Shown: positions 1 through 42,595 of the stretch, piece by piece
How positions within the stretch are numbered: the stretch's first letter is position 1
How the letters are laid out: every line of letters starts with the position of its first letter
Source: Fidelibacterota bacterium
Lineage (GTDB): Bacteria; Fidelibacterota; UBA8477; JABMPR01
Length of the DNA stretch: 42,595 bases
Direction of reading: 5' to 3'
NCBI GenBank assembly: GCA_021736185.1
Contig: JAIPGJ010000011.1
Coordinates: forward strand, 1 to 42,595
Notes under the pieces: generated by a model
Database searches by the model: none
What the model saw: the letters and a program-made list of their open reading frames with translations, nothing else
Told to the model about the DNA's origin: nothing
Program-made: the position numbers and the translations under genes

Positions 1-1
1 G

Positions 2-604
2 AGTATCGTAGTGATTGCAGATGCATTCAGTCAAACTAAACAAAGTTCGGCAGAGGCTTATGTTTCAGCCTACAACTTTTCAGTTAGTACGACTTATTTA
101 TCATTCCTCAATTTTGGAGAGGAAAAAACTAACACGCACCACTACGAGATTCACTTGGGATACAGACTTACCCCTAAAGACAAAATTGGTATCAAAGTAG
201 CGACGTGGAAAATGTTTGCCCCTATGGGAATGCCTATGCAGGAGCAGCTTAAATTTGACGAAAACAATTTCTACCCTGGTAAGCTAAGAGAAACTGGAAT
301 AGGTGCTACTTATCAGCGAATGTTATGGAAAGGTGTGTTTGCTACAGTAGAAATCTTACCACAATCAAAGACCTACCTGGATGAAAACAATAATGACATC
401 GGCAATGGCTTTAAATTATATACTTCCTATCATCTCGGGTATTATAAATCCTTTTTCAAAGACCGAGTTTATATAGAGTCCCAAATTCATTGTCAATATT
501 GGCCTGTCAATACAGGTGTACCACAGACCTTCAAGGATCTAGATGACAATTGGAACAACTACTTTCTATTTGAACCCAATATTTACATAGGTGTAAATTT
601 TTAA
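2..604 (+). CDS. Probable outer-membrane beta-barrel protein, 5'-truncated
   Basis: The reading frame is open to the left window edge (codons for S-I-V precede the GTG at 11), so the track start at 11 is probably internal and the gene begins outside the window. The residues VIADAFSQ look like the end of a signal peptide. The rest is rich in alternating aromatic and polar strands (HYEIHLGYRLTP, YTSYHLGYYKSFF) and ends in a terminal Phe (YIGVNF), as outer-membrane barrels do. I do not recognise a family. About 200 residues are visible. It is the first of a run of exported proteins on this strand, 40 bp before a START-like gene. Role unknown; the outer-membrane location is inferred only from strand pattern and C-terminus. 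Confidence 0.6.
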   Translation, partial: SIVVIADAFSQTKQSSAEAYVSAYNFSVSTTYLSFLNFGEEKTNTHHYEIHLGYRLTPKDKIGIKVATWKMFAPMGMPMQEQLKFDENNFYPGKLRETGIGATYQRMLWKGVFATVEILPQSKTYLDENNNDIGNGFKLYTSYHLGYYKSFFKDRVYIESQIHCQYWPVNTGVPQTFKDLDDNWNNYFLFEPNIYIGVNF

Positions 605-644
605 AGGCTTGTTGTTAAATCTGCCTGAAGAATTAAGAAAAAAT

Positions 645-1313
645 ATGAATGCACTAATGATACAATCACTATTCGAAAATCAATCCAGATACTCACGATT
701 TATCATGCTTTGCATGAGTCTATTTAGTTTGGATATTTCCGCCCAACCCAGCGAATGGAAGATGAAAACATATGATAATGGAAATATCGTTGTAAACTAT
801 TCTGTCGAAGAGTTAACCGATGAGAATGGCAAAAAAGTGCCCCTCATGCAATATAGCGCGGTTACTATCGATTCATTGAGTATGCAAAAGTGTATCTCTG
901 TGTTATCAGATGTGCCTAAACATAAAATATTTTTAGCTGAGGGATCAAGTGAAATACTAAAAACAGTATCTGATACCGATTGGATTGTCTATTATTATTA
1001 CAATCCAATATGGCCGTTTCCAAAATCCGATTGTGTGGCAAGAATGACAATGTCAAAAAACGATTTGAATACTACGGCAATTTTCAGCTTAACAGCTGCA
1101 CCGACTCTATATAAAGAGAGAAATATAGAAAGATTTACGCTTTATGATTTAACCTATGAATTCAATGATTTAGGCAATGGTTTGGTTGAAGTAAAGACCA
1201 CTACCAAAATGATACCGGCAATCCCTGTTCCTCTTTGGTTGGTAAAAGTAGCATGTCCTTCAGGAGCAAAAGGCATACTGAAAAGACTTGTCAACCTCAT
1301 AAAAAAGAGCTGA
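645..1313 (+). CDS. Exported START-domain-like lipid-binding protein (copy 1)
   Basis: The track starts at a TTG (609), but ATG 645 follows a purine-rich stretch and gives a better protein; a shorter start near 705 would also give a signal peptide (MLCMSLFSLDISAQ). The mature part resembles bacterial START/SRPBCC proteins: an N-terminal strand (WKMKTYDNGNIVVNYSVEE), a 'YSAVTID' segment, 'DWIVYYYYNPIWPFPKSD', and a C-terminal amphipathic helix (IPAIPVPLWLVKVACPSGAKGILKRLVNLIKKS). START folds bind lipids or other hydrophobic ligands; the ligand here is unknown. A clear paralogue lies at 2108-2752, with a TetR regulator between them on the same strand. Family assignment is from motif pattern and length (about 200 mature residues), so moderately sure. 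Confidence 0.7.
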   Translation: MNALMIQSLFENQSRYSRFIMLCMSLFSLDISAQPSEWKMKTYDNGNIVVNYSVEELTDENGKKVPLMQYSAVTIDSLSMQKCISVLSDVPKHKIFLAEGSSEILKTVSDTDWIVYYYYNPIWPFPKSDCVARMTMSKNDLNTTAIFSLTAAPTLYKERNIERFTLYDLTYEFNDLGNGLVEVKTTTKMIPAIPVPLWLVKVACPSGAKGILKRLVNLIKKS

Positions 1314-1373
1314 TTGAACTCACAGTAAATTCCATAGAGTTTCGATACTTTCATATAAGGATGAACTTTTAAC

Positions 1374-2039
1374 ATGGTAAAAAGAACACCACTTACAAAA
1401 GAGCAAATAATTTCGAAGGCAATTGCCCTTGCTGACAAAGGTGGCCTTAGCGCAATGTCTATGAGGAAACTTGCTGGAAAACTCAATGTTCAGGCAATGT
1501 CTCTTTATCATCACTTCAAAACCAAAGATGATCTTATTTCCCACATGGCAGATACACTGGTTGTCCAAATTGATGCTGGTGTCAATGAGAATAGAAATTC
1601 TTCTGATTGGCGTACCATTATTCTTAATAGGGCAGTATCAGCAAAAACCATTTTCCAGAAACACGAGTGGCTTCCCATTGTGTTAGACTCACATCTTCAA
1701 AGTGGAATTAAACGCTTAGAATATACGAATAATTACATTGGGACGCTTCGTAATGCTGGACTTCCAATTGAGCTATCGCTAAAAGTCTTTTCCCTGATTG
1801 ATAGTTACATTTATGGGTTTTGTCGTCAACTCTCCCACAATGCGGATAGTGAAAAATCTTCAGAGGAACTAGCTGAGGATTTTTCAACCGCTTTTAACCC
1901 TTCTGATTATCCGTTTTTAAATGAAGCGACAGCACTAGTGATGGAAAATGGCTATGATGAGAATGCTGATTTTTTGTTCGGCCTAAGTATAATTTTAAAC
2001 GGTATAGAATTGGAGCTGAAATCGCTAGATAGTCAGTAG
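1374..2039 (+). CDS. TetR/AcrR family transcriptional regulator
   Basis: A 221-residue TetR-type repressor. The N-terminal helix-turn-helix is clear at residues about 8-55: the segment 'SMRKLAGKLNVQAMSLYHHF' is the recognition region typical of TetR, followed by KTKDDLI. The C-terminal half (about 60-221) is all-helical and resembles the TetR_C ligand-binding/dimerisation domain. Such proteins bind an operator near their own gene and release it on binding a small hydrophobic ligand. It sits 60 bp downstream of one START-like gene and 68 bp upstream of its paralogue, all on one strand, so control of these two genes is the natural guess. No operator palindrome was identified with confidence. 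Confidence 0.9.
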   Translation: MVKRTPLTKEQIISKAIALADKGGLSAMSMRKLAGKLNVQAMSLYHHFKTKDDLISHMADTLVVQIDAGVNENRNSSDWRTIILNRAVSAKTIFQKHEWLPIVLDSHLQSGIKRLEYTNNYIGTLRNAGLPIELSLKVFSLIDSYIYGFCRQLSHNADSEKSSEELAEDFSTAFNPSDYPFLNEATALVMENGYDENADFLFGLSIILNGIELELKSLDSQ

Positions 2040-2107
2040 CTGAGATTATTGACATTTCTTGTGAAGATAATTTAAGATCTAACAATGAAACAAATCAGGA
2101 AGACTAT

Positions 2108-2752
2108 ATGAAAGAGACATTTAAACCAATGTTTGTTGTATTCGGGATGATGTTATTGAGTGGAAACTTATCGGCACAAACCCCAGAGTGGAAAACAGCT
2201 GTTCGCAATCATGGCAAAATAACCGTTAATTATTGTGTTTCAGAACGTCAGGATGAGAGCGGTCTGAAAGTACCGGTAATTATGTATTCAGCAGTAACCA
2301 TCGATACAATCAGCATGAAAAACTGTATCGCAATAATGAAAGATGCTTCAAAATACCAAGAACTGATGGACCTGGAAATCAGCAAACGAATTACAACCAT
2401 ATCTGAAAATGATTGGGTCAATTACTACTATGCCTCACCTGGATGGCCCCTGTCTGATTTTGATTGGGTAGCCAAAATGACATTCTCCGCGGATACGATT
2501 ACAAATACTGCGGTTTTTACATCAACAGCCGAACCGTCCTTATATAAAAAAACGAATGTAAATCGGATTGCTTTTGATAATGAAACATATGCATTCAAAG
2601 ACTTGGGGAATGGCGAAACCGAAGTTACAGTTACAATTGAGGAATCGCCGGCGATTAAGGTGCCCCGCTGGCTAATGAAAATTGCCATCCCCGGTGGGGC
2701 GGCAGATTTTATTCGAAATATTGTCAATCTTGCTAAAGAGGATGGATCTTGA
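2108..2752 (+). CDS. Exported START-domain-like lipid-binding protein (copy 2)
   Basis: A 214-residue paralogue of the protein at 645-1313. Shared landmarks in the same order are 'YSAVTID', 'NDWVNYYYASPGWPLSDFDW', 'KDLGNGETEV', and the C-terminal 'SPAIKVPRWLMKIAIPGGA'. The start ATG has an AGGAAG ribosome-binding site. Residues 1-24 form a signal peptide ending SAQ, so the protein is periplasmic or outer-membrane associated. START/SRPBCC folds hold hydrophobic ligands in an alpha/beta cavity. Duplication around a TetR gene suggests a ligand-responsive module. The coding region overlaps the possible start of the short ORF at 2742. Family assignment rests on pattern, not on a search. Confidence 0.7.
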   Translation: MKETFKPMFVVFGMMLLSGNLSAQTPEWKTAVRNHGKITVNYCVSERQDESGLKVPVIMYSAVTIDTISMKNCIAIMKDASKYQELMDLEISKRITTISENDWVNYYYASPGWPLSDFDWVAKMTFSADTITNTAVFTSTAEPSLYKKTNVNRIAFDNETYAFKDLGNGETEVTVTIEESPAIKVPRWLMKIAIPGGAADFIRNIVNLAKEDGS

Positions 2753-2924
2753 AGTATCACAACCCACCAGCGGCTTGAAGCTGATTGATGGAGACCTTAC
2801 CATTTATCCAGGCATGGGACCGCATGACCCCTCAGAGAAATGTATTATCGAAAATGTGCGTGTATTACTTGATATAGAGGTAATTAACCGGCCAGATGAC
2901 ATGCTCAGGGGGATCAATCGGTAA
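2742..2924 (+). pseudogene. Possible C-terminal remnant of a metallo-beta-lactamase-fold hydrolase
   Basis: A 60-codon open frame starts at ATG 2742, inside the end of the previous gene and just after an AAAGAGG. It reads ...LKLIDGDLTIYPGMGPHD..., which resembles the 'D..IYPGHGP' metal-site segment near the C-terminus of MBL-fold hydrolases. The metal-ligand histidine would be Met here, and the N-terminal two thirds of the domain are absent upstream. It is therefore either a decayed fragment or a chance similarity. The remaining bases up to 3032 show no other gene. Confidence 0.35.
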
Positions 2925-3032
2925 CTCGAGCGAAGTCTCAGGAAATAATGAAGTAACTTGAGACCAACAGTACTGAGAAGGCCAACTCGCTTTAACAAAG
3001 ACTGTTGGTAAAATTTTAGGGGGCGTTATAGA

Positions 3033-4817
3033 ATGCGAAGATTCACTTTACTCTTTCTGGTGGGAATTATTTGTGCCAGCTGCACCCAAACAAAACATAA
3101 CTTTCTTGAAACAAAAGATGCCTATTTCGGGCAAAACCCTCCAGGAGATTCAGCTGTTATCTTTGCCCCCGGAATTTTTTCTTTGCCCAATCGGTTGGAA
3201 TCCAATATCGCTTTCACTCCCGATGGCAAAGAGTGTTACTTTGGAGTACTTGAAATAAAGGACAGGAATGTTTCCTACAAAATTTTTCAAAGTACATTTG
3301 CAAACAACAAATGGTCACAACAGACAGAATCTACATTTTCTTTAAACAATAATATTGGTGATCCTGTTCTGTCGGCAAATGGGAAAAAACTCTACTTCAA
3401 TAGAGAAGGTGATATTTGGATGGTTGAACGCACTTCCGGTAAATGGGGTGTTCCCAAAAAGCTTCCAGACCCAATCAATTCAGATGCTAGCGAGGGCTCT
3501 ATTACGGAATCTGCCGATGGAGATATTGTTATTTCATCAAGGCGACCCGGTGGATTTGGCGGTATCGATATTTGGCGAATAAACCGCTTAGTCGATCGAT
3601 CATTACAAGCTGAGAACCTTGGTCCAATAATGAATTCAAAATATTTTGATTATAGTCCCTTCATTGCTCCGGATGGATCCTATCTCATATTTGGTTCATA
3701 TCGTGCCAGTCGCGATGGACTACTCTATATAAGTTTTAACAGAGGGAATGATGAATGGACTACTCCAATCAACATGAATAGCTGTGGCGCTAAAGTCAAC
3801 AATACAAGGGCTCACCATAGTAATCCCTCTCTTTCTCCTGATGGAAAATATTTATTTTTTAGGCGTCATGAAGCAGATACCATTATGGATGTTTATTGGG
3901 TTAGCACGAATATTCTCAAAAAACTTAAAGAGAAGGCTATGCAAGAATCCTCTCCTCAAAAACTTACCAATCTAAAAGGAGACTACTTAGGGCAAACTCC
4001 ACCCGGCGATGTTCCAATCATTTTTGCTCCGGGAATCATTTCCGTCGATAGCACTGTCGAACATGGTTACCCAACATTCTCTCCTGATGGTAATACCGTC
4101 TTTTGGCAGTCAAACCTACGCCATAAAGAAAAGGAAACAGAAATATTCCTTAAAGTGATGCGTCGTGTGGACGGTCAATGGACAGAACCCGAAAGCTCTC
4201 CATACGGAGGTATGCCTGCTTTTTCTCCGGATGGCAAACAGCTTTATTTCCTTCCTAAAGATCAAGAAGAAAAAGATCTCTGCTTTATAACAAAAGAGGA
4301 TAAAAAATGGAGTGATCCAAAAAGTACAAATCTTATTAAACGTTTCCCTGAACTGAAGTATATGTATGGCCATTCAATAACGAATGATGCTACACTCTAT
4401 TTCTTTAGTCATGCAGAAGGTTTGGGATCAAGGAACGATTTTGGCATATACAGATCAGAACTTATTAATGGAATTTATGCAAAACCGGAACTACTTCCTC
4501 CATCCATTAATGCTACAGATGGTGTAATCAACTGGATGCCATTTATCGCACCAGATGAGAGCTACCTGCTATTTTCTTCCGATCGCAACGAGGGTGGGCA
4601 AAGTCTATTTATCAGCTTTAGGCAATCAGATGGTTCCTGGACTGAAGCACATGGCTTGGGTGACGCAATTAACACCAAAAAAGGAGAGCGGTTTCCATAT
4701 GTTTCGCCCGATGGCAAATACCTTTTCTTTACACGTTGGCATGGCAGAGATAACGAGGATATAATGTGGGTAAGTGCAAAAATTATTGATCGAATAAGAA
4801 AGAAAATAATGAAGTAA
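3033..4817 (+). CDS. PD40/TolB-like beta-propeller lipoprotein with internal duplication
   Basis: A 594-residue lipoprotein: residues 1-16 form a signal peptide and Cys17 sits in a lipobox (ICASC). The body is made of WD40-like PD40 blades with the signature 'SPDGKYLFF' and variants (FTPDGKECYF, LSPDGKYLFFRR, FSPDGKQLYF, VSPDGKYLFFTR). The two halves are duplicates: 'YFGQNPPGDSAVIFAPGIF' near residue 31 recurs as 'YLGQTPPGDVPIIFAPGII' near residue 320, and each half runs through similar blades, ending in an ILKKLKEK or IIDRIRKK helix. PD40 propellers usually mediate protein-protein binding in the periplasm or at the outer membrane; no catalytic residues are visible. The next gene begins 2 bp downstream, so the two are co-transcribed. 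Confidence 0.85.
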   Translation: MRRFTLLFLVGIICASCTQTKHNFLETKDAYFGQNPPGDSAVIFAPGIFSLPNRLESNIAFTPDGKECYFGVLEIKDRNVSYKIFQSTFANNKWSQQTESTFSLNNNIGDPVLSANGKKLYFNREGDIWMVERTSGKWGVPKKLPDPINSDASEGSITESADGDIVISSRRPGGFGGIDIWRINRLVDRSLQAENLGPIMNSKYFDYSPFIAPDGSYLIFGSYRASRDGLLYISFNRGNDEWTTPINMNSCGAKVNNTRAHHSNPSLSPDGKYLFFRRHEADTIMDVYWVSTNILKKLKEKAMQESSPQKLTNLKGDYLGQTPPGDVPIIFAPGIISVDSTVEHGYPTFSPDGNTVFWQSNLRHKEKETEIFLKVMRRVDGQWTEPESSPYGGMPAFSPDGKQLYFLPKDQEEKDLCFITKEDKKWSDPKSTNLIKRFPELKYMYGHSITNDATLYFFSHAEGLGSRNDFGIYRSELINGIYAKPELLPPSINATDGVINWMPFIAPDESYLLFSSDRNEGGQSLFISFRQSDGSWTEAHGLGDAINTKKGERFPYVSPDGKYLFFTRWHGRDNEDIMWVSAKIIDRIRKKIMK

Positions 4818-4819
4818 AT

Positions 4820-5953
4820 ATGAATAAAAAATATCCCAAAGTTATAACTATCTGCCTTGTGATACTTGCATTGCAAGTTAATGCTGTCAAGGCTCAGGTA
4901 TCATTTATCACAAATGGGCAAAGCATACAGACTACGAATTCTTGGGATATCAAACTGGTAGATATTAACGGGGATGGTCATTTGGATGCATATTTGGGTG
5001 GCAAAACATGGCTAAACAAGGGTAATGGAAATCTTTCTGAAACAGAGCTCAGCTTTGGCTCTGGTATTTTTGCAAGTTTTGGTGATCTCAACGGGAATGG
5101 ATTTGCAGATGTCGTCTGCCAGGATAGTATTTATCTTAATGATGGGAACAACCACTACGAATTCAAAATCAAGCTTTCCTCTGATATCTTGATGTACTCG
5201 TCTGTATTAGAAGATGTGGACAATGATGGTGATATTGACATTATAAGTTGCTCTACAACAACAGATAGAATTTTATTTAACGATGGGGAAGCTGATTTCA
5301 CAGACTCAGGTATATGTTTGGGAGGTTGGGGGCAGGCAAGTTATGCTTTCGGCGACATGAATAGTGACGGATTTACCGATATCTATGTGGCTATTCCACA
5401 CACACCACCTCCTACAATGAAGCATTCTGCAAACAAAATTTGGTTTGGTAGTGCCGAAAAGAAGTTTATTGAAAGAAGCCATGATATTTCTGCTGCAGTA
5501 AGTCGAAACGCAATTCTTTGTGATTTTGATAATGATGGCGACTTGGATCTATTTCTTGCCAGTAATGGTGAATCCGGAAATATGATATGTTTTAATGACG
5601 GGAGGGGAAACTTTATAGATAGCGGTCAAGTACTTGGAAATAATTCAAACGCTGCAAAAACCACCAATTTTGATGGTGATGGCGATTTTGATTTATTTAT
5701 CTGCCACGGTAAAGTTCCATTTGGCGATGGAGCCCCAAACAGGGTTTGGCTTAATGATGGCAAAGGACACTTCACAGATAGTAAACTTAGCTTGGGAAAT
5801 TCAAATAGCGCAGCAGTAGCGCTAGGTGATATGAATAAAGATGGCGCAATAGATGCCGTAGTCGTAAATGTGAGATTAGACGCTAAGAATAACTATTCAT
5901 CTGTTCCTTGTCCTATCGAAATATGGATTAATAAACCTTTTGAAAGTAATTAA
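4820..5953 (+). CDS. Secreted FG-GAP/VCBS-repeat beta-propeller protein
   Basis: A 377-residue exported protein with a signal peptide ending VKAQ (about residue 26). It carries seven repeats with calcium-binding loops of integrin-alpha type: DINGDGHLD, DLNGNGFAD, DVDNDGDID, DMNSDGFTD, DFDNDGDLD, NFDGDGDFD and DMNKDGAID. Seven repeats fit a complete seven-bladed propeller. Each blade contains a 'WLNDGKGHFTDS'-like strand as in VCBS proteins. No C-terminal sorting domain (such as a Por secretion tail) follows, since the protein ends directly after the last blade. It is likely a secreted or surface binding module. It starts 2 bp after the PD40 lipoprotein and ends 4 bp before the next lipoprotein, so the three form one transcription unit. 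Confidence 0.88.
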   Translation: MNKKYPKVITICLVILALQVNAVKAQVSFITNGQSIQTTNSWDIKLVDINGDGHLDAYLGGKTWLNKGNGNLSETELSFGSGIFASFGDLNGNGFADVVCQDSIYLNDGNNHYEFKIKLSSDILMYSSVLEDVDNDGDIDIISCSTTTDRILFNDGEADFTDSGICLGGWGQASYAFGDMNSDGFTDIYVAIPHTPPPTMKHSANKIWFGSAEKKFIERSHDISAAVSRNAILCDFDNDGDLDLFLASNGESGNMICFNDGRGNFIDSGQVLGNNSNAAKTTNFDGDGDFDLFICHGKVPFGDGAPNRVWLNDGKGHFTDSKLSLGNSNSAAVALGDMNKDGAIDAVVVNVRLDAKNNYSSVPCPIEIWINKPFESN

Positions 5954-5957
5954 ATAA

Positions 5958-6392
5958 ATGAAAATGCTACGAACACTTCTAAATATAACTATGATACTTT
6001 TGATACTAACATCCTGTTCAAGTAATGGCAAAAAAGACCGGGCCATTATTTCAGGACATATACCTGAGATTGCATCAAAAACAATTTGGATTGAAGCTAA
6101 CGATTCGACATTTGACTGTGCTGTGGATAGTTTCGGAATATTTCGATTCGATATACCTTCTGCCAGGCCTGGATATCTATTTATAAAGGAGTTGGAAAAA
6201 AAAGTGTTTTATCTCCCGGGCGAGAGTCTTTTAGTAGAAAAAGTGGATAAGACGTATAAGTATTCAGGTGGTCAAAGCGCATTAATAAACAATTATTATA
6301 TCGCTTGGAATAAACATTTATATGCGGTGGCGGATACATCAGATTCTGAGAAGTATTACAATCAAAAACCATACAGAATTGATATTTGGTGA
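5958..6392 (+). CDS. Truncated DUF4369-type lipoprotein
   Basis: 144 residues with a lipoprotein signal (LILTSC, Cys20). The following beta-rich region (ISGHIPEIASKTIWIEAND ... FRFDIP ... YLPGESL) matches the N-terminal DUF4369-like domain that normally precedes a thioredoxin/TlpA-type domain in Bacteroidota-like proteins of 350-400 residues. Here the frame stops soon after 'SEKYYNQKP' and no CxxC thioredoxin domain follows in any frame before the next gene, so the C-terminal half looks lost. It may be a decaying gene or a lone domain. It is the third gene of the PD40 / FG-GAP run, with a 4 bp gap to its upstream neighbour. Confidence 0.6.
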   Translation: MKMLRTLLNITMILLILTSCSSNGKKDRAIISGHIPEIASKTIWIEANDSTFDCAVDSFGIFRFDIPSARPGYLFIKELEKKVFYLPGESLLVEKVDKTYKYSGGQSALINNYYIAWNKHLYAVADTSDSEKYYNQKPYRIDIW

Positions 6393-6471
6393 TAAACAGA
6401 ATATTCATAGAAACAGATTACCAAATGCCGCTCACGCCTAAAGCATCTAGTGAAGGTGAGAGGGTTGCACA

Positions 6472-7623
6472 TTGAACAGAATGAGTATGACTTGCGAGGC
6501 ATCCATTAAAAGATATATGGCATTCATTCTCTTGATTGGAGTTATCAGCTGCACTGATAAGCCCTTAGACGTGTTTCCTGACAAGGAATGGGAGTACGAC
6601 ACCAGCAAACTACCACCTAGAACCGTCAACGAGGCAGAAGCTTTTTTACGAACGCTAGAGACGACCGGCCTTATGGTAGTGCAGGGGGGAAAGGTAATAT
6701 ATGAGTATGGTGACGTGGCTGAGGTGAGCTATGTTGCTTCCGTCCGAAAAAGTATACTCTCAATGCTATACGGAGCACATGTTGCCTCTGGAGAAATCCG
6801 CCTTGATGCAACACTGAAAGAATTAGAAATGTCGGATGTCGGAGGCTTGTTTCCTACTGAGCAAAACGCGACGGTATTTGACTTGATAACTGCACGTTCA
6901 GGAATCTACCACTCCGCCTCGAATTCTGGTGATCTACTTGAATATGCTCCAACGCGTGGAAGCAAAACACCAGGGACCTATTGGCTCTATAACAACTGGG
7001 ATTTTAATGCTGCTGGATCTGTATTCGAGTCAATGACAGGCAAGAACATTTACGATGCTATCTATGACGAATTAGCAATTCCAATCTTAATGCAAGACTT
7101 TGATCGTCAGCGTCAGAAAAAAGATGAATTGCCTGCGGTGTCTCAGCATCCAGCCTATACAACCTGGCTATCAACACGTGATATGGCACGTCTAGGTCTT
7201 CTAATGCTGCGAAATGGCAGGTGGGGCGATCGTCAGATTATTCCAGTTGATTGGATTGACAAAAGTACGAGTGTCATCACTCCATTTTCGAATATGAATC
7301 CTGACTTTATGCGCACAGGACCATTTGGTTATGGGTATATGTGGTGGATCTGGGATGGAGAATTTGCATCTGGTCCCTACAAGGGAGGATATACTGCCTC
7401 AGGAGCCCATGGACAGTGGATTACAATCCTGCCGGCCATGGATATGGTGGTGGTACACAAGACTTTCTGGTCCTCGTCTAGTGGAATCAAATTCAATGTT
7501 AAGCGTCAAGACTACTATCGTTTGCTAGATCTGCTGACAGGAAATAAACCTGCAACACAGGAAGAATTAATCATTTGGGGTGGCTTAGATGTAACAGGTG
7601 AGAAATTCAATCGTCGTAAATAA
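6472..7623 (+). CDS. Class C beta-lactamase-like serine hydrolase, lipoprotein
   Basis: A 383-residue serine hydrolase of the beta-lactamase/transpeptidase-like family. The SxxK motif is at Ser90-Val-Arg-Lys93, the YxN motif at Tyr173-Asn-Asn175, and an H-x-G-type third motif lies in 'SGAHGQW' in place of KTG. The leader LLIGVISC gives a lipobox with Cys27, so it is probably membrane-anchored in the envelope. The TTG at 6472 is preceded by AAGGTGAGAGG at suitable spacing; ATGs at 6481 and 6517 are alternatives and do not change the lipobox. Family members act as esterases, D-amino-acid peptidases or beta-lactamases; the substrate cannot be read from sequence. A second, divergent serine hydrolase follows 14 bp later. 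Confidence 0.88.
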   Translation: MNRMSMTCEASIKRYMAFILLIGVISCTDKPLDVFPDKEWEYDTSKLPPRTVNEAEAFLRTLETTGLMVVQGGKVIYEYGDVAEVSYVASVRKSILSMLYGAHVASGEIRLDATLKELEMSDVGGLFPTEQNATVFDLITARSGIYHSASNSGDLLEYAPTRGSKTPGTYWLYNNWDFNAAGSVFESMTGKNIYDAIYDELAIPILMQDFDRQRQKKDELPAVSQHPAYTTWLSTRDMARLGLLMLRNGRWGDRQIIPVDWIDKSTSVITPFSNMNPDFMRTGPFGYGYMWWIWDGEFASGPYKGGYTASGAHGQWITILPAMDMVVVHKTFWSSSSGIKFNVKRQDYYRLLDLLTGNKPATQEELIIWGGLDVTGEKFNRRK

Positions 7624-7637
7624 AAAATGGATTTAGA

Positions 7638-8987
7638 ATGAAAAAACAATATTGTCTTATTCTTTTAGCTGTAATTGTCTCAACAGTTGGAATTAGAGCG
7701 CGACAGAATGGCAGAAATTTACTTGAACATCAATCGGAAATTTTAAACTGGCTAAATGAATATAATGTTCCAGCGGTAGGGATCGGTTTGATTCAGAACG
7801 GGGAACTGACAGATTATAAGGTATATGGAGAGCAACGGGAGGGTGTTCCAGCAAGTGACAATACAATTTTTACCATTGCATCGGTAACAAAGACAATCAC
7901 CACAATTATCACTTTAAAACTAGTACAATCACAATTGTGGGATCTAGATGAACCATTATGTAACTATTGGATTGATCCAGATATTGCAGACGATAAGAGG
8001 CATCAGAAAATAACCACACGACACGTTTTAAGCCACCGATCGGGTCTGCCCAATTGGCGTTCTGAGTTAGAATCAAAAGAACTCGAGTTTCTCTTTGAAC
8101 CTGGCACAAAATACAATTATTCCGGGGAAGGATTTGAATATTTAAGAAAAGCACTTGAACAAAAGTTTTGCAAATCCTTTGATGAATTATCGGACTCAAT
8201 ACTATTTACACCAATGGGAATGTATGATACAAAGTTCAGCTGGGAAAATAATATTGATAACAAACGATTTGCCTTTCGGCACAATGGTGATGGAATCGAA
8301 TACAATTATCAGGGTGGAATGAACACTCCAGGTGCAAGTGGACTGCTTACTACAATTGAAGACTTTTCGAAGTTTGTCGTATATGTCATGAATCAGGCTG
8401 GATTAAGTAAAGAGCTTTATGATGAAATGACCAGTACTCAGGTCAATATAAAAAAGGATTGTGATCAAGGATTAGGGTGGCAAGTAATCAGAAATCTATC
8501 CAACAATGAATATGCTCTACTACATGAAGGTGGCGAGTGGGGTGTATCGACAATTGCCTTGTGTCTACCTGAGTCAAAAAGAGGAATTGTAGTTTTTACT
8601 AATAGTGATAACGGCGGTGAAGTTTACATGCAGGCACTTACCACGTTTTTGGATGTTGGAACAGAAATTATCGATGTTTTGGCTGGAATGTCTTATGATC
8701 CTGAGCGAACAAAAACTGTTGATGTCTCACCTACGACTCTATCAAAATATTCAGGAACGTATTTCATTGAATCTTTTCAAATGTCTGTAGAAATTACACT
8801 TAAATCCAATTATTTAGAATTTGTTTCACCCTATTCAAGCATGATGATGTATGCAGAATCTGAAACTAAATTCTTCCTCAAAGATGATGATCTAATGCTT
8901 GAATTCATGGAAGATAATAATCAAAAAGTTACTGGATTCGTGATGATCTTTAGAGGTAGTAAACCTGAAATGGTTATAAAGACATAA
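7638..8987 (+). CDS. Class C beta-lactamase-like serine hydrolase with C-terminal beta domain
   Basis: A 449-residue exported hydrolase. Residues 1-21 are a signal peptide without a lipobox, so periplasmic or secreted. The catalytic SxxK is Ser82-Val-Thr-Lys85. The usual YSN is Tyr161-Ser-Gly163 (YSGEGFEYL), a variant I have seen in related proteins. A His-x-Gly third motif is in 'LHEGGEWG'. Conserved 'LSHRSGLPNW' follows the SxxK helix as in penicillin-binding-protein-like esterases. Residues from about 365 to the end form a separate beta-rich domain of the DUF3471-like kind. It is the last gene of the + strand accessory run. Substrate unknown. Confidence 0.88.
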   Translation: MKKQYCLILLAVIVSTVGIRARQNGRNLLEHQSEILNWLNEYNVPAVGIGLIQNGELTDYKVYGEQREGVPASDNTIFTIASVTKTITTIITLKLVQSQLWDLDEPLCNYWIDPDIADDKRHQKITTRHVLSHRSGLPNWRSELESKELEFLFEPGTKYNYSGEGFEYLRKALEQKFCKSFDELSDSILFTPMGMYDTKFSWENNIDNKRFAFRHNGDGIEYNYQGGMNTPGASGLLTTIEDFSKFVVYVMNQAGLSKELYDEMTSTQVNIKKDCDQGLGWQVIRNLSNNEYALLHEGGEWGVSTIALCLPESKRGIVVFTNSDNGGEVYMQALTTFLDVGTEIIDVLAGMSYDPERTKTVDVSPTTLSKYSGTYFIESFQMSVEITLKSNYLEFVSPYSSMMMYAESETKFFLKDDDLMLEFMEDNNQKVTGFVMIFRGSKPEMVIKT

Positions 8988-9164
8988 CAATCCGGAGATA
9001 TTGTTAGCCTCCTCTTCAACAGGGTCTTCTTGGCAGTAAATTACCCGCTATCCCTTACTGAATAGTGTCTGTAGGCTACTAAAAATTCCCGTGTGGTTGA
9101 AGAAATTGCGATACTTCACAGAAATATACCGGTCGAAATCACCCTATTTACTGCATTGACACGC

Positions 9165-9204
9165 ACCTTGAAAACAAATAAGTCCCTGACAATCAGAGAC
9201 TTAT
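9165..9204 (-). terminator. Rho-independent terminator of tRNA-Lys
   Basis: Read on the - strand just after the tRNA: ATAAGTCTCTGA, loop TTG, TCAGGGACTTAT, a 12 bp stem with one G-U pair, followed by TTGTTTTC. Its position 6 nt past the tRNA 3' end fits termination of the tRNA transcript. Confidence 0.75.
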
Positions 9205-9209
9205 CTATG

Positions 9210-9282
<73 letters not shown>

Positions 9283-9285
9283 ATA

Positions 9286-9303
9286 TTTCAGCTTTAGCTG
9301 AAA
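9286..9303. repeat. Perfect hairpin beside tRNA-Lys
   Basis: TTTCAGC, loop TTTA, GCTGAAA: a perfect 7 bp stem, 3 nt outside the 5' end of the tRNA. It may be a terminator fragment from an upstream unit or a short repeat; there is no T-run long enough to call it. Confidence 0.5.
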
Positions 9304-9353
9304 ATGTCGCGCCGTAGTCTTGTTACGAAGGCGGACAAGGTCAGCAAGGTAAA

Positions 9354-9437
9354 CTTTTGCGTCGAATTTCTTGTTTGTGTCGCCCTTCGGCGGGCTCAGG
9401 GTGACACAACCTGAAAGACCTCTTAATAACGCAAAAG
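9354..9437. repeat. REP-like CCCTTCG...GGGTGACA repeat inside a wider inverted repeat
   Basis: The core GTGTCGCCCTTCGGCGGGC to TCAGGGTGACAC (9377-9407) belongs to the same sequence class as copies near 13625, 20238 and 20340. Around it lie CTTTTGCGT (9354-9362) and ACGCAAAAG (9429-9437), a perfect 9 bp outer inverted repeat. Extragenic and palindromic, like REP/BIME elements. Confidence 0.6.
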
Positions 9438-9490
9438 CGCGGTGAATATAGTCGGCAAGGTAGGGCTTGTCAATGTAGCGTATGCATGGC

Positions 9491-9525
9491 AAAACAGGTT
9501 TCAGCCCGAAGGGTCAACCTGTTTT
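9491..9525. repeat. 35 nt inverted repeat, CAGGTT family (copy a)
   Basis: Arms AAAACAGGTT and AACCTGTTTT are perfect 10 bp complements around a 15 nt loop. It ends in GTTTTTTG, so it could also terminate + strand transcription. It is closely similar to the next copy when that is read on the opposite strand. Confidence 0.65.
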
Positions 9526-9556
9526 TTGAATTGTGAATTAATATTTGGGTGGGAGA

Positions 9557-9593
9557 GGAAGCAGGTTGGTCCAAAGGACTGAAACCTGCTTCC
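9557..9593. repeat. 37 nt inverted repeat, CAGGTT family (copy b)
   Basis: Arms GGAAGCAGGTT and AACCTGCTTCC pair perfectly, with an inner GTCC-AAA-GGAC hairpin. Reverse-complemented, its centre (CAGGTTTCAGTCC) matches copy a (CAGGTTTCAGCCC), so the two sit head to head 31 bp apart, just past the mmgE/prpD stop codon. Confidence 0.65.
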
Positions 9594-9607
9594 CAATTTT
9601 GTGGTTG

Positions 9608-11041
9608 CTATACTACCAGCTTCGACATGAATTGTCTGGCGCTCACCTGATCACAGTCAAAGATCAGATCCTTGACCTCTACCAAGCGCTCCGCACTCAA
9701 GACACCCGAGGCCAGACTGTTGAACTTGTTCTCCAAATCCTGCAAGGTCATGGGCTCCCGGGGATCACCCTTGGGATACTCCAGATACTCCTCGAAGCGA
9801 CGACCGTCATTGGTAGTCACCACCACCCTGGATGGCTGTTTGGCAGGAAACATGGCCTCAAACTCCAGTGAAGGTTCGCCCACAATCTTGTCAATCACTT
9901 CAAAAATCTTGGGATCCTTTAATTTCTTCTCCGAGAAAGATTGAGTCGTGATCTTCTTGTCTACAATGGCCGCTGCCATACAGTAGGGCAATGAATGATC
10001 CGCGGTTTCCCTTGACTCCGGACGATATTTGGTTGGATCAAACAGAATGTCATAGGCCTGGGCAAAAGCCGTGACTTTGACTTCTTTAATATCCGTGTAA
10101 TCCAGATCATTCTTGATCATGGCATTCAAAGCGCAAGAAATATGTGTATGAGTCAGAGCTTCCGTCGGGAAGGCCTTCATACCACACTCCAGAATCTTAT
10201 AACTCTCCCCCAGCTTCCCAACCAAGGCATCCACATCCCAAGCCCAGGAAGACACCCCGTCACGTCCTTCCATATCCGTGGGCTTCAAGGTTTCATCCTT
10301 GGCATTCCAGCCCACAAAAGCATCCATAAAGCCTTCTTTACCTTCAAAGACTTTCTCCGTCCCTGAATACCCCTTTTGGGCTAACAAGGCTGCAAAAACA
10401 CCCGCCTGTGTGGCCATGGGGTCCACGGTATTTTTCATCATGGTCAGTTTTCCTGCCGTGGGGCAGCCAATGGTGTGGTTGTGACACCCATTGATACCAA
10501 TGGCATTCACCATTTGATCGACAGTGAGACCCAGCATTTTACCCGCTACGATGGGTGATACAAACTGGGTCAGCGTGGCGTGATGCCATTTACGCTCACG
10601 GACACCCGGTTTGGCAAAAAGACACATCCGCATCTCAAATTCATAAGCCAGAACAATGGCCACAATCACATCCTTCATGGACGCGTCTACCTTCTCAGCA
10701 ACCGAGAACGCTGCCGGCATGATGTCGCTGGGATGACTTGGATCGTCCTTCCAGTAAATATCATTGAAATCCAGAGCGCGGATCATTAATGAATTCACCA
10801 GCGCCGTACTCACTGCAGGCAGTTTATCACCAAAGCCCAAAACAGTGGATTCACCAGCGCCACCCATTTCCTGGTAGATCTCCAACATGGATTTTACATC
10901 ATGGGTACCCATGCTGCCAAAAGCACAACCAATGGAATCATAAAGGTAACGTTTCACCTCATAAATGACCTCATCAGGAAGGTCTTCGTATTTCAACCCA
11001 ACGGCAAATTCTGCCATCTGTCTTGCTATTGATTTTTCCAA
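9608..11041 (-). CDS. MmgE/PrpD family protein (2-methylcitrate dehydratase / cis-aconitate decarboxylase-like)
   Basis: 477 residues of the MmgE/PrpD fold. The N-terminal helical domain has the usual 'YLYDSIGCAFGSMGTHD' segment, then 'LVNSLMIRALDFNDIYW', 'DDPSHPSDIMPAAFSVAE' with the conserved HPSD, and a C-terminal alpha/beta domain (about 270-420) including 'RPESRETADHSLPY'. Characterised relatives are 2-methylcitrate dehydratase PrpD and cis-aconitate decarboxylase; the substrate cannot be fixed from sequence. The neighbourhood (IDH, aconitase, citrate lyase on the same strand) favours a tricarboxylic acid. The start is TTG, chosen because AGGAG lies about 6 nt upstream; the next Met is residue 9. 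The gene is separated from idh by a GxxExxY element. Confidence 0.88.
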   Translation of the reverse strand: MEKSIARQMAEFAVGLKYEDLPDEVIYEVKRYLYDSIGCAFGSMGTHDVKSMLEIYQEMGGAGESTVLGFGDKLPAVSTALVNSLMIRALDFNDIYWKDDPSHPSDIMPAAFSVAEKVDASMKDVIVAIVLAYEFEMRMCLFAKPGVRERKWHHATLTQFVSPIVAGKMLGLTVDQMVNAIGINGCHNHTIGCPTAGKLTMMKNTVDPMATQAGVFAALLAQKGYSGTEKVFEGKEGFMDAFVGWNAKDETLKPTDMEGRDGVSSWAWDVDALVGKLGESYKILECGMKAFPTEALTHTHISCALNAMIKNDLDYTDIKEVKVTAFAQAYDILFDPTKYRPESRETADHSLPYCMAAAIVDKKITTQSFSEKKLKDPKIFEVIDKIVGEPSLEFEAMFPAKQPSRVVVTTNDGRRFEEYLEYPKGDPREPMTLQDLENKFNSLASGVLSAERLVEVKDLIFDCDQVSARQFMSKLVV

Positions 11042-11057
11042 TCTCTTCTCCTGCTGT

Positions 11058-11080
11058 AACCGCGAATTACGCGAATTAAT
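11058..11080. repeat. Left terminal inverted repeat of GxxExxY element
   Basis: AACCGCGAATTACGCGAATT plus AAT. It abuts the stop codon of the GxxExxY gene (11081) and lies a few bases upstream of the mmgE ribosome-binding site. The first 17 nt match the reverse complement of 11527-11555 at 15 positions. Confidence 0.7.
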
Positions 11081-11461
11081 CTAATTTTTGTTTTGAGTCG
11101 TGCTTACCAATCGTTCCGAAACTAAAGACTTCTCTCCAAAATTCATCAAAATTCCGAGTTGGAGACCAGTTACTTTCAGATAATTGATCACCTGTGCACG
11201 TTCTATATCTCCAAGTTGCTTGAGGGCTTTCAATTCAAGAATAATTTTATTCTCAACAACCAGATCACAAGAGAACTGCTTAATTTCCTGTCCTCGGTAT
11301 GTGATTGGAAATTGCTTCTGTGATTCAAAGTTAATCCCCTGAAAACCTAGCTCGACTTTTAAGGCCTCCTCATACACTGACTCCAGGAATCCCGGACCCA
11401 AAGCTTTGTGGACCTCCATGGCACAACCCACAATTTTATAAGCCAGTTCCTTATAAATCAA
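11081..11461 (-). CDS. GxxExxY family protein
   Basis: A 126-residue protein with the family hallmark GFLESVY (G-x-x-E-x-x-Y) after 'CAMEVHKALGPG', then 'CDLVVENKIILELKAL' and 'AQVINYLKVTGLQLGILMNFG'. The ELKA core resembles PD-(D/E)xK nuclease-like folds; the biochemical function of the family is not established. The track start is TTG 11461 with a poorly spaced ribosome-binding site. Extending nine bases to a CTG at 11470 puts the start 7 nt after AAGGAG and adds L-V-E before LIYKELAY, which fits my memory of family N-termini; a CTG start is unusual, so both are possible. It lies between inverted repeats, unrelated to its metabolic neighbours. Confidence 0.85.
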   Translation of the reverse strand: MIYKELAYKIVGCAMEVHKALGPGFLESVYEEALKVELGFQGINFESQKQFPITYRGQEIKQFSCDLVVENKIILELKALKQLGDIERAQVINYLKVTGLQLGILMNFGEKSLVSERLVSTTQNKN

Positions 11462-11526
11462 CTCTACCAGAAATCTACTCCTTCAAATCACCATACATGA
11501 CTCATGTACCAAATCACAAACTATAA

Positions 11527-11555
11527 AATTCGCGAAATTGGCGTAATTTGTGGTT
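11527..11555. repeat. Right terminal inverted repeat of GxxExxY element
   Basis: Reverse complement begins AACCACAAATTACGCCAATT and continues TCGCGAATT. It pairs with the left end at 11058-11080. Confidence 0.7.
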
Positions 11556-11587
11556 TCTATGCTGTGCGCTCTCAGCGGTTGATGCCT

Positions 11588-12784
11588 TTATAATTTGGCT
11601 ATGATGGCATCGGCCATTTGAGTCGTTGAGGCAGCGCCTTTTTCAACCACATCAGCCCGACCAGCCATTTTGGCCATATCATAGGTCCGAACCTTGCCCT
11701 CAGCCACAACCTCAGCCACCGCTTTCCGTATCCTGGTAGCAATGGATTGCTCATCGATGAAATCCAGCATCATACAGGCTGACTCAATCATGGCAATGGG
11801 ATTCACAATAGATACGGGGTAATCAGCATATTTGGGCGCACTACCATGGGTCGGCTCGAAAACGCCAATACCCGTCTCAGGATTATACTGAGCACTACAG
11901 GCGAAACCCAGGCCACCAATCAAACCGGCAAAGCCATCAGAGACAATATCGCCAAACATATTACCTGCGACAATAACGCCATAATTCTCTGGATTTTTAG
12001 TCAGCCACATCATCTGAGCGTCAATGTTGGTATTCCATAATTCGATTTCCGGGAAATCAGCCCTTTGCATCTGCTGAGCCATCTTGTACATCATGCCTGA
12101 GGTTTCACGAATCACATTTGGTTTTTCACATACAGTTACTGATTTATATCCATATTTCCGGGCGTGTTCGAAGGCAGCCCTCAGGATTCTCTCTGTGGCC
12201 TTTTTGGTGAAAATCCGTGTAGAAATAGAAATTTCTTCAACCGGTGTTCCACCAAAATTCTTAACGAATCGAGGATGGGTCATCAAGGCATCATGAACCT
12301 GTTTGGGTGGGTTACTCCATTCCACTCCGCCATAAAGACCTTCTGTATTCTGGCGGAAAATAGCCACATCCACTTCTGGCTCATCCACCCCACCGTCAGC
12401 AGCTCTTCGAATAAAATTCAAGGGGTTGCCTTTATAGGTACGACAGGGACGTAAACAAATGTCGAGATTAAAATGCTGTCGCAGACCAACAATAGGACTT
12501 GAATAAACCAGACCTTTGGCCTGTAATTCAGGAGCTAATTCATTAAAGGCATCATCTTTGGGTTTAGATGTAATGGCCCCAAACAAACCTATTTTATGCT
12601 CTGCCAGGAGGTCCAAAGTACGCTGAGGCAATGGATTACCCTCCTTGCGCCAGAATTCCCAACCAATATCACCTTCCACATAATTGGCCTCAAAACCTGC
12701 GGCTGCCAGTACACGAATGGCTTCGTCTAAAACCGGTTTTCCAATACCATCTCCCGGCATGCTTACGATTGTTCTTTTTGACAC
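11588..12784 (-). CDS. icd: Isocitrate dehydrogenase (isocitrate/isopropylmalate dehydrogenase family)
   Basis: 398 residues catalysing, most likely, oxidative decarboxylation of isocitrate to 2-oxoglutarate. Family landmarks in order: 'SMPGDGIGKPVLDEA' (nucleotide-binding N-terminus), 'RQNTEGLYGGVEW' (substrate loop), 'TRIFTKKATERILRAAFEHA', 'NMFGDIVSDGFAGLIGG' (metal and dinucleotide loop with conserved Asp), and 'FEPTHGSAPKYA'. Isopropylmalate or homoisocitrate dehydrogenases share this plan, but the neighbouring aconitase and citrate lyase favour isocitrate. I cannot decide NAD versus NADP. Start is GTG with AAAGGAGA 7 nt upstream; the next Met is residue 9. Upstream lies a palindromic repeat rather than another gene, so it may have its own promoter. 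Confidence 0.9.
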   Translation of the reverse strand: MSKRTIVSMPGDGIGKPVLDEAIRVLAAAGFEANYVEGDIGWEFWRKEGNPLPQRTLDLLAEHKIGLFGAITSKPKDDAFNELAPELQAKGLVYSSPIVGLRQHFNLDICLRPCRTYKGNPLNFIRRAADGGVDEPEVDVAIFRQNTEGLYGGVEWSNPPKQVHDALMTHPRFVKNFGGTPVEEISISTRIFTKKATERILRAAFEHARKYGYKSVTVCEKPNVIRETSGMMYKMAQQMQRADFPEIELWNTNIDAQMMWLTKNPENYGVIVAGNMFGDIVSDGFAGLIGGLGFACSAQYNPETGIGVFEPTHGSAPKYADYPVSIVNPIAMIESACMMLDFIDEQSIATRIRKAVAEVVAEGKVRTYDMAKMAGRADVVEKGAASTTQMADAIIAKL

Positions 12785-12830
12785 TTTTATTCTCCTTTTA
12801 TACTTAAAATATTTACTGTCTTTTAAAATA

Positions 12831-12868
12831 TGTCCGGGCGTATCGCGATGCGCCCCACCAATTGATCG
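12831..12868. repeat. 38 nt repeat with GGGCG...CGCCC palindrome (copy a)
   Basis: Contains GGGCGTATCGCGATGCGCCC (12836-12855), a near-perfect palindrome, followed by ACCAATTGATCG. It matches 16977-17014 at 33 of 38 positions by eye. Located about 50 bp upstream of the icd start. Confidence 0.75.
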
Positions 12869-12937
12869 CCTTTAATATCTCCGCTGTTTAAATAGCAAAT
12901 CTTGATGCTAAAATCGCATTCCCTAATACTCGAAATA

Positions 12938-13612
12938 TCAAATAATCTTTGCTCTCTCACCGGTCTTTGCGCTTATTAATAAAATATCCTCTATTCGATC
13001 AATAATCGTAGACCCCGTTCGTTCGAGAACTGCTCGGGTCTGGTGGCCACCGGGAATGAGGATACAGTCCACTCCAATGGCTTCTGCCACCTCATAATCA
13101 TGCTCCGTGTCTCCAACAAACAAGACTTCAGAAGCTTCCCGCCCCAGTTCCTTCATCCAGCGGATGCCATTGTCCACCTTGCTTTCAGCGAAATGATTAT
13201 CCAGACCGATTATTTTGTCAAACATTTTTTCTATGCCAAAATAAGCCACCAACTCATCCAGTGTGTTTTGTTTATAGGCTGATAGTATGGAGTGACCAAC
13301 TCTTAAGGACCTCAATTTCAAGAGGACTTCTTTAACACCAGGATGGAGATCAACTTCATACTTATGCTTTTCATAACCGTTAATAAATTCTGTGCCAATC
13401 ATTTCAAATGATTCCTCGACAAAATCAAAGCCAAGGCGACGGTAATAGTCACTTACAGGAAAGCCAAAAATACTGACATAACGATCGTGGTCCAATGTCT
13501 CCATGTGGCGCTTCTCAAGGACCGTATTAATAATTTTTACACTCAACCAGGAATCATTGAGAAGGGTTCCATTCCAATCCCACATAATGTGTTTGTACGG
13601 GAAGTTTACCAT
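12938..13612 (-). CDS. HAD-superfamily hydrolase, phosphoglycolate-phosphatase-like, DxN variant
   Basis: 224 residues. Motif I is 'WDWNGTLLND': Asp12 is the nucleophile, but the second acidic residue, the usual general acid/base, is Asn14. Motif II is in 'HSILSAYKQNT', motif III Lys is probably in 'AESKVDNGIRW', and motif IV is 'VLFVGDTEHDYEVAEAIG'. The cap is helical (about 20-85), as in Gph/beta-phosphoglucomutase relatives. A WDWNGT subfamily exists, so the Asn is probably a subfamily trait and not damage; turnover may be slow or the substrate special. It lies between the CDF transporter and icd, all on the - strand. Confidence 0.82.
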   Translation of the reverse strand: MVNFPYKHIMWDWNGTLLNDSWLSVKIINTVLEKRHMETLDHDRYVSIFGFPVSDYYRRLGFDFVEESFEMIGTEFINGYEKHKYEVDLHPGVKEVLLKLRSLRVGHSILSAYKQNTLDELVAYFGIEKMFDKIIGLDNHFAESKVDNGIRWMKELGREASEVLFVGDTEHDYEVAEAIGVDCILIPGGHQTRAVLERTGSTIIDRIEDILLISAKTGERAKII

Positions 13613-13624
13613 TTAAAAGTTACA

Positions 13625-13670
13625 CCCTTCGACAGGCCTGTGCTGAGCTTGTCGAAGTGCTCTGGGTGAC
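13625..13670. repeat. REP-like CTTCGACA...TGTCGAAG element
   Basis: CCCTTCGACAGGCCTGTGC then TGAGCTTGTCGAAGTGCTC and TGGGTGAC. CTTCGACA and TGTCGAAG form a perfect 8 bp stem. Same class as the copies at 9377, 20238 and 20340, in the gap upstream of the HAD gene. Confidence 0.65.
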
Positions 13671-13728
13671 GCAAGCACTCCCTGGGGACAATTTGACTTT
13701 CCACTTTAGACATTTAGACCTTTGACCG

Positions 13729-14910
13729 CTACTCCGTCATCTGCGCTTTAAATTCAATGATCACCGCCGCTCGTTCGTGGGTTTTCTTCAGAGCAGTTCG
13801 AATCGCGACTTCCACTTCATCCTTCTGAAAACAATCGGCTGGAACCGGCAATTCAAACAGAATCGATTCCACGGGGTTTTCTCCCACTATTCTTAAATCC
13901 TGAACACTGAAGTCCTCGCCAAACGGAATCATGGCATTTTCTATGGTTGAGCGAATATCTCCTACAACCTTTCCCTTTACAGCTATCGGATCAATGTGGG
14001 TGACGACCTCAGCATTCAACCCATGAGCCAGTTTGTGCTCAACATTATCAGCGATGTTGTGGGCGATGGTTGGTGAAGTGGCTTCATCAATTTCCACGTG
14101 GAGGGAAATGAAACTCTGGTCACCATAATTATGGACAACCACATCATGAACCTGTCTGGCCCCCGGTACTGCCGTGGCCATTTCAGCAATCTGTTGAATA
14201 AATTCCTGAGTGGCTGGCTTCCCCAACAGATCATCGATGGCATCACGGGCAATATCATAGGCGGAATAAAGAATCATCAGCGCCACACCAAGCCCCATAA
14301 CACCATCCACATAGGGGATGCCATAGCGCGCTCCAATCAACGCTGCAATGACCAGTACCGTGGTATACACATCACTTTTATGGTGCACCGCATCTCCTTT
14401 CAGGGCATCTGAATTGATGAGATCACCCAGCTGGAAGGCAAAATGGGCCATCCAGGCCTTGGCCAGGGCAGTCAGCGTCACAACCGTAATGAACAACCAG
14501 TCAATTTTTGAAACATCAATATCAGAATCTGAGAAGAACAGGCGATCAATAGCGCCTTTGAAAAATTCCAGAGCCACCACGGCCATGAGAATGGCTATGG
14601 TGAGCGTTGCAATCGTTTCTGCCCGTCCATGACCAAAGGGGTGTTCCTTGTCGGCCGGTTTTTGAGCCACCTTGAAACCAAGAATGACCACAACGGAAGT
14701 CGCCACATCCGAGAGGGTATGAAAAGCATCGGCAATCAAAGCGATACTATTCACCATCCAGCCAAAAATGAATTTGATCACGAATAGCAGGAAGTTGCCA
14801 ATAATGGAAACCCACCCCTCCAGTTGTCCTACGTGACCTCTAAATGCAGATGAGTTAGGATCCACCCCCGATGGGGCGGTCTTCTTGACCAGATACTGCG
14901 TGAAATTCAT
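13729..14910 (-). CDS. Cation diffusion facilitator (CDF) family metal transporter
   Basis: 393 residues. Inner-membrane efflux of Zn2+, Fe2+ or similar divalent metals in exchange for protons. Six membrane segments lie in residues about 30-215. Metal-site motifs are 'ADAFHTLSDVATS' in TM2 and 'GDAVHHKSDVYTT' in TM5, each with the family His-x-x-x-Asp arrangement, and the loop 'DKEHPFGHGR' is conserved. A cytoplasmic domain follows (about 220-300, 'VHDVVVHNYGDQSFISLHVEID'), then roughly 90 extra residues beyond a standard CDF, a second small alpha/beta domain seen in longer members. The metal cannot be assigned. It begins 1 bp after the aconitase stop, so the two are co-transcribed; aconitase carries an iron-sulphur cluster, a possible but unproven link. 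Confidence 0.92.
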   Translation of the reverse strand: MNFTQYLVKKTAPSGVDPNSSAFRGHVGQLEGWVSIIGNFLLFVIKFIFGWMVNSIALIADAFHTLSDVATSVVVILGFKVAQKPADKEHPFGHGRAETIATLTIAILMAVVALEFFKGAIDRLFFSDSDIDVSKIDWLFITVVTLTALAKAWMAHFAFQLGDLINSDALKGDAVHHKSDVYTTVLVIAALIGARYGIPYVDGVMGLGVALMILYSAYDIARDAIDDLLGKPATQEFIQQIAEMATAVPGARQVHDVVVHNYGDQSFISLHVEIDEATSPTIAHNIADNVEHKLAHGLNAEVVTHIDPIAVKGKVVGDIRSTIENAMIPFGEDFSVQDLRIVGENPVESILFELPVPADCFQKDEVEVAIRTALKKTHERAAVIIEFKAQMTE

Positions 14911-14911
14911 A

Positions 14912-16882
14912 TTACAACCTTGCTTTTACCCAATTCTCCAGTCCATCAGTCAGGACCAGTTCTTGTGCTGCTGCACCCACGGGACTCAAAGCATAAGTTT
15001 TGCTATTATAGCTTAGAGTTGCGGATTTGAAGTCGATGGTTGCTTTGATGCCGGTGGCCACAGTAAGTTTTTCGCGACCATGGGTATCCAACAGATCTTT
15101 TACCAGTTCGGGAGCTTCCAAAACCAGAAAGCCGTTGTTGATAGCATTGCGTTTATAGGTTTCACTAAATGATCCTGCCAGCACCAGAGAGATGCCGCGA
15201 TACTTCAACGCTGTGGCAGCTTGTTCCCTGGAACTGCCGGTCCCAAAATTGAAGCCACCTACCAGGAAATCACCTTTTTCTACCAAATCCACAAATGCGG
15301 CATCATAGTTTTCCATGACCACGCCAGCCTGTTGCTGAGGAGTGAAATCATCGATATAGGTATATTTTCCGGGGAAAATGCCATCCGTGTTAAGATTATC
15401 CTGATGACAGAATAGAATATTCCCTGTCAATTCTCTGGGAAATCCTTCAAGGATACCCACCTCAATCGCTTCGGCTGCTGCCTTTTTATTGATTTTGATA
15501 TCACCCTGGGGTCGGGCATCATCATAAGCATAGGGTGAAACCACCTTTCCAGCTACTGCTGAGGCGGCTACTACAGCGGGAGAAGCCAGATAAGCCTTGG
15601 CGCTTTTGGCTCCCATGCGACCTTTAAAATTGCGGTTTGTGGCAGAAATCCCTACTTCGTTTTCTTCCAGTAGGCCCACACCCAATCCAATACAGGGTCC
15701 ACAACCTGGCGGCAAAGGTCTGGCACCAGCATCCACCAGCGCTTGCCAGTCTCCCCGGGTTTCACTCTCAGCCTGAACTTCGCTGGAGGCCGCAGCGATG
15801 TAAAACTCTACATGGGGGGCCACTTTTTGACCCTTAATCGTCCTGGCGGCTTCGGCTAAATCTTCTACGCGACTATTGACACAGGAGACCAGGTAGGCTT
15901 TGTGAATCTTCACCCCGGCTTTTTCCATGGTCTTGGCGGATGTCATGGTTTTTACGTTATCCGGACCAGAAACATTGGGCTCCACTGTGGCCAGATCCAA
16001 CACCAGTTCTTTGGCATAATAAGCATCCGGGTCCGCATATGGGGCGGTTTGCTTGAGTTGGGAAATTCGACCAAAATTCATGCGTGGGGAATCACCACCT
16101 TTGGCGTCAGCATCGGATTCTACGCCAGAGAGGCCTCGCTTTTCAACAGTCAGGGCTCGGGCTTCCAGCCAGTCAAAGGTCACGATATCAATAGGAAATA
16201 CACCGGCCAGGGCACCCCACTCGGTGGTCATGTTAGCAATAGTCAAACGCTGATCAATGGTCAGTGAGGCCAGGCCGTCTCCCACAAATTCAATGGCATG
16301 ATTCAAGACTTCATCATGATTAAAGAGTCCTGCAAGAGTGATAATGACGTCTTTACCGGTAACACCCGGTCTTAGTTGATTTTTCAGTTCTACTTTGGCT
16401 ACAGGGGGTACCTGCCACCAGGTCCTGCCCGTTGCCCATATGGCTGCTGCATCCGTGCGAACGATGGGGGTTCCCAGCACGCCGAGTCCGCCATACATGT
16501 TGGAGTGACTGTCTGATGCCACAACCATGCTGCCAGGCCAGGCATAGCCCTCCTCACACATGATCTGATGACCGATACCGCGACCGGCAGGATAGAAATC
16601 CACGCCCATTGCTTTGGCGAAGGCTTCAATGCCGGCATACTTCTTAAGGTTGGCTTCACTGGTATCCTGAACATTATGATCCAGAGCGTAAACCGGTTGT
16701 CTGGGATTGGCCACTTTGGTGGCACCAATCGCCTTGAACTTATTCATCACGGCACCCGTATTGTCATGGGTCATGACATGAGCTGGCGATATGGATAAAA
16801 AGTCACCACTCCTCACTCTATGTCCCTGTTCCAGATCAACGGCATATTTCTGGGCAATCTTTTCAATCAAATTTTGTGACAT
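14912..16882 (-). CDS. acn: Aconitate hydratase, Aquifex-type
   Basis: Interconverts citrate, cis-aconitate and isocitrate through a [4Fe-4S] cluster. The three cluster cysteines are in 'YLVSCVNSRVEDL' and 'PPGCGPCIGLG'. Other landmarks are 'LDHNVQDTS', 'GIGHQIMCEEG', 'SDSHSNMYGGLG', 'ATNRNFKGRMG', and in the swivelling C-terminal domain 'NFGTGSSREQAA'. At 656 residues it has the length of the Aquifex-type family and is shorter than classic AcnA (about 890). The track start (TTG 16903) is not used: ATG 16882 (MSQNLIEK) has AAAGGG 8 nt upstream. It is the first gene after an inverted-repeat element and is followed 1 bp later by the CDF gene. Confidence 0.94.
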   Translation of the reverse strand: MSQNLIEKIAQKYAVDLEQGHRVRSGDFLSISPAHVMTHDNTGAVMNKFKAIGATKVANPRQPVYALDHNVQDTSEANLKKYAGIEAFAKAMGVDFYPAGRGIGHQIMCEEGYAWPGSMVVASDSHSNMYGGLGVLGTPIVRTDAAAIWATGRTWWQVPPVAKVELKNQLRPGVTGKDVIITLAGLFNHDEVLNHAIEFVGDGLASLTIDQRLTIANMTTEWGALAGVFPIDIVTFDWLEARALTVEKRGLSGVESDADAKGGDSPRMNFGRISQLKQTAPYADPDAYYAKELVLDLATVEPNVSGPDNVKTMTSAKTMEKAGVKIHKAYLVSCVNSRVEDLAEAARTIKGQKVAPHVEFYIAAASSEVQAESETRGDWQALVDAGARPLPPGCGPCIGLGVGLLEENEVGISATNRNFKGRMGAKSAKAYLASPAVVAASAVAGKVVSPYAYDDARPQGDIKINKKAAAEAIEVGILEGFPRELTGNILFCHQDNLNTDGIFPGKYTYIDDFTPQQQAGVVMENYDAAFVDLVEKGDFLVGGFNFGTGSSREQAATALKYRGISLVLAGSFSETYKRNAINNGFLVLEAPELVKDLLDTHGREKLTVATGIKATIDFKSATLSYNSKTYALSPVGAAAQELVLTDGLENWVKARL

Positions 16883-16901
16883 ATTAGACCCTTTAAACTG
16901 C

Positions 16902-17127
16902 AACCGCGAATTTCGCGAATTTAATTATTTCCATCCAATTTTACAGAATAGGCGAGTATCATTGTTGATAAGACTCTGTACGGGCGCATCGCGATGCGCC
17001 ACAACAAATGATCGTTGCCAGCTTTTCTGTATTGTTTTTAATATATTCAATCATTGCTTTCTTTTTTAATTGAGACTAGCCCACAAATCAAAAAAACAAA
17101 TTCGTGAAATTCGCGCAATTCGCGGTT
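16902..17127. mobile_element. 226 bp gene-less element with GxxExxY-type inverted termini
   Basis: The left end is AACCGCGAATTTCGCGAATT; the reverse complement of the right end is AACCGCGAATTGCGCGAATT, so 19 of 20 bases agree. These are the termini that flank the GxxExxY gene at 11058-11555. Inside there is no credible ORF, only AT-rich sequence and a copy of the 38 nt GGGCG palindrome. It fills the whole gap between acn and sppA, ending 10 bp from the sppA stop. MITE-like by appearance; mobility is inference. Confidence 0.6.
16977..17014. repeat. 38 nt repeat with GGGCG...CGCC palindrome (copy b)
   Basis: Contains GGGCGCATCGCGATGCGCC, a near-perfect palindrome, and the same trailing ATGATCG as copy a at 12831-12868. 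Lies inside the 226 bp element. Confidence 0.75.
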
Positions 17128-17136
17128 CATTTTGCC

Positions 17137-19581
17137 CTACTTTATTTCCACCTTGACTGGCATGACCATCTGGATTTTCCCACCCTCTATGATGGGAATG
17201 AGATCATTGACTTTCAGTGATTCAAGAACATTACTCGAGAGCAAATCAATCTGAGCCCTCTGGTTAAACATGTTCTTGAAATCAGTCTTTTTCTCCCGGC
17301 GGGGCAATTCCACGATTTCTACATCACCCTCGATGCCTGCAGCTTTTTTAGCCAGCTCAATGGCATCATAGTAGCCACCCACCTCATCAATGAGGCCATA
17401 CTTTTTAGCATCCAATCCAGTCCAGACTCTACCCAGGGCCAGGCTATCCAGTGCATCTACATCATTGAGACCTTCACGACCCTTGACGACCCGTTCTTTG
17501 AACTTTAAATAGGTGTCGTTGATGGATTCCAGAATCAGGGCGTTTTCTTCTTCTGTAGCCAGACGACTGCCACTGGCGAAATCAGCATTTTTACCCATTT
17601 TGATGCCTTCTGAATGGACACCAAAGCGCTCCATGAGCTGGGAAAAATTGAGACGCATCCCAATGACACCAATGGATCCGGTGATGGTAGATGGATAAGC
17701 GATAATACTATCAGCCTGACAGGCGATATAATAGCCCCCTGAAGCCGCCACATCGGACATGGAGGCGATAAAGGGTTTAATGTTGGCCGAATCGGTTTCA
17801 GTTGTTTTGAGAATTTCCCGCCACATGATGTCCGATGCCAGGGCCGACCCGCCGCCGCTGTCTATACGCAGGACAATGGCCTTGATGCTCTTGTCTTCAC
17901 GGGCTTCCTTGATAGCATTGGCAATGGTTTCATCACCCATGCTGGTCGATCCAGCAGGTCCCCGCTTGCTTTTTCCTGAAACGATACCACCCACCGCATA
18001 GATCACGGCAATTTGATCGCTCACCTTGTCATCACGCCAGGCGTACTGATACTCCGGGATTTCTGTTTTGACCTTCACTTTGACGATTTTCACTTTACCA
18101 TCATTGAGATCATCTACATAGTCATCGAATTCATCTGGATACATGGTTCCTGTGATAAGGCCTGCAACCCGGGCTTTGGTTGTGAGCATATAGGGACCAT
18201 TATCTACGATCTCCCGGGTTTTTTCAATATCCCAATCTTTGCCTTCAGCAATTCCGGCAATAAACTCGTCGTAGATACCTTCCAGCAGCTGGGAATAATT
18301 CACCCGCATGGCCTCAGACATTGTATCATTGAGATAGGTATCAGCAGCCGTCTTGAAGGGGCTTACCCGCCAGACTTCAGGGACAATAGAAAGCGTGTCC
18401 AGAAGTCCTCGGAAAAAGGTGACCTCCATGGCCAGGCCACGAAGATCCACGCCGGCCATCTCATGAACATAGATTTCATCGGCCATGGACAGCAAATAAG
18501 TCGTCGCATTGCCAAGACCAAATTTACTATAGACGATAATTTCTTTCCCTGCATCATGGAAACGCTGAAAGGCATCTCTCATTTCGGTCATCTTACTGAA
18601 TCCTGCGCGGACATTGCCCAGATCGATGATCATCCCATCAACATCAGGATCTTCAGTGTATTCCTGCATCTCATCAACAAAGTTTTTTAGCTGTTTGCCA
18701 TAAACAGCGGGACTGCCAATGAAAGGGATGTCCATATCAAACTTGATGGGAAACTTTGGCTTTTTGATTTCTGGTTCTTCTATAAAGAGACCATCCAGTT
18801 TCATGCGCAGGTAGGTTTTGGTATCTTTCTTAAGGGCTTTCTCGCCAAAAACAGAACGATAGGGATTCTCTGTTGATCGGAGAACCAGGGTCTGAGATGA
18901 AAAACTACTGGAATTGCCATGACTCTCAACACCCATATCAGGCATGAAGATGCTCAGTGAAATCCCGTAATTGCTGTTACCCAGTTCTGAAAAAGCGTTT
19001 AATCTTACCCCTTTGATCGGCTCTATAAATCCCGTGAGGAAACCGTCTGTGTCAGAATTACCCTCAGTGATACCCAGGTCAAACCCGGCACCTATTCGAC
19101 CGGTTCTGTTTTGGACCGCGAACCCCGTATTCAGTTTGAGGGGATCAGAGTCTCCGGACCAGACATTCTGAATCTGGGCACCCAAAGCCAGCATGGGAAA
19201 GGGACGATGCATCCAACCCAGGTCAAAACGGCCCTCTTTCCAGCGGGAATTATCAAAACTATAGGTGAAACCAATGCTTTGCGATTTTGTAAGCTTTATT
19301 CCCTGACTAAACCTCCAGATATTGGTGGCCGAAACCACATCCCACTGATAGGCAAATCCGGTGTTTTTTGATTGACTAAAATAGGCGAAGTCCCTGGTAA
19401 AAGCGGATCCGTCAAAGTGGGCCATCAGCATGGTTTCGGTATGGTTGTTAAAACCCAAGCCGGCAGGATTATAACGGATGGCCATGGGATCGTCTATGGC
19501 TGCCACTGCAGGCTGTACCACCTGGATTTGAGCCATGAGTAGACTCGTACTAATTATAAATAATGCTATGGTTCTGACCAT
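17137..19581 (-). CDS. sppA: SppA signal peptide peptidase fused to an N-terminal outer-membrane barrel-like domain
   Basis: 814 residues from ATG 19581, chosen because AAAGG lies 7 nt upstream and it gives a signal peptide (MVRTIALFIISTSLLMAQ); the track start at 19704 adds 41 unlikely residues. Residues about 25-245 look like a PorV/FadL-type barrel: 'AAIDDPMAIRYNPAGLGF' followed by many amphipathic strands. From about 270 it is a tandem S49 peptidase. The general-base Lys is Lys410 (VSPFKTAADTY) and the nucleophile Ser614 (SDVAASGGYY); their 204-residue spacing agrees with the Lys/Ser pair of E. coli SppA (200 apart). 'RIDSGGGS' and 'TITGSIGVIG' are also typical. Classical SppA has one N-terminal membrane helix, which is missing here. 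It probably degrades signal peptides or envelope protein fragments from an outer-membrane base, which is inference. Confidence 0.9.
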   Translation of the reverse strand: MVRTIALFIISTSLLMAQIQVVQPAVAAIDDPMAIRYNPAGLGFNNHTETMLMAHFDGSAFTRDFAYFSQSKNTGFAYQWDVVSATNIWRFSQGIKLTKSQSIGFTYSFDNSRWKEGRFDLGWMHRPFPMLALGAQIQNVWSGDSDPLKLNTGFAVQNRTGRIGAGFDLGITEGNSDTDGFLTGFIEPIKGVRLNAFSELGNSNYGISLSIFMPDMGVESHGNSSSFSSQTLVLRSTENPYRSVFGEKALKKDTKTYLRMKLDGLFIEEPEIKKPKFPIKFDMDIPFIGSPAVYGKQLKNFVDEMQEYTEDPDVDGMIIDLGNVRAGFSKMTEMRDAFQRFHDAGKEIIVYSKFGLGNATTYLLSMADEIYVHEMAGVDLRGLAMEVTFFRGLLDTLSIVPEVWRVSPFKTAADTYLNDTMSEAMRVNYSQLLEGIYDEFIAGIAEGKDWDIEKTREIVDNGPYMLTTKARVAGLITGTMYPDEFDDYVDDLNDGKVKIVKVKVKTEIPEYQYAWRDDKVSDQIAVIYAVGGIVSGKSKRGPAGSTSMGDETIANAIKEAREDKSIKAIVLRIDSGGGSALASDIMWREILKTTETDSANIKPFIASMSDVAASGGYYIACQADSIIAYPSTITGSIGVIGMRLNFSQLMERFGVHSEGIKMGKNADFASGSRLATEEENALILESINDTYLKFKERVVKGREGLNDVDALDSLALGRVWTGLDAKKYGLIDEVGGYYDAIELAKKAAGIEGDVEIVELPRREKKTDFKNMFNQRAQIDLLSSNVLESLKVNDLIPIIEGGKIQMVMPVKVEIK

Positions 19582-19666
19582 AAAAGCCATCCTTTCGCTA
19601 ATCGCTTGAAACCAATCTTTAAAGCTTAATAACAAGGCTTCTTGAACCTGGTGCCATAATGTCAAA

Positions 19667-20200
19667 TTATGCTTTGAAGGGTTCAAAGGAAACAAAGTCG
19701 GCATGGTGGACGATTATTGATTCAACAGTTCTTATTCCCAAATCTCCCTCTTTGGAGTGGGTAGCGATAATATGCTGAACCTCGGCCGGCAATTCAAACT
19801 GAAAAGCAATGGCTGCACCGCTGAAGGGATGACGCACAATTTTTCCCATGGAGCTGGTACCCAGTTTGCCGTCTTGCATCTCATATTCAAGGAGCTTGCC
19901 AATATCAATCAGAATGGCTCCTGAAATCAAAATGTCCATATCGATTTTCATGGCATCACCAAAATTTTCCTGCATGCGTTTGGCAATATCCACGGCCAAC
20001 TGGACACAGGTTCTTTTGTGATTCATGAATGAAACATTGACATCTTTAATTAACAGACTAAAGGGTATCACCTCAAGATCTTCGGGAGAGAGGACACTAT
20101 TTTCAATGGCCCAAACCCAGGCATTCAAGGTTTTCTCACGCAATTCCTTATCTTTGATCCATTTGATCTCAGGCCAGATTTTTAGTACTTTATCTTTCAC
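19667..20200 (-). CDS. HD-domain protein with degenerate metal site
   Basis: About 177 residues of an HDIG-type phosphohydrolase fold: 'MNHKRTCVQLAVDIAKRM' (first His), 'SGAILIDIGKLLEY', 'HPFSGAAIAFQF', 'IIATHSKEG' and 'IIVHHADFVSFE'. The signature His-Asp appears as Ile-Asp (LIDIGK, codons ATT GAT), so one metal-binding His is missing while other His/Asp residues remain. Activity may be changed or lost. I prefer the GTG at 20200 because AAGGAG lies 9 nt upstream; the track ATG (20218) adds six residues and would sit on top of that ribosome-binding site. It lies 85 bp upstream of sppA and is separated from citF by a REP pair. Substrate unknown. Confidence 0.75.
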   Translation of the reverse strand: MKDKVLKIWPEIKWIKDKELREKTLNAWVWAIENSVLSPEDLEVIPFSLLIKDVNVSFMNHKRTCVQLAVDIAKRMQENFGDAMKIDMDILISGAILIDIGKLLEYEMQDGKLGTSSMGKIVRHPFSGAAIAFQFELPAEVQHIIATHSKEGDLGIRTVESIIVHHADFVSFEPFKA

Positions 20201-20237
20201 TATTAGAATCTCCTTCATTCTTTCTATAATCTTTTTC

Positions 20238-20365
20238 GTGTCACCCTGAGCGGAGTCGAAGGGTCTTAATACACTTTGTCATGCCCTGCTTTGTTGCTCC
20301 GTTACAAGTCAATAAATCACCCATTATACTGATCTCATACCCCTCGACTCCGCTCGGGGTGACGG
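20238..20365. repeat. Pair of convergent REP-like repeats (BIME-like)
   Basis: GTGTCACCCTGAGCGGAGTC-GAAGGG (20238-20263) and CCCCTCGACTCCGCTCGGGG-TGACGG (20340-20365) are inverted copies about 77 bp apart, between citF and the HD gene. Same class as those at 9377 and 13625. Confidence 0.75.
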
Positions 20366-20389
20366 ACCAGTTACTGCATATTTACTTTT

Positions 20390-21961
20390 CTATTTTAAAT
20401 TTTCTATTTTAAAAATCGTATCCATCACCGTCCCATCCACCCACTTTACCACACCAATGGGCTGGTCAGTGAGTTTTGGCTTCTGGGGTGAGCCACCGAT
20501 CAGATCATCAATCTCGGCCTTGAGCTCCTGAATGGTTCGAATAGGTAAGCCACTATCCCTGGTTGCCTCAATTAAATCACTTCTCAAAGGGTTAATGGCG
20601 ATTCCACGTTCAGTGATAATCACATCAATCAACTCACCAGGACCTACCAGAGTGGTCACTTCATCGACGATGACGGGTATGCGATCACGGAATGCCGGGA
20701 TGGGGAGAATCGTACATTTACTAAACAAACAATTTTGCCACCCACCAATCCCGTGAAGCATCTGTCCGTCTGAATGGGTCACGACATTGGCATTAAAATT
20801 CACATCCACTTCAGTCGCGCCGAGAACCACGACATCCAGCAGAGAGGCAAAATTACCCTTGCCATGCCAGTTATAGCTGGTAAAAGGTGAGGTGTTGACA
20901 TGTCCTTCATTTTCTCGCATGGACCTTACACCATCCAGGTCAAAGGTCTGACCATCAAGAATATAGTCGGTGAGTCCTTCCTCCAGCATTTCCACCAGAT
21001 ATTTGGTTGATCCGCCACGCACAAAGCGAGCTTTTACTCCAGTCTCTATCATCATCTCTTTCAGATAGATGGCAAAAGCCAAAGCCGTTCCACCGGCGCC
21101 AGCCTGAAAACTGAAGCCCTCCTTCATGATTCCGGCGGCTTTCACGAATTTTGCAGTAAGTTCGGCAATATACAGACGATCCGGTGATTTGGTGAGCTCT
21201 GTAGTACCTGAAACAATTTTTTCTGGCTCACCAACCTTGTCCAGAACCACGACATAATCCACATTTTGCCCCTGAATCTGCCAGGGATAACAGGGAAAGG
21301 GAACCAGATTGTCAGTCACAACAATCACTTTATCAGCATACATCGAATCCGCCAGCCCAAAGCCCAATAATCCACAGGCTGAGGGACCCCGATCACCCGT
21401 GGCATTTCCAATGGAATCCGCGGTGGGAGCTGCTAACACGGCGATATCGATATGGACCTCACCGTCCTGGATGGATTGCCAACGACCACCATGGGACCGC
21501 AGAACTGCCAAGCCGTCCATTTTGCCTTCTGAAGCATACTTGCCCAGCGGTCCGTTCAGGGAACCTTCAATGTGATGTATGAGACCGCTTTCCAGATGTC
21601 TGATCATGGGCTCATGGCAGGGAAAAGCGGCACTTGGAAACCACATCAAACCTTTAGCGCCTATTTCTTCAGCGGCATCAAAGACCTGATTCATCACCAG
21701 ATCTCCATTGCGAAAATGGTGGTGGGAAGAAATGGTCATGCCATCTTTGAGTCCCGCCAACTGCAGGGCTTCCTTGATTGAGCCCACAACCTTATTCCCA
21801 TCCATGGGATAATCGCTGCAGGAAGCAATGGGTGGTGCAGCCTTGTGGCCCACCGGCCTGTAGCCATTCACACCCTGATAGGGGACCTGAGCTTTGCCAT
21901 TAACTTCTGTTGGCACCATCCGACCCGCTGCATTTTTTACCATCTCATACTTCTTATTCAT
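20390..21961 (-). CDS. citF: Citrate lyase alpha subunit / citrate CoA-transferase
   Basis: 523 residues, close to the roughly 510 of E. coli CitF. It exchanges acetyl on the acyl carrier domain for citrate, giving citryl-ACP for the beta subunit. Landmarks are 'DGMTISSHHHFRNGD' near the N-terminus, 'HIEGSLNGPLGKY', 'VLRSHGGRWQSI', 'APTADSIGNATG', 'GFSFQAGAGGTALAFAIYLKEMM', 'HVNTSPFTSYNWHGKGNFASLLD' and 'IITERGIAINPLRSDL'. ATG 21961 has AAGGGA upstream. It follows the CitD-CitE fusion by 132 bp holding two hairpins. Citramalate lyase uses the same subunit plan, so the substrate could be citramalate; aconitase and IDH nearby make citrate more likely. Confidence 0.93.
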   Translation of the reverse strand: MNKKYEMVKNAAGRMVPTEVNGKAQVPYQGVNGYRPVGHKAAPPIASCSDYPMDGNKVVGSIKEALQLAGLKDGMTISSHHHFRNGDLVMNQVFDAAEEIGAKGLMWFPSAAFPCHEPMIRHLESGLIHHIEGSLNGPLGKYASEGKMDGLAVLRSHGGRWQSIQDGEVHIDIAVLAAPTADSIGNATGDRGPSACGLLGFGLADSMYADKVIVVTDNLVPFPCYPWQIQGQNVDYVVVLDKVGEPEKIVSGTTELTKSPDRLYIAELTAKFVKAAGIMKEGFSFQAGAGGTALAFAIYLKEMMIETGVKARFVRGGSTKYLVEMLEEGLTDYILDGQTFDLDGVRSMRENEGHVNTSPFTSYNWHGKGNFASLLDVVVLGATEVDVNFNANVVTHSDGQMLHGIGGWQNCLFSKCTILPIPAFRDRIPVIVDEVTTLVGPGELIDVIITERGIAINPLRSDLIEATRDSGLPIRTIQELKAEIDDLIGGSPQKPKLTDQPIGVVKWVDGTVMDTIFKIENLK

Positions 21962-21994
21962 GTTTTTCCCTTAAACCAAAATTTTTCTGCTTCC

Positions 21995-22029
21995 CGAAAC
22001 CAATTTCCGCGCCAGCTAAATTGGTTTCG
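21995..22029. repeat. Hairpin between citDE and citF (AAACCAATTT)
   Basis: CGAAACCAATTT and AAATTGGTTTCG are perfect 12 bp arms around 11 nt. It lies in the intercistronic gap, so it could tune citF expression or mRNA stability, or be a REP copy. Confidence 0.7.
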
Positions 22030-22061
22030 AGAAATAATTACAAGTTTCAAGGAGCAATTAA

Positions 22062-22089
22062 AACCTGTTTGGCTTCGCGAAAACAGGTT
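22062..22089. repeat. Hairpin between citDE and citF (AACCTGTTT), CAGGTT family (copy c)
   Basis: AACCTGTTT and AAACAGGTT are perfect 9 bp arms around GGCTTCGCGA. The arms match the CAGGTT repeats at 9491 and 9557. It begins within 30 bp of the citDE stop. Confidence 0.7.
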
Positions 22090-22093
22090 GTTA

Positions 22094-23311
22094 CTACTCC
22101 GCAGTCGCTTCTTTCCAATTCTCTGCGACCAAACCTGTTTCTATCGCCATTCGAATGGTGCGTTGGGCGCGCTTGACCACTGGAGGATCTATCATCTTAG
22201 AGCCAACAGCAACGACGCCCAGTCCCCTGGATTCAGCCTCATCCGCAGCCATAATGATTGTTTGTGCTCTTGATATCTCAGCCGCTGATGGAGCAAACTC
22301 CTCATGAATGGGTCTAATTTGTCTGGGGTGAATACAACCCATTCCATCAAAACCCATGGATTTAGTCACACGAACGGATTCCCTCAGGGCTTCCTCGTTA
22401 CTCACATCGCTAAACACCGTATCGATGGGTTGAATTCCGGCAGCTCTGGCGGCGTTCACCAGCATGGATCGAGCAAAGAAGGACTCCTTGCCCTCCAGGG
22501 TTCGTTGGGTTCCAATATCAGCCGTGTAATCTTCCAGGCCCATGGCCAGGCCGACATTGTTTTTGCTCGCCATGGCTATGGCGTGGGCATTTAACACACC
22601 CAGAGCACTCTCCAGGATCGGCATATAGTAAACTTTTTTATCCAGACCCTTTTCATGAAGGATAGATTGAACCTTGGCCTCCATGGCAATGACCTGGCCA
22701 GCAGTCTCTGCTTTGGGTAAAAGAATGGTATGAACGTTATGGGGAATAATGGCTTCCAGATCCTCCATACCCAATTCGCCCTGATTAATCCTGACCATAC
22801 GCTCAGCGCCGAAGAAATCCAGTGTACGCAGAGCATTTCTTACGATATAGCGCGCAGCATCTTTTTCTCCAGGGGGTACTGAATCCTCAAGATCCAGAAT
22901 GATACAGTCTGGTTTGTGTATTCCGGCATTTAAAAAAAGTTTGGGTTGATTGCCCGGCAAATACAGCCGACTGCGTCGAAATCGTCCAAATGAAGTTCCA
23001 TATTGAGCATGGGTTTTGAACTCGGGCAGCACTTCAATAGCAATTTCTGGATGAGCTCGCTTGACCACCGTTTCTATTTGAGCCATCATGACAAAAGGGA
23101 GGGCACCAAAATCCTTGATTTCAAAGGAGCCTGATTCGATCCCTAAACTGGCCAGCGTTTTTTCCACCAAATCCCGGATGGCATTTGAAAACAGCGCATC
23201 GACTTTGCTTTCAATCTCAATTTTAAGTGGTTCTGAACCGGGTTTATAAAATACCTGGCAATCAGATTTAATGATTGTCCCCAGGGGGCCTGATTGAAAC
23301 ATCTTACTCAT
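22094..23311 (-). CDS. citE: Fused citrate lyase acyl-carrier (CitD) and beta (CitE) subunits
   Basis: 405 residues with two domains. Residues 1 to about 95 align by eye with CitD, the gamma acyl carrier protein: 'GPLGTIIKSDCQVFY' keeps the Ser (Ser16 here, Ser14 in Klebsiella) that carries the triphosphoribosyl-dephospho-CoA group, followed by 'VDALFSNAIRDLVEKTLASL' and 'DFGALPFVMMAQIETVVKRA'. Residues about 112-405 are CitE of the HpcH/HpaI aldolase fold: 'RRSRLYLPGNQPKLF', 'CIILDLEDSVPPGEKDAAR', 'MVRINQ', 'ILLPKAET', 'YMPILESALGVLNA', 'AMGLEDYTADIGTQRT', 'MGCIHPRQI'. The domain cleaves citryl-ACP to oxaloacetate and acetyl-ACP. CitD and CitE are usually separate proteins. Neither citC nor citX/citG, needed to charge the Ser, lies in this window. 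Confidence 0.9.
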   Translation of the reverse strand: MSKMFQSGPLGTIIKSDCQVFYKPGSEPLKIEIESKVDALFSNAIRDLVEKTLASLGIESGSFEIKDFGALPFVMMAQIETVVKRAHPEIAIEVLPEFKTHAQYGTSFGRFRRSRLYLPGNQPKLFLNAGIHKPDCIILDLEDSVPPGEKDAARYIVRNALRTLDFFGAERMVRINQGELGMEDLEAIIPHNVHTILLPKAETAGQVIAMEAKVQSILHEKGLDKKVYYMPILESALGVLNAHAIAMASKNNVGLAMGLEDYTADIGTQRTLEGKESFFARSMLVNAARAAGIQPIDTVFSDVSNEEALRESVRVTKSMGFDGMGCIHPRQIRPIHEEFAPSAAEISRAQTIIMAADEAESRGLGVVAVGSKMIDPPVVKRAQRTIRMAIETGLVAENWKEATAE

Positions 23312-23441
23312 TGTCGCTGCACCTTAAAAAAGGGGGGTTAAAATCCATTTTTTCATCTCTGTCATAGGTCGATTCGATATAGAAAAATTATCGAATGTGG
23401 ACGGCAAATATACTCGCCAAATTCAACCCCTTCAACCATTA

Positions 23442-23502
23442 CCGGACAAGGGATAATAAATAATTTGATACAAACAAACTAAAATGGAAAACCCTTGTCC
23501 CG
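23442..23502. repeat. Inverted repeat ACCGGACAAGGG ... CCCTTGTCCCG
   Basis: Arms CCGGACAAGGG (from 23442) and CCCTTGTCCCG (23492-23502) are complementary over 10-11 bases with one mismatch and a 39 nt AT-rich spacer. It lies in the 198 bp gap between mutY and citDE, where no gene is visible. Confidence 0.55.
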
Positions 23503-23509
23503 TGCCGAT

Positions 23510-24601
23510 TTATCCTGAAGCAATAGTTCTATTTTGTTGAATCAGTTCCAGAATTTTCAGATTGGCTTTAGGAAAGGCAAACTGCTTGAGTTCAGCCATG
23601 GATACCCAACGATTTTCTGAAGCAGCGTGTGTCTGAGCTTCACCTTCGATCCAATCACAGAACCAGGCAGTGAGGGTGATTTTAAAATGGGTGTAAGCAT
23701 GTTGAATGGTGCCAATCTTCTCGCCTAACCCCACCTCCAGCCCCGTCTCTTCCATGACTTCGCGGAGGAGAGCCGTTTCGCCGGTCTCGCCGGTCTCAAT
23801 TTTTCCACCGGGGAATTCCCAGAGGCCACCCAGCAATCCACTTTCAGGACGTCTCTGGATGAGAACCTGTTGGTCTTTACAAATTAATCCAACCACAATA
23901 TGATAATGTGGAATTCGCTTTCGTGATGGTTTTACGGGGTAGTCCTCCATATCGCCAGCCTGTCTGGCTTGACAAATCTGGTTTACAGGACAATGGGGAC
24001 AATCGGGATTGCGGGGCGTGCAAAGGACTCGCCCCAGATCCATGAGACCTTGGTTAAAGGCCGCAGCCTGTTTGCCAGGAATGAGGGTTACGAGTTTCGC
24101 CCTGATATCAGACCTGGTTCTTGACAGAGTAATGTTGGCTTTTAGTTGTGTGAGACGGGCAAATACCCGGAGTACATTGCCATCAATTAACGGCACTTTC
24201 ATACCGAATGCCAGGCTGGCGATGGCTGCTGCAGTATAGGGACCAATGCCCGGAATTTTCAGCAACGCATCCATTTCCTGAGGGAGCTTTCCATCAAACA
24301 CATCCATGACAAATTTTGCCCCACGATGGAGATTCCTGGCCCTGGAATAATAACCCAGACCTTCCCAGCTTTTTAACACCTCATCCTGCTTGGCGACAGC
24401 CAGCCGGCTGATGGTAGGGTATTCATGTAACCATCGTTGGTAGTAAGGCCAAACTGTGGTGACCTGGGTTTGCTGCAGCATCACTTCAGCCACCCAGATA
24501 GCATATGGATTTAAATTACCCCGGCCAGGAACGGCTACTTGTGCCCGCTCAGATTGGAACCATTTTATGAGTTTTTTTGAAAAGTTATGTTGATTTAACA
24601 A
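23510..24601 (-). CDS. mutY: A/G-specific adenine glycosylase with Nudix domain
   Basis: 363 residues. It removes adenine mispaired with 8-oxoguanine. The catalytic Glu is in 'VAEVMLQQTQV', the helix-hairpin-helix is 'LLKIPGIGPYTAAAI', and the essential Asp is in 'LIDGNVLRVFAR'. The [4Fe-4S] site is C-x6-C-x2-C-x5-C (CTPRNPDCPHCPVNQIC). From about 230 on there is a MutT-like domain for 8-oxoG recognition ('GGLWEFPGGKIETGET', 'REVMEETG'). Oddity: the N-terminal 'LPWR' region reads 'VAVPGRGN', losing the Trp. The start is TTG with a weak ribosome-binding site, 8 bp after the upstream stop, so translational coupling is likely. Last gene of the CBS-HAD-VOC-HMT-mutY operon. Confidence 0.95.
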   Translation of the reverse strand: MLNQHNFSKKLIKWFQSERAQVAVPGRGNLNPYAIWVAEVMLQQTQVTTVWPYYQRWLHEYPTISRLAVAKQDEVLKSWEGLGYYSRARNLHRGAKFVMDVFDGKLPQEMDALLKIPGIGPYTAAAIASLAFGMKVPLIDGNVLRVFARLTQLKANITLSRTRSDIRAKLVTLIPGKQAAAFNQGLMDLGRVLCTPRNPDCPHCPVNQICQARQAGDMEDYPVKPSRKRIPHYHIVVGLICKDQQVLIQRRPESGLLGGLWEFPGGKIETGETGETALLREVMEETGLEVGLGEKIGTIQHAYTHFKITLTAWFCDWIEGEAQTHAASENRWVSMAELKQFAFPKANLKILELIQQNRTIASG

Positions 24602-24609
24602 CTGAAAGA

Positions 24610-25479
24610 TCAGGAATTGTTTTGATCAGCCAGTGCTTTGATGTGGGTATAATTTGAGCCACAGCAGGCTCCGATAAATTCAACACCCAACTCCTTAACC
24701 TCTGCAGCCCAGATGGCAAAAGCTGCTGGCGATACCTTATTATTCTTTTTCTTCTTTTTCCCCTCAGCTTGTTCCAACTGAAGATTGGGATAAGCTAACA
24801 AAGGCACGGATATCGCCTGACGTAATTCACCGAGGGCCATTTTTGAGACTTCCAGATTGGAGCAGTTTACGCCAATAGCCGAGACACCTTTTTTTTCGAG
24901 ATATCTTGCTGTAGCGACAAGATCATCTCCATTGTAGATATTGCCCTCTCCATTCAGGGTGAAGGAAACCCAGACCGGTTTTTCATATCGTAAGGCTAAA
25001 TCGGTTAACCCCTTGGCTTCTCTTGCAGAATTCATGGTTTCTAATAACAACATATCTGTTGAATGGTGTGCCAGATTATCCAATTGGGCATCATGCCAGG
25101 GACGTGAAATAATGTTCCCTGGAAATTCCTTTGGGCTCCAGCAGTCAGCCAGCGGCGCAATAGAAGCAGCAATCTTCACATCTTTCCCCGACTCTTGAAC
25201 CGTCTTCCAGGCAAGCCTGATAGCCAGCAAGGTTAAAGCCCGGGCTCGGGTATGGGCATCAACGCCGGAAAGGCCTGCCTGATGCAGGGCATAGGGTGTG
25301 GTTCTAAATGTATTGGTTGTGATAACCTGGGCACCAGCTTCAATATTTTCCTTATGAATCTTAGAAATGTCTTCCGGATTGGATTGCAGAACCGTAGCTG
25401 ACCAGAGGGGCGCAGTTAGTTTGTGACCCATCTCCTCGAGGCGGGATCCCATGGCAGAATCAAGAATAACAGCTCGCAT
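24610..25479 (-). CDS. Homocysteine S-methyltransferase family protein
   Basis: 289 residues, a TIM-barrel methyltransferase of the MmuM/BHMT/MetH-N type. Zinc-ligand cysteines are in 'GVNCSN' and 'GACCGSNY', the conserved pattern of one Cys mid-protein and a C-terminal CC pair. 'ILDSAMGSRLEEMG' and 'AGAQVITTNTFRTTPYAL' are N-terminal family motifs. It would transfer a methyl from a donor such as S-methylmethionine or betaine to homocysteine; the donor is not deducible. There is a lysine-rich insert (EGKKKKKNNK) at about 240, next to the expected active-site loop. It lies 10 bp after the VOC gene and 8 bp before mutY in one operon. Confidence 0.88.
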   Translation of the reverse strand: MRAVILDSAMGSRLEEMGHKLTAPLWSATVLQSNPEDISKIHKENIEAGAQVITTNTFRTTPYALHQAGLSGVDAHTRARALTLLAIRLAWKTVQESGKDVKIAASIAPLADCWSPKEFPGNIISRPWHDAQLDNLAHHSTDMLLLETMNSAREAKGLTDLALRYEKPVWVSFTLNGEGNIYNGDDLVATARYLEKKGVSAIGVNCSNLEVSKMALGELRQAISVPLLAYPNLQLEQAEGKKKKKNNKVSPAAFAIWAAEVKELGVEFIGACCGSNYTHIKALADQNNS

Positions 25480-25489
25480 GAAGGCCGGC

Positions 25490-25852
25490 TTACTCCACCA
25501 GGGACTGGCTTAGTTGGATGACATTGCCATCTGGATCAGTAAAAGAGGCCAGGCGGGTTAGGCCGGGAATTTCTTCTTTGTCAAATATTTTAATACCTTT
25601 TCCCCTCAGAAAGAGTTCAGCTTTTTCAAGACTTTCTACATCGAGAACCAGAGCACCGATAGGATTCGCATTGGTTGCCTTCACGCCATGAATGGCAATT
25701 TTTGCACCTGGACTAATTTGAAATTCAGCCCAACTGGTATCTTGATCTTCCAACACCAATTCAAACTCTAAATCATCTCTATAAAAAGTTTTTGCTCGCT
25801 CAAAATCAACGACGGGAAACCACACCAGATCAAACTGTTTATACCAACTCAT
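25490..25852 (-). CDS. VOC-superfamily (glyoxalase/bleomycin-resistance fold) protein
   Basis: 120 residues with two beta-alpha-beta-beta-beta halves: 'FDLVWFPVVDFERAKTFYRDDLEFELVLEDQD' and 'GALVLDVESLEKAELFLRGKGIK ... FTDPDGNVIQLSQS'. The C-terminal 'DPDGN' turn and following strand are typical of the family. Candidate metal ligands are not clear: a Glu in the second half is present (ASFTDPDGNVIQL lacks the usual E-x-x), so it may be a metal-independent binding protein. AGGGAGA precedes the ATG. Substrate unknown. Third gene of a five-gene operon. Confidence 0.85.
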   Translation of the reverse strand: MSWYKQFDLVWFPVVDFERAKTFYRDDLEFELVLEDQDTSWAEFQISPGAKIAIHGVKATNANPIGALVLDVESLEKAELFLRGKGIKIFDKEEIPGLTRLASFTDPDGNVIQLSQSLVE

Positions 25853-25861
25853 TCATCTCCC

Positions 25862-26581
25862 TCACACAATGGTTAAAAGTTCTTCAAGTTCACCGAAGCT
25901 GTCAACAACAAAATTCGCTTCTTTTAAGGAATCCTGCCCACAACTTGTGGTTATCCCTACCGTTTGACACCCTGCTGCAGTAGCCGATCTCAGCCCTGTC
26001 GGGGAATCTTCAATAACCAGAGCCTGGGCAGGCTCCACCCCACATATTTCACAGGCTTTCAAGTAGGAATCTGGAGCCGGTTTGGTCTCTTTAACATCAC
26101 TCGATGTAACAATAAAATCAAAATCAACCTCAATGTTGGAGTTTTTAAAAATCTCATCAATAAGGGGTCTTGGGGTAGCGGTAACCATGGCTACGTGACT
26201 CACCTGCTTACGGATTTTTCTATAAAATTGCTGGAATCCCGGGGTGTAATGGACGGAAGAGGAAAACTCAGACCAAAGCAGTTTTCTTCCATTTTCCTGA
26301 AGCGTTGGCATATCTACATCCAGTTCAAACGTTGCCTTAAATCGTTCATAGAAAAGTGTCTCGGCTATGCCACGGTTGGATTCATAATAGGGCTGTGGTA
26401 TGTGGATTCCATACATATCACCAAGTTTTTTGGTGGCTCGATCATACACGTCTTCACTTTGCACAACGACACCATCAAAATCGAAGAGTATCGCCTTTAG
26501 GCGGCCAAGATCAGGACGTTTTGTCAAGGGTACTGGGTGCTCTCTAAATAATGAATTAAAGGATAAATCAACCACCGTCAA
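25862..26581 (-). CDS. HAD-superfamily hydrolase (beta-phosphoglucomutase/phosphatase-like)
   Basis: 239 residues. Motif I 'ILFDFDGVVVQSE' has both Asp residues, motif II is 'MVTATPRP', motif III Lys is in 'SDVKETKPAPDSY', and motif IV is 'LVIEDSPTGLRSATAAG'. The cap is helical (about residues 45-120), as in subfamily I enzymes acting on sugar phosphates or phosphoglycolate. Substrate unknown. The start is a TTG, or a GTG two codons on, that overlaps the CBS gene by about 14 nt, suggesting translational coupling. The 30 residues before motif I are longer than usual. Confidence 0.9.
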   Translation of the reverse strand: MTVVDLSFNSLFREHPVPLTKRPDLGRLKAILFDFDGVVVQSEDVYDRATKKLGDMYGIHIPQPYYESNRGIAETLFYERFKATFELDVDMPTLQENGRKLLWSEFSSSVHYTPGFQQFYRKIRKQVSHVAMVTATPRPLIDEIFKNSNIEVDFDFIVTSSDVKETKPAPDSYLKACEICGVEPAQALVIEDSPTGLRSATAAGCQTVGITTSCGQDSLKEANFVVDSFGELEELLTIV

Positions 26582-27113
26582 CAGTTGCCCAACCCGGATT
26601 TTTTGGTGTTGGTGGCAGGTTGGCGATTTCGCTGAAATAATAATTACCGATATGTTTCACAATATCCTTGATGGAAAGACAGAACACCGGTCTATTGGCC
26701 TCGTCTACGATAGGCACGTGCCGATAACCACCCAAAACCATGTAATTCAAGGCAAAGGCCAAGGGTGCATCACTGGTCAAAGTATCCGGATCGGTGGTCA
26801 TATAATCCTGAACATCAATATCCTTGTGGGCTAAATTTTTCCCTACAATTCTTCGAATGATATCTCGTTCAGTAAATATGCCTGCCAGCTTTTCATCTTC
26901 TGTTATAAGCAGGCAACCAATTCGCTCATCTTGCATCAACTGCAGACAATCTGAAATACTCGTATCTCCAGGAATGCAAATTGATTTTCTGAGCTTCAAA
27001 CTGTTGACTGGATCGTTGAGATGGATGATTTCTCTGGACTTCGTTTTTACGGAAGATTCCCCTTCATTCATCTCTTTTATTTCATCATCGATATGTTCAT
27101 TGTCATCACTCAT
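26568..27113 (-). CDS. CBS-domain pair protein
   Basis: 181 residues from ATG 27113, chosen for GGAGG 5 nt upstream; the track start (27155) adds 14 residues. After an acidic N-terminus (DDNEHIDDEIKEMNEGE) come two CBS domains: about 45-105 ('GDTSISDCLQLMQDERIGCLLITEDEKLAGIFTERDI') and about 110-170 ('DPDTLTSDAPLAFALNYMVLGGYRHVPIVDE'). CBS pairs bind adenine nucleotides and act as energy or ligand sensors. There is no attached catalytic domain. It is the first gene of the operon leading through HAD, VOC and methyltransferase genes to mutY; the link is positional only. Confidence 0.9.
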   Translation of the reverse strand: MSDDNEHIDDEIKEMNEGESSVKTKSREIIHLNDPVNSLKLRKSICIPGDTSISDCLQLMQDERIGCLLITEDEKLAGIFTERDIIRRIVGKNLAHKDIDVQDYMTTDPDTLTSDAPLAFALNYMVLGGYRHVPIVDEANRPVFCLSIKDIVKHIGNYYFSEIANLPPTPKNPGWATVDGG

Positions 27114-27335
27114 GTGGTCCTCCATAATCAATCTGGAATATAGAACATATTTCATGAAAAACAGCTAGTTCTGATAAATACAGGCAAATTACAATTCAGC
27201 TGACAGGCGAATAGTCAACAGCTACCTTCAAAGTTGATGGAGACTTTCACCATTGTTTGCCATTGCGGACTTAGATGATTGAATGTGGGAATAATTAACC
27301 GCCCCGGAACCTCTCGTGGTGATCTGACAGAACAA

Positions 27336-27363
27336 AAAAGGCCACCCGACGGGATGGCCTTTT
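27336..27363 (-). terminator. Rho-independent terminator of the DUF6588-like gene
   Basis: On the - strand: AAAAGGCCA, CCC/GGG inner stem, TGGCCTTTT followed by TTG, i.e. a roughly 12 bp GC-rich stem with one bulge and a T-run. It begins 21 bp past the stop codon at 27385. Confidence 0.9.
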
Positions 27364-27384
27364 GAATAAGCTTTTGTGAAGCAA

Positions 27385-28491
27385 TTATCTTAGTGAAATA
27401 CCAAATCCAGCTGTGAGAACACTATTGGTTGGTGTTTGACTCACATGAACGTTGAAGTAAGTCAAGGGGATCAGTTTCAAATGAAGACCTGCACCCAATC
27501 TCAGACCGGGATCGGTTTCCATATCAAACTGGATACGATCGTTTTCAATGCCATAGGATGGATCCACATCATAACCAATACTCAGGGAACTCATCTCATA
27601 GGCAGCATCCACATAGACACCCACTCCAAAAATCAGAAGATTCATTGATTTACCGACCTGGAGACCGATTGAAGTATTGCTGGATTCAATCAGATCACCA
27701 ATACTCATCTGGGAGTAGAAGGCACCGGCTGTAATGTCAACGGGGAAAAGAGGAATTGGAATAAATTGATCAATATTCACACGCACGCCACCACCATACA
27801 TGCTAAAAGTACCAATATCTTCGAGCTCTGCTTCAGGGAAACCACGGACAGTCAGCTCGACACCCATGGGGAGTCCCAGGGAAATCTGAGGCATAACCAG
27901 AGGAAGTGCTGGCAATCCAATTCCAGGAGGAAGTGGAAAATCCAAGTCCAGGTTTGCAACTTCGCCAGAAATATTGGCGTTGGCAATTGCAACATCAATG
28001 GCTGCAGCCGGTACACCTGCAGCGGCAAGCTCCTGGCGTAAATGGTCTTCAAATAATCCGGCGAGATGGCCTTGGTTAGTTACCAATAAACCGGCACTAT
28101 CGGCTGGCCCAAAAAAGGTTGGCGTTCGCGTATCGGACTCATAGTATATGTCTGCAAAGGTGAGTGAAAGGGGATTAATGTCCCGACCCACAAGATCATC
28201 AAGGTCAAACTCCATTTCATTTTCATTCAGAGCAAAATTGAAAAATTCACTTTCCTCTGGAACAGCAGCAATCATTGCTTTGACACTAATATCAAAACCC
28301 AGCATTTTGTGAACGCGAGAGCGATGATACCAACCTGAATTCATGGATGACCCAAAAGCATCCCCCAGTGGTTGGAGATACATCTGCGCATTATCGCTAA
28401 GCATGGTGCCCAGATTCTCTTCCAATGTTTGCCCAAAGGCGCCGACAGCGAGAGTGAGCATCAAAACTAAAACCAGTACCTTTTTAATCAT
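27385..28491 (-). CDS. Outer-membrane protein, DUF6588-like
   Basis: 368 residues with a signal peptide (MIKKVLVLVLMLTLAVGAFGQ). The protein opens with a helix (LEENLGTMLSDNAQMYLQPL) and 'SGWYHRSRVHKMLGFDISVKA', features I associate with DUF6588 proteins of FCB bacteria. A low-complexity middle (about 165-200, Pro/Leu/Gly rich: LDFPLPPGIGLPALPLV) is followed by beta-strands (GGGVRVNIDQFIPI ... SIGLQVGKSMNLL ... LRLGAGLHLKLIPL) ending 'LTAGFGISLR'. A barrel in the outer membrane is likely. It is monocistronic, with its own promoter, a perfect GGAGG ribosome-binding site and a strong terminator. No transport substrate can be proposed. Confidence 0.75.
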   Translation of the reverse strand: MIKKVLVLVLMLTLAVGAFGQTLEENLGTMLSDNAQMYLQPLGDAFGSSMNSGWYHRSRVHKMLGFDISVKAMIAAVPEESEFFNFALNENEMEFDLDDLVGRDINPLSLTFADIYYESDTRTPTFFGPADSAGLLVTNQGHLAGLFEDHLRQELAAAGVPAAAIDVAIANANISGEVANLDLDFPLPPGIGLPALPLVMPQISLGLPMGVELTVRGFPEAELEDIGTFSMYGGGVRVNIDQFIPIPLFPVDITAGAFYSQMSIGDLIESSNTSIGLQVGKSMNLLIFGVGVYVDAAYEMSSLSIGYDVDPSYGIENDRIQFDMETDPGLRLGAGLHLKLIPLTYFNVHVSQTPTNSVLTAGFGISLR

Positions 28492-28529
28492 ATTTCCTCC
28501 TTAAGAAATTTTTTAAATAATTATCATTC

Positions 28530-28558
28530 AATATATGGATTACTTTAACCCAGTTCAA
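28530..28558 (-). promoter_or_regulatory. Sigma-70-like promoter for the DUF6588-like gene
   Basis: On the - strand TTGAAC (28558-28553), 17 nt, TATATT (28535-28530), about 39 nt upstream of the start codon. -35 matches four of six and -10 five of six consensus bases. The rest of the 192 bp gap shows nothing else I can name. Confidence 0.55.
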
Positions 28559-28683
28559 AGCTCGAATAAGCCCTTGTGCGCCAGGTCAAATCACTGAAAA
28601 GTAAACAATCTTTAAAAATTTGCCAGTACTAATTATTAATGAATTAGCTACATACTGAGTATCAACCGACATGATATTTTGAA

Positions 28684-29268
28684 TCAAAACGATCGTTTCA
28701 AATCCCATTGACGCCTTAATTCGTACAACATAATCCCGAAGGCTACTGCCACATTCATGGAACTCTTCATACCATTTTGGGGGAGTTCAACGGCAAAATC
28801 ACATTCCTTAACAATAGCATCCTGCACGCCTACGCCTTCATTCCCCACCACAAAAACCAGGGGGAAGTCATATTCAACGCTAGAGTAGGATCGACTCCGG
28901 GTGGTATGTTCCAACGCGATGGCTACATACCCCCGTTGTTTTAAGGCACGAATGGCCTCAACGGGATCAGGGATGCTTCGCCAGGGAACAGAATACTCAG
29001 CTCCCAGAGCCGTTTTCGTAATTTCTTTCCGTGGTGGTGAGGCCGTATAACCACTGATAATGATTTCCTCCAACCAGGCACCATCGGCAGTTCGAAACAT
29101 GGAACCCACGTTGAACATACTGCGAATATTATCCAGTAGGGCTACCACTGGCATGCGGGGACGTCGCTCCAACTCATCATAATCCGGGTTGTTATCCCTG
29201 AAAACATTATGGGGAATCGTTCGCAGGGGCTCCTGATATATATTTACTGTTTCCTTAGGCTTGGTCAT
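28684..29268 (-). CDS. SpoU/TrmH-family RNA 2'-O-methyltransferase
   Basis: 194 residues of the SPOUT fold. Motif 1 is 'LLDNIRSMFNVGSMFRTADG' with the invariant N and R; motif 2 is 'VFVVGNEGVGV'; motif 3 is 'VELPQNGMKSSMNVAVAFGI', the knot that binds S-adenosylmethionine. There is no N-terminal substrate-binding domain beyond about 40 residues ('IPHNVFRDNNPDYDEL'), so it is a compact TrmH/TrmL-like enzyme modifying tRNA or rRNA. The exact target cannot be read. It stands alone between the DUF6588 promoter region and the end of the acylase operon. Confidence 0.92.
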   Translation of the reverse strand: MTKPKETVNIYQEPLRTIPHNVFRDNNPDYDELERRPRMPVVALLDNIRSMFNVGSMFRTADGAWLEEIIISGYTASPPRKEITKTALGAEYSVPWRSIPDPVEAIRALKQRGYVAIALEHTTRSRSYSSVEYDFPLVFVVGNEGVGVQDAIVKECDFAVELPQNGMKSSMNVAVAFGIMLYELRRQWDLKRSF

Positions 29269-29328
29269 ACTCTCTCAGCGACATAATGCGTGTCTTGAAA
29301 CCCTTCGGCATAGCTCCAGGCTTATTCG

Positions 29329-29685
29329 TTAGGATATCTGGTATTCCTTAATCAAAACTTTTCTCAGCGAAAATCCGGCATAACCAGCCACCAGAGCGAC
29401 CAAAAAACCGATGAGTCCCGTGGCTAAAGCCAAAACCAGACCCGATCCAACACCCATGACCTCAGAGACACGGGCAACGATGATTTCACCCCCATTTTTC
29501 CACTGATACACCGCCATCCCGAACCAGAGCAGAAAGACGCCCAGTCCCGTACCAGCGGAAGCCTTGAGCGCTGAATCTTTTTCCAGAAAGCCCAGCACCA
29601 GAGGAACCAGGACGATCCACCACCAGGAATAAAACAGAAGTTGCAGAATAAATATGATTACCAGGGGTAATAAAATGTTGATCAT
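29329..29685 (-). CDS. Small integral membrane protein, unknown function
   Basis: 118 residues, with three or four hydrophobic segments (ILLPLVIIFILQLLFYSWWW; TGLGVFLLWFGMAVY; GLVLALATGLIGFLVALVAG) and a charged C-terminus (RKVLIKEYQIS). I recognise no family. Its ATG overlaps the stop of the penicillin-acylase-family gene in an ATGA, so the two are translationally coupled and probably work at the same membrane. It is the last gene of the seven-gene operon that starts with the B12-binding subunit. Confidence 0.75.
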   Translation of the reverse strand: MINILLPLVIIFILQLLFYSWWWIVLVPLVLGFLEKDSALKASAGTGLGVFLLWFGMAVYQWKNGGEIIVARVSEVMGVGSGLVLALATGLIGFLVALVAGYAGFSLRKVLIKEYQIS

Positions 29686-32108
29686 TGATAATTCCTTAAG
29701 TGAGTCAATGAGAGGTTTGAATTATTTCCTGTTTCAGCTGAACTCAGAAAATGAATATCATAATATTTGCCTGCGACCCAGTCATTTACAGCATTGTCAT
29801 AATATTTTGAACCAGGATTCCCCGACTGCCCCCCCGGGAAAATACCTCTGGCTATGGGCTGCTTACCCAGCTCTACCAACATACGCCACGAAGGCCCATG
29901 GGTTTTCTTGGTCGCGTTGATGATCCCACTCCCGCCTCCTGTATAGAGGTTGGTGCGCCCCAAACCTTTCACAGAAAGCAAATGGTTAATATCCGTTCCC
30001 CGGGCGCGACCCAATTCCCAGGCGTCTCCATAAGGACCCAGCTCCGCTCCCAAGTCTTTTATGGTTTGTTGGAAAGCGAGATTGATGATTTCGCTTCGTC
30101 CTTCCTGTTCTGGAGTATGAATATCATCATAATAAGGCAGTTTTAGTTCTTTAAGGAGCAACCTGGCTGTCACTGATCGGGCGGGAATTTTTCTGACTTC
30201 ACCAAAAATAGTCAATTCATCATCCCATATGGCCTTTTCAATATGTAGCCACCACTGCTTATAGACCCAGGCTGCCTTTTCATCGGGGTCCGACACATAA
30301 CTCCAGGCCTGGAGATCATTAATAATGGCTTCCATCTCGCTGGAGGGGGCTTCAACTTTCAACTGGTTGAGGAGAAAGGGCAGCATGAGTTGTGCCTGCT
30401 TATTAAAATTATCCATATGCATGTCCTGCATATCTTCAAACTTAATTTTATTCAATTGTCCGAGACGATCATTGATCCGTGAGCCCCGCTCATAATCATC
30501 ATAATCCCAGCCCAGGTAATATGGATAATTCTTGCCCGTGGGATTTTGGTTGGCTGAGCTGACATAACCACTCCATGGGTTCGAAATGGTGGGAAGCTGA
30601 TCATAGGGAATCCAATCCTGCCATTCCCCAAGGGTATCGCGACCGGCCCGGACAAATTTCCCCTGATCTTGACCTCGTAAAGGATATTTCCCATTATGAC
30701 GAATACCAATATCACCGTCCCTGGCAGCCATGGCAAAATTTTGTCCAGGAGAATCAAAATCTTCAAGAGCTGTAAAAAACGACTCCTTATCTGTAGCAAG
30801 ATTCATCTTTCTGATGGCAATCATTTCATTAGAGGGATCGTGGGGGACCCAACGCATGGCCAGGCCTGTGGGATGGCCGTTCTCCAATCGGTTTTCACCA
30901 AAATAGACCAGGGGTCCAAAGCGGGTGACGGCAAAAGTATCCAGCTCCGTTTCACCATCGCGGATAAAAATTTCCTCAATTCTTAAATCAGCTTTAACCC
31001 ACTCATCCCGGTAGAGATATTCAGTGTAACTATCATCCTTAAATTCGATTTCAAACCAATCCATGGCATCGCTGGCGGCGTTGGTCATTCCCCAGGCAAT
31101 ATCCTGATTGAATCCAATGATCACGGCTGGAGCTCCTGGCAGGGAGACGCCATAAACATTCATATCAGGGGTGCTCAGTTGGATCTCATACCAGATGGAA
31201 GGCAGCTTTAATCCAAGATGAGGATCATTGGCCAACATGGGATATCCCGAGGCTGTTTTACTCCCTGAAACCGCCCAGTTATTGCTTCCATTATCAGGAT
31301 CCGGTTCGCCATTTTTAAGATCGCGGACAAATTGGGGTTCGAAAAATGGGGGTATGGAATCCGGCGTCATGGCCTCAAAACGCCAGGGTTTCCCGGCCGG
31401 GACAACTGGATCCGTGAGGGGTGTATCTTCTGGATAAAAAGTTTGCACAAATTCCTCACCCAGGGTAGCCTGAATGATGCTCATGTCCATTTCCGAATTA
31501 CGTCCGGTTAAATCCCAGGCCATAAACTTCAACAGCAGAGCTGTTTTCAAAGTTGACCAAACCTCAGGTTTATAGTTCAGCAGCTTATATTCCAGCGGTA
31601 GTGTGGCTGGAGTCAGGGTCTCGATCCAGGTGTTCACGCCATTGGCATAGGCTTGAAGTATGAGATGGGTCTCCGAATCCTTATCCATGTGCTGAATGGC
31701 AGTTTCGGCAGCCATTAACAAGCCCCGGCGACGCTGCATTTTGTCGAATTCCAAGGCCTTGGCGCCAATGATTTCTGAAACACGTCCAGCTGCCACGTGA
31801 GTTTGAAACTCCATCTGCCAGAGGCGATGACGGGCAGTTAAAAAGCCCTGGGCAAAATAAATGTCATAGGTATTCTCTGCAAAGACATGGGGGACCTGTC
31901 GCTCATCCCAGACCACCTTAACCTCATCTCGAAGTCCATTTACATCAAGCACTTCATTAAGTTGATCCAGTTTTTCGCCGTTTTGCCAGAATCCAGCGAA
32001 TGGATTTAAAAATTTTCCCAACGGCGGTATGCTGCCCTGACTGTTGTTCAGCAGGTTAAACAGCAGCAGCAGGAGCAAAAACGCCAGGATCGTTTTTATT
32101 AGTCTCAT
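29682..32108 (-). CDS. Penicillin acylase family protein (Ntn hydrolase)
   Basis: 808 residues, membrane-anchored or exported by an N-terminal hydrophobic helix (ILAFLLLLLLFNLL). The precursor has the usual alpha chain ('WDERQVPHVFAENTYDIYFAQGFLTARHRLWQME') and linker. The self-cleaving nucleophile Ser275 is in 'NGSNNWAVSGSKTASG'; the beta chain carries 'ANDPHLGLKLPSIWYE', 'GFNQDIAWGMTNAASDAMDW' and the catalytic Asn region. Family members hydrolyse amides such as acyl-homoserine lactones, penicillins or N-acyl amino acids; the substrate is open. It is coupled by ATGA overlaps to the HAD gene upstream and to the small membrane protein downstream. Confidence 0.93.
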   Translation of the reverse strand: MRLIKTILAFLLLLLLFNLLNNSQGSIPPLGKFLNPFAGFWQNGEKLDQLNEVLDVNGLRDEVKVVWDERQVPHVFAENTYDIYFAQGFLTARHRLWQMEFQTHVAAGRVSEIIGAKALEFDKMQRRRGLLMAAETAIQHMDKDSETHLILQAYANGVNTWIETLTPATLPLEYKLLNYKPEVWSTLKTALLLKFMAWDLTGRNSEMDMSIIQATLGEEFVQTFYPEDTPLTDPVVPAGKPWRFEAMTPDSIPPFFEPQFVRDLKNGEPDPDNGSNNWAVSGSKTASGYPMLANDPHLGLKLPSIWYEIQLSTPDMNVYGVSLPGAPAVIIGFNQDIAWGMTNAASDAMDWFEIEFKDDSYTEYLYRDEWVKADLRIEEIFIRDGETELDTFAVTRFGPLVYFGENRLENGHPTGLAMRWVPHDPSNEMIAIRKMNLATDKESFFTALEDFDSPGQNFAMAARDGDIGIRHNGKYPLRGQDQGKFVRAGRDTLGEWQDWIPYDQLPTISNPWSGYVSSANQNPTGKNYPYYLGWDYDDYERGSRINDRLGQLNKIKFEDMQDMHMDNFNKQAQLMLPFLLNQLKVEAPSSEMEAIINDLQAWSYVSDPDEKAAWVYKQWWLHIEKAIWDDELTIFGEVRKIPARSVTARLLLKELKLPYYDDIHTPEQEGRSEIINLAFQQTIKDLGAELGPYGDAWELGRARGTDINHLLSVKGLGRTNLYTGGGSGIINATKKTHGPSWRMLVELGKQPIARGIFPGGQSGNPGSKYYDNAVNDWVAGKYYDIHFLSSAETGNNSNLSLTHLRNYQ

Positions 32109-32737
32109 AATAAATATCCTAATTCTGGAAAGCGTTGAGCCAGTTCCCTGGCAAAGCTGGGAAAATCAACATAATGGATGACATGGATACCCAGGTGGTT
32201 AGCTGCTTGAATGTTCACTTCTAAATCATCAATAAATAAAATTTCCTCTGGGCGGAAACCACTCTGCTTAATGGCTGTTTCGTAGATCAGCGGTTCCGGT
32301 TTCATACTGCCTACCATAAAACTGTAGGTTCCACCGGTAACCCATTTCATAAAGGGGAAATCCTGTATAAGCAGGTCATAATGAAAATCATTGGTGTTAC
32401 TCAATAACCAAACAGGAAAATCCTGGCAAGCACGCTGTAAAAATGCCACGCTCTCTGCGCAAGGGAACAGAACATCCTGCCAATAAGACTTGAAAGTATC
32501 CATATCCATGGTCTGCTGGCTATCGTAATTGATCAGGAGTTGTTCATAAAACTGGTTCGAGGTCAAATGTCCTTTTTCGTAGGCATTGAGCAACTCCCTG
32601 GTCATCCCCTGCTTGATTTTTTCAGAGCTCAAGCCCAGTTCCTCTGACAGCTTATGGATCGAGCCACTGGAATCAACTTTGACCAGAACACCGCCGATAT
32701 CAAAGAAAATTGCCTTTATTTTTTGCTGGGGATTCAT
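32105..32737 (-). CDS. HAD-superfamily hydrolase (YihX-like)
   Basis: 210 residues. Motif I is 'IFFDIGGVLVKVD', with Asp13 as nucleophile and Gly in place of the second Asp, as in the 'FDxGGVL' subfamily that includes YihX-like sugar phosphatases. Motif II is 'VWLLSNTND', motif III Lys is in 'SMKPEPLIYETA', motif IV 'ILFIDDLEVNIQAANHLG'. The helical cap spans about 20-90. Substrate unknown. Its stop overlaps the acylase start by 4 nt, and it lies 15 bp after the glycosyltransferase gene. Confidence 0.9.
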   Translation of the reverse strand: MNPQQKIKAIFFDIGGVLVKVDSSGSIHKLSEELGLSSEKIKQGMTRELLNAYEKGHLTSNQFYEQLLINYDSQQTMDMDTFKSYWQDVLFPCAESVAFLQRACQDFPVWLLSNTNDFHYDLLIQDFPFMKWVTGGTYSFMVGSMKPEPLIYETAIKQSGFRPEEILFIDDLEVNIQAANHLGIHVIHYVDFPSFARELAQRFPELGYLL

Positions 32738-32752
32738 GCCGGACCTGAAGTT

Positions 32753-33697
32753 CTAGAGGGTTTCTCGGGAGGCTGTGCGCTGCCCCTTAAAAAGGAGCAG
32801 GATTAGCAGCCTGGGAATCAGAGAAAGATAGAGTAATACACCTACGATAAAGTTGAGTGGTTGCTGATGCAGCCGGGTAAAGTGTTTTTCAAAATATCTG
32901 AAGAATGAAACATGGGAACTGATGGTCATCTTCAATTTCACCTGTTTGACACTGGTCCCGCCCAGGTGTTGAATGGCATATTCAGGAAGATACCAGATGG
33001 CATACCCGGCTTCTTTAATGCGTTTGCATAAATCCACATCATTAAAAAACATGGGGAAGTTTGGATCAAACCCATTTAAAGCCCTGAAAACATCACCGCG
33101 TATGAGCAGGGCGGCACCGGCAGGTTGATCCACCACGCGTCGCGATTGATGATCAAAATCGCCCATCTTCCAGCCATTGAATCTGGGGCTTTCAGGATAG
33201 AGAGCTGCCAGACCGAAAACATTGTAGATAACATCCATATGGGTGGGAAAACGTCGGCAGGTTTTCTGTATGCGACCATCGGGGAACTGTAATTGAGGTG
33301 CCACCACAGCAATTTTTGCATCCTTCTCGAGCTCCTTCAACAGCTTTTTCAGGACACCTGGCTGAAGGATGGTATCCGGGTTCAGAATGAGGATATGCTC
33401 ACCCACAGCCAAATTCAGAGCCTGGTTATTCCCCACGGCAAAACCGCGGTTGGTCCGATTTTGCTCAACCTTAAGTGTGGGCCTTTGCTTTCTAAACGCA
33501 TTGAGAATTGAAATGGTATTATCGCTGGAATGATTATCAACGATGATGATTTCAGCTGCGAGGTCTTTAAGCTCCTGAAAAACACTTTCGACACAGGCCT
33601 CAATGGTCGTCCCCGAATTATAGGTGACGATAAGAATTGATAATTGATACGGGAATGACGTATCCACGAGGGAATTCCCGGATTGAGATTCAGACAT
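32753..33697 (-). CDS. Glycosyltransferase family 2 (WbbL/rhamnosyltransferase-like)
   Basis: 314 residues, GT-A fold. The nucleotide-sugar site starts 'SILIVTYNSGTTIEACVESVF', then 'IIIVDNHSSDNT', 'NRGFAVGNNQALNLA', and the DxD-like 'LILNPDTILQPG'. The acceptor/base region is 'FPMFFNDVDLCKRIKEAGYAIWYLPE'. Two short hydrophobic segments near the C-terminus (FIVGVLLYLSLIPRLLILLLF) should attach it to the inner membrane. Such enzymes add dTDP-sugars to lipid-linked glycans. No other polysaccharide gene is in the operon, so its acceptor cannot be inferred. Confidence 0.92.
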   Translation of the reverse strand: MSESQSGNSLVDTSFPYQLSILIVTYNSGTTIEACVESVFQELKDLAAEIIIVDNHSSDNTISILNAFRKQRPTLKVEQNRTNRGFAVGNNQALNLAVGEHILILNPDTILQPGVLKKLLKELEKDAKIAVVAPQLQFPDGRIQKTCRRFPTHMDVIYNVFGLAALYPESPRFNGWKMGDFDHQSRRVVDQPAGAALLIRGDVFRALNGFDPNFPMFFNDVDLCKRIKEAGYAIWYLPEYAIQHLGGTSVKQVKLKMTISSHVSFFRYFEKHFTRLHQQPLNFIVGVLLYLSLIPRLLILLLFKGQRTASRETL

Positions 33698-33714
33698 TAT
33701 TAAATACGATTGAT

Positions 33715-34770
33715 TTATTTGCTGCCGTTTCCAGCGAGGAGTGCTCGAATTTCTTTTTCCTCTCGATCGATACGTTCTATGTCACTGGATTTTTCGCGGA
33801 GGAAGGTTAACACTTCCAGAGCATTTTCATACATCCCCTGATCCTTGAAAATCTCCATGAGAGTAAAGGTTGCCATAGAGCGGTTTATATTGTGCTTAAT
33901 GGCCGGTTTTTTAGGTGCCGGGGGGCTATCCTGCGGTGGAGCTTGGCGGGGCGGGTGCGACACCGGGTTTTCGTCAAAATCGGTCATGTTTTCAGTCTGC
34001 TTCAAGACCTCTTTCAGAGGAGGTGTGGTGTCGGGAATTTCATATTCAGGAACCGGTGGTTCAGCTTTTATTTCTGGCTCAGCCTCATAAGCAAAGTCCT
34101 GCACAGGTGGGACCTCCGGGGCTGGCTCTGGAGGAGCTTGTGGCGCAGCCTGTGGAGGCGGCTGAGGGACCGTTTTTTGGACAGGTTCAGGGGCGGTGTA
34201 TTCCATTTCAGGTGGTACCGAATCTGGCAGGGCTAATGGATTCTCTTCATCTTCGTCGAGGGGCATCACCTCGACCAGGGCTGAGCGTTCCAGTCCCACG
34301 GCCAGGTCTTCCAGAAACTGGTATTCTCCTGGTTGAACCACATAATTACGTGAGTTAGGGAATTTTTTGTAAAATTGGACTGCATCCGGGTGTCCTGGCA
34401 AGGCCTTGTTGAGCAAATAAATCAGGAAGGCAACTTGCTGGGGTTCCATGGTATCGCCCAGGTTTTTGATCACTTCAATAATCACACCGGGGAAGGGTTC
34501 TTTGGTCAAAACGCATTCAATCATCTGCTTCATGGCATTGGTGACCTCACCCTTGGCCAGATAAATCTCCCCCATAAGTTTATGTAAAACACCGCGGCTT
34601 TCTACATTCTGGATGCCAAGCAGACAAATACTCAAGGCCCGATTGAGCTCACCGGCCTCCATGTTTTGTCGCGCATACCAGGCAAAAAGCTTCGACTGGG
34701 GATTCTTGAGCAAATAAGCTTCCAGGGTTGCCTGTTTTTTCAATAACTCATCATGATTTCTGATATCCAC
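33715..34770 (-). CDS. TPR-like protein with long proline-rich linker
   Basis: 351 residues in three parts. Residues 1 to about 140 are helical tetratricopeptide-like repeats ('KLFAWYARQNMEAGELNRALSICLLGI', 'LHKLMGEIYLAKGEVTNAMKQMIECV'). Residues about 180-290 are a linker of P, E, Q and A (VPQPPPQAAPQAPPEPAPEV). The last 55 residues form another helical hairpin ('MATFTLMEIFKDQGMYENALEVLTFLREKS'), again TPR-like. No signal peptide or membrane segment is seen, so it is probably a cytoplasmic scaffold. The start is GTG, with GAGAGG 7 nt upstream. It lies 20 bp after pccB and 17 bp before the glycosyltransferase. Partner unknown. Confidence 0.8.
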   Translation of the reverse strand: MDIRNHDELLKKQATLEAYLLKNPQSKLFAWYARQNMEAGELNRALSICLLGIQNVESRGVLHKLMGEIYLAKGEVTNAMKQMIECVLTKEPFPGVIIEVIKNLGDTMEPQQVAFLIYLLNKALPGHPDAVQFYKKFPNSRNYVVQPGEYQFLEDLAVGLERSALVEVMPLDEDEENPLALPDSVPPEMEYTAPEPVQKTVPQPPPQAAPQAPPEPAPEVPPVQDFAYEAEPEIKAEPPVPEYEIPDTTPPLKEVLKQTENMTDFDENPVSHPPRQAPPQDSPPAPKKPAIKHNINRSMATFTLMEIFKDQGMYENALEVLTFLREKSSDIERIDREEKEIRALLAGNGSK

Positions 34771-34790
34771 TTGAAACCTCTCTCCCTGAA

Positions 34791-36341
34791 CTATAGCGGG
34801 ATATTTCCGTGTTTTTTTTGTGGGTTTGAATCAACTTTATTTTCCAGCATTGCAAAAGCTCTGATGACTTTCATGCGGGTTTGTTTGGGTTCGATGACCT
34901 CGTCCACATAACCCCTTTCAGCCGCAGAATATGGATTTGCAAATCTTACAGCAAATTCATTGGTAAGACGTTCCAGGGCTTCCTCGGGGTCATCAGCCCG
35001 GGCAATTTCTTTTCTGAAAATAATTTCAGTCGCTCCTTTAGCGCCCATAACTGCGATTTCGGCACAGGGCCAGGCAAAATTGATATCCCCGCGAATATGC
35101 TTGGAGTTCATCACATCATACGCTCCGCCATAGGCTTTGCGAGTAATCACTGTGACTCTGGGTACGGTTGCTTCGGCAAAGGCGTATAATAATTTCGCGC
35201 CATGACGAATAATACCTCCCCATTCCTGGACCGTTCCAGGCAAAAACCCCGGGACATCCTCAAAAGTGAGCAGGGGAATATTAAAGGCGTCACAAAATCT
35301 AACAAAGCGAGCCCCTTTGACTGCTGAATCAATATCCAGAACGCCTGCAAGCACGGCCGGTTGATTGGCCACAACCCCGACAGATTTCCCATTCAAACGC
35401 ACAAAGCCGACGACCATATTCATGGCAAAATCTTGATGAACTTCATAGAACTCACCATGATCAACCACGCTTTGAATAACGTCCTTCATGTCATAGGGTT
35501 TGTTGGGGTTTTCGGGAACGATGGTATCCAAAATGATATCAACTCGATCAATGGGATCGGTGCACTCAATGTGAGGTGGATCTTCAAGATTATTTTGAGG
35601 AATAAAGCTTAATAGGCGTTTAATACCCTCAATGACTTCAATTTCATTTTCGCAGGTGAAGTGGCTGACTCCAGACTTGGATCCATGTGCTGTGGCCCCT
35701 CCCAGGTCTTCTTTACTGACTTCTTCATGAGTGACCGTTTTGACCACCTCCGGGCCAGTTACGAACATGTAGCTCGTGCCCTTGGTCATAAAGATGAAAT
35801 CTGTGATGGCTGGTGAATAGACGGCACCCCCGGCACAGGGACCCAGGATCGCTGATATCTGGGGAACCACGCCGCTCATCAGGGTGTTTCTCAGGAATAT
35901 ATCAGCATATCCTGCCAGACTGACCACACCTTCCTGGATGCGAGCTCCGCCGCTGTCATTCAAACCAATCACCGGCGCACCAACCTTGGCGGCTAAATCC
36001 ATGACTTTGACTATTTTTTCGGCGTAAGCCTCAGAGAGGGAGCCACCCATGACGGTGAAATCCTGGCTAAAGACGAAGACGGTGCGACCATTGATCGTTC
36101 CGTGGCCAGTGACCACTCCATCCCCTAAAAATTTTTGTTTTTCAAGACCAAAATTGGTGGAACGATGGGTTACCAGCATGCCCATTTCTTCAAATGAGCC
36201 TGGATCCAGGAGCAGATCAAGTCTTTCCCGGGCAGATAATTTTTGTTTGGCGTGCTGGGCATCCAGACGGTCCTGCCCGCCACCCAACAGGGCTTCTGCT
36301 TTCAGCTTGTTGAGTTGCGCCAGACGATCTCGGCGGTTCAT
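34791..36341 (-). CDS. pccB: Propionyl-CoA carboxylase carboxyltransferase (beta) subunit
   Basis: 516 residues of the biotin-dependent carboxyltransferase family. It moves CO2 from carboxybiotin to an acyl-CoA, or reverses this in decarboxylases. Landmarks are '[16 protein letters not shown]', '[21 protein letters not shown]', '[14 protein letters not shown]', '[16 protein letters not shown]', '[17 protein letters not shown]', '[15 protein letters not shown]', and '[17 protein letters not shown]'. The Asp in GGAYD is, from memory, the residue associated with propionyl rather than acetyl specificity. The B12-binding subunit of methylmalonyl-CoA mutase lies immediately upstream (adjacent stop/start), fitting a propionyl-CoA/methylmalonyl-CoA pathway. 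No biotin carboxylase or biotin carrier is in the window. Confidence 0.93.
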
Positions 36342-36743
36342 TTAACGATTTTCCTGAACCCAGTTGGTGATGTAGCTATTGATTTCCGTGAGACTGGCGC
36401 CGGGACCAAACAGGCGCCCCACCCCCAGTTTATTCAGTTCGATCATGTCTGCTTCGGGAATGATTCCGCCACCGGTAAGGAGTACATCATTCAGACCTTC
36501 TTCCTTCATAAGCTCCAGAACTCTGGGAAAAATGGTCATGTGGGCACCGGACAGAATGCTTAGAGCGACAATATCAGCGTCCTCCTGGAGGGCCGCCGCG
36601 ACAATCATTTCAGGGGTCTGTCTTAAACCCAGATAAATGACTTCCATTCCGGCGTCTCTAAATGAATTCGCCAGGACTTTTGCCCCGCGATCGTGGCCAT
36701 CCAAACCAGGTTTTGCCAGAATGACTCTAATTTTCCGTTCCAT
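36342..36743 (-). CDS. Methylmalonyl-CoA mutase B12-binding subunit (small, stand-alone)
   Basis: 133 residues, a single cobalamin-binding domain equal to the C-terminus of methylmalonyl-CoA mutase. The B12 motif D-x-H-x-x-G is Asp15-Gly-His17-Asp-Arg-Gly20, with His17 as the lower cobalt ligand; 'ALSILSGAH' and '[13 protein letters not shown]' complete the base-off nucleotide loop and strand. As a separate small subunit it needs the large catalytic subunit (TIM barrel), which is not in this window. Together they would convert methylmalonyl-CoA and succinyl-CoA. It is the first gene of a seven-gene operon and its stop codon directly abuts the pccB start. Confidence 0.93.
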
Positions 36744-36856
36744 AGGGTGTTTCCTTCACACAGTCCAACTTAGATTATTTGTGTAGCGTTTAATCTAATC
36801 TGAAAGCTTGAGGACAAAACACGGTTTTTACCGATTAGTCCCAGGCGAATTCTTCT

Positions 36857-37843
36857 TTATCCTAAAATATGTTCAATCTGATCCAGTTCAGCGGGATCAA
36901 AATCAAGATGGTCAAGGGTTTTCACCGCCTCCTCAATCTGGGACACTTTTGAAGCACCGATCAAGGCCGAGGTCACCTCCTCTTTTCTAAGAACCCAGGC
37001 AATGGCCAGCTGGGCAACATTTTGACCACGTTGATAAGCGATTTTCTTCAATGCGTGGACTTTTTTCAGCTGCTCCTCTTTTATGAAATCTGGCCTAAGA
37101 TAGCGGCCATCTCTAACGGCTCTTGAGTCTTCCGGAAAACCATGAAGATAGCGATCGGTTAATACACCTTGAGCTAATGGGGAGAAGACAATGGAGCCCA
37201 TTCCGATTTTCTTGAGTTCTTCAAAAAGACCCTTCTCCGGTAAACGGTGAAACATATTGTATTTGGGCTGATGGATCAGACATGGCGTTCCCAGCTCTCT
37301 GAGAATTTTTGCGGCCTGTCTGGTCTGTTCCGGATTGTAGGAAGAGATTCCGACATACAGGGCTTTCCCGCTCCGCACAATCTGGTCCAGGGCTCCCATG
37401 GTTTCTTCCAAGGGTGTTTCCGTATCTGGACGATGATGATAGAAAATATCTACATAATCCAGACCCATACGCTTGAGACTTTGATCGAGACTTGCAATTA
37501 AATATTTCCGGCTTCCATGATCCCCATAAGGTCCGGGCCACATGTCCCAACCAGCCTTCGTCGAAATGATCAGCTCATCGCGATAAGCCTTGAAATTTTC
37601 CTCAAAGAGCTTGCCAAAAGTAGTTTCAGCAGCGCCATAGGGGGGCCCATAATTATTGGCCAGATCAAAATGGGTAATTCCCAGGTCAAAGGCTCGTCGG
37701 AGCATGGCCTGGGCTGTGGCATAATCATCTGGTTCCCCGAAATTATGCCAGAGACCCAGGGATATTTTGGGTAGTAGAATACCACTTACACCACATCTTT
37801 TATAGCTCATTGAATCGTATCGGTTTGTTGCTGCCTTAAACAT
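36857..37843 (-). CDS. Aldo/keto reductase (YghZ/Gpr-like)
   Basis: 328 residues of the NADPH-dependent AKR family. The catalytic tetrad is visible: Asp60 and Tyr65 (FDLANNYG), Lys96 (STKAGW), His136 (YHHRPD). The insert 'AGWDMWPGPYGDHGSRKYL' and 'ETPLEETMGALDQIVRSGKALYVGISSY' match the L-glyceraldehyde-3-phosphate reductase (YghZ/Gpr) branch, and 'GSIVFSPLAQGVLTDRYL' is typical of the cofactor side. It may detoxify aldehydes; the substrate is inference. ATG has AGGAG upstream. Single gene between the P-loop protein and the B12 operon. The 113 bp gap downstream shows no clear feature. Confidence 0.92.
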   Translation of the reverse strand: MFKAATNRYDSMSYKRCGVSGILLPKISLGLWHNFGEPDDYATAQAMLRRAFDLGITHFDLANNYGPPYGAAETTFGKLFEENFKAYRDELIISTKAGWDMWPGPYGDHGSRKYLIASLDQSLKRMGLDYVDIFYHHRPDTETPLEETMGALDQIVRSGKALYVGISSYNPEQTRQAAKILRELGTPCLIHQPKYNMFHRLPEKGLFEELKKIGMGSIVFSPLAQGVLTDRYLHGFPEDSRAVRDGRYLRPDFIKEEQLKKVHALKKIAYQRGQNVAQLAIAWVLRKEEVTSALIGASKVSQIEEAVKTLDHLDFDPAELDQIEHILG

Positions 37844-37864
37844 CGATGCTATCTCCTGTCCGTT

Positions 37865-38494
37865 TTAATCTGCATATAGTCCACCCGTGGATTCCAACCA
37901 GTCTGCCACATCCTGCGCCAGAAGGTCCAGGGGGCGCTCACTCACATTCAATTCAAGCAGGGGAAGTCGGGACTGCCTGACCAAGGTGATAAATTGTTCC
38001 TGTTCTCTACGAAAAACATCAAGATTATCGTATTGCGCGGGATTCCCTGAAATTTCCAGGCGTGCTGCTCTGGCAGCTTCAAAAGACTCATCTGATCTAA
38101 AACACAGAACCAGATGAAAGCCCAATTCCTGCAGACCTTCTTCCAACCAGGCAAAATCATAATTTCTATTATAAACCTCACGCTGGTAAAGCAGGGTGGA
38201 AATATGAAAGCGATCCACTATCCATGAATAATATTTCTGAAGCTGAAAAAGTTTCAGCCAGGTGCGATAGGTTTCCAGGGCCTGGGTCTCTTCTTGAGCT
38301 TCAAAATTGATAAGCCCCCTACCCCAGGGGAAATTCGTAAAAGCGCACCATTCAGCAGAAATCAGTGGTGAATGATAACGATATTTTCGCGGTCCAACAA
38401 TCCTGGGGTGCTCATTTAAGGCGAAGGCCAGGTCCGTTTTCCCGGTAAGACGTGTCCCTTCTAAAATGATTTTGGGGCAGAGCTTGCCTCCCAT
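37865..38494 (-). CDS. Thymidylate-kinase-like P-loop protein, unknown substrate
   Basis: 209 residues. The P-loop is 'LEGTRLTGKTDLAFAL' (G13-x4-G-K19-T20), the fold of nucleoside/nucleotide kinases. 'WIVDRFHISTLLYQ' resembles the DRxxxS motif of dTMP and deoxynucleoside kinases, and 'ARAARLEISGNPAQYD' would be the LID with arginines. The similarity is too weak to name the substrate; a nucleoside, nucleotide or small metabolite kinase is possible. GGGAAGG lies upstream of the ATG. It is 21 bp before the AKR gene, so the two may share a transcript. Confidence 0.75.
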   Translation of the reverse strand: MGGKLCPKIILEGTRLTGKTDLAFALNEHPRIVGPRKYRYHSPLISAEWCAFTNFPWGRGLINFEAQEETQALETYRTWLKLFQLQKYYSWIVDRFHISTLLYQREVYNRNYDFAWLEEGLQELGFHLVLCFRSDESFEAARAARLEISGNPAQYDNLDVFRREQEQFITLVRQSRLPLLELNVSERPLDLLAQDVADWLESTGGLYAD

Positions 38495-38574
38495 GGAAAC
38501 CTTCCCTCAGTATGACGATTGAACTACTTATTAATACCTACAACAAGATTATGGATTCAATTTGAAAAACAATC

Positions 38575-38604
38575 AAAAAAACCCCATGGCAATGCATGGG
38601 GTTT
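38575..38604 (-). terminator. Rho-independent terminator of the SDR gene
   Basis: AAACCCCATG, loop GCAATG, CATGGGGTTT: a perfect 10 bp stem followed on the - strand by a run of T (GGGGTTTTTTTG). It lies 24 bp past the SDR stop codon. Confidence 0.92.
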
Positions 38605-38627
38605 GGTAAACTGTAAAACGGACAAAA

Positions 38628-39344
38628 TTACCAGTCCAGCGGTTTTCCATCCTTGAAAAATCCACCAGTTGGTCCATCTGGTGGCAATTTAGCCGCCCAA
38701 AGAATACCTTCGATGCCTTCTTCGATGGAACGTTCGGCATTGGGACCGCCCATATCGGTTCTCACCCAGCCAGGATCAACTGAGTTGACCTTGATCCGTG
38801 TATCTTCCAACTCTTTGGAGAGTATGACGGTCAAGGCATTCAGGGCAGCTTTAGACATGCGATAGGCCGGCCAGCCAGCTTCCATCTGATTCAAAGAACC
38901 CATACCACTTGATACATTTACGATACGTGGTTGGCGTGCTTTTTTAAGCAGATCATAAAAGGCCTGGACCAAACGCAAGGCACCAACAGTATTGATTGAA
39001 TAGGCTTCTTCAACCAGTTCCGGGTTAATGGTGAAGCAGGTTACCTGACTATCCAAACCGCCTGGTTCAATAATCACCCCGGCATTATTGATGAGGAGAT
39101 CCAGATGGTCGAACTGTGACTGTACATATGACGAAAGTGCCGTCACGTGCCGTGCCTTGCTCACATCTGCCTCAAAACCTTCAATATTCAGACCGGCTTC
39201 CTGCAATTTGGCTGAGGCATTATCAATTTCGATTTTGTTACGCCCCACCATAAAAACTTTATAATCATCTTCGGCCAGAGCTTTGGTCAGAGCATGACCC
39301 AGACCCCGGTTTGCTCCAGTTACGATGGCTACTTTTCTATACAT
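38628..39344 (-). CDS. Short-chain dehydrogenase/reductase (carbonyl-reductase-like)
   Basis: 238 residues. The Rossmann motif is 'VTGANRGLGHAL', cofactor motifs are 'MVGRNK' (the Arg-Asn after beta-2 suggests NADP), 'INNAG' and 'NVSSGMGSLNQ', and the catalytic Tyr-x-x-x-Lys is 'YRMSK'. The 'PGWVRTDMGGPNA' tail and the length resemble the human carbonyl reductase / C-factor type SDRs. Substrate unknown. GGAG lies upstream of the ATG, and a strong terminator follows, so it looks monocistronic. Confidence 0.93.
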   Translation of the reverse strand: MYRKVAIVTGANRGLGHALTKALAEDDYKVFMVGRNKIEIDNASAKLQEAGLNIEGFEADVSKARHVTALSSYVQSQFDHLDLLINNAGVIIEPGGLDSQVTCFTINPELVEEAYSINTVGALRLVQAFYDLLKKARQPRIVNVSSGMGSLNQMEAGWPAYRMSKAALNALTVILSKELEDTRIKVNSVDPGWVRTDMGGPNAERSIEEGIEGILWAAKLPPDGPTGGFFKDGKPLDW

Positions 39345-39446
39345 ATTTCGAGACTTCTCCTCGTTTATTCTTCAAAAGTCAGCAAAAATATTTTCTATGC
39401 TGTTTCTGTCTTTCTATAACAGAAAGAATGGACTTACACAAGTATT

Positions 39447-39923
39447 TTACGTCTTTTTTGTATTTGTTATAAATTTTGTCAAATTGACTCTGGCTTGTTT
39501 CTGGATATTTACTTTTACGACTGAATTCCAGCCCATGAGAAAGCCCAGCGGACCTAAAGCCATGCGACTCCATTTCCAGAAGTCAAAATGATCGATATGT
39601 TGTATTATTTGGCCATTTTTAAATTTGAACTCTGCGTGGATTCTGTTGTGAACCTTCCGGTGACTCTTGCCAAAAGCATAGCTGGCTGTCCAATCCGCCT
39701 GCCCCGATTCCTCATCTGCTTGAAAATTTTCAGCACGTATCTCTAGTGATGTGGATTGGAGACATAACATTTTCCACATCATCCCGATCTCAACACCCTT
39801 TAGATTTTGAAAGACTGGATCATTAAAAACGGCGTCAGGATGATAAAAGCCTGCCATGGCTTCAGCATGCTTCTCGTTAAATGCAGAATAGAATTGCTTT
39901 AGTTTTTCCTGATTCGGATGCAT
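39447..39923 (-). CDS. SnoaL-like / NTF2-fold protein
   Basis: 158 residues. The N-terminus 'KLKQFYSAFNEKHAEAMAGFYHPDAVFNDPVF' is the classic SnoaL/ketosteroid-isomerase-like pocket helix and strand with the F-x-D-P turn, then 'WTASYAFGKSHRKVHNRIHAEFKFKNGQIIQHIDHFDFWKW', again typical. C-terminal residues form a short helix and a basic tail. These folds bind small hydrophobic molecules and may be enzymes or carriers; no specific role is seen. It is monocistronic and on the same strand as the SDR. Confidence 0.88.
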   Translation of the reverse strand: MHPNQEKLKQFYSAFNEKHAEAMAGFYHPDAVFNDPVFQNLKGVEIGMMWKMLCLQSTSLEIRAENFQADEESGQADWTASYAFGKSHRKVHNRIHAEFKFKNGQIIQHIDHFDFWKWSRMALGPLGFLMGWNSVVKVNIQKQARVNLTKFITNTKKT

Positions 39924-40062
39924 GTCATTCCTAATAGCTGTTTATAGTTCTACCTTATCAGTCAAATAACATCACTTCGTGACCAATTGCCATTAAAAAA
40001 TAACGACACGGGGAGTGGGTATTCATAGTGAATCAAACAGTGTGGGTGTTGAATTTTTGCGG

Positions 40063-41136
40063 TTAGGAGTGGTCTCTCTTGAACCGCTTCCGGACAGCAC
40101 TTAAGAGGGGGCGTTCGATGTAGTCATATGCCAAAAGCGCGAACAGGATACACGCGAATAACATGGCGATGACAAAAATAAAATTCGGAAGAAAACTATT
40201 CAATCCACTTGCCTGCCAGACTTTTCCAAAGGCGGAAATAACCAATACATGGGAAAGATACAGCGTATACGATGCGTCACCTAACTTGATAAAAAAACCT
40301 GGGTAGGCAATATCATATTTCACGTCCAGGCTTACCATACCAAAAACCAAAAGAACAGACGGGATACCAAAATTCACGAGACGCTCAAAATGATTTCCCA
40401 CTGGAATAAGTTGCGTGAGTTCGTTCCCCTGCTGAAAGAGAATAAAGATTAAAAGCGCAAGCGGGATAGCCAGCCAAGCACCAGCTATTTGCCTTGACAT
40501 CAGCAGCCACCCAAGAAATACACCTGAAGCAAATTCCAGCAGGAGTGGGTGTGTCAGGCGTTCAAGCAGCAGCGTTTCAGGTTGATATAATGTACCTAAT
40601 AGGACCAGGGTAGTGAAAAAAACGATCACCACAAAGGCTAAATGCTTTCTGGAAACCCACAAAAAAAACGTAAAAACCAGATAAAAGTAAACTTCAAATT
40701 CCAGGGTCCAGGCTACTGATACAACCGGGGGTCCTGATGATGGAAAAAGGAACAGGGATGACAGAAAGTCAGGCGTACCCGTCATGGAGCTATTCACCCA
40801 ACCAGGTTGAATGAGCCACACGAATCCAACCAGCAAAAAATATATCCAGTAATTGGGATATATGCGGGTGAGTCTGTTTTTTAGAAACAGGTTTGGACTG
40901 ATTGGTCTGGTAATAACAACCATCATCATTACGAATCCACTGATCACAAAAAAGATGTCGACTCCAGCCGTCCCGACTCTCATTCCATCCAGAATCCGGG
41001 CACCCAAAAGGGATCCATATCTCCCCTCAGCAACCCCAAGATGGACAAAGACAATCATGAGCGCCGCCAGACCACGGAGCAATTGCAGACCTCGACTGTA
41101 AACAAAGCCACCACTTCCTAATGGTTTGACTTTCAA
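40063..41136 (-). CDS. Acyltransferase family 3 (OafA/YrhL-like) membrane protein
   Basis: 357 residues, about ten membrane helices. The N-terminus 'YSRGLQLLRGLAALMIVFVHLG' has the family R/H signature (LRG..A...V...H), followed by 'GVDIFFVISGFVM' and 'RLTRIYPNYWIYF'. Such proteins O-acetylate surface polysaccharides, peptidoglycan or lipids from acetyl-CoA. The start is TTG with AAGGGA 8 nt upstream. The acceptor is unknown. It ends with a basic tail (RKRFKRDHS). The 139 bp gap to the SnoaL-like gene shows no feature I can name. Confidence 0.9.
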   Translation of the reverse strand: MKVKPLGSGGFVYSRGLQLLRGLAALMIVFVHLGVAEGRYGSLLGARILDGMRVGTAGVDIFFVISGFVMMMVVITRPISPNLFLKNRLTRIYPNYWIYFLLVGFVWLIQPGWVNSSMTGTPDFLSSLFLFPSSGPPVVSVAWTLEFEVYFYLVFTFFLWVSRKHLAFVVIVFFTTLVLLGTLYQPETLLLERLTHPLLLEFASGVFLGWLLMSRQIAGAWLAIPLALLIFILFQQGNELTQLIPVGNHFERLVNFGIPSVLLVFGMVSLDVKYDIAYPGFFIKLGDASYTLYLSHVLVISAFGKVWQASGLNSFLPNFIFVIAMLFACILFALLAYDYIERPLLSAVRKRFKRDHS

Positions 41137-41175
41137 GCTGAAGTCCCTTTCGTTGAAAAATGGATATTAATTAAA

Positions 41176-41211
41176 TAAAAAACGCCGGCACTCACGAGGA
41201 GGCCGGCGTTT
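41176..41211 (-). terminator. Rho-independent terminator of csp
   Basis: AAACGCCGGC, 12 nt loop, GCCGGCGTTT: a perfect 10 bp GC-rich stem followed by TTTATTTA on the - strand, 20 bp past the csp stop codon. Confidence 0.92.
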
Positions 41212-41232
41212 CATTGATTGCTTAAATAAGAA

Positions 41233-41445
41233 TCAAGCAGGAGTAACGTTATCTGCCTGTGGACCTTTTTCGCCCTGGGTAACGTTAAAAGTGACAGCCT
41301 GTCCTTCTTTTAAAGACCGACGTCCCTCTGAGTTAATTGCACGGTAATGAACGAACACATCTGGACCATCTTCCTGCTGAATAAATCCGTAGCCCTTTTC
41401 GTCGTTGAACCACTTTACCACACCGTTGACTAATTCATCCGCCAT
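41233..41445 (-). CDS. csp: Cold-shock protein (CspA family)
   Basis: 70 residues from ATG 41445; the track start (41499) adds 18 residues not found in the family. RNP1 is 'KGYGFIQQE' and RNP2 'DVFVHY', with the aromatic cluster W/F/F/H that binds single-stranded RNA or DNA. '[14 protein letters not shown]' is the hallmark start. It acts as an RNA chaperone, and may respond to cold or growth phase. AGAGGT lies upstream. It has its own strong terminator and a long, hairpin-rich leader. Confidence 0.97.
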
Positions 41446-41640
41446 TTGTACATATACCTCTTTCTTAAAACATACCGCCTGAGGCGGCTTCCTACTCATC
41501 AGGCTCTTACGCAGTTTCCTGCGATTCGCATTTTTGCCCCAACTGGACTTTCCTGACTATGGCGTGGAATATTGGGCAACCAAATCTAAAAGCAAAGCAT
41601 CATTTACTTGTGAATATCAACTTTTTTTAATCCCCCTTTT
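41446..41640 (-). promoter_or_regulatory. Structured 5' leader of csp
   Basis: Read on the - strand, this stretch has several hairpins: CGCAG-GAAA-CTGCG (41510-41523) with a GNRA loop, CCGCC-TCA-GGCGG (about 41475-41487) just before the ribosome-binding site, and a longer pairing TTGCCC..GGGCAA. csp genes often have structured, temperature-sensing leaders. No known riboswitch consensus was recognised. The promoter was not identified with confidence; TTGATA near 41608 is a possible -35. Confidence 0.45.
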
Positions 41641-41889
41641 TAGGCTGTACACCTGGAATTGTTTGTAAAAATCGGAGCCCTTACAGGGTATAGCGAGCCT
41701 GGTAACATTATTCAAAACGAAATCCTTTCTCTTTTATCCCTGCTCCGGCCATCATCTTATCTGAGATTAATAATACTGACCTTTGCGCTGGAATTTCATC
41801 AGCCAGAAGGACTCAGCGCAGGAGGCATAGCAGTATTCTTCTGTTTTTGGCCTATGGCTTTCCATTGCATTCACTTACTTTAAACGCTG
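41641..41889. other. No confident gene: divergent intergenic between csp and the EnvC-like gene
   Basis: The + strand ORF at 41659-41883 (74 codons, TTG start, hydrophobic) is not convincing: no ribosome-binding site, no recognisable motif. Other frames are stopped or unlike protein. The region probably holds promoters for both neighbours. Confidence 0.5.
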
Positions 41890-42595
41890 ATGAAAAAAGC
41901 AAGCTATATACTCCTTCTATTAATTGTATCCCTTGGTTGCTCTTATGGGCAAACGGAAGATCTTGATAAAAGCATTAACTCTCAATCCAATAAACTCAAG
42001 GAAATCCGAAAAGAAATTGACCGCTTGAATTCACGCATCAGCAAAACACAAAAGGATGAGCAAGCTACGCTGAAGCAGATTCAAAATCTGGACCGGCAAA
42101 TCGCCATGGTGACTCAGCTAAAGAAGGAGTTGCAAAAAGAGCGTAGCCTCAAAGAAAGTCAGATACATCTGCTTAATCAGACCATTCAAACCACGGATGA
42201 AAAAATTCGGGTGATGAAAGAACGGGCGGCCAGACGTGCAGTCCGGGCCTATAAGCTGGGTCGAAATCGAGATATCGACCTGTTGTTAACTTCCGGGGAT
42301 ATTCATCAAGCACTGCGACGATCGACTTACCTGTCAGCGATTAACAAGGCCGAGAAAATCACCATGGATGAGCTTCAGACAATGATTTTGCACAACCGGA
42401 GCGATCAAAACAGCCTGGAGAGACGGCTGGGTGAGGTTAAACGAAACCTCCATGAGGAAGAGCAGGCCAGTCGGCAAATTTCTTCCCAGCAGAAGAGGAA
42501 AGCGTCACAGCTCAGCTCCCTGAAGCGGGATCGTAAGAACCTGCAGCAAGAGGTGAAGACCAAGCAAGCTGCAGCCCAGAAAATTCAGGGCATGA
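41890..42595 (+). CDS. EnvC-like murein hydrolase activator, N-terminal part (runs off window)
   Basis: Not in the ORF track because it has no stop in the window. ATG 41890 starts MKKASYILLLLIVSLGC, a signal peptide with a possible lipobox Cys17 (SLGC) or cleavage after SYGQ. Residues 25-235 are a long coiled coil (KLKEIRKEIDRLNSRISKTQ, then ERAARRAVRAYKLGRNRDI) with 'LLLTSGDIHQALRRSTYLSAI', the segment that follows the first coil in EnvC/M23 proteins. A C-terminal LytM/peptidase M23 domain is expected but lies outside the window. EnvC-type proteins activate amidases at the division site. The FtsE/FtsX genes that often lie upstream are not here. Confidence 0.8.
   Translation, partial: MKKASYILLLLIVSLGCSYGQTEDLDKSINSQSNKLKEIRKEIDRLNSRISKTQKDEQATLKQIQNLDRQIAMVTQLKKELQKERSLKESQIHLLNQTIQTTDEKIRVMKERAARRAVRAYKLGRNRDIDLLLTSGDIHQALRRSTYLSAINKAEKITMDELQTMILHNRSDQNSLERRLGEVKRNLHEEEQASRQISSQQKRKASQLSSLKRDRKNLQQEVKTKQAAAQKIQGM

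Follow-up and report, generated by a model that had tools for sequence, protein, structure and literature searches.

The analysed stretch of DNA (the window, 42,595 nucleotides from a Fidelibacterota bacterium) encodes, in one protein of 405 residues, a CitD-type domain followed by a complete CitE-type domain, as a first-pass annotation made from the letters alone had proposed. In this protein the true attachment site of the prosthetic group is, by alignment, gone. The reading that we consider probable is a citrate-lyase-type enzyme that would have abandoned the covalent arm and would use free acetyl-CoA and citryl-CoA (or a citramalyl analogue), the carrier domain being retained as a docking part.

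Table 1. Positions of the fused protein, its domains and the neighbouring genes in the window
Feature	Position	Strand	Basis
CitDE fusion protein, 405 aa	22094..23311	-	ORF; PF06857 and PF03328; AlphaFold2 model
CitD-type pseudo-carrier domain, about residues 1-95	23027..23311	-	PF06857, identity to CitD
Loop Lys15-Ser16-Asp17	23261..23269	-	Alignments with canonical CitD and MdcC (PDB 5vit)
CitE-type lyase domain, residues 112-396	22124..22978	-	PF03328, TIGR01588, invariant residues, fold
CitF, alpha subunit (acyl/CoA transferase), 523 aa	20390..21961	-	PF04223, TIGR01584
HD-domain protein, following citF in many loci	19667..20218	-	TIGR00277 HDIG 6.5e-8; synteny
Aconitase/homoaconitase-type hydratase	14912..16903	-	TIGR00139 834 bits; synteny
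Isocitrate/homoisocitrate dehydrogenase family enzyme	11588..12784	-	PF00180; synteny
MmgE/PrpD-family enzyme	9608..11041	-	PF03972 and PF19305; synteny

The fused gene is a single frame with an ATG start (Table 1). Its carrier half was matched by PF06857 of Pfam over residues 10-86 (E 9.4e-17, 61.5 bits for a cut-off of 25.1), which is the CitD match expected within residues 1-95, and this domain is 31-37% identical to the CitDs of Peptoclostridium, Gluconobacter and Enterococcus. The match to the TIGR01608 citD model (E 6e-15) lies below the curated cut-off, as does that to PRK13253 below its own. The lyase half was matched by PF03328 (Pfam) over residues 113-329 (E 3e-52) and by the TIGR01588 citE model (E 2e-86), on which its 290 bits stay below the equivalog cut-off of 443. 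Because of these domain matches and of the citF gene that comes next, 132 bp downstream, the CitD-CitE fusion is real, far beyond chance, and no chance ORF. The 1:1 ratio of gamma and beta chains that had been proposed follows from the fusion. No promoter or terminator signal over the shuffled background was detected by scanning.

The AlphaFold2 model of CitDE was a confident single unit (pLDDT 93, pTM 0.90), the Lys15 loop being among its less certain parts (pLDDT 84). The linker, which the first-pass annotation had singled out for modelling, was predicted to be ordered and not floppy (pLDDT about 95 over residues 81-110). In this model, the ordered linker speaks against a freely swinging carrier domain, a single-chain prediction being no proof of it. 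A fold search with the model returned malyl-CoA lyases and CLYBL as best matches, a result that confirms the lyase fold only, and the fold and structure searches gave no close solved relative of the CitD domain other than MdcC.

Ser16 of the IIKSDCQV stretch had been taken as the prosthetic-group serine, an assignment that proved to be off by one residue, as the attachment position is occupied by Lys15. In a multiple alignment of eight canonical CitDs the motif AGT[LI]E-S-[SG]-D is invariant, and the attachment serine of known carriers lies two residues before the conserved aspartate, where the window protein has Lys15. The alignment with the Peptoclostridium carrier runs over 89 columns without gaps and also places Lys15 at the attachment serine, and Ser16 is aligned with Gly15 of E. 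coli CitD, the neighbouring and unmodified position; Asp17 is kept. In Klebsiella CitD, Ser14 is the prosthetic-group site. MdcC, which belongs to the same carrier family PF06857 and in which, as in the window protein, the attachment-serine loop precedes a long strand, aligns its Ser25 to the canonical CitD serine (weak score, E 0.04, with an identical motif), and Ser25 is the experimentally known attachment site in malonate decarboxylase (PMC5534430). MdcC thus keeps the serine in a GSGD loop, whereas the window protein has KSD.

The same replacement was observed throughout the family. The attachment column was compared in 139 distinct fused proteins and holds an arginine or a lysine in 126 and a serine in one, and the conserved aspartate is present in every fused member with a readable loop. 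The column of Ser16 has alanine or glycine in 10 members and keeps its serine in about 93% of the same set; since the tree indicates about five separate losses of this residue, Ser16 is not required either. The one fused member with a serine at the attachment column (L076, ISSD loop) comes from a genome, G517, in which CitG is missing. A genome of the same genus as the window (G283) carries, beside a normal CitDE, a second and diverged copy (L124) that is 57% identical to the window protein and has a QSD loop. L096 was rejected as a fused member devoid of the loop, which is present in another frame.

The window assembly (2.74 Mb, 161 contigs, 89% complete) has its nearest relatives in Candidatus Neomarinimicrobiota. 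A scan of the genome collection yielded 58 loci from other genomes, belonging to Neomarinimicrobiota, Eisenbacteria, Bacteroidota, Ignavibacteriales, Cloacimonadota, Zixibacteria and Stahlbacteria, and the fusion was present in all 58. The PF06857 matches found in 297 Bacteroidota genomes all lie in frames of 377-455 aa and are therefore fused (28 out of 28), and in the phylum of the window the fusion was found in 90 of 245 genomes, including 45 of the 94 of high quality. The fused proteins share 48-88% identity across great phylogenetic distance and, in the lyase-domain tree, cluster together and separately from canonical CitE (support 99); all 39 members scanned retain the carrier domain. 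Neither an assay nor a structure of a fused member was found, and a literature search, which was not exhaustive, returned no described CitD-CitE fusion lacking the attachment serine.

In canonical systems, CitG and CitX make and attach the prosthetic group and CitC acetylates it (PMC10798043). The absence of citC, citX and citG from the window, already noted in the first-pass annotation, was confirmed and extends to whole genomes. In 51 fusion-bearing genomes (that of the window and 50 others), profile searches detected neither CitX nor CitG, and CitG was also missing from 72 genomes of another set that shares some members with the first (28 Bacteroidota and 44 Neomarinimicrobiota at least 90% complete). 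For CitC, 48 genomes gave no match exceeding the TIGR00124 cut-off; the weak matches, about 160-180 aa long, span at most a third of the model and resemble other nucleotidyltransferases. A PF08218 match at G000:C103 was discarded as a CitC candidate, for it covers 63 of 182 model positions only and TIGR00124 finds none in G000. E. coli, used as control, was positive in every one of the CitX, CitG and CitC searches, and at each of the canonical loci (L060-L065 and L067) citDEF adjoins citC and citX and/or citG. A loss of the accessory genes to assembly gaps was rejected, as CitG is missing even from single-contig genomes and from the 44 with a completeness of at least 90%.

The joint loss of CitG, CitX and CitC is what a loss of the covalent arm predicts, in view of their roles in building, attaching and acetylating the group, and it is very probable that the prosthetic group is absent from the fused family. 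The attachment that had been left unexplained for want of accessory genes in the window now reads as most likely not done, and for this reason a channelling of citryl-ACP to the lyase site, which the fusion had been thought to allow, finds no support, the attachment serine being lost and CitG and CitX missing. It could be argued that the arm is still carried by Ser16, or elsewhere, via an unrelated attachment system, the enzyme being then an ordinary swinging-arm citrate lyase. The serine that is kept one residue before the aspartate in most members and the carrier domain kept in all 39 members scanned are compatible with it, and an unrelated attachment system would escape the profile searches on which the absence of CitX, CitG and CitC is based. 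We nevertheless regard this possibility as improbable, because Ser16 was lost about five separate times from proteins that are otherwise intact and because no CitG family protein, to which the donor synthesis belongs, was found in any genome tested, nor any CitX in the genomes tested. The loading of Ser16 by a 4'-phosphopantetheinyl transferase was also considered and set aside as the leading explanation, given the repeated loss of this residue and a domain that is no ordinary ACP.

The lyase domain itself is preserved. The CitE core residues, of catalytic type, are invariant in 39 of 39 aligned diverse members and match those of canonical CitE. The CitF of the window was recognised by PF04223 (E 8e-134) and by TIGR01584 (491 bits, just under the cut-off of 501), and, where a locus extends far enough, CitF follows CitDE with few exceptions. 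The CitF of this family is changed in step: an N-terminal stretch, NAAGRxVP, is conserved, and the GGHxD of canonical CitF is exchanged for GGWQN. The intact lyase core and the adjacent CitF argue for a working enzyme. The first-pass annotation had also envisaged a genome without any route to the prosthetic group and an inactive protein: the first part is in agreement with CitX, CitG and CitC not being found genome-wide, whereas the second is at odds with an enzyme that looks to be under selection. The lost attachment site and the missing accessory genes could suggest a relic, inactive or decaying, a reading that is very unlikely in view of the core residues invariant across 39 members, of the identity of 48-88% maintained over great phylogenetic distance, of the preserved synteny with citF and of the occurrence of the fusion in the phylum, where 45 of the 94 high-quality genomes have it.

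Compared with citrate lyase CitDEF (EC 4.1.3.6), the window likewise has the CitF alpha, CitE beta and CitD gamma components adjacent and in the order D-E-F, but gamma and beta are fused, lysine or arginine stands in place of the attachment serine, no CitX, CitG or CitC is present in the genome, and the CitF of the family has its own N-terminal stretch and GGWQN instead of GGHxD. A CitF-type gene, a CitE-type core and a CitD-type domain were thus found as in the holoenzyme, whereas the serine bearing 2'-(5''-phosphoribosyl)-3'-dephospho-CoA, the CitG and CitX pair, and CitC were not. The fused enzyme is not filed as an ordinary citrate lyase, because it fails on these three tested features; in its parts, and probably in its net chemistry, it resembles one. 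The citramalate lyase of Peptoclostridium (L061), from the methylaspartate fermentation of glutamate, shares the architecture; the alignment with its carrier is free of gaps, and its lyase ranks with the canonical ones nearest to that of the window, but in this locus CitD is separate, the ESSD motif is intact and citX and citC lie alongside. The CitE-like lyases that use free CoA (human CLYBL, malyl-CoA lyase, Mtb CitE and RipC) have the same lyase fold as the window protein; enzymes of the CLYBL and malyl-CoA lyase type stand alone, without CitD domain or CitF, whereas the window has both. By identity, the window lyase is closer to canonical CitE (38-43%) than to CLYBL (about 31%).

In the free-CoA mechanism that we favour, CitF would convert acetyl-CoA and citrate (or a similar acid) into citryl-CoA (or a related 2-hydroxyacyl-CoA) and acetate, and the CitE domain would then cleave the 2-hydroxyacyl-CoA into oxaloacetate (or pyruvate) and acetyl-CoA, free acetyl-CoA acting as the recycled carrier. 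The CitD domain would be a fixed docking or structural part, in which the Lys/Arg-x-Asp loop may, as a guess, touch the phosphates of CoA without a covalent bond. There is good precedent for catalytic parts of such enzymes accepting free CoA thioesters. When isolated, subunits of the classical citrate lyase reportedly work on CoA esters (Dimroth and Eggerer, in 1975). The MdcD-MdcE pair of malonate decarboxylase decarboxylates free malonyl-CoA (PMC5534430), and characterised stand-alone CitE-like enzymes act on free CoA thioesters (PMC3832036). Against this mechanism stand the carrier domain, kept in all members and superfluous unless structural, the conservation of Ser16 in about 93% of them together with the serine of L076 at the attachment column, and the canonical members of the CitF family, which act on a carrier-bound thioester.

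If true, this would be a natural case in which a covalently bound cofactor was traded for a free one, and the trade would have let three accessory genes be lost. In genome surveys, a "citrate lyase" gene is taken as proof that a carrier-based enzyme is at work, and if the fused family is devoid of the covalent arm, these assignments call for another enzyme model. One study argues for CO2 fixation in a Marinimicrobia clade from a citrate lyase that may or may not be the fused one (PMC5688066). A broader proposal, which we put forward tentatively and judge slightly less than evenly probable, is that Neomarinimicrobiota, Bacteroidota, Ignavibacteria, Cloacimonadota and candidate phyla such as Eisenbacteria share a citrate lyase free of prosthetic group, in which a cationic residue, taken up in place of the attachment serine, would hold free CoA non-covalently. 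The swinging-arm complex would thereby have become a system that cleaves citrate with soluble CoA, tied to an aconitase and an isocitrate-type dehydrogenase, and perhaps serving an ATP-independent cleavage of citrate.

The neighbouring genes bear on the substrate. In many loci CitDE is followed, in this order, by CitF, the HD-domain protein, an aconitase/homoaconitase, an (iso)citrate-type dehydrogenase and MmgE/PrpD; this order is conserved from Neomarinimicrobiota to Ignavibacteriales (L013, L016, L018-L021 and L036) and, apart from inserted genes, is kept in the window between 9608 and 21961. The HD-domain protein, without Pfam match, usually comes right after citF and is 73-94% identical across Neomarinimicrobiota, and a role in the CitDE-CitF pathway is likely. 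The hydratase exceeds the cut-off of 530 bits of the homoaconitase model (Table 1). The dehydrogenase has SPIVGLR in its substrate loop, and its best NCBIfam matches are homoisocitrate dehydrogenases, far below cut-off; no other PF00180 gene was found in the window genome. For the MmgE/PrpD-family enzyme, the nearest solved structures are cis-aconitate decarboxylases. This context points to tricarboxylate metabolism, with citrate, citramalate or a homologue as candidate substrate.

The carrier could also be vestigial and citrate not the main substrate of the pair, which would act instead, within the cluster, on citramalate, homocitrate or a methylcitrate, for example, an alternative that we hold to be possible although rather unlikely, and that is compatible with the free-CoA mechanism, from which it differs in substrate alone. 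On the citE model the window lyase, at 290 bits, scores like that of Peptoclostridium, found beside methylaspartate genes (303 bits), well below the cut-off, whereas the E. coli and Enterococcus enzymes reach 452 and 470 bits. The homoaconitase-like character of the cluster hydratase agrees with another substrate, as does the presence elsewhere in the window genome of a second aconitase, of AcnA size (contig C81), and of a citrate synthase, the latter being found in 37 of 48 fusion genomes. On the other hand, DASS/citrate-type transporters adjoin the fusion in L031, L048 and L051, and the dehydrogenase, as the sole PF00180 gene found, fits an isocitrate role. No methylaspartate genes were recognised in the window.

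In L031, the DASS/citrate-type transporter gene (9180-10616) lies between CitDE and CitF. In the window, a PDDEXK_3 protein of GxxExxY type (11081-11461) is inserted between the PrpD-like and dehydrogenase genes. Further along, an MmdA/PccB-type carboxyltransferase (34791-36743) is located beside a methylmalonyl-CoA mutase B12-domain gene, and a carboxyltransferase of the same type is found upstream of CitDE in the Bacteroidota loci L041, L045, L047, L049 and L052.
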